Shown: piece by piece, positions 1-37,468 of the stretch
How positions within the stretch are numbered: position 1 is the first letter of the stretch
How the letters are laid out: each line of letters begins with the position of its first letter
Source of the DNA: an uncultured Spirochaetaceae bacterium
GTDB taxonomy: Bacteria > Spirochaetota > Spirochaetia > Sphaerochaetales > Sphaerochaetaceae
Assembly (NCBI GenBank): GCA_944389975.1
Contig: CALXOH010000023.1
Span: forward strand, 1-37,468
Direction: 5' to 3'
DNA length: 37,468 nucleotides
The notes under the pieces: generated by a model
Seen by the model: the letters and a program-made list of their open reading frames with translations, nothing else
Told to the model about the DNA's origin: nothing
The model's database searches: none
Program-made: the position numbers and the translations under genes

Positions 1-65
1 AGAAGGCTGCTGCATACTATTGTCCGGATTGTGGCCATGTGATTGCCTTCTACAAAACGAAGTAA
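1..65 (+). CDS. C-terminal end of a zinc-ribbon protein (5' cut by window)
   Basis: The frame beginning at base 3 reads about twenty residues to a TAA at 63-65. It contains a CPDCG knuckle followed by a short hydrophobic and basic tail (AFYKTK). A CxxCG pair near the very C-terminus is typical of small zinc-ribbon proteins of unknown function, but only one half of the cysteine set is in view, so the family cannot be named. A terminator-like hairpin follows at 82-107, which supports a real gene end here. Confidence 0.5.
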   Translation, partial: KAAAYYCPDCGHVIAFYKTK

Positions 66-81
66 ACTTTGCTGCATTCAT

Positions 82-107
82 CCTGCAGGACGAGCCTGTC
101 AGGTTTT
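82..107 (+). terminator. Rho-independent terminator
   Basis: CCTGCAGG and CCTGTCAGG pair as an eight-base stem with one bulged T around an ACGAG loop, followed by TTTT and CT. It lies 17 bases after the stop of the zinc-ribbon gene, as expected for its terminator. Confidence 0.65.
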
Positions 108-304
108 CTGGCGGCATATCTTATAAATCTCATCGGGGAATGCTCTGGAAAAGTATGCTTATCCACGGGTATGGCCTATATTACTTTTACGAAAATGATG
201 AAGACTTCACTCTTTTGAATGATGAGATCGGATAGATGTGTTTCTTTCAGAGAAGAAGATTATTTCAGGTTCATCAACTTCTTGGTTTATGCGGGATACT
301 ATGA
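108..304. other. Gene-free stretch, no clear function
   Basis: Nothing convincing is encoded here. On the plus strand there are short open frames rich in Tyr, Phe, Asp and Glu (for example around 140-235 and 219-330) that look faintly coding but have no ribosome binding site and do not join up. They could be remnants of a lost gene. No terminator for the minus-strand operon that ends at 305-340 is obvious. Confidence 0.3.
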
Positions 305-339
305 TCATGATTGCCAGAACTCGCAAGTATCCATATCCA

Positions 340-1035
340 TCAAAGTAAGGGGCCGTTTCCGCCGGCACCTGTATCAAGGGCGACGAGGTGGTACTTTTCG
401 GAGATGAAAGGTTTTCCTTCCACCGTAGGCGTGTGCCCGACGAATATGGTTTTATCCGTTTCGAATGGCTTGGCTTCCATAAAGATCTCATCTCTGAATT
501 CGGGATGTAACTCGGAATAAGCGGAGAGCATGTAGTCCCGGTCCCATGCGGGCGATTCATCGTTGTTCAACCCGCTGTAGGCTGGACGCTTCCACTCTTG
601 GTACCTCACGAGGTCATCCATACCTCTTCGACAGGGTATTCCGCCATGAACTACGATGTACCTATCCTCGACTATGACGAGGGGAAGGGATCTGAGGAAA
701 CCAGCGATTTCCAATCGCTCCATCCTGCAAAGGCGATGACGGTAGATGATGTCATTTACCGTCTTGTTTCCACCAAGATAACGAAGCCAGTTCTCATCGC
801 GCTTTTCCGAGTATAGCCAGTCCTGGAGAATGATGTCATGGTTCCCGACAACTGCCTTCAAGTTCTTCAAAGACATCAGGAAGCGTAGAGTCTTCACTGC
901 ATCCTTTCCACGGTCACAGAAATCCCCGACCGAGTAAAGCGTATCGAAATCGGGATCGAATGATGCCTTTCCCAGCACTGAAAGAAGCTTTTCATATCTG
1001 CCATGGATGTCACCGACTATAAGATTTCTTCCCAT
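340..1035 (-). CDS. Calcineurin-like Ser/Thr protein phosphatase, frameshifted at its 3' end
   Basis: This is a PPP-type metallophosphoesterase (PrpE / lambda phosphatase group) of about 231 residues. The metal-binding motifs are in order: GDIHGRY near the start, GDFCDRG, GNHD, then VVHGG and GHTP. The enzyme hydrolyses phosphoester bonds with two metal ions, usually Mn, in the cytoplasm. I chose the ATG at 1035, which puts the GDIHG strand at the usual distance from the N-terminus; a TTG at 1053 directly after the upstream stop would add six residues. The encoded end (DTGAGGNGPLL, stop at 340) is odd. A one-base shift in the GGGGCC run at 349-354 gives PLTLMDMDTCEFWQS and a stop at 305, a far more natural C-terminus. 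The gene is the last in the operon with tag, the NUDIX gene and the ABC exporter. Confidence 0.85.
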   Translation of the reverse strand: MGRNLIVGDIHGRYEKLLSVLGKASFDPDFDTLYSVGDFCDRGKDAVKTLRFLMSLKNLKAVVGNHDIILQDWLYSEKRDENWLRYLGGNKTVNDIIYRHRLCRMERLEIAGFLRSLPLVIVEDRYIVVHGGIPCRRGMDDLVRYQEWKRPAYSGLNNDESPAWDRDYMLSAYSELHPEFRDEIFMEAKPFETDKTIFVGHTPTVEGKPFISEKYHLVALDTGAGGNGPLL

Positions 1036-1053
1036 TTTCGGATTCTCTATCAA

Positions 1054-1608
1054 TCACGGCCGCTTCGGGCAGGAAACAAGATGGTCGTTGATCATCCCGA
1101 TGGCTTGTAGCCATGAGTATGTGATCACTGGTCCCATGTAGCAAAAACCTTTCTTCTTCAATTCTTTGCTGACCAGGTCCGACAGTTCATTCCGACTGGG
1201 TGTGGATGCAACGTCCTCAAGCCTGTGATCGATTGCCTTTCCTTCCGTGAACGACCAGATCCAACTGTCAAATGTCCCGTATTCCTTTCTAACTTCCTCA
1301 AACGCCCTTGCATTCCTTCCGATGCTCTCGACCTTTCCCCTCATATGTACGATGCCATCAGTTCTCATCAGCTTGTCGACCTTCTCATCGTCGTAGAGCG
1401 CGCAAAGAGAGGGGCGAAGGCCATCACAGACTTCCCTGTACCGCTTTTCCCGATGCAGTATCAAGCGCCAGGAGAGTCCTACCGACATGCTCTCAAGCAC
1501 CAAAAGGGCAAAGATTTCATCATCATCGTGCACCTCATGGCACCATCTTGTGTCATGGTAGCTTATCAACAATGGATCGTTTCCGGCCCATGTTCCGCAT
1601 TCATCCAT
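1054..1608 (-). CDS. tag: DNA-3-methyladenine glycosylase I
   Basis: The 184-residue protein matches Tag over its full length. It removes 3-methyladenine from alkylated DNA to start base-excision repair. The zinc set seen in E. coli Tag (Cys4, His17, His175, Cys179) is present as Cys4, His18, His176 and Cys180. The family blocks YHDxxW, LESMSVGLSW, GIVHMRGK and the NDHLVSC tail are all visible. The start is the ATG at 1608, with GAGGAG seven bases upstream, just after the stop of the NUDIX gene at 1612. The phosphatase follows immediately. Being co-transcribed with a NUDIX hydrolase and an exporter suggests a damage- or drug-response operon; that is inference. Confidence 0.95.
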   Translation of the reverse strand: MDECGTWAGNDPLLISYHDTRWCHEVHDDDEIFALLVLESMSVGLSWRLILHREKRYREVCDGLRPSLCALYDDEKVDKLMRTDGIVHMRGKVESIGRNARAFEEVRKEYGTFDSWIWSFTEGKAIDHRLEDVASTPSRNELSDLVSKELKKKGFCYMGPVITYSWLQAIGMINDHLVSCPKRP

Positions 1609-1611
1609 CGC

Positions 1612-2118
1612 TTACTCCTCTTGTTCGGCATCAGTCTCGTCCAGATAAGATGAGAGGAAATACAACGCAAGGCTGTTCGGCTTGATGTTCTTTCTCGCTT
1701 CCTCGGGAGAGAACCACTTGCTCTCATCGATCTCCCAGTTCGGATCAAACCCGCTGTCGTCATCGACGAATGCAGTGAAATTGCACATCAACGAATTCGA
1801 TGGTTCGAAAAACCTGGTGCGGTTGAATCTGATGGAAGATACAATCATGCCCGTCTCTTCCTTCACTTCCCTTCTTACTGCACTTTCCAAGTTCTCAGTG
1901 CGGTTTACATATCCCGCGACAAGTATGTAATCAGGTTTCCCGTACTGCTTGATAAGCAGTATCTTCCCGTTTTTCCTGTTGACTACGATCATGCTGACAG
2001 CGACATTGTAAAGGGGGAAACGGTACTGGTTGCATTTGGTGCAAAACGGCACGATCCCCTCATCATCCAAAGGCTTCCCAACCAGCTCGGTTCCACACAC
2101 ATGACAATATCCAGCCAT
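1612..2118 (-). CDS. NUDIX hydrolase with N-terminal zinc ribbon (NudC-like)
   Basis: A protein of 168 residues. Cys5, Cys8, Cys26 and Cys29 form a zinc ribbon, followed by a NUDIX fold with a perfect box: a Gly, five residues, Glu, seven residues, then REVKEETGM. The order zinc ribbon then NUDIX, and the SNSLMCNFTAF stretch after the box, recall NudC (NADH pyrophosphatase / deNADding enzyme). However, the SQPWPFPxS signature of true NudC is replaced by RTRFFEPSNS and the NudC N-terminal domain is missing. Substrate: a nucleoside diphosphate linked to another moiety; not further predictable. The start at 2118 is chosen because AGAAGGGGA lies at the right distance; an ATG at 2139 would also read. 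The start is 41 bases past the stop of the upstream ABC gene. Confidence 0.85.
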   Translation of the reverse strand: MAGYCHVCGTELVGKPLDDEGIVPFCTKCNQYRFPLYNVAVSMIVVNRKNGKILLIKQYGKPDYILVAGYVNRTENLESAVRREVKEETGMIVSSIRFNRTRFFEPSNSLMCNFTAFVDDDSGFDPNWEIDESKWFSPEEARKNIKPNSLALYFLSSYLDETDAEQEE

Positions 2119-2159
2119 CTTACCATCCCCTTCTTCCATGAAATCCAAGGGAGCCGTAT

Positions 2160-4031
2160 TCACTCGTTTCCAGCTCCCTTTCCAGTGTAAAGCTGGTAAT
2201 ACCTTCCCTTCTTTTCGATCAGCTCTTCGTGGGTTCCCCGTTCGATTATCCTTCCGTGATCCATCACCATTATGCAATCTGCATTCCTTATAGTCGAGAG
2301 CCTGTGGGCGATCACGAATGAAGTGCGCCCCTTCATCAACCTGTCCATACCCTTCTGGACCAAAGCTTCGGTTCTTGTGTCTATCGAGCTTGTGGCCTCG
2401 TCGAGTATCAATACAGGGGGATCTTGAACGGCAGCACGTGCAATAGAAAGCATCTGACGCTGCCCTTGGGAAAGGGATGCTCCACCTCCTGTAAGCATGG
2501 TATCGTACCCGTCGGGAAGACGGGAGATGAAATCATCGGCATTCGCAAGGCGGGCTGCACTAATGCACTCCTCGTCGCTTGCATCAAGCCTTCCGTATCT
2601 GATGTTCTCCATCACAGTTCCTGTAAAGAGGTTCGTGTCCTGCAATACTATTCCAAGGCTACGCCTCAGATCGGGCTTCTTTATCTTGTTTATGTTGATG
2701 TTGTCGTATCGGATCTTCCCGTCCTGTATATCGTAAAAGCGGTTTATAAGATTGGTTATCGTAGTCTTTCCAGCCCCGGTCGAGCCGACAAGCGCGATCT
2801 TCTGACCCGGATGCGCGTACATCCTTATGTCATGTAGAACCATCTTCTCTCCGCTATATCCGAAATCAACGCCGTTGAACGTAATCTCCCCTTCAAGGGG
2901 TATGTAGGTGACGCTGCCATCCGCCTTGTGTGGATGTTTCCATGCCCACGAGTTCGTCTTTTCCCTGCACTCCACCAGATTCCCATATTCATCCGTTTTA
3001 ACATTCACCAGTTCGACATACCCGTCATCCTTTTCAGGCTCCTCATCCATTAGCGCGAAGAGCCTCGAAGCTCCGGCTGATGCCATTACGACGCTGTTCA
3101 CCTGCTGGCTGAGCTGTGTGACAGGCTGGGAGAAACTTTTGTTAAGGTTCAAGAATGCAACGAGCGTACCGATCGTCAGTCCGACGTGTCCGCTCAGCGC
3201 CAGGAAACCACCGAAAATTGCGCAAAGCACATAACTCAGGTTGCCTATGTTCGCGTTAAGAGGCATCGATATGCTTGCGATCATATTCGCTTTGTATGAG
3301 CTCTCCCTCAGCTCTTCGTTCAGTACCTTGAAATCTTCTATCGCTTTCTTCTCGTGGCAGAACACTTTTACTACCTTCTGCCCCTCCATCATCTCCTCTA
3401 TGTAGCCGTTGACCTTTCCGATCTCCTTCTGCTGGGAGAAAAAGTATTTCTTGGAAAGCCCGGAGATCTTGAAAGTCGAGAAAAGCATCAAGGAAACCAT
3501 GAAGAGCGTCAATAAAGTCAGGGGAACGTCCAAAACGATCATACTGATGAACGTAGATATCAATGTGATCGAAGAATGCACGAGCTGTGGAAAAACCTGG
3601 CTGACAAGCTGCCTCAAAGTATCGATGTCGTTCGTGTAAACTGACATTATATCACCATGCGCATGGGTATCGAAATACTTTATGGGAAGGCTCTCCATAT
3701 TTGAAAAAAGATCCTTTCTCAGGTTGTTTAGTGATCCTTGGGTGACGTTTACCATGACGCGGTTGAAGACGTATGAACAAAGTACTCCCACAAAGAGCAC
3801 CAACGAAAGGCGCATGATGGCAAAAGCAAGGCTGCTGTAATCCCTTACGCTTGAGAGCGTGAGCGGGATTATGTAGTCGTCGATCAAGACTTCCATGAAG
3901 AGCGTCATGACCAAAGTTGCAAGCGACGAACCTATTATTCCGAGAAGAACTACGAAAACGTGTGCTTTGTAGTGTCTGAAGACATAGCCCAAGACGCGTA
4001 AGATATCTCTTTTTGAACTTTTCCCCTTCAT
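2160..4031 (-). CDS. ABC exporter half-transporter, catalytic-site subunit of a heterodimer
   Basis: A type IV ABC half-transporter of 623 residues: six membrane segments, then a nucleotide-binding domain. The Walker A is GSTGAGKTT (about residue 415) and the Walker B VLILDEATSS carries the catalytic Glu (residue 545). The signature is LSQGQRQ rather than LSGGQ. That is the pattern of the BmrD (YheH) / TM288 partner in heterodimeric multidrug exporters, where the weak signature pairs with the other subunit's degenerate site. A family-typical insertion (about residues 335-375, with NSWAWKHPHKA) lies between the membrane and ATPase parts. The start at 4031 is preferred over an overlapping GTG at 4049 because GGGAGGTGG stands before it. 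It follows its partner by 14 bases. Confidence 0.93.
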   Translation of the reverse strand: MKGKSSKRDILRVLGYVFRHYKAHVFVVLLGIIGSSLATLVMTLFMEVLIDDYIIPLTLSSVRDYSSLAFAIMRLSLVLFVGVLCSYVFNRVMVNVTQGSLNNLRKDLFSNMESLPIKYFDTHAHGDIMSVYTNDIDTLRQLVSQVFPQLVHSSITLISTFISMIVLDVPLTLLTLFMVSLMLFSTFKISGLSKKYFFSQQKEIGKVNGYIEEMMEGQKVVKVFCHEKKAIEDFKVLNEELRESSYKANMIASISMPLNANIGNLSYVLCAIFGGFLALSGHVGLTIGTLVAFLNLNKSFSQPVTQLSQQVNSVVMASAGASRLFALMDEEPEKDDGYVELVNVKTDEYGNLVECREKTNSWAWKHPHKADGSVTYIPLEGEITFNGVDFGYSGEKMVLHDIRMYAHPGQKIALVGSTGAGKTTITNLINRFYDIQDGKIRYDNININKIKKPDLRRSLGIVLQDTNLFTGTVMENIRYGRLDASDEECISAARLANADDFISRLPDGYDTMLTGGGASLSQGQRQMLSIARAAVQDPPVLILDEATSSIDTRTEALVQKGMDRLMKGRTSFVIAHRLSTIRNADCIMVMDHGRIIERGTHEELIEKKGRYYQLYTGKGAGNE

Positions 4032-4045
4032 CTCACCACCTCCCT

Positions 4046-5782
4046 TCACTCCTGGTCGAAATCCCCGCCCCTCTCGCTCTGGGCCAGGGCAACCTCACGA
4101 TAGATTGCATTCGTCTTCAAAAGGTTTTCAGGGGTATCGAACGCATCGACGTGCCCCGAGTCAAGTACGATCACCCGATCAGCGCTCTCTATGCTTGAAA
4201 TCCTTTGGGAGACTATCAACTTCGTCGTTTCAGATATCTTCTCGGAAAGCGCCTTCCTGATCTTCGCATCGGTTGCGGTGTCGACAGCGCTTGTCGAGTC
4301 ATCCAAGATGAGGATCTTGGGCTTCTTCATGAGTGCGCGGGCAATGCAGAGCCTCTGTCTCTGACCGCCGGAGACGTTCGTTCCCCCTTGCTCTATGTAC
4401 GTGTTGTACTTGTCGGGGAAGTTTTCGACAAACTCATCGGCAGAGGCAAGTTCAAGTGCCTCCTTGCACTCCTCTTCGCTGGCCTTCTCATTCCCCCACC
4501 GCAGGTTCTCAAGGATGGTTCCTGAGAAAAGAACGTTCTTCTGAAGCACTACGGCAACCGAGTCCCTGAGCGTTTCCACATCGTATTTCCTGACGTCGAT
4601 CCCGCCTACTTTCACGCACCCCGAATCAACGTCGTACAGCCTGCTTATGAGGTTCACCAAACTCGATTTCCCACTGCCCGTTGCACCGATTATTCCGACG
4701 GTCTCCCCTGATTTTATATGTAGATCGATATTTTCCAATACGTTCTTCCCGCTCCCTTTCTTGTAAGAGAACGTAACATTCTCAAAATCTATGCTTCCGC
4801 CGCTTACGCTCATCACCGGGTCTTCCGGGTTTGTTATCTCAACACTCTCGGAAAGTACTTCGTTGATCCTTTTCACGCTTGCGCTACTCATCGTGATCAT
4901 CACGAAGACCATGCTAAGCATCATCAGCGACATCATCATGCTTATCACGTAGCTTAAAAGGGATGTGAGGTTTCCCGTACTCATCACACCGTTCGCGATA
5001 TAGTGTGCGCCGAACCAGGAGACCATGACGATGCACGAATAGATTACGAACATCATCACCGGGTTGTTGAATGCAAGGAGCGATTCAGCCTTTACAAACA
5101 TCCTGTAGAGGTTGTCACTTGCCTTGTCGAACTTCTTCTTCTCGTAATCCTCCCTTACGTACGCTTTTACAGTCCTTATAGCGCCTACGTTCTCCTCCAC
5201 ACTTCCGTTCAGTTCGTCATAGCGCTTGAAAACGTTTTGGAAGATCGGCATCGTGATTTTCGCAATTGCAAACAACACACAACCCAATACAAGCATCGCA
5301 AAGAAGAACACAAGGCTCAATTCCCTGTTGATCGCAAAACACATCAGCCACGAAGCGATGAGCATCGACGGGGCGCGTACCAATATCCTGAGGATCATCT
5401 GCACTGCGTTCTGCACATTAGTGACATCCGTAGTTAGGCGTGTCACCAAAGATGGAGTAGAGAACTTGTCGATGTTTGAGAACGAGAATTCCTGGATCCT
5501 GCCGTACATCCCTTCCCTGAGGTTTGCAGAAAACCCTGTCGCGGCCTTGGCTGCGTTCTTTCCCGCAAGAACCCCGGAAATAAGCGAAAAGAGCGCGCAT
5601 ATGACCATCAGCACGCCATAGCGGATCAAGGCATCCATATTCCTTCCTTCGATACCTTTGTCGATGATCAATGCAATGATGAATGGAATGAGTATCTCCA
5701 AAAGGACTTCGGCGAAAGTGAATAGCGGGGACAGGATTGCGTTGACTTTGTATTTTCCGAAATATCTTGCCAGTTTTCTCAT
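4046..5782 (-). CDS. ABC exporter half-transporter, degenerate-site subunit of a heterodimer
   Basis: A half-transporter of 578 residues and the first gene of the operon. Six membrane segments are followed by a nucleotide-binding domain with GATGSGKSS, a canonical signature VSGGQRQR, and a Walker B that reads LILDDSTSAVD. Asp495 stands in place of the catalytic Glu, as in BmrC (YheI) and TM287. Together with the next gene it should make one consensus and one degenerate ATP site. Exported substrates of such pairs are usually drugs or amphiphiles; this one is unknown. The start is the ATG at 5782, with GAAGGAG seven bases before it; two in-frame starts at 5797 and 5800 are weaker. A promoter with an overlapping palindrome lies at 5841-5870. 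Confidence 0.93.
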   Translation of the reverse strand: MRKLARYFGKYKVNAILSPLFTFAEVLLEILIPFIIALIIDKGIEGRNMDALIRYGVLMVICALFSLISGVLAGKNAAKAATGFSANLREGMYGRIQEFSFSNIDKFSTPSLVTRLTTDVTNVQNAVQMILRILVRAPSMLIASWLMCFAINRELSLVFFFAMLVLGCVLFAIAKITMPIFQNVFKRYDELNGSVEENVGAIRTVKAYVREDYEKKKFDKASDNLYRMFVKAESLLAFNNPVMMFVIYSCIVMVSWFGAHYIANGVMSTGNLTSLLSYVISMMMSLMMLSMVFVMITMSSASVKRINEVLSESVEITNPEDPVMSVSGGSIDFENVTFSYKKGSGKNVLENIDLHIKSGETVGIIGATGSGKSSLVNLISRLYDVDSGCVKVGGIDVRKYDVETLRDSVAVVLQKNVLFSGTILENLRWGNEKASEEECKEALELASADEFVENFPDKYNTYIEQGGTNVSGGQRQRLCIARALMKKPKILILDDSTSAVDTATDAKIRKALSEKISETTKLIVSQRISSIESADRVIVLDSGHVDAFDTPENLLKTNAIYREVALAQSERGGDFDQE

Positions 5783-5840
5783 CTTCAACTCCTTCATCAA
5801 TGTCTTGAAAAAGATGCATCAGGAAAGCATTGACAAAAGG

Positions 5841-5870
5841 GATATACCGAAACATTCACCGAGCGGTCAA
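5841..5870 (-). promoter_or_regulatory. Promoter and TetR-type operator of the ABC exporter operon
   Basis: On the minus strand TTGACC (5865-5870) and TATATC (5841-5846) form a -35/-10 pair with an 18-base spacer, about 60-90 bases before the exporter start. The -35 box is one half of a near-perfect 16-base palindrome at 5855-5870 (TTCACCGAGCGGTCAA, centre ACCG-N2-CGGT). That form is common for TetR-family repressors of drug exporters. No TetR gene is in the window. Confidence 0.6.
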
Positions 5871-5940
5871 TACACCATCATCCAATCTACACATTTCCTC
5901 ATATTCGTCGACATTAGACAAAAGCAGAGGAAAAGACACT

Positions 5941-6267
5941 ATGGAAAATGGAGGGAAAATGAACAATACGGTATATGAAAGTGAAATAGGCGACGTGCTG
6001 TACAGCGTGATGCTCGAACGGGAGGATTCGGCATACTCGACATGGCAGAAGGCGGATGACATACTCTGCGATTACCTGAAGAAGCCGGAACACAAAGCGA
6101 TCCATAAATGCGATGTGATTGCAATACTTGCCAACGACCCGAGGGTTGAGTACAAATACCTCTCGGGAAGTGCGTTCAGGATCAAAAGAAACACATCCTC
6201 TTCAAAGGAAGAGATGAGGAGTGTGATAATAGCTCAATTCAAGAAAAAGCTCGGCTATTTTGTTTAA
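5941..6267 (+). CDS. Small protein of unknown function
   Basis: About 108 residues, acidic at the start and basic at the end, with no signal peptide or membrane segment. The middle (WQKADDILCDYLKKPEHKAIHKCDVIAILANDPRVEYKYL) looks helical and could be a small winged-helix-like domain, but I do not recognise a family. The start at 5941 has GAGG ten bases upstream; an ATG at 5959, preceded by GGAGGG, is an equally good choice and would shorten the protein by six residues. It is divergent from the ABC exporter operon and converges on the LysR-type gene, with a four-base overlap of the stop codons. Confidence 0.6.
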   Translation: MENGGKMNNTVYESEIGDVLYSVMLEREDSAYSTWQKADDILCDYLKKPEHKAIHKCDVIAILANDPRVEYKYLSGSAFRIKRNTSSSKEEMRSVIIAQFKKKLGYFV

Positions 6268-6542
6268 GATTTCACTACGCTTTGCACAAGCCTTGCTTTT
6301 GTCAAAACCCTGTCGAATTCCGATCTGAAGTGGTGCGCTTCCGAGTAGATGTATTTCCCTACATCGGTCATCTCCACCCTGCCATCCTTCCTGGTCTCGA
6401 TCAAAGCAAGCCCCAGCTGGCCCTCCAGTTCCGATACCTGCTTTTTCAGATAGGTTTCGCTTCTTCCGAAAAATTCCGACGCTTTCGCATAACTGCCGCT
6501 CTCGGCGACAACTATGAAAGTTTCCATCTGCTGACTGTACAT
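6264..6542 (-). CDS. Stand-alone LysR-type helix-turn-helix protein
   Basis: A protein of 92 residues that matches only the DNA-binding half of LysR regulators: METFIVVAESGSYAKASEFFGRSETYLKKQVSELE is the winged helix-turn-helix, followed by the linker-helix region, then a stop. LysR regulators are normally about 300 residues with an effector-binding domain; here it is absent. No continuation of that domain is visible downstream in any frame, because the neighbouring gene converges and overlaps by four bases. The start ATG at 6542 has GGGGG upstream. A dyad at 6586-6616 lies just before the gene. It could be a naturally minimal regulator or the stable remnant of a longer one. Confidence 0.75.
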   Translation of the reverse strand: MYSQQMETFIVVAESGSYAKASEFFGRSETYLKKQVSELEGQLGLALIETRKDGRVEMTDVGKYIYSEAHHFRSEFDRVLTKARLVQSVVKS

Positions 6543-6585
6543 TCTTCCCCCTTTGCTTCAGAAAAAATTAACAATTCCAGATGTC

Positions 6586-6616
6586 GTGGCAGGTATTTTC
6601 CGGGAATACCCACCAC
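6586..6616. promoter_or_regulatory. Interrupted palindrome upstream of the LysR-type gene
   Basis: GTGGCAGGTATT, seven bases, then AATACCCACCAC: arms of 12 match at 10 positions (12 if G-T pairs are allowed). The inner part, ATT-N7-AAT, fits the T-N11-A pattern of LysR binding sites. It sits between the FMN reductase stop (6647) and the LysR-type start (6542). It could instead be an RNA hairpin, but no T-run follows directly, so it is a poor terminator. Confidence 0.5.
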
Positions 6617-6646
6617 TAAAAAAGATACGTCAGAACAGGGCTATTT

Positions 6647-7237
6647 TCAAGGAAAAACGGATCGCTCTTCACTTTGGAATAGGGAAAGAATCTCCGAACA
6701 TTCCTTTTCAAGAACCTCCTCCTCTTTCCCATCCAGCGTGAGAACTTCCTCCCCGAACCGGGAACCCAACGCAACTTTCACCACGCTCTTGATGACACTG
6801 CACGAGAACATTTCCATTAGTTCTTCAAGTTTTCCAAGTGCGAACGATCCACCCGAACTGCCTGCAACCGCGCTTAAGGCGATCAATTTCCCCCTGATGA
6901 CCGCGCTATCGTAATTGCCCGCTTCCCTGGGCCTTGAAAGCCAGTCGAGGAGGTTTTTCAGAACCCCGGAATAACTATGGTTGTACTCCGGGGTGGAGAT
7001 CCATACCACGCTTGCACTTTCTACTTCCGTTCTCACTCTCTCCACGCTCGAAGGCGGAGGGAACTCCACATCCTGGTCAAGGTACGGAATGTCGTCGTAG
7101 GAAAGAAAGCGGCACTCGAAGTACTCTTCCAAAATCGAACTTGCCTTCCTTGAAAGCTGGAGGTTGTAACTACCTTTTCTGAGACTTCCCGAGATAAACA
7201 ATATGATCTTCTTTCCGCTTTCCACGCCACCCTCCAT
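6647..7237 (-). CDS. NADPH-dependent FMN reductase family protein
   Basis: A flavodoxin-fold reductase of about 196 residues (chromate / azo / quinone reductase group). The FMN phosphate loop is GSLRKGSYN near the N-terminus, and TPEYNHSYSGVLKNLLDWLSRP is the classic second FMN-contact block. These enzymes use NAD(P)H to reduce FMN or two-electron acceptors such as quinones; the physiological acceptor cannot be told. The ATG at 7237 overlaps the stop of the isomerase-like gene (TGATG), so translation is probably coupled. GTG starts at 7249 and 7225 are alternatives; the latter has GGAGGG close by. The gene belongs to the same transcript as the isomerase. Confidence 0.88.
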   Translation of the reverse strand: MEGGVESGKKIILFISGSLRKGSYNLQLSRKASSILEEYFECRFLSYDDIPYLDQDVEFPPPSSVERVRTEVESASVVWISTPEYNHSYSGVLKNLLDWLSRPREAGNYDSAVIRGKLIALSAVAGSSGGSFALGKLEELMEMFSCSVIKSVVKVALGSRFGEEVLTLDGKEEEVLEKECSEILSLFQSEERSVFP

Positions 7238-8721
7238 CAGAACGGGCACTCCCCGTCGTACGGGATGTTTTTCGGCCTGTTGTAGGAAATATCGGTCACG
7301 CCAAGGTATTCAAGGACTTTGAAAAATGACTTTCCGATGTGGCTGAAAGCGATTGCCCCGTGGTGCGGATAGCGCTTTTTGATCAGCACGTTCCTATAGA
7401 ACCTTCCCATCTCCGGTATTGCAAACAGCCCTATTCCTCCAAAAGAACGGGTCTCCACCGGAAGGATCTCCCCTTCCGCCACGTACGCTTGAAGTTTTGC
7501 ATCGGCACTCCCTTGCAACCTGAACAGCGTGACATCCCCCGCCTTGATATCCCCTTCGAGGGTGCCGCGGGTGAAATCGGGGTCGTTTCCATTCTCAAGT
7601 ATCCTGTTCTGGATCAACTGGTACTTGATGGCACCGCCTTTCAAGAGGCAGAAAGGGGTGTTTCCGCAATGGAAACCCATGAACGTATCCGTAAGGGAGT
7701 AATCATACTTCCCTTTGATCTTTGATTCGTACATGTCACGCGGAACCGAGTTGTTTATGTCAAGAATCGTCACGGGACTATTCGAGATGCATAGCCCGAT
7801 GTATTCGGACAGCGCTCCATAGATGTCGACTTCGCACGAGACTGGTATGCCGCGTGAGACGAGGCGGCTGTTCACATAGCACGGCTCGAATCCGAAAGTG
7901 GACGGGAATGCAGGCCAGCACTTGTTTGCAAAAGCGACGTACTTCCTTGCACCTTTGTGCGTCTCAGCCCAGTCGAGAAGGGTCAGTTCGTACTGCGCAA
8001 GGCGGGTAAGGAAATCAGGATAGGTGTTGCCGCTTCCAAGCTCGGATGCCATATCCTTCGCAACCTTTTCAATCCTCTCATCCCCTTCGTGCTCCTTGAA
8101 CGATATATATAGGTCGAGTTCGCTGTTCTCCTCTATCTCGACACCGACGTCGTAAAGCCCTTTGATCGGAGCATTGCATGCAAAGAAATCCTGGGGGCGC
8201 GGTCCGAACGAGATGATCTTCAGATCCTTCAGCCCAATGATCGTCCTTGCAATCGGAATAAACTCATCTATCATCGAAGCAACCTCATCGGGCGTTCCCA
8301 CAGGGTAATCCGGAATGTACGCATTGAGTTTCCTGAGGCCCAGGTTGTAGGAAGCGTTGAGCATTCCGCAATACGCATCCCCCCTTCCCCCTACAAGGTC
8401 ATCTCCCGTCTCCTCTGCGGCAGCGACGTACATCACAGGCCCGTCGAAGTACTTTGCAAGCAAAGTCTCGGGGGTCTCGGGACCGAAGTTGCCTAGAAAG
8501 ACTACAAGGGCATTTGAGGAAACGCCCTTCACTTCATCGAGTGCTGAAAGCGCGTCGTTCTCGTTCTCTACTACAGAGGGGGCCAGAAAGAGATCAATGT
8601 TCCTCTTTTTACACTCTGCGAGGACCCTCTCCGCGCGATTTTTTGAAACAGACAAAGGAAAGCAGTCCCTGCTGACTGCAATCATTCCGACTTTCACTTG
8701 TGGTATGTTATTTGAAAACAC
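7237..8721 (-). CDS. L-fucose/L-arabinose isomerase family protein
   Basis: The 494-residue protein has the layout of the FucI/AraA-like sugar isomerases (COG2407 type): two N-terminal Rossmann-like parts and a C-terminal barrel. The metal and base positions of the family are recognisable: Glu297 in CEVDIYG, the following ILDIN, GFHCGNTP and His453-His454 in RYPHHGA. The reaction would be aldose-ketose isomerisation with a divalent metal, but the exact sugar is not predictable and many members of this family are uncharacterised. The start is the GTG at 8721, with GGAGGG five bases before it; the next ATG in frame is twelve codons on and has no such site. No kinase or aldolase lies next to it; the partner gene is a flavin reductase. 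Confidence 0.82.
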   Translation of the reverse strand: MFSNNIPQVKVGMIAVSRDCFPLSVSKNRAERVLAECKKRNIDLFLAPSVVENENDALSALDEVKGVSSNALVVFLGNFGPETPETLLAKYFDGPVMYVAAAEETGDDLVGGRGDAYCGMLNASYNLGLRKLNAYIPDYPVGTPDEVASMIDEFIPIARTIIGLKDLKIISFGPRPQDFFACNAPIKGLYDVGVEIEENSELDLYISFKEHEGDERIEKVAKDMASELGSGNTYPDFLTRLAQYELTLLDWAETHKGARKYVAFANKCWPAFPSTFGFEPCYVNSRLVSRGIPVSCEVDIYGALSEYIGLCISNSPVTILDINNSVPRDMYESKIKGKYDYSLTDTFMGFHCGNTPFCLLKGGAIKYQLIQNRILENGNDPDFTRGTLEGDIKAGDVTLFRLQGSADAKLQAYVAEGEILPVETRSFGGIGLFAIPEMGRFYRNVLIKKRYPHHGAIAFSHIGKSFFKVLEYLGVTDISYNRPKNIPYDGECPF

Positions 8722-8759
8722 ATCTCCCTCCTTGATTCATGGATATTGATTTTACCACG

Positions 8760-8787
8760 AAAAAACGGGACAGCCGCAGCCATCCCG
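8760..8787 (-). terminator. Rho-independent terminator
   Basis: On the minus strand CGGGATGGC, TGCG loop, GCTGTCCCG form a nine-base stem (two G-T pairs) followed by six T. It lies 25 bases after the end of the choice-of-anchor I gene and 40 bases before the isomerase start, so it separates the two units. Confidence 0.85.
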
Positions 8788-8811
8788 CCAGAATGATGAT
8801 TTGTTTCCCGA

Positions 8812-9297
8812 TCACTCGATCTCGAATACAGCTACCGTTCCGGAGACTTCGGATGCAACGAGCAAAAGCGCTTTCCCGTTCGGACTGGATTGGGATGACA
8901 CGAAGCAAAGGCCTTCCGGTGCTACATCCCCTCCTGTGACCCACTTGTCGAGTTCTCCATCCTCATACACCTCCGATCCGGGCACGACGGTCTCGAAATC
9001 CCTGGTGTTCACATACGTCACGAACGATACGTTCTCCACATCCGTCACGTCGTATACGACGACTCCGCCGATTCTTTCAAGTGCTACGAACGCATACGTC
9101 CTGCCGTCTACGACGCCAGTTGCAACGCTCTCAGCTTCAACGCCCTTCTTTCCGGACCTGTCGTCGAGGCTCGAATTGTCGTTCGATGCATTGTAGTATT
9201 CCGGATAAGCTTCAAAAGAGATTTCTTCAAGATCGTTTCCGCTTGTAAAGACTTCCTCAAGACCGTTCCCAGTCACCTTGTAAATCGTGAATGACCT
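8812..9297 (-). pseudogene. Downstream part of the choice-of-anchor I protein, behind an in-frame TGA
   Basis: The reading frame of the upstream gene continues unbroken past its TGA (9298-9300) for 161 codons to the stop at 8812. The join reads EYIFG-stop-RSFTIYKVTGNGLEEV. An RSF block followed by a beta-rich stretch and then GKKGVEAESV, RTYAFVALERIGGVVVYDV and PEGLCFV is exactly what is expected in the second half of this beta-propeller-like domain. If the TGA is real this part is not translated, except perhaps from a GTG at 9276 with no good ribosome binding site. The terminator at 8760-8787 follows. Confidence 0.8.
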
Positions 9298-10473
9298 TCA
9301 TCCGAAGATATATTCAGAGTTCTCGTCGAGTCCTGAGAAATCTCCGCTCTTGAAGAACACAACCTTTCCATCGAGGTTGCCGTTGACTTTGGAGACGATC
9401 GAAAGCGGGGATATGTCCCCATCTGAAAAATCCCTCTCGTCTTCGCTGATGTAGAACGTGCCTTCCTCCTCGTCGCCCCATTCCCTAGCATCCCCTTCGT
9501 TTGCAGTCACGAGGTACGTGCTGCCATTGGAAGTGAACGCTGAAATTCCATCAGCCATCCTTATCCCGTACAGTCCGGGATAGGAGATCGGGGAGTATGC
9601 ATCGTCCTTCTTATCGATGTCCACAGGATACTTCCCGTAGTCCTCGAATCCCAACGGATATACTCCGTCGAACGAACCTGTTTCCACGTCAAGGACCGCA
9701 ATTGCATTTGCTTCCTGCAGCGTCACATACGCTTTTCCATCGGAGTATGCGATGTACTCGGGCTCGAAATCCACAGATGGAAGCTTGCCGTTCATTACGA
9801 GAACTCCGCTTTTATCAAGAGCTTTGAGCGATGCATCGTCATCAAATGATGAGAATCCTACGATGTTGCTCTTTCTTCCAGCGACATCGACTATCGTCAC
9901 TGAGCCTGCAGGGTCCATTATGCCTTCGCCGAATCCCGCCCTGGGCTCTCCTTCATCTGCAGAGAGAACCAGATCGTCTCCGACGAAAAGAACCATGTCA
10001 GGCTGTACTCCCGCTTCCACCATGAACAAATAAACCACGCTGCCGTCTTCACGACAATCGAAAATGGCAACCCTTCCGTTTGCATCATACCTTTCATCCT
10101 GCAAGGCAAGTGCAAGCTTGTCGCCGGAAGATGAGACCGAGACAGATGTCATATCTCCATAAATGAAAGCAGGATCCTCTTTCTCGACTATCCCCTTTAT
10201 GTCGATATCAATACCTTCGAGAACTTCATTTTCATTGATTTTCGAGAGATCTATCACAGCAAGAACTCCGGACTGTCCGTTTACCGCGTACGCATATCCG
10301 GTCTTCTGGCTGTACGAGATGATCTCCATCACGCCTCCATCAACGTTGAATTCGCCGGCCGAATATCCTGCAACCTTGGTCAATTCAATCTCTCCCGCAC
10401 CAACAAATGAACTGGAGAAGACGAGAAGAAGCAGCACCAATGCCGCTTTTTTGCCAATCTGCTTTAACTCCAT
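9298..10473 (-). CDS. Secreted choice-of-anchor I domain protein, truncated by TGA
   Basis: A 391-residue product: an N-terminal signal peptide (KKAALVLLLLVFSSSFVGAG, cleavage after about residue 26) and then the propeller-like repeat domain known as choice-of-anchor I. Hallmarks are VFSSSGDKLALALQ-like strands (here VSVSSSGDKLALAL), LVLSADEGEPR, DPAGSVTIVDV, FEPEYIAYSDGKAYVTLQEANAIAVLDV and STYLVTANEGDAREWG. Such proteins act outside the cytoplasm; some are fused to phosphatases or nucleases but none is attached here. The start is the ATG at 10473, with AAAGGAG at eight bases. The normal protein would be 553 residues, continuing to 8812. No sorting signal is visible at either end, so it is probably periplasmic or released. 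Confidence 0.85.
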   Translation of the reverse strand: MELKQIGKKAALVLLLLVFSSSFVGAGEIELTKVAGYSAGEFNVDGGVMEIISYSQKTGYAYAVNGQSGVLAVIDLSKINENEVLEGIDIDIKGIVEKEDPAFIYGDMTSVSVSSSGDKLALALQDERYDANGRVAIFDCREDGSVVYLFMVEAGVQPDMVLFVGDDLVLSADEGEPRAGFGEGIMDPAGSVTIVDVAGRKSNIVGFSSFDDDASLKALDKSGVLVMNGKLPSVDFEPEYIAYSDGKAYVTLQEANAIAVLDVETGSFDGVYPLGFEDYGKYPVDIDKKDDAYSPISYPGLYGIRMADGISAFTSNGSTYLVTANEGDAREWGDEEEGTFYISEDERDFSDGDISPLSIVSKVNGNLDGKVVFFKSGDFSGLDENSEYIFG

Positions 10474-10540
10474 CAGAGAACTCCTTTATCAGTAAGTTCT
10501 CGAATTCTATGGAAGCAAGATCAAAAAGCACGGGTGAAAG

Positions 10541-10558
10541 CTGTAAAATAAATGTAAA
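10541..10558. promoter_or_regulatory. Direct repeat resembling half a Pho box
   Basis: TGTAAAATAAA followed by TGTAAAAA is an 11-base-period direct repeat (CTGTAA then ATGTAA), between the Zn-ribbon gene and the start of the secreted protein at 10473. PhoB/PhoP sites have 11-base direct repeats of this kind. Only two units are present and A/T richness makes chance likely. Confidence 0.2.
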
Positions 10559-10562
10559 AAGA

Positions 10563-10769
10563 TTATTTCCCGATCAGGAAATCGAATATGTTCGATGCCA
10601 TCGATGAATCTTCCCTGTATAGCTCTGTATACCCGCAATTTGCGCAAGAGACGGCAAGGAACTTCTTGTTCTGGACATCAAAGAACTTTGATAAATTCCC
10701 ACCCGTAGTCTGGATGGTATCCGTAACGTATTCTGATGACCCGCACTTCGGGCAAACGTACTCACTCAT
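10563..10769 (-). CDS. Small zinc-ribbon nucleic-acid-binding-type protein
   Basis: A 68-residue protein with CPKCGSSEY at the N-terminus and CANCGYTELY in the second half, a four-cysteine zinc ribbon. Between them stands TTGGNLSKFFDVQNKKF. This layout is that of the COG3478 group of predicted nucleic-acid-binding Zn-ribbon proteins (DUF2082 type), which are this length. No function is established. The ATG at 10769 has no strong ribosome binding site. It is divergent from the PAP2 gene with about 60 bases between starts. Confidence 0.8.
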   Translation of the reverse strand: MSEYVCPKCGSSEYVTDTIQTTGGNLSKFFDVQNKKFLAVSCANCGYTELYREDSSMASNIFDFLIGK

Positions 10770-10832
10770 GAATGAATTCTAGCACGGTGCAAACGGATAA
10801 GGTAAGGAATATAATAAACAAAGAGGTTTTGA

Positions 10833-11729
10833 ATGCAACTAGAGATACTACTTTTCCTTCAGGATATCGCAAATCCTTTCCTTGACACCCTGATGAATCT
10901 GATCTCCCTAGTGGGAGAAATCATACCCGTGCTCTTTTTACTCATCCTTTACTGGTGCATCGACAAGGGGAAAGGGATCAAAGGAGCCTACGCGCTTTCA
11001 TTTGCCCTCGTTACGACGAACATTACGAAATCGATATTCAGATCCCCTCGCCCATTCATGCTTTACCCTGAGTTGATAAACGGGCAAAGGCTCTCGACAG
11101 CAACAGGCTACTCGTTCCCGTCAGGGCACAGCACTATCTCATCGTCATTCTTTTCATTCCTGATGCTCTTTTTTCATTCGAAGCTGGTGAATGTAATATC
11201 AATACTGATTATAATACTCGTCCCTCTTTCAAGGCTGTACCTCGGAGTGCACTGGCCCGTAGATGTGATGACAGGAACGGCAATAGGAATTGCATCGGCA
11301 CTTCTTGTCGGAAAAGTATCGTGCAAAATGGAAGAAAAGAAGAACAAGTTCTTTCACTTCCAGGTTTCTTTGGGGTTTGTCTTCCTTTTCATTTCGCTGA
11401 TTATTTCAATCATGCTCGATTGCGGGAAGATCGACGAGGTTGCATTTTCCGATGTAGCGATGACTACAGCACTCATATCCTCCCTGTTGCTCGGATTTAC
11501 ACTTGAAGAGAGGTATGTATCGTTCTCAAATGAAGGAAGCGTCAGAGCAAGGATAGTTCGCTTTGTATTAGGGATGATTACAAGCATGCTTCTCTTTCTC
11601 GTCGCATCACTTCTCCCGCTGCCCCACTACATCGGATTCTCGATATCTCTGACTGCAACCGGGATATGGGCGACGTTTATTTATCCCTTTCTTGGGGTCA
11701 TTCGAGGACTTTTCTCCCGCTCTTGTTGA
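10833..11729 (+). CDS. PAP2-family membrane phosphatase
   Basis: A 298-residue protein with about six to eight membrane segments and the three PAP2 motifs: KSIFRSPRP (from about residue 66), PSGHS (about 96-100) and SRLYLGVHWPVDV (about 133-145, catalytic His). The family removes phosphate from lipid phosphates such as undecaprenyl-PP or phosphatidic acid at the outer face of the membrane. The protein extends about 100 residues past the last motif with further membrane segments. The start at 10833 has GAGG six bases upstream and a TATAAT at 10810-10815 that may be its -10 box. Its last 32 bases overlap the convergent MATE gene. Confidence 0.9.
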   Translation: MQLEILLFLQDIANPFLDTLMNLISLVGEIIPVLFLLILYWCIDKGKGIKGAYALSFALVTTNITKSIFRSPRPFMLYPELINGQRLSTATGYSFPSGHSTISSSFFSFLMLFFHSKLVNVISILIIILVPLSRLYLGVHWPVDVMTGTAIGIASALLVGKVSCKMEEKKNKFFHFQVSLGFVFLFISLIISIMLDCGKIDEVAFSDVAMTTALISSLLLGFTLEERYVSFSNEGSVRARIVRFVLGMITSMLLFLVASLLPLPHYIGFSISLTATGIWATFIYPFLGVIRGLFSRSC

Positions 11730-13071
11730 AAACTTTACGTCTGATTACAAAGTAAGCTGTAAGGACCATCGAACCTGTGAGTATCCAGGAGACCGGGTAG
11801 ACGGCCATCAGAATTGCAAAGTCATGGTGCACCGTCGCTATCGTATAAGCCCAGATCAGGCGGAAGACGCACACTCCGAATATCGTCAGGATCGCGGGTG
11901 TCATCGAATACCCGATGCCCCGAAGGGAGGCGCCTCCGATCTCGTAGGTCGAGACAAGAAGGTAAAGGCTCAGTACGACCACCATCCTGAGTTTGGCGTA
12001 ATCCAATACGACAGGATCGGAGGTGAATATCCCGGAGAAGAAAGACCTTCCGAGTATGAACATCCAGCTGATTGCAAACGAGCATAGAAGCGCAAGGGAG
12101 AGTGTCGTCCTGAATATCTTCCTGCACCTATCGTAGTTGCCTGCCCCGTAGTTCTGGCTTGTGAAGGTGACTGCCGCCTGGGAGAATGCAGAGACTACGA
12201 AATATGAGAAGTTGTCGTAGTTCAGAGAGACTGCAGTTCCTGCTACAGCTGCCGTACCGAAGCTGTTCACGACAGATTGGATTATGACGTTCGAGAACGA
12301 GAACACCATGCTTTGGATGCCCGCGGGCACCCCGATCTGCAATATTTTCTCCAAATCCTTCTTTCTTATGGAAAGCTTTCTCAAATCAAGATGAACTTCG
12401 CTTTTCTCCCTCATCAGGAATATCCAGATCATAACCGAACTTATGACATTGGATATCACGGTGGCAAGGGCAACGCCAGCGACATCCAGGTGGAATACGA
12501 TTACCAGGAAAAGGTTCAATGCTGCGTTGAAGAAGCCCGAGAAGACCAAAGCTATCAGGGGGCGCTTCGTATCACCCACGCACCTGAGGATTGCCGAGCC
12601 GAAGTTGTATGCCATGATGAATGGCATTCCCAGCGCGTATATGCGCAGGTATGTAAGTGCATATGGCAATACGTTTTCAGGAGTGTTCATCGCAACAAGT
12701 ACGGGACGTGATACGACGAGGCCGAGAAAAAGGAGGAAAACTCCGCTGATCAAGGCAACAGTCATTGCAGTATGGACGCTTTGGTTCGCTTTCTCCTTCT
12801 CCCCTCGCCCTATCAAGCGGGAGACGACGACGTTCGCTCCTACGGATATCCCCACAAAGAGGTTTATTATCAGGTTTATGACAGGGCCGTTGCACCCTAC
12901 CGCTGCTGTCGCTTCAGCCGGGTCTGATGCAAAGTGTCCGACGACAGCGACGTCAACTGCATTGAATAGCTGCTGCAATATGCTGCTTGCTGCAAGTGGA
13001 ATTGCAAAAAAGAGGATCTTGTCGGCCAAAGAGCCTGAAAGCATGTCCATCTTACGCGCTTTCGCTTCCAT
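11698..13071 (-). CDS. MATE family efflux transporter
   Basis: A 457-residue membrane protein of the multidrug and toxin extrusion family, with two related bundles of six helices: it begins LADKILFFAIPLAASSILQQLFNAVDVAVVG, with NLFVGISVGANVVVSRLIG and, in the second half, IQSMVFSFSNVIIQSVVNSFG. It exchanges Na+ or H+ for cationic drugs or other small molecules. The start at 13071 has GGAG six bases before the ATG; the frame is open a further 33 codons upstream, but that part is hydrophilic and crosses the operator region. It is divergent from the flavodoxin gene across paired palindromes and converges on PAP2 with a 32-base overlap. Confidence 0.92.
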   Translation of the reverse strand: MEAKARKMDMLSGSLADKILFFAIPLAASSILQQLFNAVDVAVVGHFASDPAEATAAVGCNGPVINLIINLFVGISVGANVVVSRLIGRGEKEKANQSVHTAMTVALISGVFLLFLGLVVSRPVLVAMNTPENVLPYALTYLRIYALGMPFIMAYNFGSAILRCVGDTKRPLIALVFSGFFNAALNLFLVIVFHLDVAGVALATVISNVISSVMIWIFLMREKSEVHLDLRKLSIRKKDLEKILQIGVPAGIQSMVFSFSNVIIQSVVNSFGTAAVAGTAVSLNYDNFSYFVVSAFSQAAVTFTSQNYGAGNYDRCRKIFRTTLSLALLCSFAISWMFILGRSFFSGIFTSDPVVLDYAKLRMVVVLSLYLLVSTYEIGGASLRGIGYSMTPAILTIFGVCVFRLIWAYTIATVHHDFAILMAVYPVSWILTGSMVLTAYFVIRRKVFNKSGRKVLE

Positions 13072-13156
13072 AAAAAACTCCAATCTGGTGGTGATGATAA
13101 TACTCAAAGGAAAGCTGTTCAAGCTGGAGGGAATTTCGAGCTCCATTGAGGTATAC

Positions 13157-13169
13157 TGACAGATTGTCA
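13157..13169. promoter_or_regulatory. Palindromic operator, copy 1 (TGACA-N3-TGTCA)
   Basis: TGACAGATTGTCA is a perfect inverted repeat with a three-base centre, between the divergent MATE (start 13071) and flavodoxin (start 13250) genes. A second copy lies 59 bases away at 13216-13228, on the other side of a possible promoter (TTGACC at 13179, TATAGC at 13200, spacer of only 15). Confidence 0.6.
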
Positions 13170-13215
13170 CTTAATATATTGACCCGGGGAGTGAAGTGTT
13201 ATAGCATATGAATGC

Positions 13216-13228
13216 TGACAAATTGTCA
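13216..13228. promoter_or_regulatory. Palindromic operator, copy 2 (TGACA-N3-TGTCA)
   Basis: TGACAAATTGTCA, flanked by C and G so that the perfect dyad is 15 bases. It lies between the presumed -10 region and the AGGAGG ribosome binding site of the flavodoxin gene, a position where a bound repressor would block transcription. Confidence 0.6.
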
Positions 13229-13249
13229 GAATAATTTCAGGAGGAAACG

Positions 13250-13726
13250 ATGGATAAGAAGATACTTGTCGCTTATTTTTCAGCAAGCGGGGTTACCGAA
13301 GGGATCGCAAAACGATTGAGCGAAGCTCTGGATGCGGAAATGGTAAAGATAACCCCGCAAGCACCATATACATCGAAAGACCTCGACTGGATGGATAAAA
13401 AGAGCAGGTCAAGCGTGGAGATGGCTGATGAGAAAACGCGGCCTGGGATCAAAGCAATCCCGGATAGCGCTTACGCCTACGATACGATCTTCATCGGCTT
13501 CCCGATCTGGTGGTATGTGGAACCGAGGATAGTCGACACGTTCCTCGACAAGATAGGAACGAAAGGAAAGAAGATCGTTCCATTTGCTACCTCAGGTGGA
13601 AGCGGGATCGAAAAAGCCCAAAGGCACCTTGAGTCACTCTATCCTGAAGCGAACTGGATTGAGGGGAAACTCCTTGGATCCGGAACTGTCACGTCATGGG
13701 CTGATGAGATGAGCAAGAAGATGTGA
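13250..13726 (+). CDS. Flavodoxin family protein
   Basis: A 158-residue flavodoxin of the type common in anaerobes (Flavodoxin_4-like). The FMN phosphate loop is AYFSASGVTEGIAKRL, the loop over the isoalloxazine ring is GFPIWWYVEPRIVDTFLD, and the late block is FATSGGSGIEKAQRHL. It carries electrons or acts as a small FMN-dependent reductase in the cytoplasm. CAGGAGGAA precedes the ATG at 13250. Twin palindromes upstream suggest repression together with the divergent MATE exporter. A broken relative of the same superfamily follows at 13747. Confidence 0.92.
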   Translation: MDKKILVAYFSASGVTEGIAKRLSEALDAEMVKITPQAPYTSKDLDWMDKKSRSSVEMADEKTRPGIKAIPDSAYAYDTIFIGFPIWWYVEPRIVDTFLDKIGTKGKKIVPFATSGGSGIEKAQRHLESLYPEANWIEGKLLGSGTVTSWADEMSKKM

Positions 13727-13746
13727 ATATCGGGAAAAAGGTGTAG

Positions 13747-13907
13747 ATGAAGATTGTTGTCTTGAAAGGAAGAACGGGTCATCCAATGCCCTGGCAGATA
13801 ACTTTACAAAAGGTGTAATGAAAAACGGACACAGCGTAGTGGAACCCGATGTCGCGTACATGGATACAGCGCCGTGCACCGAGAGCATACACTGTGACCA
13901 ATGGTGA
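13747..13907 (+). pseudogene. Remnant of a flavodoxin-fold NAD(P)H oxidoreductase
   Basis: The ATG at 13747 begins MKIVVLKGR, the usual first strand and loop of these reductases (MKIVVLKGSPRKNGNS in relatives). One frame over, from about 13776, the sequence continues GSSNALADNFTKGVMKNGHSV, then VEPDVAYMDTAPCTESIHCDQW, to a TGA at 13905-13907. This is the expected next helix, strand and Cys motif. So there is a frameshift and a loss of a few codons at the FMN loop, then a truncation of the remaining two thirds. Nothing further of it is seen before the helicase gene. Confidence 0.75.
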
Positions 13908-13975
13908 CATTTCCACGTAAAGCAAAGCGTAGGGATGATGGGAAAAAGAATATTTCAGAGCCTGAAGAATACCAA

Positions 13976-13990
13976 TTGAAAGTTTTTCAA
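13976..13990. promoter_or_regulatory. Palindrome just upstream of the SNF2 gene
   Basis: TTGAAA-GTT-TTTCAA is a perfect dyad ending 14 bases before the helicase ATG. It could be an operator. TACAAT at 13993-13998 would fit a -10 box with a start of transcription at or near the ATG. Both are weak inferences from a short A/T-rich stretch. Confidence 0.3.
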
Positions 13991-14004
13991 ACTACAATCC
14001 TGAT

Positions 14005-16701
14005 ATGGCAAAACGAAAAACAGCGGAAAGCGGGAACGGAAAGACTTTCATAGTCCTTTCAAAAGATGGTAGCATCTCCCTTTCCGGTGAAAATGATTAC
14101 AAGAAAACACAAGGAAGCGGGAGAAACATCATAAAGGAATTTGAAAAGCTCCGTACTGCAAAACCATTCGCATCGCATTTTCTACATAAAGCGGCAGAAC
14201 AGGTAATTCCATCAGTGCGAATATTGAGACTCGCATCCGAGTCTGATGCGCTTTTCACTGAGGACGGGAGAAGCTTGAAAGTCGAAGACGGGATTCACGA
14301 CCTGTCATTCAGGGCAGTAAAAGATGAGGATGGGATGTACTCGTTCGAGTTCTCGCTACACCCTACCTTTGAGAAAATGGAGATAATGCTCGACGGAATG
14401 GTTTCTGCGGGAGGCAGCCTATACGAAGTCAGGGAGGATCTCGAGGAACTAAAAGACTTGGAGAGGCTTTCGAAAGAGAAAGTCGGAAAGGAGAACCTTC
14501 CTCTCTTTTTCTCGATGCTTCTCTCCTCCCATAACTTCGTCAGGATCGAATGCGATGGCTACAAGAGCCAGAGGAGAAAGCCAGTCCAGGCAATTCCTTC
14601 GCTGATATTCAAAAACGTCGACCAGTACGGGTACTTACACGTAGTTGCACTAAGCCACGTTGACGGACTCCCATCGGAGATCATAAACGAGAACGACCTT
14701 CTTGAATGCGTGAAATTAATCGATGAAGAGCGAATACTCGAGATCAGGGAGATAGTATACGGGGAGGATCCCAGAAAGCTCTTTGAGAAGATGCTCGGGC
14801 GCTATCCGAAGAATGCAGTGTACGAAGAAGACGGTAACTTCATAATCGACGGTCCGTTTGCATCCGAATTCATCCAAAGCCACATTCTGCAGATGATGAA
14901 GGCATTCAACATCTACCACGGCGAGATACTATCGAAATACAAGATCAGGTATTGCCGTCCTCGCATCAATTTCCACTTCACTTCGGGTATCGATTTCCTC
15001 GAAGGAAGCGCATCTGTGGATGTTGCGGATGGCATTTCAATGAGCCTCGACGAGTTCTTGTCATCTTACGACAAGAATAAAGGATACCTGCTTCTAAGCG
15101 ACAAGAGCAAAGCATACATCGACGAGGAATTCATCAGGAAGCTCGAACGCTTGATAAGGAAAAAGAACGGAAAGAACGTCATCTCATCATACGACCTACC
15201 CTACCTTGAAAGCCTTGATGATGTGAAGGTAGACGGGGATGCGATAAAAGGCATAAGGGATTTTTACACGGGACTGGGAGAACTGGAGGGAAGGAAGTAC
15301 TCGACGAAGCTCAAGACCAGCTCGCTTCGTGAATACCAGAGGGAGGGATACAGATGGCTCAGGTACCTCCACGACTTCAAGATGGGAGGGTGCCTTGCAG
15401 ACGAGATGGGGCTGGGGAAGACGGTACAGATAATAGCGCTGTTGAACGACGTGTTCAGATCATCGGAAGGAAAACCAAGCCTGTTGGTCGCCCCCAAATC
15501 GATCATATACAACTGGCTTGACGAGATCGAACGCTTCGGAATCGACCTCAAGCCGTTTGTATACTACGGACAGAACAGGGAAGCTGAGGAAATGAGGAAA
15601 CTCAAAGGGGGCCTTGTGATCTCAAGCTACGCGACGATCAGAAACGACATCGGAAAGATCGCGGACATGGAGTTCTATTACGTCATCCTTGACGAGTCGC
15701 AGAACGTGAAGCACTTCAATACCCAAACCGCTCATGCAATACTGAACTTGAAAAGCGAACACAGGCTTGCGGTCTCCGGAACGCCCGTCGAGAACGACCT
15801 CGGGGAATTGTACTCGCTCTTCAGATTCCTCAATCCAGCGCTCTTCCCGGTACTGTCGGAATTCGAGAAGGAGTTCGTGCGTCCGATAACACTCGATGAC
15901 GACAAGGATGCCCTCCAGATGCTGAAGATGAAGATACACCCCTTCATATTGAGGAGAATGAAAAAGGACGTATTGAAGGATCTTCCGCAAAAGACTGAAC
16001 AGACCGTATGCCTCGATATGCAGAAAGAGCATTGGGATTACTACGAGGAAAGGCGGAAGACCCTCAAGAGTCAGATCGATGGATCGCTTAAGAAAGCCGG
16101 ATTGGAGAAATCCACGTTCATCATACTTCAGGCACTAACCGAACTGAGGCAGATTGCAGCACTGCCCGAGGGAAAGATGATCACCGAAATAGTCTCGTCA
16201 AAAAGGGAGTACCTGAAACAGGTCCTTCCTGAAATCACCCAAGCAGGTCACAAAGCGCTCGTATTCACTTCGTTTCTCGATACGGTAGGAAAGATCGGGG
16301 AGGATCTGGAGGAACTAGGGATCGGGTTTGTCACGATGACGGGTGCAACGCGCGACAGGGAATCACTCGTCTCGAGATTCCAAAGCGACGAGAATACGAA
16401 AGTCTTCGTAATGACGCTGAAGACGGGAGGCGTCGGACTGAACCTCACTGCAGCCGACTACGTCTTCATATTCGATCCGTGGTGGAACGCAGCGGCCGAG
16501 GATCAGGCGATAAACAGAACGCACAGGATCGGGCAGTCGAACCCCGTGTTCTGCTACCGCTTGATCGCGAAAGGAACGATCGAAGAGAAGATACTGGAGC
16601 TTCAAGAGAAGAAAAGGGAGCTCTCGAATGCCCTGATAACCTCGGATGGCGTAGCACTCAAAAGCCTCTCTGAGGAAGAAATCAAAGAGATTTTCTCATA
16701 G
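14005..16701 (+). CDS. SNF2-family DEAD/DEAH helicase
   Basis: An 898-residue protein. The last half is a complete SNF2 ATPase: LREYQREGYRWLRYL (Q-motif region), ADEMGLGKT (Walker A, about 466-473), LDESQNVKH (Walker B, DESQ, about 563), SGTPVEND (about 590), then TGGVGLNLT (about 806) and the arginine-finger block DQAINRTHRIGQ (about 833-844). The first 430 residues have no SWIM zinc motif. Residues 310-400 resemble the region that precedes the ATPase core in many bacterial SNF2 proteins. It should translocate on duplex DNA. No Shine-Dalgarno is visible before the ATG at 14005, which is unusual in this window. The following gene starts nine bases after its stop, so the two are an operon. Nothing typical of DISARM or restriction lies beside it. 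Confidence 0.92.
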   Translation: MAKRKTAESGNGKTFIVLSKDGSISLSGENDYKKTQGSGRNIIKEFEKLRTAKPFASHFLHKAAEQVIPSVRILRLASESDALFTEDGRSLKVEDGIHDLSFRAVKDEDGMYSFEFSLHPTFEKMEIMLDGMVSAGGSLYEVREDLEELKDLERLSKEKVGKENLPLFFSMLLSSHNFVRIECDGYKSQRRKPVQAIPSLIFKNVDQYGYLHVVALSHVDGLPSEIINENDLLECVKLIDEERILEIREIVYGEDPRKLFEKMLGRYPKNAVYEEDGNFIIDGPFASEFIQSHILQMMKAFNIYHGEILSKYKIRYCRPRINFHFTSGIDFLEGSASVDVADGISMSLDEFLSSYDKNKGYLLLSDKSKAYIDEEFIRKLERLIRKKNGKNVISSYDLPYLESLDDVKVDGDAIKGIRDFYTGLGELEGRKYSTKLKTSSLREYQREGYRWLRYLHDFKMGGCLADEMGLGKTVQIIALLNDVFRSSEGKPSLLVAPKSIIYNWLDEIERFGIDLKPFVYYGQNREAEEMRKLKGGLVISSYATIRNDIGKIADMEFYYVILDESQNVKHFNTQTAHAILNLKSEHRLAVSGTPVENDLGELYSLFRFLNPALFPVLSEFEKEFVRPITLDDDKDALQMLKMKIHPFILRRMKKDVLKDLPQKTEQTVCLDMQKEHWDYYEERRKTLKSQIDGSLKKAGLEKSTFIILQALTELRQIAALPEGKMITEIVSSKREYLKQVLPEITQAGHKALVFTSFLDTVGKIGEDLEELGIGFVTMTGATRDRESLVSRFQSDENTKVFVMTLKTGGVGLNLTAADYVFIFDPWWNAAAEDQAINRTHRIGQSNPVFCYRLIAKGTIEEKILELQEKKRELSNALITSDGVALKSLSEEEIKEIFS

Positions 16702-16709
16702 GAGGAATT

Positions 16710-18443
16710 GTGATAAGCGACAAGAATTTTCCAGAATTTGCAAGCTCTTGCGTCAGAAGGTACGTGAAAGGATCATATTCGTGGCCATCCAGCGCCAAAA
16801 TACATGCGCTTTGGTATCTTACATTCCCCTCCGCGGATGAGAATATACGTTCGGATATGATGGAGACAAAACTCATAAAGTTCTACTCCCAGTCGAGGAC
16901 ACTGATAAGAAAGAAAATAAGCGGGAACTTCATGCGCATTCTCTCCCCGCTTGCCGAGGGGGCAAAGCTTACGCTCGCCCAATACGCACGCTTGTTCCCC
17001 GAGGATGAACGAAAGATAGACAGGGATCAACACTTCTCTTTCCGCTATTTTACAAACCAGTCCGATTACTTCATCAGTTACAAGGACAAGATAGTGCATA
17101 TGGATGCATATCTGGAGTTGCTTTATTACGAGCTTTTTGTAGTATCTCCCCCGGATATCCCCATATCACAAGATAGCGCTGAAGGGAGTGTTACGTCATT
17201 TGCCGACCAGAGCGAGGAGGCACTGGACAACGTAGTCAGCATAGGACCGGAAGGGATTGTTTCGGGAAAGACCGTTCAAAGCAAGCTTCTTGCAGAGAAA
17301 TACGGCCTCGACAAAGACAAGCTTTTCCAATGCGTTGCATTCTCTTCCGTAGGTTTTAAAGCATACTACCAGAAGGATAATTCAAGGCTAAGGGACGCTT
17401 ATGCAAATTGGCTTCTCAACAGAGACCAATCCCCGATGTACCTTTTAAGAACGCTCAATCTGAAAACGGCATCCCTTGACCCCTACTACAAGGAAAGCCT
17501 CGATGCATTGGTCAGGAAGCTCGATGAAGGAAAGTGGTACAAGGCTGATGATATTTACAAAGAGTTCAAAAAGAGCACGGCACGGGTAATGATCAACTTA
17601 TCGAACATAAGCTGGACTGAGTGCGTGAAAGCAATCTTTGCGGGTTTTGTCGGCGACAGGGAGAAGAACCTCTCCGACATGGAAGAGAAGCTGGTATCAA
17701 GGCCTGTAGTGTATGGAATGCTTTACATTCTATCGATGTTCGGGATATTGGATATCACGGAGAAGGAACCAGAGCTGACCGTTCAAAAGACAGCGAAAAA
17801 GCTCATCCCGTACTCCCCGTGCGATGCATTGGATATGATATCCCTTACAGCGTTCGGGCGCTGGGTGCTCGGGCTGACTGAGTCAAAACCGGCGATGAAG
17901 AAAACATTCTCCGATCCGGTTCTCGACTCAAACCTTCTTTTGGTGACTTACAAGGGAACGAAAGTGAACATCAGGTCGTTTCTATCATCGATCTCAGAGC
18001 CCCTTGGGGAGGCCATGTTCAAAGTCACTTTGAAGTCATTCACATCGAGTACCAGGAAAAAGGAGCAGGCGGAGGAGCTTGTAAAAGAATTCCATCGCTT
18101 CTTTCCAAATCCTCCGAAGAACTGGGAAAATTTCTTCTCACTAGTACTCTCTTCGTACGAAATCCTTCCACAAGTGACAACTGGAAGGCTTTTGGAAATA
18201 AAGAACGAAGCTGTGCTTGAAAACCTTTTGAAAAACCCGGCGATCCGATCATTGGTAATCCTCACGGAAGGAAATTTTATATTCGTAAAGGAAGAGAACG
18301 TGAAGAAGTTCTCCTCCCTTTTGGAGAAGGAAGGGTATCACGATGCAATCGATGCCCCCCTTGAAGACCCTGCAAAGCTTGCCGTACAGGACTACAAGAC
18401 AACTCACCATGGAACCAAGGGAAGAAGAAGATCCTACTGGTGA
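16710..18443 (+). CDS. Unknown 577-residue partner of the SNF2 helicase
   Basis: I do not recognise this protein. It is soluble, with no signal or membrane helix. The C-terminal region (about 500-560: NEAVLENLLKNPAIRSLV, then FIFVKEENVKKFSSLLEKEGY) resembles in pattern the XPB/Ssl2 N-terminal-like helicase-associated domain (PF13625 type), in which a 'preferred wall' block is followed by a Leu-rich helix. Several segments in the middle look like winged helices (about 200-235 and 265-300). The tail is basic (GTKGRRRSYW), consistent with nucleic-acid binding. The start is the GTG at 16710, with GGAGG four bases upstream, immediately after the SNF2 stop. The tight coupling implies a joint role with the helicase. 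It converges on the next gene with a gap of three bases. Confidence 0.75.
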   Translation: MISDKNFPEFASSCVRRYVKGSYSWPSSAKIHALWYLTFPSADENIRSDMMETKLIKFYSQSRTLIRKKISGNFMRILSPLAEGAKLTLAQYARLFPEDERKIDRDQHFSFRYFTNQSDYFISYKDKIVHMDAYLELLYYELFVVSPPDIPISQDSAEGSVTSFADQSEEALDNVVSIGPEGIVSGKTVQSKLLAEKYGLDKDKLFQCVAFSSVGFKAYYQKDNSRLRDAYANWLLNRDQSPMYLLRTLNLKTASLDPYYKESLDALVRKLDEGKWYKADDIYKEFKKSTARVMINLSNISWTECVKAIFAGFVGDREKNLSDMEEKLVSRPVVYGMLYILSMFGILDITEKEPELTVQKTAKKLIPYSPCDALDMISLTAFGRWVLGLTESKPAMKKTFSDPVLDSNLLLVTYKGTKVNIRSFLSSISEPLGEAMFKVTLKSFTSSTRKKEQAEELVKEFHRFFPNPPKNWENFFSLVLSSYEILPQVTTGRLLEIKNEAVLENLLKNPAIRSLVILTEGNFIFVKEENVKKFSSLLEKEGYHDAIDAPLEDPAKLAVQDYKTTHHGTKGRRRSYW

Positions 18444-18446
18444 CAC

Positions 18447-20174
18447 TCAGATGGAGTCGGCAGTCCTTGCATAGAGCCTTCTGTAGATCCCGTTCTTATT
18501 CAAAAGAGACTCATGAGTCCCCTCCTCCGCAATCCTTCCTTTGTCGAGGACGAAGATCCTGTCGCATCCTACGATCGTGGAGAGGCGATGTGCGATCACA
18601 ATCGCAGTACGCCCTTTCGCAACGCGCGAAAATGCGTCTTGGATCGACGCTTCGCTTTCGGTGTCGAGGCTGCTCGTGGCCTCGTCAAACACTATTATCG
18701 GAGGGTTTTTCAGAAATACCCGTGCAATCGAGAGGCGCTGTCTCTGCCCTCCTGAAAGCCTCGTACCCCTCTCCCCCACCTCGGTATCCAAACCGTCGGG
18801 GAGCGATCTGACAAAGTCGCCGAGGTTCGCCATCTCAAGCGCTTCCCAAAGCTCTTCATCACTTGCACTCCCCTTCCCGTATCGAAGGTTCTCCCTTATG
18901 GATGCGTCAAAGAGAAATACGTTCTGCTGGACAAACCCGATCGCTTTATGAAGCGATGACTGGGTCACGTTTTTTATGTCCACACCGTCAATCAATATCC
19001 TTCCCTCAGTCGGTTCGTAGAATCTTGAAAGGAGGTTCACAATCGTCGTCTTCCCCGCACCGCTTTCGCCGACGAGTGCGACGTTCTCTCCTCCTTTGAT
19101 CGTGAAATCCAAGTGATCGAGTACGTTGCCCTCCCCGCTGTCGTAAGAGAACGATACGTTGGAAAAGGAGACTTCACCTTTCCCGACCTCGATATCCTCT
19201 GCGCCCTCAAAATCCTTTATCGAAGGCTCGGTATCCATCACTTCGACAAAACGCTCGAAGCTTGCAATACCCTGCTGAAGCTGCTCGGTGAAGTTTATAA
19301 GCCTGTCCACCGGAGATAGCACGACCGAGACGAAGAGTGTGAATGTAATGAGCGTAGAGACATCGGATAGTCCGAAGTAGATCAAAACGGAACCTCCGAC
19401 TACAGTCACAAGGTAATACAGCTCCCTCATGAAGCCTATTCCCGTCTGATAGTTCGCCATCTCCACGTACATACCTTCACGCGATGTCTTCAGCTTTGTA
19501 TTTGATTTGCTGAACTTCTTTTTCTGGAATTCCTCCTGGGCGAACGACTTCACTTCCCTGATTCCCTGGATCGAATTCTCAGCATCGACGTTCACATCCG
19601 CTATCGTCTTCCTCACTTCCCTGTTGCGTACCTTCAGCTTGTGCCCGAAGAATATCCCGTAGAAAAGCATCAAAGGAAGGGGTATGAACGAGATCAAAGC
19701 CAAGGGAACGGATATCGAGAACATGAATATGTAGGAGACGAATATGGTCAGGGTGCTGATGATGAAATCCTCGGGACCGTGATGGGCGATCTCCGCAATC
19801 TGAAACAGATCGTTCGTTATCCTGCTCATGATGCTTCCCGTCTTGGTCTTGTCAAAGTACGAGAACGATAGATCCTGGAGGTGGTCGAAGAGGTCCTGCC
19901 TCATCTCGTTTTCTATGCGGACACCCAAAAAGTGCCCCCATCTGATCCTGATGTACGTACTTACCGCTTGGAATACGTAGACTGCGAACATGACAATGAA
20001 GATGATTGCCATCATCCTGACGTTCCCCTCTTTAAGCGGCCCGTTCAACAGGTAGTTCGTCAGCAAAGGAAAGAGCACGGAAAGGACGGACGAGATGATG
20101 GCTACGACAGTGTCGAGCATGAATAGTCCCATATGGGGTTTGTAGTAGGAGAAAAATCGTTTGAACAAATTCAT
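18447..20174 (-). CDS. ABC exporter, ATP-binding and membrane domains in one chain
   Basis: A 575-residue half-transporter of the MsbA/LmrA group: six membrane segments (residues about 15-300), then an ATPase domain with GESGAGKTT, LSGGQRQRLSIAR and IIVFDEATSSLD. All catalytic residues are intact, so unlike the pair at 2160-5782 it probably works as a homodimer. The substrate is unknown; such single exporters move lipids or drugs. The start at 20174 (MNLFKRFFSYYKPH) has GGGAAG at eight bases and lies 20 bases after the stop of the CoA-disulfide reductase gene, so the two are probably co-transcribed. Confidence 0.92.
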   Translation of the reverse strand: MNLFKRFFSYYKPHMGLFMLDTVVAIISSVLSVLFPLLTNYLLNGPLKEGNVRMMAIIFIVMFAVYVFQAVSTYIRIRWGHFLGVRIENEMRQDLFDHLQDLSFSYFDKTKTGSIMSRITNDLFQIAEIAHHGPEDFIISTLTIFVSYIFMFSISVPLALISFIPLPLMLFYGIFFGHKLKVRNREVRKTIADVNVDAENSIQGIREVKSFAQEEFQKKKFSKSNTKLKTSREGMYVEMANYQTGIGFMRELYYLVTVVGGSVLIYFGLSDVSTLITFTLFVSVVLSPVDRLINFTEQLQQGIASFERFVEVMDTEPSIKDFEGAEDIEVGKGEVSFSNVSFSYDSGEGNVLDHLDFTIKGGENVALVGESGAGKTTIVNLLSRFYEPTEGRILIDGVDIKNVTQSSLHKAIGFVQQNVFLFDASIRENLRYGKGSASDEELWEALEMANLGDFVRSLPDGLDTEVGERGTRLSGGQRQRLSIARVFLKNPPIIVFDEATSSLDTESEASIQDAFSRVAKGRTAIVIAHRLSTIVGCDRIFVLDKGRIAEEGTHESLLNKNGIYRRLYARTADSI

Positions 20175-20194
20175 CTGTTTCACTTCCCGGGAAA

Positions 20195-21826
20195 TCAACG
20201 ACAATCAACCATGACTTCGTTTACCGTCACACCGCCTTCAAGCACCCTGGTGTTCCTGTAGCCGCAGGCTTTCAACCTGTTCTGTAGGAAATATCCGCGC
20301 TTACCCCTTGAGCAGACCAAAAGAAGCTTTTCGTCCTTTTCAAGCCCTTTTATAGGTCCATCCACTTTCCCCAGATCGATCCACAATGCTCCGGGTATGC
20401 CTTTCTCGGGGAGCACGTCCACCACCTTGTATCCCTCGGCCTTTGTTTCAAGGTATTCGGCAGGACTGATCGTCTCGAACTCCCCTTTGATCTTGTTCCC
20501 AAGGATCATGCAAATTTGTGCAAATGGCGATATTGCAGTCGAGAACGGAGGTGCATACGCAAAATCCATGGCGTTGAACTCTTCAATCCTCATCCCTTTT
20601 GAGATTGCAACGACAGCTATATCGGTCATCTTGTCGACGCTTCCTTTCCCAACGACTTGGAAACCGAGTATCCTATGCGTCTTCTCCTCAGCGATCAACT
20701 TCATTACGAAGAACGACGAGCCCTCGTAGTAATGCGCCTTGTCATCCGTTACGGCGACGACAGAAACTACCTCGAAGCCCTCTTTCTTCGCACTCTCCTC
20801 AGTAAGCCCGGTTCGTCCGGCGTTCAAATCATCCGACAGCTTCACTACGCCCGTGCCAAGCGCTCCCGGGTAGATACTTTCCTTGGATGCGATGTTCCCG
20901 GCAAGGATCCTTGCACTGATATTTGCCGTAGATCCCATTGCAGAGTACATCCTCTTTCCCGTGATCCTGTTTTTCACAAGCGCAACATCCCCCGCTGCAT
21001 ACACTCCCTCGATATTGCTCTCCATATTCTCAGAGACGACGATAGCACCCTTATCCATCTCGATCCCGCTTTCCGAGAGAAATGAAGTCGACGGCCTTAC
21101 CCCGAGTGCAAGGATCACCAAGTCCGCTTTAATGACTTTCCCCCCTGCCTTAACCCCGTCAACCTTATCATCTCCAGTGATCTCCTCAAGCCTGGTCGAA
21201 AGAAGTACATTGGTTCCTCTTTTTTCAATCTGCCGCTGAGCCCAAAGCGCCATCTCCTTGTCAAATGCATTAGGCATGATCGAATCAGCCATATCGATCA
21301 AAGTCACATCAAGTCCCATCATCGAGAAGTTCTCGGCAACCTCCAGTCCGATGAATCCGGCACCGACAACTACAGCGCATTTGGCATTTCCATCGCTTGC
21401 ATACCTTTTGATTTTCTCTGCGTCATCCGGGGTTCTCAGCGTAAAAACCCCTTCCTTATCTACTCCAGGAACGGGAGGAACTATGCTTTCAGCTCCGGTT
21501 GCAATCACAAGTTTGTCATAGCTTTCAGACTCTTTCCTCCCACCGCACACGTATGTGACGATCTTTTTATCAAAATCAACCGAAGTGACTACAGCTTCGG
21601 TTACGACTTCAACCCCGGTAAGGGATGTGAACTTCGCCGGAGTGTTGACTATCAGATCGGATCGGTTTTCAATCACATTGCTGATGTAGTACGGCAATCC
21701 GCACCCCGCGTACGAAATATCCTTTCCCTTCGTTATGATCTTCACATCGATCGAACGAGCTTCCCTCTTTATCTTTGCAGCGGCTTTTGTTCCTGCTGCG
21801 ACTCCACCTAATACAAGTACTTTCAT
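20195..21826 (-). CDS. CoA-disulfide reductase-like flavoprotein with C-terminal rhodanese domain
   Basis: A 543-residue enzyme of the CoADR / NADH oxidase / persulfide reductase group. VLGGVAAGTKAAAKI is the FAD-binding fold and Cys42 in YAGCGLPYYIS is the single redox Cys of CoADR. VVVGAGFIGLEVAENF binds NAD(P)H, and YAAGDVALV is the late FAD block. From about residue 450 a rhodanese domain follows, with an active-loop Cys near residue 505 (CSRGKRG). The CoADR-rhodanese fusion is known to reduce CoA persulfides and polysulfide in other bacteria (Npsr type); here that is family-based inference. The start at 21826 has GAAGG eight bases before it; another ATG at 21841 is less likely. The ABC exporter follows on the same transcript. 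Confidence 0.9.
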   Translation of the reverse strand: MKVLVLGGVAAGTKAAAKIKREARSIDVKIITKGKDISYAGCGLPYYISNVIENRSDLIVNTPAKFTSLTGVEVVTEAVVTSVDFDKKIVTYVCGGRKESESYDKLVIATGAESIVPPVPGVDKEGVFTLRTPDDAEKIKRYASDGNAKCAVVVGAGFIGLEVAENFSMMGLDVTLIDMADSIMPNAFDKEMALWAQRQIEKRGTNVLLSTRLEEITGDDKVDGVKAGGKVIKADLVILALGVRPSTSFLSESGIEMDKGAIVVSENMESNIEGVYAAGDVALVKNRITGKRMYSAMGSTANISARILAGNIASKESIYPGALGTGVVKLSDDLNAGRTGLTEESAKKEGFEVVSVVAVTDDKAHYYEGSSFFVMKLIAEEKTHRILGFQVVGKGSVDKMTDIAVVAISKGMRIEEFNAMDFAYAPPFSTAISPFAQICMILGNKIKGEFETISPAEYLETKAEGYKVVDVLPEKGIPGALWIDLGKVDGPIKGLEKDEKLLLVCSRGKRGYFLQNRLKACGYRNTRVLEGGVTVNEVMVDCR

Positions 21827-21882
21827 AATTCTGCCCTTCATGACATTTTAGCAAAAGTAAAAGAAGTTGCCATATGAAAAGG

Positions 21883-21914
21883 AAAACCCGTCCGAAAGAT
21901 CCGCATCGAACGGG
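21883..21914 (-). terminator. Probable Rho-independent terminator
   Basis: On the minus strand CCCGT and ACGGG (21887-21914) pair, with a mismatch and a further CG pair inside, followed by TTTT. It lies 70 bases after the SPFH gene and before the CoA-disulfide reductase start. The 12-base loop makes it only moderately strong. Confidence 0.5.
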
Positions 21915-21984
21915 AAAACACCATATCAATTTATATATTTTATTTTAGATATTTAATATCTATAAATATATTCAAAAAGATAAA

Positions 21985-22953
21985 TCAGTTGCCCTTCTCT
22001 TTTATCAGCTCGGCAATCGAACCGAGGGAAGCGAGCGCCTTCTCCGTCTCATAAGGCATGAATACTGTCTTCGTATCCTTTCCCGAAAATATCTCTTTCA
22101 TCGCATCGATATATCTGATCGCCCGGAGGTACTCCGCATACTCCTTGTTGCTTCCGAAGACGGCTTTCACGCTTTCAATTGCTTTCGCCTCCGCTTCCGC
22201 TTCGAGCCTTCTTGCCTCAGCCATACCCTGGGCACGAAGGATTGCAGCCTGGCGCTCGCCCTCTGCTTTGTTGATCTCCGATGTCTTGAATCCCTCCGCC
22301 TCCAAAATCTTCGCCTGCTTCTCTCCTTCCGCAATCGATACCATTGCCCTCTGATCGCGTTCGGCGGACATCTGCTTCTCCATCTGGCTTCGTATCGATT
22401 CAGGAACATCTATGTCCTTGACCTCGACCCGGTTCACCTTTACGCCCCACTTGTCAGTAGCCTCATCGAGTATCATGCATAGTTCGCGGTTTATCTCATC
22501 CCTGCTTGTCAGGCATTCATCGAGCGTAAGCTTTCCGATGACATTTCTAAGCGTAGTCTGGGTAAGCATCTCGATTGCTTTGGTGAGGTTTGCAACCTCG
22601 TAGCACGCATCGGGTGCGTTGTTTATTTGGAAATATAAAAGCGCGTCGATCGAGATCATTACGTTGTCTTTGGTTATCACGCCCTGCTTCGGATAGTCGT
22701 AAACCTGCTCCCTCAGGTCTATCCAGCACGTCGTCCGCTTCTTGTTGTTCCTTTGATCGGTCGAGGGAAGATCCCAGCTGATCGTCTTTGGTTTGTCAAA
22801 GAACGGGATTATCACGTTTATACCGCTTTCAAGGGTCCTCTTGTATTTTCCAAGCCTCTCGATGACCATCGTCATACCCTGTGGAACGATGCGGATTCCT
22901 GAAAAGAGAAAAACAAGTACGACGAATATCAGAATTATGATTGCACCAAGCAT
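21985..22953 (-). CDS. SPFH/Band 7 (stomatin-like) membrane protein
   Basis: A 322-residue member of the stomatin/QmcA group. One N-terminal membrane helix (AIIILIFVVLVFLFSGI) is followed by the Band 7 domain (VPQGMTMVIERLGKY through TLRNVIGKLTLDECLTSRDEIN, VNRVEVKDIDVPE). Then comes an Ala/Glu-rich coiled coil (about 210-260, EGERQAAILRAQGMAEARRLEAEAEAKA) that drives oligomer ring formation. Such proteins build membrane microdomains and regulate proteases such as FtsH. The start at 22953 has a GGAGAGGAGGAG tract before it and lies one base past the NfeD stop. Adjacency to NfeD is the usual pairing. Confidence 0.95.
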   Translation of the reverse strand: MLGAIIILIFVVLVFLFSGIRIVPQGMTMVIERLGKYKRTLESGINVIIPFFDKPKTISWDLPSTDQRNNKKRTTCWIDLREQVYDYPKQGVITKDNVMISIDALLYFQINNAPDACYEVANLTKAIEMLTQTTLRNVIGKLTLDECLTSRDEINRELCMILDEATDKWGVKVNRVEVKDIDVPESIRSQMEKQMSAERDQRAMVSIAEGEKQAKILEAEGFKTSEINKAEGERQAAILRAQGMAEARRLEAEAEAKAIESVKAVFGSNKEYAEYLRAIRYIDAMKEIFSGKDTKTVFMPYETEKALASLGSIAELIKEKGN

Positions 22954-22954
22954 A

Positions 22955-23371
22955 TTACTCCTCCTCTCCTTTATATAGCTCTACATGCAGGTGGGCACCC
23001 CCTACACTATCTATTCTAGCTTTATTTCCTTCCTTAATCGGAATATCTGATGATAATAGCCACTCAACACCATCGACTCTACCCCTTCCCATATCGGGTG
23101 GTTCGATCGATTTTGTTATCGTTACGATCTTGCCGATCAATCGGTTCTTGCGTCCGATTGCAGACTTGGAAAGCACGGGCCTTAGAAATACAGTAAACAG
23201 AATGAGAAAAACCAAGGCCATTGCAAATTGCGCGATGATCGGAAAACCCAATGCGGACGCCAATGTGCCGCCTATTGCAGATGCCGTGATCGAAAGCATG
23301 TAAAACCCAGGAAGAATTATCTCCAAAACGGCAGCTACCGCTCCGATCAGAAGCCAGATGGTCCAGTCCAT
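22955..23371 (-). CDS. NfeD-family membrane protein, short form
   Basis: A 138-residue protein with two or three N-terminal membrane segments (WTIWLLIGAVAAVLEIILPG, then SAIGGTLASALGFPII and FAMALVFLILFTVFLRPVL) and a C-terminal OB-fold region (RLIGKIVTITKSIE to the ALIDS-like ARIDSVGGAHLHVELY). The short form lacks the protease domain of long NfeD. It works with the downstream stomatin-like protein. The start at 23371 is set by AAGGAGG six bases before the ATG; nine extra codons upstream in frame have no such site. It is the first gene of the pair. Confidence 0.9.
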   Translation of the reverse strand: MDWTIWLLIGAVAAVLEIILPGFYMLSITASAIGGTLASALGFPIIAQFAMALVFLILFTVFLRPVLSKSAIGRKNRLIGKIVTITKSIEPPDMGRGRVDGVEWLLSSDIPIKEGNKARIDSVGGAHLHVELYKGEEE

Positions 23372-23536
23372 AATGCACCTCCTTGCATAGTCTATCATGG
23401 CAATTTGATTGCAAAATATGAAGATTGAAATTCATTAAAAATTACACATTTTCCAAGCCTGCGAAGTCTGTCTTACAACTCCAAAGATGAAGAATACATG
23501 TCTTCTCCAGAGATCAGGTCCAAAAGAAGGCTATTC
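23372..23536. other. Upstream region of the nfeD gene
   Basis: A gap between divergent genes that must hold the nfeD promoter on the minus strand. I see no clear -35/-10 pair. Short open frames on the plus strand (about 23430-23580) have no start signals and run into the tandem repeats. Confidence 0.3.
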
Positions 23537-23604
23537 AAACATAGCCAACTGCCCCATCTAAACATAGCCAACTGCCCCATCTAAACATAGCCAACTACTC
23601 CACC
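23537..23604. repeat. 23-base tandem repeat, two full copies and one diverged
   Basis: Units beginning AAACATAGCCAACTGC start at 23537 and 23560 and are identical over 23 bases. A third at 23583 matches for the first 14 bases and then diverges (ACTCCACC instead of GCCCCATCT). The repeats abut without spacers. A TATAAT follows at 23608-23613, before the ATPase gene. They may be the sub-terminal repeats of a lost insertion sequence or binding sites of a regulator. Confidence 0.8.
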
Positions 23605-23654
23605 AGTTATAATTTACTCTTGTAATAATTGACCGTATATCTCAAACTGAAACT

Positions 23655-24926
23655 ATGAAGGAATATATCCCGAGAATTGTTGATTCGATCTTTAAACTCA
23701 AGCTGGAAACAATGGGTGCAGTCTATGTGAAAGGTGCAAAATGGTGCGGCAAAACCACAACATCTGAACAATTTGCAAAAAGTGTTGTCTATCTTGATGA
23801 CCCTGAATCAGGCGAAAGCTTGCGTGCAATGGCAGAACATAGTCCTTCAATGCTTCTACAAGGGATTGTTCCGAGATTGATTGATGAATGGCAACTTGTT
23901 CCTTCTCTATGGGATGCAATCCGTTTTACTGTTGACAAACGCGGAGAAGATGGTCAATTCATCATCACGGGATCTGTCACGCCTCCGGATGATGACAAGA
24001 AGCATCACAGTGGAACAGGACGTATCTCACGCCTCATCATGCGGCCGATGACACTCGCTGAATCTGGCAATTCCAGCAAACAGGTAAGCCTCAAAGACCT
24101 CTTCGAAGGCAACCTGGATATCAATGGGGAAAGTTCAATCAGAATCGATGAACTTGCCTTTCTCGCATGCAGAGGAGGGTGGCCAAGAGCCTGCAAAGCC
24201 AACAGAAGCAGGAACTCAGCACTGCAGATTGCCAGAGAGTATATCGATGCAATCACATCATCAGATATCACAACCTCCGAAGGAAGCACAATCAACCCTA
24301 CGCTGATGAAACATTTCCTTAGGGTATATGCCCGCAATATAGGATCACAGATCGCACTCTCGGATTTGAGCAGGGATCTTACAGATACAATCTTTTCTGA
24401 ACATACCGCCCTGAATTACCATAAACGCCTCTCTGATACATTTGTCATAGAAGATATGGATGCATGGAATCCCAACCTACGTTCAAAAACCGCTGTGAGA
24501 ACATCTCCAACCAGATATTTTACAGATCCATCTCTGGCAGCTGCCAGCCTAGGAGCAGGTCCTGACGATCTTATTGCCGATATGAAAACATTCGGATTTA
24601 TATTGGAGAATCTCTGCATCAGGGATCTACGCGTATATGCTCAGCCACTGGATGGAGATGTGCTGCATTACCGAGATAAGAACAACCTCGAATGCGATGC
24701 AGTAGTACATCTTAGAAATGGCAGGTACGGTTTGATTGAGATAAAAATGGGAGGACAGTCAGCAATCGAACATGGAGCAGAGACATTGAAGAAACTGGCT
24801 CAGAAGATCGATACCGAGAAAATGGCGACTCCATCATTTCTGATGGTTCTGACAGGTGTTTCTCCTATAGCTTATCAGAGAGCTGATGGTGTTCTTGTCG
24901 TTCCCGTCGGCTGCCTCTGTCCATGA
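23655..24926 (+). CDS. AAA ATPase with DUF4143 domain
   Basis: A 423-residue protein of the widespread ATP-binding (AAA_14) plus DUF4143 family. The Walker A is KGAKWCGKTTT, the Walker B region LIDEWQLVPSLWDAIR, and the sensor TGSVTPP. In the second half, ALNYHKRLSDTFVIEDMDAW and then YFTDPSLAAASLG and FGFILENLCIRDLRVYA are the DUF4143 blocks. The end has a PD-(D/E)xK-like pattern (ECDAVVHL, then YGLIEIKMGG), typical of this family. Members occur in accessory DNA and their function is unsettled. No ribosome binding site is seen before the ATG at 23655. The gene stands alone, next to the tandem repeats. Confidence 0.9.
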   Translation: MKEYIPRIVDSIFKLKLETMGAVYVKGAKWCGKTTTSEQFAKSVVYLDDPESGESLRAMAEHSPSMLLQGIVPRLIDEWQLVPSLWDAIRFTVDKRGEDGQFIITGSVTPPDDDKKHHSGTGRISRLIMRPMTLAESGNSSKQVSLKDLFEGNLDINGESSIRIDELAFLACRGGWPRACKANRSRNSALQIAREYIDAITSSDITTSEGSTINPTLMKHFLRVYARNIGSQIALSDLSRDLTDTIFSEHTALNYHKRLSDTFVIEDMDAWNPNLRSKTAVRTSPTRYFTDPSLAAASLGAGPDDLIADMKTFGFILENLCIRDLRVYAQPLDGDVLHYRDKNNLECDAVVHLRNGRYGLIEIKMGGQSAIEHGAETLKKLAQKIDTEKMATPSFLMVLTGVSPIAYQRADGVLVVPVGCLCP

Positions 24927-25041
24927 TGTACTAATTCTCAAGGCTCAATTGTCAAAAAAATTTATGAGTTTGACTAGAAATTTTATCTAAATCTAAAGGT
25001 GTTAATATGTCACGTATCGTTTTTCTTGCTTTGGAAAAGGC

Positions 25042-25079
25042 AAAAGGTTGCCCCGCTGCATTATGCGGCAAGGGCAACC
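25042..25079 (-). terminator. Rho-independent terminator of the sugar-ABC operon
   Basis: On the minus strand GGTTGCCC and GGGCAACC make a perfect eight-base stem (25046-25079), with a smaller GC-N-GCA/TGC-N-GC stem inside, followed by TTTTGCCTTTT. It lies 13 bases after the binding-protein stop at 25092. Confidence 0.9.
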
Positions 25080-25091
25080 GAGGGTGAAAAA

Positions 25092-26027
25092 TCAATGCCA
25101 CTCAAGGAAACTCTCTGCGTTTTCCTTGGTAACGATCTCACAATCCGTATAGATGATAGGATCCACACTCTCTCCGTTTTCAAGCTTGATGATGTAATCG
25201 ACTGCAGTCTTTCCCATAAGCCTTGGCTGCTGTGCAATCGTCATATCCATCACTCCATCAAGGATTGCCTGGGCACCTTCAGGTGAACCGTCGAATCCAC
25301 AAACGATGATCTCGTCGTTAAGTCCGCGTGCAGATACTGCCTGGCCTGCGCCCTGTGCCATCTGGTCATCGCAACAGAAAATACCTACGAGGTCAGGGTA
25401 TGCCGTGAGGAAATTCTCAGCGACAGTCATGCTGGTACCCATATCGCCGTTGCCGTAATCTGCAGTTACAACCTCAACATCAGGATATTTCTGGATCTCA
25501 TCCATAAAGCCCTTGTAACGAGCTGTCGTTGCTGCGTTTCCTGCCGCTCCATCGATGATTGCAACCTGTCCCTTGACGTTCTCGCCAAACCACTTTGCAG
25601 CAAGTTGTCCACCTGCAAAGTTGTCTGTACCGATGTAAGAGACATAGTTTGACTCATCTGCACCACTGTCTACCAAGAACACTGGAATACCTTGCTGTGC
25701 TGCAGTATTGATCGAGTTGACAATTGCAGTCGAATCGTTCGGGATGATGATAAGGTAATCAACACCCTGCGCGATGAATGCTTCAACGATACTGATCTGC
25801 TTGTCGACTTCGATTGACGAATCAGGGGCATTTGATTTGAAAACGAAACCATTAGCCTCCGCAGCCTCCTTCACTGCGTCGTTGATTGCCACGAAATACG
25901 GATTGCCGAACTGCTTGGGCACGAACGCAATCGTCTTCGCTTCAGATGAGTCACTTCCCGCCTGTGCAAAGATACACGGCATTGCAATTGCAAACAATGC
26001 AAGACATACGATAAGAACTTTCTTCAT
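25092..26027 (-). CDS. Sugar-type ABC transporter substrate-binding protein
   Basis: A 311-residue periplasmic-binding protein of the ribose / galactose cluster. The signal peptide is KKVLIVCLALFAIAMPCIFAQA, cleaved after about residue 22. There is a Cys at residue 18, but the residues before it (AMP) do not make a proper lipobox. The mature part starts TIAFVPKQFGNPYFVAINDAV, with IIIPNDSTAIVNSINTAAQQGIPVFLVDSG in the first lobe and GIFCCDDQMAQGAGQAV and VCGFDGSPEGAQAILDG in the second, all typical of this fold. The ligand is not predictable from sequence. The start at 26027 has AAGGAGG. It is the last gene of the LacI-controlled operon, with its own operator-like site 44 bases upstream. Confidence 0.93.
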   Translation of the reverse strand: MKKVLIVCLALFAIAMPCIFAQAGSDSSEAKTIAFVPKQFGNPYFVAINDAVKEAAEANGFVFKSNAPDSSIEVDKQISIVEAFIAQGVDYLIIIPNDSTAIVNSINTAAQQGIPVFLVDSGADESNYVSYIGTDNFAGGQLAAKWFGENVKGQVAIIDGAAGNAATTARYKGFMDEIQKYPDVEVVTADYGNGDMGTSMTVAENFLTAYPDLVGIFCCDDQMAQGAGQAVSARGLNDEIIVCGFDGSPEGAQAILDGVMDMTIAQQPRLMGKTAVDYIIKLENGESVDPIIYTDCEIVTKENAESFLEWH

Positions 26028-26070
26028 TCTTTCCTCCTTTTATGGATCTGGTACTCCTTCCAAATCCTAT

Positions 26071-26082
26071 TAAAACGTTTTA
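26071..26082. promoter_or_regulatory. LacI-type operator before the binding-protein gene
   Basis: TAAAACGTTTTA is a perfect 12-base palindrome overlapping the permease stop codon and 44 bases upstream of the binding-protein start. It is identical to the site at the lacI promoter (30626-30637), so it is very probably bound by the same regulator and could separately control the most abundant component. Confidence 0.75.
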
Positions 26083-27063
26083 CTTATTAGCTGAAACACG
26101 TTGTCTTACAACGTCGAATGTAACAGCGATGACGATGATCACCCCGACTACGATCTGTGTGAAATAGCTGCCGACACCTATGATTACAAGGCCGTTGCGG
26201 ATGATCGTGATTATTATTGCCCCGATAAGCGTCCCGAGAACCCCACCTTCGCCACCGGCAAGGCTTGTTCCTCCGACGACAGCTGCGGCAATAGCCTCCA
26301 TCTCATATCCATTTCCAGCTGTGGGCTGGGCTGCTGTGAGACGTGCAAGATATACAACTCCTGCAAGAGCCACGCACAACGATGAAAGCGTGTATGAGAT
26401 TATAAGCGTTCTTTCGACCTTCACTCCTGAAAGTCGTGCCGAAGTGACATTGGATCCTACTGCAAAGATCGACCTTCCCGTTGATGTCTTCGTTAGAAAG
26501 AAAACCGCCAAGGCACCTACGATCACAAATATGTACACCGGGAATGGAATACCAAACAGGAATCCCTGTCCTATGAACGTGAAAGCTGCTGCACCCTTGA
26601 CGTTCACCTGTGTCGAATTCGTAATCCAGAGCGTAACACCTCGGACAATGTACATGGTGCCAAGTGTCATTATGAACGCTGGTAAGCGCACATAAGCGAT
26701 CATCACGCCGTTCATGATGCCTATCAAAGCCCCGGTTGCAAGTGCTGCAAGAATTCCAAGGTACATGTTTCCAGTCGCGTTTATCACCATTGCACAGATT
26801 ACGGAACTGAATGCAAGTACAGAACCCTGCCCGAGATCGATCCCGCCAGTGAGTATGACGAACGTCATTCCCGTACCCATGATCGCATAGACGGCCGCCT
26901 GCCTGAGTATGTTCATTATGTTGTATGAGCTGAAGAAGTTATCGCTCATCAAAGTAAAGAACAGAACTACAAGCAACAACGGAAGGAGTGCATTGAGCCC
27001 TTGTACTTTGGAAAACTTCCCAAGAACCATTGAGAATTGTGAATTTTTATCAAGCAGTTTCAT
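26080..27063 (-). CDS. Sugar-type ABC transporter permease (RbsC-like)
   Basis: A 327-residue integral membrane protein with about nine to ten helices. Landmarks of the RbsC group are VILTGGIDLGQGSVLAFSSVI in the first half, then ALGGNP-like AVGSNVTSARLSGVKVERTL in the cytoplasmic coupling region and GGTSLAGGEGGVLGTLIGAIIITIIRNGLV. The start at 27063 has GGGAGGGAAAG before it and lies inside the last codons of the ATPase gene, a 14-base overlap that couples their translation. It forms the pore with a second copy of itself. Confidence 0.94.
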   Translation of the reverse strand: MKLLDKNSQFSMVLGKFSKVQGLNALLPLLLVVLFFTLMSDNFFSSYNIMNILRQAAVYAIMGTGMTFVILTGGIDLGQGSVLAFSSVICAMVINATGNMYLGILAALATGALIGIMNGVMIAYVRLPAFIMTLGTMYIVRGVTLWITNSTQVNVKGAAAFTFIGQGFLFGIPFPVYIFVIVGALAVFFLTKTSTGRSIFAVGSNVTSARLSGVKVERTLIISYTLSSLCVALAGVVYLARLTAAQPTAGNGYEMEAIAAAVVGGTSLAGGEGGVLGTLIGAIIITIIRNGLVIIGVGSYFTQIVVGVIIVIAVTFDVVRQRVSANK

Positions 27064-28567
27064 TATCTTTCCCTCCCATTGCATAGAACATGATCTTCTC
27101 CTGTGTTGCATCCTTTGCATCGAGGAATTTCACCAAACGTCCTTCCCTGAACACAGCTATCCTATCGGAAACCCCGAGAATCTCAGGAAGCTCGGAAGAA
27201 ATGACGATGACGGCATTGCCCTCCTCTGCAAGGCTGTTTATTATCTTGTAGACTTCGGTTTTCGCACCTACATCAATACCTCTGGTCGGTTCATCGAAGA
27301 TGTAAATGCAAGATCCGCGCATGAGCCACTTGGCAAAGACAACCTTTTGCTGGTTGCCTCCGGAAAGATATTTGACGGCTCTGTCTATCGATGGAAGCTT
27401 TATCTTCAACTTCTCGACGTACTTGTTGACTTCACTCCTCTCTTTTCCCTTGGAAAGGATTCCATTGGTCTTTATCTTGTCAAGCGATGCAGCGACAGTG
27501 TTCCAAGAGACCGACTTGTTGAGGAAAAGACCCTCCTCCTTTCTGTTCTCAGTCAGAAAACCAAGCCCATGATTTATCGCATCAGTTGGGTTTTTGATTT
27601 TGATTTCCTTTCCGTCCTTGAAGATCTTTCCATTCTTTTTCTTCGAAACTCCGAATATTGCCTTCGCCGTCTCTGTACGTCCCGATCCGACGAGGCCAGA
27701 GAACCCAAGCACTTCGCCCCTCCGAACGTTGAAACTCACATCCTTTACGAACGTGTTGTCGGCAAGCCCTTCCACAGCGAAACAGACATCGCCGATCTTT
27801 GCATGACGCTCCGGATAAATCTGTACCAACGGACGCCCGACTACATAAGATATGATCTCGTTCATATCCATGGTCTTCACATCCTCTATGTACGTGATGT
27901 ACTTGCCGTCCCTGAGTATCGACGCATCATCCCCTATCTCCTTGATCTCCTCCATTCTGTGGGAGATGTAGATGAACGTGACACCTTTTTCCTTCATCGT
28001 ATTGATGATTGAGAAAAGATTCTCGATCTCTTTGTCAGATAGTGACGACGTAGGTTCGTCAAGGATCACGAACTTCGGATTCTGCGAAAACATCTTCACT
28101 ATCTCGACGATCTGCTGCTCTGCGACAGAAAGATCCTTGACTTTCGCACTCGGATCCAAAGTCACGCCCAGCTCTTTTGACCATCGAAGCGTTTCGCTCT
28201 TCATCTTCTCAAAATCGAGAACTCCAGACCTCTTCCTTATTTCTCTGGTAAGAAAGACATTTTCAGATACACTCAGATGCGGTACCAGGCTGTTCTCTTG
28301 GAATACAGTGCCTATCCCTTTCCTACGGGTAATCCAGATATCGCGATCCTTCAGCTCCTCCCCGTCGAAGAACACACTGCCCGAATCCTCCTTGAGAACG
28401 CCTGTGAGAATTTTGATCAATGTGGATTTTCCCGCTCCATTCTCACCTAACAGACAATGGACAGTCCCCCTCTTTACGGAAAACGATACATCTTCAAGGG
28501 CATAGACTCCGGAGAACATTTTCGATATATGCCGGAACTCGACGATCGGGCATCCTTCTCCTGCCAT
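27050..28567 (-). CDS. Sugar-type ABC transporter ATPase, two domains (RbsA-like)
   Basis: A 505-residue protein with two fused nucleotide-binding domains. The first is complete: GENGAGKST, LSVAEQQIVEIVKM and VILDEPTSSLS. The second has the usual reduced Walker A (GLVGSGRTE), an intact LSGGNQQKVVFAKWL and a following IYIFDEPTRGID. This is the standard arrangement for the carbohydrate uptake class 2 ATPases. The start at 28567 has AAGGAGGGAAGG upstream; the amidohydrolase stop is 28 bases before it. It couples ATP use to the permease next door. Confidence 0.95.
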   Translation of the reverse strand: MAGEGCPIVEFRHISKMFSGVYALEDVSFSVKRGTVHCLLGENGAGKSTLIKILTGVLKEDSGSVFFDGEELKDRDIWITRRKGIGTVFQENSLVPHLSVSENVFLTREIRKRSGVLDFEKMKSETLRWSKELGVTLDPSAKVKDLSVAEQQIVEIVKMFSQNPKFVILDEPTSSLSDKEIENLFSIINTMKEKGVTFIYISHRMEEIKEIGDDASILRDGKYITYIEDVKTMDMNEIISYVVGRPLVQIYPERHAKIGDVCFAVEGLADNTFVKDVSFNVRRGEVLGFSGLVGSGRTETAKAIFGVSKKKNGKIFKDGKEIKIKNPTDAINHGLGFLTENRKEEGLFLNKSVSWNTVAASLDKIKTNGILSKGKERSEVNKYVEKLKIKLPSIDRAVKYLSGGNQQKVVFAKWLMRGSCIYIFDEPTRGIDVGAKTEVYKIINSLAEEGNAVIVISSELPEILGVSDRIAVFREGRLVKFLDAKDATQEKIMFYAMGGKDNETA

Positions 28568-28594
28568 TTTCCTTCCCTCCTTTTTTACTCAAAG

Positions 28595-29542
28595 CTATTT
28601 TGAGAACCAGAACTTGTCCGCCGTCTTCCCCATCAGATTCTCAAGTTCATCATCCGTGAGGAATGAAGTATACCTTGCCACGCAGTCGACATGCTGCTTG
28701 TACGTGCATGCAACAAGTACGGTAGGGGCATCGGATCCCCACATCACACGATCGATTGCGCCCATCTCCTTGGCGCACTTCAATACCCTCTGCATCTCCG
28801 GCCACGGATACTCTTCCCCTGCCCTTGTCGCAAGCATCGGAATACCCGAGCAGTCAAAATGAACAGTATCGTTGTATTCCAAGATCGATAGAGTCTTCTT
28901 AAGACTGTCCAACCCTGTTGATTCCTTCTTGTCCCAAAGACGGCTTACGCCCATGTGGGGAAGCATTATCTTCATAGTCGGGTAACGCTTTGCAACTTCC
29001 AATAGATCATCGATCGGGAAATCGTTCGGGCCGTCCCCCCAGCCAAGGTCAAGCATGAAGTATGCATCATATTTCATGATTGTCTCGAATATGAACTGGT
29101 TCTCCAGAGCAAGCATATCGAAAGGTGTATCAGGGGATTCGAACTTGAGTCCTTTGTACTTGTACTTTCCAAGACATAGTTCTGCAGACTCCAGGAACTC
29201 TTTCTTGTCATTTGGGTTTGCAAGCCCTACGGTCACATACCTATCCGGTTCCTTTCTGATGATCTCATTGATGTATTCATACTGCTCTCCGTAGCATGGG
29301 GTCTGCAATAATACGACCTTGTCAAATCCAAGAAGCTCCTCATACGTCTTCATCACTTCAATCGGAAATACGCAATCCCTTGCCTCCGGTGGCACGAACT
29401 GTATCACATTACTCCCGACACTGACCTTGCCGTTTCCGAGCGGAAGCAATTTCTCTTTGTCGAGCCTCCTTCCATGAAGCTTCTCCCACACATGGCCATG
29501 CGCTTCTATGAAAAGCATGTCCTTTCCACGTAAATTGATCAT
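28595..29542 (-). CDS. Amidohydrolase-2 family (TIM-barrel) hydrolase or lactonase
   Basis: A 315-residue protein of the amidohydrolase-related family (PF04909 group). EAHGHVWE near the N-terminus supplies the paired metal histidines (HxH). GLKFESPDTPF is the strand with the bridging Lys/Glu position, PHMGVSRLWD carries a His, and RVMWGSDAPT ends in the catalytic Asp. In this superfamily members are lactonases, deaminases or decarboxylases. Standing between lacI and a sugar-type importer, it probably acts on the imported compound or its lactone, an inference from context only. The start at 29542 has AGGAGG four bases before the ATG. Confidence 0.85.
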   Translation of the reverse strand: MINLRGKDMLFIEAHGHVWEKLHGRRLDKEKLLPLGNGKVSVGSNVIQFVPPEARDCVFPIEVMKTYEELLGFDKVVLLQTPCYGEQYEYINEIIRKEPDRYVTVGLANPNDKKEFLESAELCLGKYKYKGLKFESPDTPFDMLALENQFIFETIMKYDAYFMLDLGWGDGPNDFPIDDLLEVAKRYPTMKIMLPHMGVSRLWDKKESTGLDSLKKTLSILEYNDTVHFDCSGIPMLATRAGEEYPWPEMQRVLKCAKEMGAIDRVMWGSDAPTVLVACTYKQHVDCVARYTSFLTDDELENLMGKTADKFWFSK

Positions 29543-29554
29543 TTTTCCTCCTAA

Positions 29555-30592
29555 TCAGCCAATCGCATTCACAGATTCCCTGGCAATATACTCGAATGGA
29601 AGGAGAATCATTTCCTCCTCCACATCATCTCCATCTATAAGACTCTTCAATATGCGCATTGCAGTTGCGCCTATCTCGAACTTCGGCTGCTTTATCGTGG
29701 TGAGGGATGGATTGATGATTTCTGATATGTATATGTCATCAAATCCGGCGATGCTGAGATCGAACGGAACCTGTATATTGAGTCGTGATGCACATTTTAT
29801 GCATTCGATCGCATCGATATCCCCGCCGATTGCAAAAAGTGCGCTTACCCTATCTTCCCCCGTCCACACTTCCTCAAGCGCCTTATATATGCTTCCAAAC
29901 TCATTCCTATGGAACTTGCAGAGCTTCGGAAGAAGCCCATGGGCCTTCATCGCTTCCATGTATCCCCGACATCTCTCGCTGACTATCTGGACTATCTCAT
30001 AAGGGGCGAGACATCCAATATTCCTGTGCCCGAGTTGAATAATCTTTTCCGTCATGAAATACCCCGCACGGAAATTGTCGAGTCCGACGCAGGGACAGTC
30101 AGGCTCCTCCAGGTAACGGTCAAGTCTGACAACTGGAATACCCAGATTAATTAAACGTTTTACTAATTCCTTTTCCCTTTCATCAGGTAAATCAACGCCA
30201 CAAAGGCCAACACCTGCAACGCCAAGAGAAATCATTGTATCGATAAATGATTGTTCGCGTTCAATACTGTTGTCAGTATTGGCGAATATCACATTGTATC
30301 CGAGCTTATTTGCCTGGTCGGTGAAACCCGACGTCACCTCAGGATAGAAATGATTCATCAACGAAGGTATAACTAACCCTATAACGGGCAAAGTCTTACC
30401 TTTCATCTGCTGGGCAAAGGTAGCAGGACGGAAATTCAATTCCTTCACTGCGGAAAGTACTTTCTTGTTTGTTTCATCGGAGAATCGATTGTTGTCCGGA
30501 TCTTTCAAGATGCATGAAACAGTAGCCATGGACACACCCGCAAGCTTGGCAACATCTGTTATTTTCGCCCTTGTTCCATTTCTCTTCACCAT
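29555..30592 (-). CDS. LacI-family transcriptional regulator
   Basis: A 345-residue regulator. The N-terminal helix-turn-helix and hinge are ITDVAKLAGVSMATVSCIL and KVLSAVKELNFRPATFAQQM. The ligand-binding domain starts IGLVIPSLMNHFYPEVTSGF and ends with DLSIAGFDDIYISEIINPSLTTIKQP. A Cys replaces the usual Arg or Lys after VS in the recognition helix (TVSCIL), which may alter base preference. It is the first gene of the operon and the likely binder of the TAAAACGTTTTA palindromes. The start at 30592 has AGGGAG eight bases before it. The promoter with an operator downstream of it indicates self-control. Confidence 0.95.
   Translation of the reverse strand: MVKRNGTRAKITDVAKLAGVSMATVSCILKDPDNNRFSDETNKKVLSAVKELNFRPATFAQQMKGKTLPVIGLVIPSLMNHFYPEVTSGFTDQANKLGYNVIFANTDNSIEREQSFIDTMISLGVAGVGLCGVDLPDEREKELVKRLINLGIPVVRLDRYLEEPDCPCVGLDNFRAGYFMTEKIIQLGHRNIGCLAPYEIVQIVSERCRGYMEAMKAHGLLPKLCKFHRNEFGSIYKALEEVWTGEDRVSALFAIGGDIDAIECIKCASRLNIQVPFDLSIAGFDDIYISEIINPSLTTIKQPKFEIGATAMRILKSLIDGDDVEEEMILLPFEYIARESVNAIG
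30151..30162. promoter_or_regulatory. LacI-type operator inside the lacI coding sequence
   Basis: TTAAACGTTTTA differs by one base from the TAAAACGTTTTA palindromes at 30626 and 26071. It lies about 430 bases into the lacI gene (474 bases from the promoter site), a spacing at which looping or a roadblock is possible. It could be chance in an A/T-rich codon run. Confidence 0.45.
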
Positions 30593-30625
30593 CTTCTAGT
30601 CTCCCTAAATATTACCTATACTTAG

Positions 30626-30673
30626 TAAAACGTTTTAATAATTTAATTATACCGCACATACCCAAGCAGTCAA
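30626..30673 (-). promoter_or_regulatory. Promoter and operator of the lacI / sugar-ABC operon
   Basis: On the minus strand TTGACT (30668-30673) and TATAAT (30646-30651) are separated by 16 bases, a strong sigma-70-type promoter. The perfect palindrome TAAAACGTTTTA (30626-30637) covers the predicted start of transcription about 10 bases past the -10 box, the classic repressing position. The lacI ATG lies 35 bases further on. Confidence 0.8.
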
Positions 30674-30817
30674 GTAAAAATTTCCTACTCCATGCCATGG
30701 CGAGATGCGGGAATTCTATCCAATTCAAAACGAGATCAGGCTTGGAGGCAATGATTAAGATTAGAGCCATCTCTTCCATTCGCTCTCAAAACATGCAGAT
30801 GGCGTACACTCCTCCAT

Positions 30818-30847
30818 TTGACATATTTCGGCAACTTTTGTTAAAGT
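30818..30847 (+). promoter_or_regulatory. Likely promoter of the ykoFEDC operon
   Basis: TTGACA (30818-30823) and TAAAGT (30842-30847) with an 18-base spacer and a TG three bases before the -10 box. It would start transcription near 30854, just before the riboswitch. Confidence 0.5.
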
Positions 30848-30865
30848 CTGCCCCAGATAATCAAA

Positions 30866-30950
30866 GTGATTCTGGGGAGCTGTAAAGCTGAGAAAGGCCA
30901 GTCCTGACCCAAAACCTGATCTGGATAATACCAGCGTAGGGAGCAATCGC
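30866..30950 (+). promoter_or_regulatory. TPP riboswitch (THI element)
   Basis: The conserved blocks of the thiamine pyrophosphate aptamer are all present: GGGGAGC (30874-30880), AGCTGAGA at 30886-30893 (sensor loop), GACCC, ACCTGATCTGGATAATACCAGCGTAG in the pyrophosphate arm (30914-30939), then GGGAG. GTGATT (30866-30871) and AATCGC (30945-30950) close stem P1. P3 is very short (AGCT-GTAA-AGCT). No terminator hairpin with a T-run follows, so control is most likely of translation of ykoF. TPP binding is expected to switch off thiamine-precursor uptake. Confidence 0.95.
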
Positions 30951-30998
30951 TGACAGTTCGGCATGAATCTCTTTGAAAGAATCAGGAGGTTCATTTCC

Positions 30999-31622
30999 AT
31001 GGACAAACATTACGTCAGTTACGGATCCTGCCCGGCCGGCAGTTGCGGGGCATCGAAAGACATAACGGGGTGTCGCTTCAGCATCTCCCCGATGTCTGAT
31101 GATTTTATCAACATCATCCTCTCATCCATTTCCAAGGTCGACACATCCAAGCTCTGGAGCAAGACGGACAAGCTCTCGACGATATACCGCGGGAAAAGGT
31201 GCCACGTGCTCGATGCGCTCAAAGCCTGCTTCATCTACTCGTACAGGAAGGATGTGCACAGTACGATGGAAATCACACTTTCAAAGGGCTGCCCCGGCGA
31301 CACGGATGCAGAGAGCCATCTGGCAGATGACGACATTCTGCTCAATGAAGGAAACATCTCGAACGTTCATTTCCCGGTCGATTCGAAAATTGCGCTCTAT
31401 CCGATGGGTGTAGGCAATTATATGCAATACATCGCGGATGTGGTGAACAAAGCAATCGACTTGGGCATTTACGATCGTTCCTCGCACTATGCAACGATCC
31501 TCAAAGGTGATGTGCAGGATCTCTTCTCCTACTTCAATTGGGTGGCAAAGTACTCGGAAGAGCATCTTTCCCACTACGTTTTCGAAATCACATTGTCTGT
31601 GAACAGCCCTACTGCAGAGTGA
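30999..31622 (+). CDS. ykoF: Thiamine/HMP-binding protein YkoF
   Basis: A 207-residue cytoplasmic protein of the YKOF family, two tandem ACT-like alpha-beta repeats. Both repeats show: the first has GCRFSISPMSDDFINIILSSI and KVDTSKLWSKTDKLSTIYRGKRCHVLDALKACF, with ITLSKGCPGD; the second begins SKIALYPMGVGNYMQYIADVVNKA and has SSHYATILKGDVQDLFSYF. YkoF of Bacillus binds thiamine or its pyrimidine. It sits right behind the TPP riboswitch and before the transport genes. The start at 30999 has AGGAGG nine bases before it; an in-frame ATG at 30963 lies inside the leader and has no such site. Confidence 0.93.
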   Translation: MDKHYVSYGSCPAGSCGASKDITGCRFSISPMSDDFINIILSSISKVDTSKLWSKTDKLSTIYRGKRCHVLDALKACFIYSYRKDVHSTMEITLSKGCPGDTDAESHLADDDILLNEGNISNVHFPVDSKIALYPMGVGNYMQYIADVVNKAIDLGIYDRSSHYATILKGDVQDLFSYFNWVAKYSEEHLSHYVFEITLSVNSPTAE

Positions 31623-31632
31623 GGTGGATATT

Positions 31633-32223
31633 ATGAAGTGGAAACTCAAGGAAATCCTTTTTATGGCGATCTCGGCTGCAGTATTTGGCGTTGCTTATCT
31701 CGGCATGGTATACCTCGGAGCAGCACTTACCGGCATTCTCACTCCAAGCGGATGGGGAATATTGGGGTACGAACCGTTCTATGGGGTATGGTTCATGGCT
31801 GCATCCTTCATCACCTATGTAATCCGCAAACCCGGAATAGGGATAATTGCAGAGATGCTTGCTGCGCTTCTTGAAGTTCTCATGGGCAATATGTTCGGCC
31901 CGATAATCTTCATAAGCGGTTTCATCCAGGGTCTCGGATGCGAAGCTGCGTTCTTCCTCACCAAATACAAAAAGTACAATCAGACGACGATGATACTTTC
32001 TGCAGTCGGCGCGTCCCTATTCAGCTTCATATGGACTGGGATAAGACAAAGCTACTGGAACATGAGCATAAGCGTCGTGTTGATCATCCTTGTCATCAGG
32101 ACGATAAGCGCGATCATATTCTGTGGATTCGGAAGCAGACTGCTTGCCGATGGACTTGGAAAAGCAGGCGTTTTGAAAGGCTACGCAATTTCTTCAGATT
32201 CCGAAGATAGTTATGGAATGTAA
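31633..32223 (+). CDS. ykoE: ECF-type thiamine-precursor transporter, substrate component YkoE
   Basis: A 196-residue membrane protein with five to six helices; the first (EILFMAISAAVFGVAYLGMVYLG), PFYGVWFMAASFITYVIRKPGIGIIAEMLAALLEVLMGN and GFIQGLGCEAAFFL are typical of the YkoE family. It is the S-component that recognises HMP or thiamine. The start at 31633 has GAGGTGG upstream, 11 bases after the ykoF stop. Its end overlaps ykoD by 11 bases. Confidence 0.92.
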   Translation: MKWKLKEILFMAISAAVFGVAYLGMVYLGAALTGILTPSGWGILGYEPFYGVWFMAASFITYVIRKPGIGIIAEMLAALLEVLMGNMFGPIIFISGFIQGLGCEAAFFLTKYKKYNQTTMILSAVGASLFSFIWTGIRQSYWNMSISVVLIILVIRTISAIIFCGFGSRLLADGLGKAGVLKGYAISSDSEDSYGM

Positions 32224-33607
32224 TACATGCCTGATCGATGACGTAACCTTCCGTTACTTCGAAAAGAGCGAGAGGAACATACTGGAGCATTTCAACCTCT
32301 GCATAAAAGAAGGGGAAACCGTTGTAATACTGGGTGAAAGCGGATGTGGGAAGAGCACGCTTGCCAATCTCATATCCGGGCTTTACCCGGAAAACGGCGG
32401 TTTTCTCATAAACGGATCGATAAAGATCGACGGGGTGGAGATAAAGGATGTTCCACCGAAAGAGAGAAGGGAGAAGGTTTCGATGGTATTCCAGAACCCT
32501 GACTTGCAATTCTGCATGGGGAACCTGAGGGGCGAGCTGAGATTCTCTCTGGAGAACGCCTCGTTTGATAGCGAAAAGATGGACATGATGATCGATTCGT
32601 TTGCAAATGAATACTCTGTCCCATCTCTCTTGGAAAGGCCTTTCCAGACGCTTTCCGGAGGGGAGAAGCAGAAAGCGAGCCTATGCTGTGCGATGATGCT
32701 TGAAAGCAAAGTAATCGTACTTGACGAACCGTTTGCAAACCTCGACAAGGCATCGAGGGATTCGTTCCTAGCACTCTTGAAAGAAAAGCGCATCAAAGAT
32801 CCGGAAACGACGATAATAGCAATCGATCATAGGGCTGAGAACTGGATTGGCATCGCCACTCGATGGATAGTCCTCGGGGAGAAAGGGAGGATCATATCGG
32901 ATGGAAAGGAATTTCCACACCTCAAGACATATGGCGAGTATTTTGCTCCGGTCACGCATCATTCAATTCCCGATGCCAAATCATTCCTGGAATTCAAGAA
33001 CACTTTGGTAAAGCCCGGGAAAAGGGAGAAAGTTATCCTTGAAGCAACGGATTTATCTGTAAAACCCGGTGATATGATCGCATTCCTCGGCCCCTCGGGG
33101 AGCGGCAAGACCACACTCTTTCTGACGTTGCTCGGGACAAAGCCGTATGAAGGCTCAATAACGCTCGACGGCAAGGAACTCAGGAAAATCAAAAGAAAGG
33201 ATATCTACAAGAAGTTGGGAGTCGTCTTTCAAAACCCATCGAACCAATTCATCGCATCGACAGTCAGGGAAGAAGCAAAACCCGCAGACCTTGAGCTTCT
33301 GGCATCTTTCGGCCTTGCAAACTACTCGAGGTACTCCCCTTACATGCTCAGCCAGGGACAGCAGAGAAAGCTGGGTGTAATCTCGATGATAACATGCAGG
33401 CAAAGACTGCTTCTTCTCGACGAACCGACATATGGGCAGGATACCAAAGCTACCGCATCCATCATGAAACACCTTACGGAAAGGACGACAAAAGGGCTAT
33501 CCGTGATTTTCTCAACGCACGATGAAGCTCTGGCGTCCCTATACGCGAATAAAATCTGGAAAATCAAAAACGGGAGGATATATGAGGAAGATAAATCCAT
33601 CGGTTAA
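32213..33607 (+). CDS. ykoD: ECF transporter ATPase with two domains, YkoD
   Basis: A 464-residue fusion of two energy-coupling ATPases. The first domain has GESGCGKST, LSGGEKQKASLCCAMML and VIVLDEPFANLD. The second (from about residue 270) has GPSGSGKTT, then MLSQGQQRKLGVISM and LLLLDEPTYGQD. Both domains are catalytically complete apart from a Gln in the second signature. It powers uptake with YkoC and YkoE at the inner membrane. The ATG at 32213 lies within the last codons of ykoE with only a weak upstream purine run, so re-initiation is likely. It overlaps ykoC by 26 bases. Confidence 0.93.
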   Translation: MECNTCLIDDVTFRYFEKSERNILEHFNLCIKEGETVVILGESGCGKSTLANLISGLYPENGGFLINGSIKIDGVEIKDVPPKERREKVSMVFQNPDLQFCMGNLRGELRFSLENASFDSEKMDMMIDSFANEYSVPSLLERPFQTLSGGEKQKASLCCAMMLESKVIVLDEPFANLDKASRDSFLALLKEKRIKDPETTIIAIDHRAENWIGIATRWIVLGEKGRIISDGKEFPHLKTYGEYFAPVTHHSIPDAKSFLEFKNTLVKPGKREKVILEATDLSVKPGDMIAFLGPSGSGKTTLFLTLLGTKPYEGSITLDGKELRKIKRKDIYKKLGVVFQNPSNQFIASTVREEAKPADLELLASFGLANYSRYSPYMLSQGQQRKLGVISMITCRQRLLLLDEPTYGQDTKATASIMKHLTERTTKGLSVIFSTHDEALASLYANKIWKIKNGRIYEEDKSIG

Positions 33608-34292
33608 AGTCATTGTAATCCTTCTATCTGCGCTCATAATATCGTTCAGCCCGTCTGTATCCTGGAATGTAGTCATCATCGCGCTCTGCTTTATATCGCT
33701 CCTTCTATCCGGATGCCTAAGCCGGAAGGTACTCAATGTACTTTTACCAGCGACACTGGCGTCACTGAGCATATTCACAGCCCTGTTACTCCGCGGAGGA
33801 GGTGGAGAGGAAGTATTCGAAAGCTCCGGTAACTTCCTCGTAGTATCATCAAGTGCGTCAAACATCGAAGATGCCCTTGCGGTAGCTCTCAGAATCTATG
33901 CTTATGCATTCCTGGGCATGCTTTTCTCGTTCACAACCGATCCTCAGGCTTTTGTCTACAGCCTGATGCAGCAATGCCGACTTGATGCAAAATTCGCATA
34001 CGGGGTGCTTGCTGCGTGGAATCTGCTACCTATGATCAAAAGGGAGTACGATCAGACGAAGCTTGCTATTCTAGTCAGGGGAGTAAAGCTATGTCCATGG
34101 TCGATGAAACCTCTTTTCACAGCTCTGGTAAACGCATTGCACTGGGCTGAGAACGTCGCCATGGCAATGGAATCAAAAGGGTTTGACGGGAATGAGGCGA
34201 GGACTTACTACATCAAACTCCAAGTCAGGTATTACGACTTTATATGGGCCATCTTCATGCTGGCCGTATCGATGGCTTGGATCTGGTTTTGA
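33582..34292 (+). CDS. ykoC: ECF transporter T-component YkoC (CbiQ-like)
   Basis: A 236-residue membrane protein with about five helices. The CbiQ-type coupling signature is visible near the end: AWNLLPMIKREYDQTKLAILVRG (first Ala-Arg-Gly-like motif) and NALHWAENVAMAMESKGFDG (second). These helices press on the ATPases. The start at 33582 has GGGAGG just before it and the first 26 bases overlap ykoD. It is the last gene of the riboswitch operon. No terminator is evident downstream. Confidence 0.92.
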   Translation: MRKINPSVKVIVILLSALIISFSPSVSWNVVIIALCFISLLLSGCLSRKVLNVLLPATLASLSIFTALLLRGGGGEEVFESSGNFLVVSSSASNIEDALAVALRIYAYAFLGMLFSFTTDPQAFVYSLMQQCRLDAKFAYGVLAAWNLLPMIKREYDQTKLAILVRGVKLCPWSMKPLFTALVNALHWAENVAMAMESKGFDGNEARTYYIKLQVRYYDFIWAIFMLAVSMAWIWF

Positions 34293-34971
34293 AGAGAACA
34301 TCGTCGCCAGCAAGATTATGATGGATCATGGTCATCGGATTTCTCCGACGTTACTTCTTCCTGTATCCCCAAACATTCTTTTCAGGTGCATGAAGAAAGC
34401 GATGCCCGCAACAAAGCATCCAGACTTCCCCGGGAGTCGCATAAAAATGCCACGCTTATCGGAATCAGGGACAAGACACGGCCTATATCCCTACGCCCAC
34501 AACACCCGGATGGCACGTTCGTCAGCGAAAGAAAATCAATACCAGTCGGCAAAATCATACGACTTCTCTTGATCCTTCCCCAAGTTCTCCAAAAGCTTTA
34601 TGATCTCATCCTTGAAATCCAATGAAAGAGACTGCTCCTCGGAAGAATACATCGGCCCTCTCTTCAGCTTTCCATCTCTTATTCCCTGTCTTCAGCAATG
34701 GTGTGAATACCACGATACGCGTGAAGTCGGAAGCGTTCGGGAACTCCAGGGGAAATCCGGCATAAATAGAAAAAAACAAAAGAACTACAAATTCCAGGAA
34801 CATCCATATTTCTTTAATCGATATGACGACAATGCGGAAACAGCGCCTACGATTTCCGAGTGATGAGGAGAAGCGTCATCACATCGAAAGAGATCATCAC
34901 TCTCCCCTATGATGACTTTCGACAAGGAAAAGCATGATGCAGATTGCATGACAAGGGCGTATCATAGAGGT
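34293..34971. other. Gene-poor stretch with decayed coding on the minus strand
   Basis: No intact gene. On the minus strand one frame can be read in pieces: an N-terminal membrane-like stretch (MFLEFVVLLFFSIYAGFPLEF, from 34803), then after a shift RDGKLKRGPMYSSEEQSLSLD to FADWY-stop near 34540. In the same frame beyond two stops comes GIFMRLPGKSGCFVAGIAFF up to a TGA at 34332. The composition looks coding but stops and shifts break it. I do not recognise the family. Signals of the next plus-strand gene must lie in the right part. Confidence 0.35.
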
Positions 34972-37020
34972 ATGGATACCAGACTAGAACCATTATTCAC
35001 ACCATGGAAAATCGGAAAGTGTGAGATAAAGAACAGAATCGTGCTCACAAGCATGGGAGGAACGGATCTCCTCGGATGGATGGAGAAAAACCATTTCGAC
35101 AAGGACGGAGCAAGGTTCATCCTTGAGGTTGCGAAGAACAACGCAGGGCTTGTCCTACCCGGGTGCCAGCCAGTTTACAATCCGATGTTCGGTCAGTGGC
35201 TTCACAAAAACAAGAAGATGTACAAGGATCTTGCAGCATGGATGCCCGAACTCCATCAGACCGGGGCAAAGCTCTTTGTCCAGCTGACTGCAGGTTTCGG
35301 ACGCTCATTCACCATAAGTGAGATGATGGAGGGTCTCTACACCAATCCGATTCTTCGAAGGCTCTCAAAACCATTCATGGACCTTGACAGGATAACAGCA
35401 ACAGCCAGCCCATCCCCGAACAGATGGTCTGACAAGGTACCCTCGAGGGAGATGACTGTATCGGAGATAAAGGAAATGGTAGCAGCGTTTGCGGAGAGTT
35501 CCATGATGCTTCAGGATGCAGGTGTGGACGGGGTGGAGATACATGCCGTGCACGAAGGCTATCTTCTCGATCAGTTCACTCTCCCCTATGTGAACAAGCG
35601 TACAGACGAGTATGGTGGAAGCATGGAGAATAGATACCGCTTCGCCATAGAGATAGTCGATGCGATCAAGAAAAAGTGCGGAAAAGACTTTCCCGTATCC
35701 CTCAGATACAGCGTCGTCTCAAAGACAAAAGGATTCCGAGAGGGAGCTCTTCCCGGGGAGGATTACATCGAAGTCGGCCGTGACATGGCGGAATCGGAGA
35801 AGGCTGTGAAGCTTTTGGAGGATGCAGGCTATGACATGCTCAACTGTGACAACGGCACCTATGACGCCTGGTACTGGGCACATCCTCCAATCTATATGCC
35901 GGAGAACTGCAATCTCGAGGATGTTGAGCATATAAGGAAATTCGTGGACATTCCCGTTGTCGCAGCAGGAAGACTCGATCCGTTCGTGGCAGCCGATGCC
36001 ATCAGGGAAGGCAAGCTCGACGGGGCGGGGTTCGCGCGTCAGTTCCTCGCAGATCAGGAATGGATTACAAAACTGATTAATGATCAAAGTGAGGACATAA
36101 GGCCCTGCATACTTTGCCACAACGGCTGTTTCAACATGTGCCATTACAAAGGAGTCCCGAATGATCAGGATCTCTCGGACAGCCTCCATCTTGCCCGCTG
36201 TGCAGTCAACGCAGAGACAATGCAGTGGAACAAGCACTACATAAAGAAGACTGCAAAATCGAAAACCGTCGCTATAATCGGCGGAGGAATCGGGGGAATG
36301 GAAGCTGCGAGGGTACTCAAGATCAGAGGACACAACCCTGTGATCTACGAGAAGTCCGGAGAGCTTGGAGGAACATTCATAGCGGCAAGCGCAGAGTCCT
36401 ACAAGGGAAAGCTTCGCAATCTCCTCTCCTGGTACAGAAGGCAGATGGAAAAACTGGACATCGATGTCAGGCTCAACACTGAAGTGACCGATCCCACCGC
36501 TTTAGGTGCGGATGAAATCATCATCGCAACTGGTGCGAAAGCAAGGAAACTCAACATCCCGGGCTTTGAAAAAGCAATCGAAGCCTGTGACTACCTCACT
36601 GGAACACCCGTTGGAAACTCAGTTGTAGTGATCGGAGGTGGCCTCACAGGTTCCGAGATAGCATATGAGCTCGCACTTAGCGGCAAGAACGTGACAATAG
36701 TAGAAATGAAGGATGACCTTGTCGCCCAGAAAGGGGTTTGTCTTGCAAACAGCTCATATCTCAGGGAATGGTTTGCCCTCCACAAAACCCCCGTATACCT
36801 TGAATCCACGGTGAAGGAGATAAAGGACAACGCCGTAGTGATCACACAAAAAGATGGAACAGAGAAGGATATCCCCACCGACAGCGTAATAAGCAGCGTC
36901 GGCTATGTTCCTTCTCCATTGGAAAAGGCAGGCAGGGCATACCTTGTCGGAGACTGCCTGAAAGTCGGAAACCTCAGAACCGTCATATGGAGGGCATACG
37001 AGGTTGCGATGAAGATCTGA
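34972..37020 (+). CDS. FadH-like NADH:flavin oxidoreductase (2,4-dienoyl-CoA / enoate reductase family)
   Basis: About 682 residues: an N-terminal Old Yellow Enzyme barrel (LFTPWKIGKCEIKNRIVLTSMGG, with VEIHAVHEGYLLDQFTLPYVNKR, EYGGSMENR and ARQFLADQEW), then a cysteine cluster (CILCHNGC and a later Cys in ARCAVN) for a 4Fe-4S centre, then FAD/NAD domains (AIIGGGIGGMEAARVLK and VVIGGGLTGSEIAYEL). The four-Cys order follows FadH, but the spacing to the last Cys is longer. Electrons would pass from NAD(P)H via FAD and Fe-S to FMN and the substrate double bond. The start is uncertain: 34972 fits the family, yet AGAGGT is too close to it. ATGs at 34909 and 34948 lack a binding site too. An insertion sequence abuts the stop. 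Confidence 0.9.
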   Translation: MDTRLEPLFTPWKIGKCEIKNRIVLTSMGGTDLLGWMEKNHFDKDGARFILEVAKNNAGLVLPGCQPVYNPMFGQWLHKNKKMYKDLAAWMPELHQTGAKLFVQLTAGFGRSFTISEMMEGLYTNPILRRLSKPFMDLDRITATASPSPNRWSDKVPSREMTVSEIKEMVAAFAESSMMLQDAGVDGVEIHAVHEGYLLDQFTLPYVNKRTDEYGGSMENRYRFAIEIVDAIKKKCGKDFPVSLRYSVVSKTKGFREGALPGEDYIEVGRDMAESEKAVKLLEDAGYDMLNCDNGTYDAWYWAHPPIYMPENCNLEDVEHIRKFVDIPVVAAGRLDPFVAADAIREGKLDGAGFARQFLADQEWITKLINDQSEDIRPCILCHNGCFNMCHYKGVPNDQDLSDSLHLARCAVNAETMQWNKHYIKKTAKSKTVAIIGGGIGGMEAARVLKIRGHNPVIYEKSGELGGTFIAASAESYKGKLRNLLSWYRRQMEKLDIDVRLNTEVTDPTALGADEIIIATGAKARKLNIPGFEKAIEACDYLTGTPVGNSVVVIGGGLTGSEIAYELALSGKNVTIVEMKDDLVAQKGVCLANSSYLREWFALHKTPVYLESTVKEIKDNAVVITQKDGTEKDIPTDSVISSVGYVPSPLEKAGRAYLVGDCLKVGNLRTVIWRAYEVAMKI

Positions 37021-37022
37021 AA

Positions 37023-37190
37023 GAATCAGGACCACCGGCTGGGCCGGTGGTTTGTCCAAGCCCTATAAGGGCCTGATACCGGCAAGCGCTGATACGCGCC
37101 CTGAAGCCGACTGCCAGTCGCACACCTCCCCGGACAGCTGCTGAAGCAGCCTCCTGATTCATCTCTCCATCCGGAGACTTCCTGTCTCCG
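37023..37190. repeat. Hairpin cluster downstream of tnpA
   Basis: Several hairpins in under 170 bases: 37031-37051 (nine pairs), 37060-37072 (GCCCT-ATA-AGGGC), 37080-37109 (two nested stems), 37109-37119, 37137-37150 (GCTGC-TGAA-GCAGC), 37172-37190 (CGGAGAC-TTCCT-GTCTCCG). A nine-base inverted repeat GAATCAGGA (37023-37031) and TCCTGATTC (37152-37160) encloses the first five. This exceeds the one or two hairpins expected at an IS200/IS605 end. Confidence 0.75.
37031..37051. terminator. Perfect nine-base hairpin, IS end and possible terminator
   Basis: ACCACCGGC, a TGG loop and GCCGGTGGT, followed on the plus strand by TTGTCC. It lies ten bases after the stop of the FadH-like gene and could end its transcript, though the T-run is poor. 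It is equally the sub-terminal hairpin recognised by TnpA. Confidence 0.5.
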
Positions 37191-37207
37191 AATCCTTCTT
37201 CCCGCTG

Positions 37208-37468
37208 TTACTTGTCCTTCTTTGCCGGCTCACCCGTAAACGGGTCAGACAGCTCCTTCATCACCAGCTGCTCCTTATTCTTATCCTCTATCAGCTGGTT
37301 CCTGATGTATTTCTCTATCGCAGCCTTGTTCCTTCCGACCGTGTCAACATAATACCCGCGGCACCAGAATTCCCTGTTCCCGTACTTGTACTTCAGGTTC
37401 GCGAACCTGTCGAAGATCATCAGGCTGCTCTTCCCCTTCAGATACCCCATCACGCTCGACACGCTGTA
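37208..37468 (-). CDS. tnpA: IS200/IS605 transposase TnpA (Y1 HUH), 5' cut by window
   Basis: The last 86 residues of a Y1 transposase. The visible part matches the family closely: SVSSVMGYLKGKSSLMIF is the helix that follows the HUH metal site (the HUH itself lies beyond the window), and FWCRGYYVDTVGRN holds the catalytic Tyr. A charged tail follows (DPFTGEPAKKDK). The enzyme cuts and joins single-stranded DNA, folding hairpins at both ends. The frame is open to the last base of the window, so the gene continues. Confidence 0.93.
   Translation of the reverse strand, partial: YSVSSVMGYLKGKSSLMIFDRFANLKYKYGNREFWCRGYYVDTVGRNKAAIEKYIRNQLIEDKNKEQLVMKELSDPFTGEPAKKDK

What the first reader, a model, noticed from the sequence alone, without database searches (positions are those of the whole stretch)
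37021..37207. Dense hairpin array on the right side of an IS200/IS605 element
Six hairpins, five of them inside a nine-base inverted repeat, lie between tnpA and its right tip. The element has no visible tnpB or iscB. The region could encode a structured RNA or be a REP-like source, beyond the hairpins needed for transposition.
Basis: partly seen in the sequence, partly recalled or inferred. Interest (0 to 1): 0.5.

Follow-up and report, generated by a model that had tools for sequence, protein, structure and literature searches.

The report
Jumping gene's tail pairs with head
The hairpin-rich stretch after this small jumping gene is a conserved module shared with relatives in other bacterial phyla, and part of it is complementary to the predicted start of the gene's own message, which suggests an RNA clasp between the two ends that may control the element.

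Summary
The hairpins are real and not specific to this element. Window 37024-37155 (minus strand) is a 132-nt array of four covarying hairpins (PA-PD) that follows tnpA in IS200-group elements: present in place in 73 of 80 relatives (62 of these trained the model), inverted in one, weak in one, absent in one, cut off in four. PD is the right-end hairpin. Enterobacterial IS200 matches at about 60 bits. No Rfam family matched the array. The nine-base inverted repeat is not conserved.

Unexpected: the linker between PA and PB (37108-37117) is complementary to the tnpA 5' leader. Over 49 whole elements this is by far the strongest long-range covarying helix (score 181.4; next 33.1; maximum of 100 tree-based nulls 57.7). 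A second subfamily keeps the pairing with other letters. A -10-like motif lies 7-8 nt before the helix in 42 of 49, so the predicted mRNA starts with the paired strand.

Best reading: a cis 5'-end clasp in tnpA mRNA, superimposed on right-end DNA hairpins; its effect on TnpA is unknown. A DNA-level bridge between the ends is not excluded. REP-like and omega-RNA readings are not supported.

The parts
37208..37468 (-). 3' part of tnpA (Y1 transposase); the contig ends inside the gene
   Evidence: Pfam Y1_Tnp, E 1e-14; open frame to the window end
37024..37155 (-). Conserved 132-nt 3' array (PA, linker1, PB, linker2, PC, linker3, PD, tip)
   Evidence: Covariance model R1, 116.7 bits (the window row was in the training alignment A2); structure counts
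37137..37150 (-). Hairpin PA
   Evidence: Sequence; 5 of 5 modelled pairs with double changes
37108..37117 (-). 3' partner of the long-range helix (CTGGCAGTCG on the minus strand), in linker1
   Evidence: Complementary to CGACTGCCAG in the tnpA leader of genus copies; helix covariation. The 5' partner of this copy lies beyond the contig end
37086..37099 (-). Hairpin PB
   Evidence: Sequence; 5 of 5 modelled pairs with double changes
37060..37072 (-). Hairpin PC (GCCCTTATAGGGC)
   Evidence: Sequence; 5 of 5 modelled pairs with double changes
37031..37051 (-). Hairpin PD, the right-end (RE) hairpin
   Evidence: Inverted repeat I8; 99.8% of cells paired, 5 of 8 pairs with double changes
37024..37028 (-). 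Right tip TGATT (putative cleavage sequence)
   Evidence: Flanks diverge after it in the copies; its fourth base covaries with the base at the foot of PD (A-T / G-C)
37172..37190 (-). Hairpin P0 (CGGAGAC/GTCTCCG), outside the conserved array
   Evidence: I7; lies outside the region covered by model R1

Best explanation
The stretch is the conserved 3' module of a tnpA-only IS200-group element. Its last hairpin (PD) and tip are the right end that the Y1 transposase recognises and cleaves as single-stranded DNA (by homology). Copied into RNA, the same stretch is the 3' UTR of tnpA. There the linker between PA and PB pairs with roughly the first 11-15 nt of the predicted tnpA mRNA and locks its 5' end into a long-range helix. 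Predicted effect: the 5' end is hidden (protection from 5'-end-dependent decay, or a check that the transcript carries an intact right end) while the Shine-Dalgarno region stays as open as before; this would set how much TnpA each message yields. Shown here: structure, covariation, and a promoter-like -10 at the right spacing. Inferred: the start site, that the pairing acts in RNA and in cis, and its effect on expression.
For: Helix of nine pairs scores 181.4; next best long-range helix 33.1; null maximum 57.7 in 100 simulated alignments. Without the pairing filter: next best 63.4, null maximum 104.1 in 40. Own 5'/3' segments fit better than permuted ones (mean 12.62 against a maximum of 11.05 in 10,000 permutations, 62 elements). 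Second subfamily pairs with other letters. Extended -10 lies 7-8 nt before the helix in 42 of 49. Predicted messages fold with at least 5 helix pairs in 41 of 49, against 10 of 49 with swapped 5' ends. The array lowers the unpaired fraction of the first 11 nt from 0.41 to 0.13 and leaves the SD window at 0.52 against 0.49. GU cells exceed AC cells in this helix, 35 to 16.
Against: Taken singly, no long-range pair is significant over the whole element (best E about 10). Only 12 of 62 elements beat every foreign partner. 8 of 49 messages do not form the helix in the MFE, among them L070, L103, L109, L124. In Salmonella IS200 the reported start is at bp 40 (PMC12594629, figure legend), upstream of the 5' partner, and its pairing has two mismatches. 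No RNA data were seen. Hairpins PA-PD show few GU pairs, which fits DNA at least as well as RNA. Elements without tnpA keep both partners.
Confidence: 0.68

Rival explanations
1. The long-range pairing works in single-stranded DNA: on the exposed top strand the segment near the left end pairs with the right-end linker and brings the two ends together for the transposase. The other hairpins keep the right end single-stranded and ordered.
For: The transposase works on single-stranded hairpins (PMC6006769, passages). GU pairs are rare in PA-PD. MITE-like copies in Paenibacillus faecis that lack tnpA keep both partners (consensus a perfect 15-nt complement).
Against: The complementarity fades at the predicted transcription start. 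In the MITEs the 5' partner is no better conserved than the dead tnpA start (0.839 against 0.861), and 27 copies show no covariation (permutation 0.82), so retention may be neutral.
Confidence: 0.2
2. The 3' array is released as a small RNA and acts in trans on the leaders of other copies, as a copy-number control.
For: Partner sequences are shared between copies of one genome, so trans pairing is possible.
Against: No promoter or processing site for such an RNA was shown here; the partner is in the same transcript, so cis pairing should win.
Confidence: 0.08
3. The array is an omega-RNA scaffold for a TnpB working in trans.
For: It is structured and ends at the right tip, as omega RNAs do; the host genome has 8 TnpB matches.
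Against: None of 33 genus loci fetched through TnpB (30) or through the other Y1 genes of this genome (3) carries a match to the model. Where I could read past tnpB (20 loci) many tips are GTCAC or TTGAC-like.
Confidence: 0.02
4. The array is a source of REP-like solo palindromes.
For: REP-associated transposases are relatives (PMC6006769, passages), and P. faecis has 55 array matches against 14 transposase matches.
Against: The P. faecis copies share one cargo and a left end in the consensus: MITE-like. In this genus no such spread was seen, though many copies sit at contig ends.
Confidence: 0.02

Closest known systems
IS200 group of the IS200/IS605 family (founding member IS200 of Salmonella)
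   Same: Y1 transposase, single gene, terminal hairpins, a 5' leader related to Rfam STnc490 in some relatives, and a right-end array that the model finds in IS200F and IS200C
   Different: The paper I read in part (PMC12594629) describes a 5' stem over the RBS, an antisense RNA and a processed 5' small RNA; the passages read do not mention a 3' array or 5'-3' pairing
icaR mRNA of Staphylococcus aureus (PMC3868564; abstract and outline read)
   Different: There the SD region is paired and translation blocked; here the 5' end is paired and the SD window stays open in folds. Here it is family-wide and covarying
ISPpu9 with Asr9 and Ssr9 RNAs (PMC8450116; abstract and outline read)
   Same: Transposase mRNA with a structured leader and RNAs encoded on either side of the gene
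   Different: Another transposase; Ssr9 pairs with the antisense RNA Asr9, not with the leader itself
Bridge RNA / seekRNA of IS110 and IS1111 (PMC11208160, PMC11187229; search listings only)
   Same: Non-coding RNA of an IS element in which base pairing matters
   Different: Different transposase; those RNAs select target and donor DNA, whereas here the complement is the element's own tnpA leader

Membership tests
IS200 group (IS200/IS605 family) | Y1 (HUH) transposase | tested here: met
   Pfam Y1_Tnp on the window fragment; the DHIH motif lies outside the contig but is in the copies
IS200 group (IS200/IS605 family) | tnpA without tnpB | tested here: met
   In relatives the array and tip follow tnpA directly; the left side of the window copy is not assembled
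IS200 group (IS200/IS605 family) | Subterminal hairpins at both ends with guide/cleavage pairing at the foot | tested here: met
   LE and RE hairpins and the foot-tip pair are among the top covarying pairs; LE seen in relatives only
[quoted passage not shown]
   STnc490 matches in several relatives, one above its gathering score; the window lacks its leader
TnpB omega RNA | Lies at the 3' end of tnpB | tested here: not met
   No model match in 33 loci of the genus
REP / RAYT | Dispersed solo palindromes in the genome | tested here: not met
   Two array matches in the host genome, 47 places in 48 genomes of the genus; contig breaks limit this
[quoted passage not shown]
   Pairing supported by covariation; effect on expression not testable with these tools

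The most novel reading that the evidence does not exclude
The 3' array is a guiding RNA: its linker pairs with the element's own left-end DNA at the tnpA start (a bridge-like RNA or an R-loop), so that the message itself brings left and right ends together or licenses the transposase in cis. IS200, the founding member of the family, would then be an RNA-assisted transposon.
Probability: 0.06. Interest if true: 0.9.

Novelty: new variant of a known kind. Interest (0 to 1): 0.62.

Why it matters
IS200-group elements are among the smallest transposons and occur in many phyla, and why IS200 is so quiet is an old question. A covarying 5'-3' clasp kept from spirochaetes to Firmicutes, with traces in Salmonella IS200, would add a conserved layer of control that the eight literature searches made here did not turn up. 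It names exact letters to change and restore, so it can be tested directly.

Tried and rejected
Nine-base inverted repeat as a closing stem: not conserved. Omega RNA: no model match in 33 loci (reading of 20 of them). Known Rfam family for the array: none at the gathering threshold on the window, nor up to E 10 over the arrays of ten relatives, where the only recurring match was STnc490 in the 5' leader. REP-like spread: not seen in the genus. Selection on the pairing in MITEs: 34 stretches aligned, 27 with both partner segments aligned (several of these with an unrelated 5' segment), no signal. Pairing of linker1 with linker2 inside the array: not among the top 60 covarying pairs. tRNA stems as a yardstick for GU pairs: only 8 tRNAs and poor register, discarded. 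One column pair (129/155) was entered off by one and means nothing; the tip pair rests.

Rows dropped: searches used 49 of the 80 loci (contig-cut, rearranged, identical or unparsed ones left out); the model used 62 of the 80 plus the window.

Literature: searches. None of the listings or passages read describes the array, the pairing, or a preference of IS200 for terminators. Ellis 2015 (PMC4513863) is not held and was not read.

Full report
1. The observation. Its last 261 bases are the 3' part of a Y1 transposase gene on the minus strand. Between its stop codon (37208-37210) and the right tip (37024, a few bases after the stop codon of the neighbouring gene) lie six hairpins, as described. 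The surrounding 301 nt fold better than all 100 dinucleotide shuffles on either strand. The nine-base inverted repeat is there, but its outer base is flank and it is not kept in most relatives.

2. Relatives in the genus. A DNA search found copies in 15 of 60 genomes, the host included, all of one genus. Complete copies have a left-end hairpin, a leader, tnpA, the array and the tip TCATGATT or TCCTGATT (one copy GATA), after which flanks diverge. The genus appears to be an uncultured gut spirochaete: contigs of identical length are titled Spirochaetales or Spirochaetaceae; the exact genus is inference.

3. Relatives beyond the genus. A script that looks for the right-end hairpin and tip found 71 of 80. 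The covariance model found the array after tnpA in 73 of 80 at 87 bits or more; 62 of these were in its training set, 11 were not. L116 has it inverted (88.9 bits), L083 is weak (38.2 bits), L098 has none, and four run into contig ends (L095, L100, L106, L137).

4. Structure. On a sequence-only alignment of 63 rows, 20 of the 24 pairs entered show changes on both sides (one of the 24 was entered wrongly). 89.1% of cells are paired, against 71.8% after shuffling and 37-43% when partners are slid. The model finds the window at 37024-37155 (116.7 bits; this row was in the training set). Among loci outside the training set it finds IS200F and IS200C at 62.5 and 61.3 bits, and the second subfamily at 47-71 bits. 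No Rfam family matched the array. The leader of L076 matched STnc490 above its gathering score; other leaders matched below it.

5. The long-range helix. In the genus, leaders hold CGACTGCCAG in the loop of a small hairpin, and linker1 holds CTGGCAGTCG; the window has the latter at 37108-37117. I aligned 49 non-redundant whole elements by sequence and scored all column pairs. The top 15 pairs are in the LE and RE hairpins, PA, PB and PC, with the foot-tip pair of the right end. Four long-range pairs in the top 35 share one register, 5' -39..-32 with 3' +46..+39. As a helix of nine pairs it scores 181.4; the next best helix spanning more than 100 nt scores 33.1, and the best of each of 100 alignments simulated on the tree averages 37.9 with maximum 57.7. 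Without the pairing filter the next best is 63.4 and the null maximum 104.1 in 40. Taken singly the long-range pairs are not significant (best E about 10). Own 5' and 3' segments fit better than permuted ones (12.62 against at most 11.05 in 10,000 permutations, 62 elements), but only 12 of 62 beat every foreign partner, because many share letters.

6. Independent support. In a second subfamily (26 loci scored) most leaders hold TTCAAG with its complement in the linker and with covarying flanks (for example TCTATTGC/GCAATAG, CTAA/TTAG). L162 and L175 have other letters again. The lowest scorers (L161, L159, L193, L160, L235, L198) are weak, and some of them are not of this subfamily. Salmonella IS200F keeps 18 nt with two mismatches. 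There, the published start at bp 40 lies upstream of the partner, against my start-site prediction.

7. RNA or DNA. An extended -10 (at least 9 of 11 points in 45 of 49) lies 7 or 8 nt before the first base of the helix in 42 of 49, so the predicted transcript begins with the paired strand. No start site was measured. Predicted messages fold with the helix in 41 of 49, against 10 of 49 with swapped 5' ends. The array lowers the unpaired fraction of the first 11 nt from 0.41 to 0.13 and leaves the SD window about as it was (0.49 without, 0.52 with). GU cells exceed AC cells in this helix (35 to 16), whereas PA, PB and PC have few GU. I read this as hairpins working mainly in DNA and the clasp working in RNA; the second part is the weaker.

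8. MITEs. Paenibacillus faecis has 55 array matches and 14 transposase matches. I fetched 34 stretches around arrays without a transposase of their own; 32 contain no Y1 match, and in two (L338, L358) the match belongs to a neighbouring array. Their consensus has a left end, a leader with the 5' partner, the first codons of tnpA, a shared cargo and the full array. The partners are a perfect 15-nt complement in the consensus. The 5' partner is no better conserved than the dead gene start, and copies do not covary (27 copies, permutation 0.82). This neither proves nor excludes a DNA role.

9. Insertion sites. The left flank holds an intrinsic terminator with its T-tract in 36 of 46 elements by a script, against 6 of 44 right flanks and 391 of 3,727 other stretches of the same loci. 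The AAAA 5' of the left hairpin could pair with the T-tract, as guide and target sequences do in this family (inference from PMC6006769, passages).

10. Not an omega RNA. The host genome has 8 TnpB matches, and 18 of 36 genomes searched have some. None of the 33 loci fetched through TnpB or through the other three Y1 genes of the host holds a match to the model at E 0.01.

11. Literature. For PMC12594629 I read passages, the first part of the introduction and one discussion section: IS200 tnpA has an RBS-sequestering 5' stem, an antisense RNA and a processed 5' small RNA. For PMC3868564 and PMC8450116 I read abstract and outline; for PMC7290912, PMC6006769, PMC9208149 and PMC12323649, passages. 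None of these, nor the listings of the eight searches, describes the array or the 5'-3' pairing.

12. Verdict. Ordinary in one sense: the array is the right end of a known transposon group. New in another: it is a conserved structured module whose linker forms the strongest long-range covarying helix of the element, with the predicted start of the transposase message.

Noticed in passing
Left flanks of elements in L065-L144: The elements sit just 3' of the T-tract of an intrinsic terminator: 36 of 46 left flanks, against 6 of 44 right flanks and 391 of 3,727 other stretches. A safe harbour that may be chosen by pairing of AAAA with the T-tract.
   Followed up: partly
L334-L367, Paenibacillus faecis: A family of tnpA-less MITE-like copies with both ends in the consensus and a shared cargo rich in GATGCAAATCTGCAGG-like repeats.
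   Followed up: partly
L116: The array is inverted in place, between the arms of the right-end hairpin.
   Followed up: no
L007 / L281, G003:C4: The closest relative (97% over the shared part) lacks the left-end hairpin and the 5' partner; its upstream sequence is unrelated.
   Followed up: no
G000:C48:26493-26618 (L268, L002): A degenerate array copy without tnpA in the host genome (67.9 bits).
   Followed up: partly
window 30863-30960 (+): TPP riboswitch (64.1 bits), upstream of a transporter-like gene cluster.
   Followed up: no
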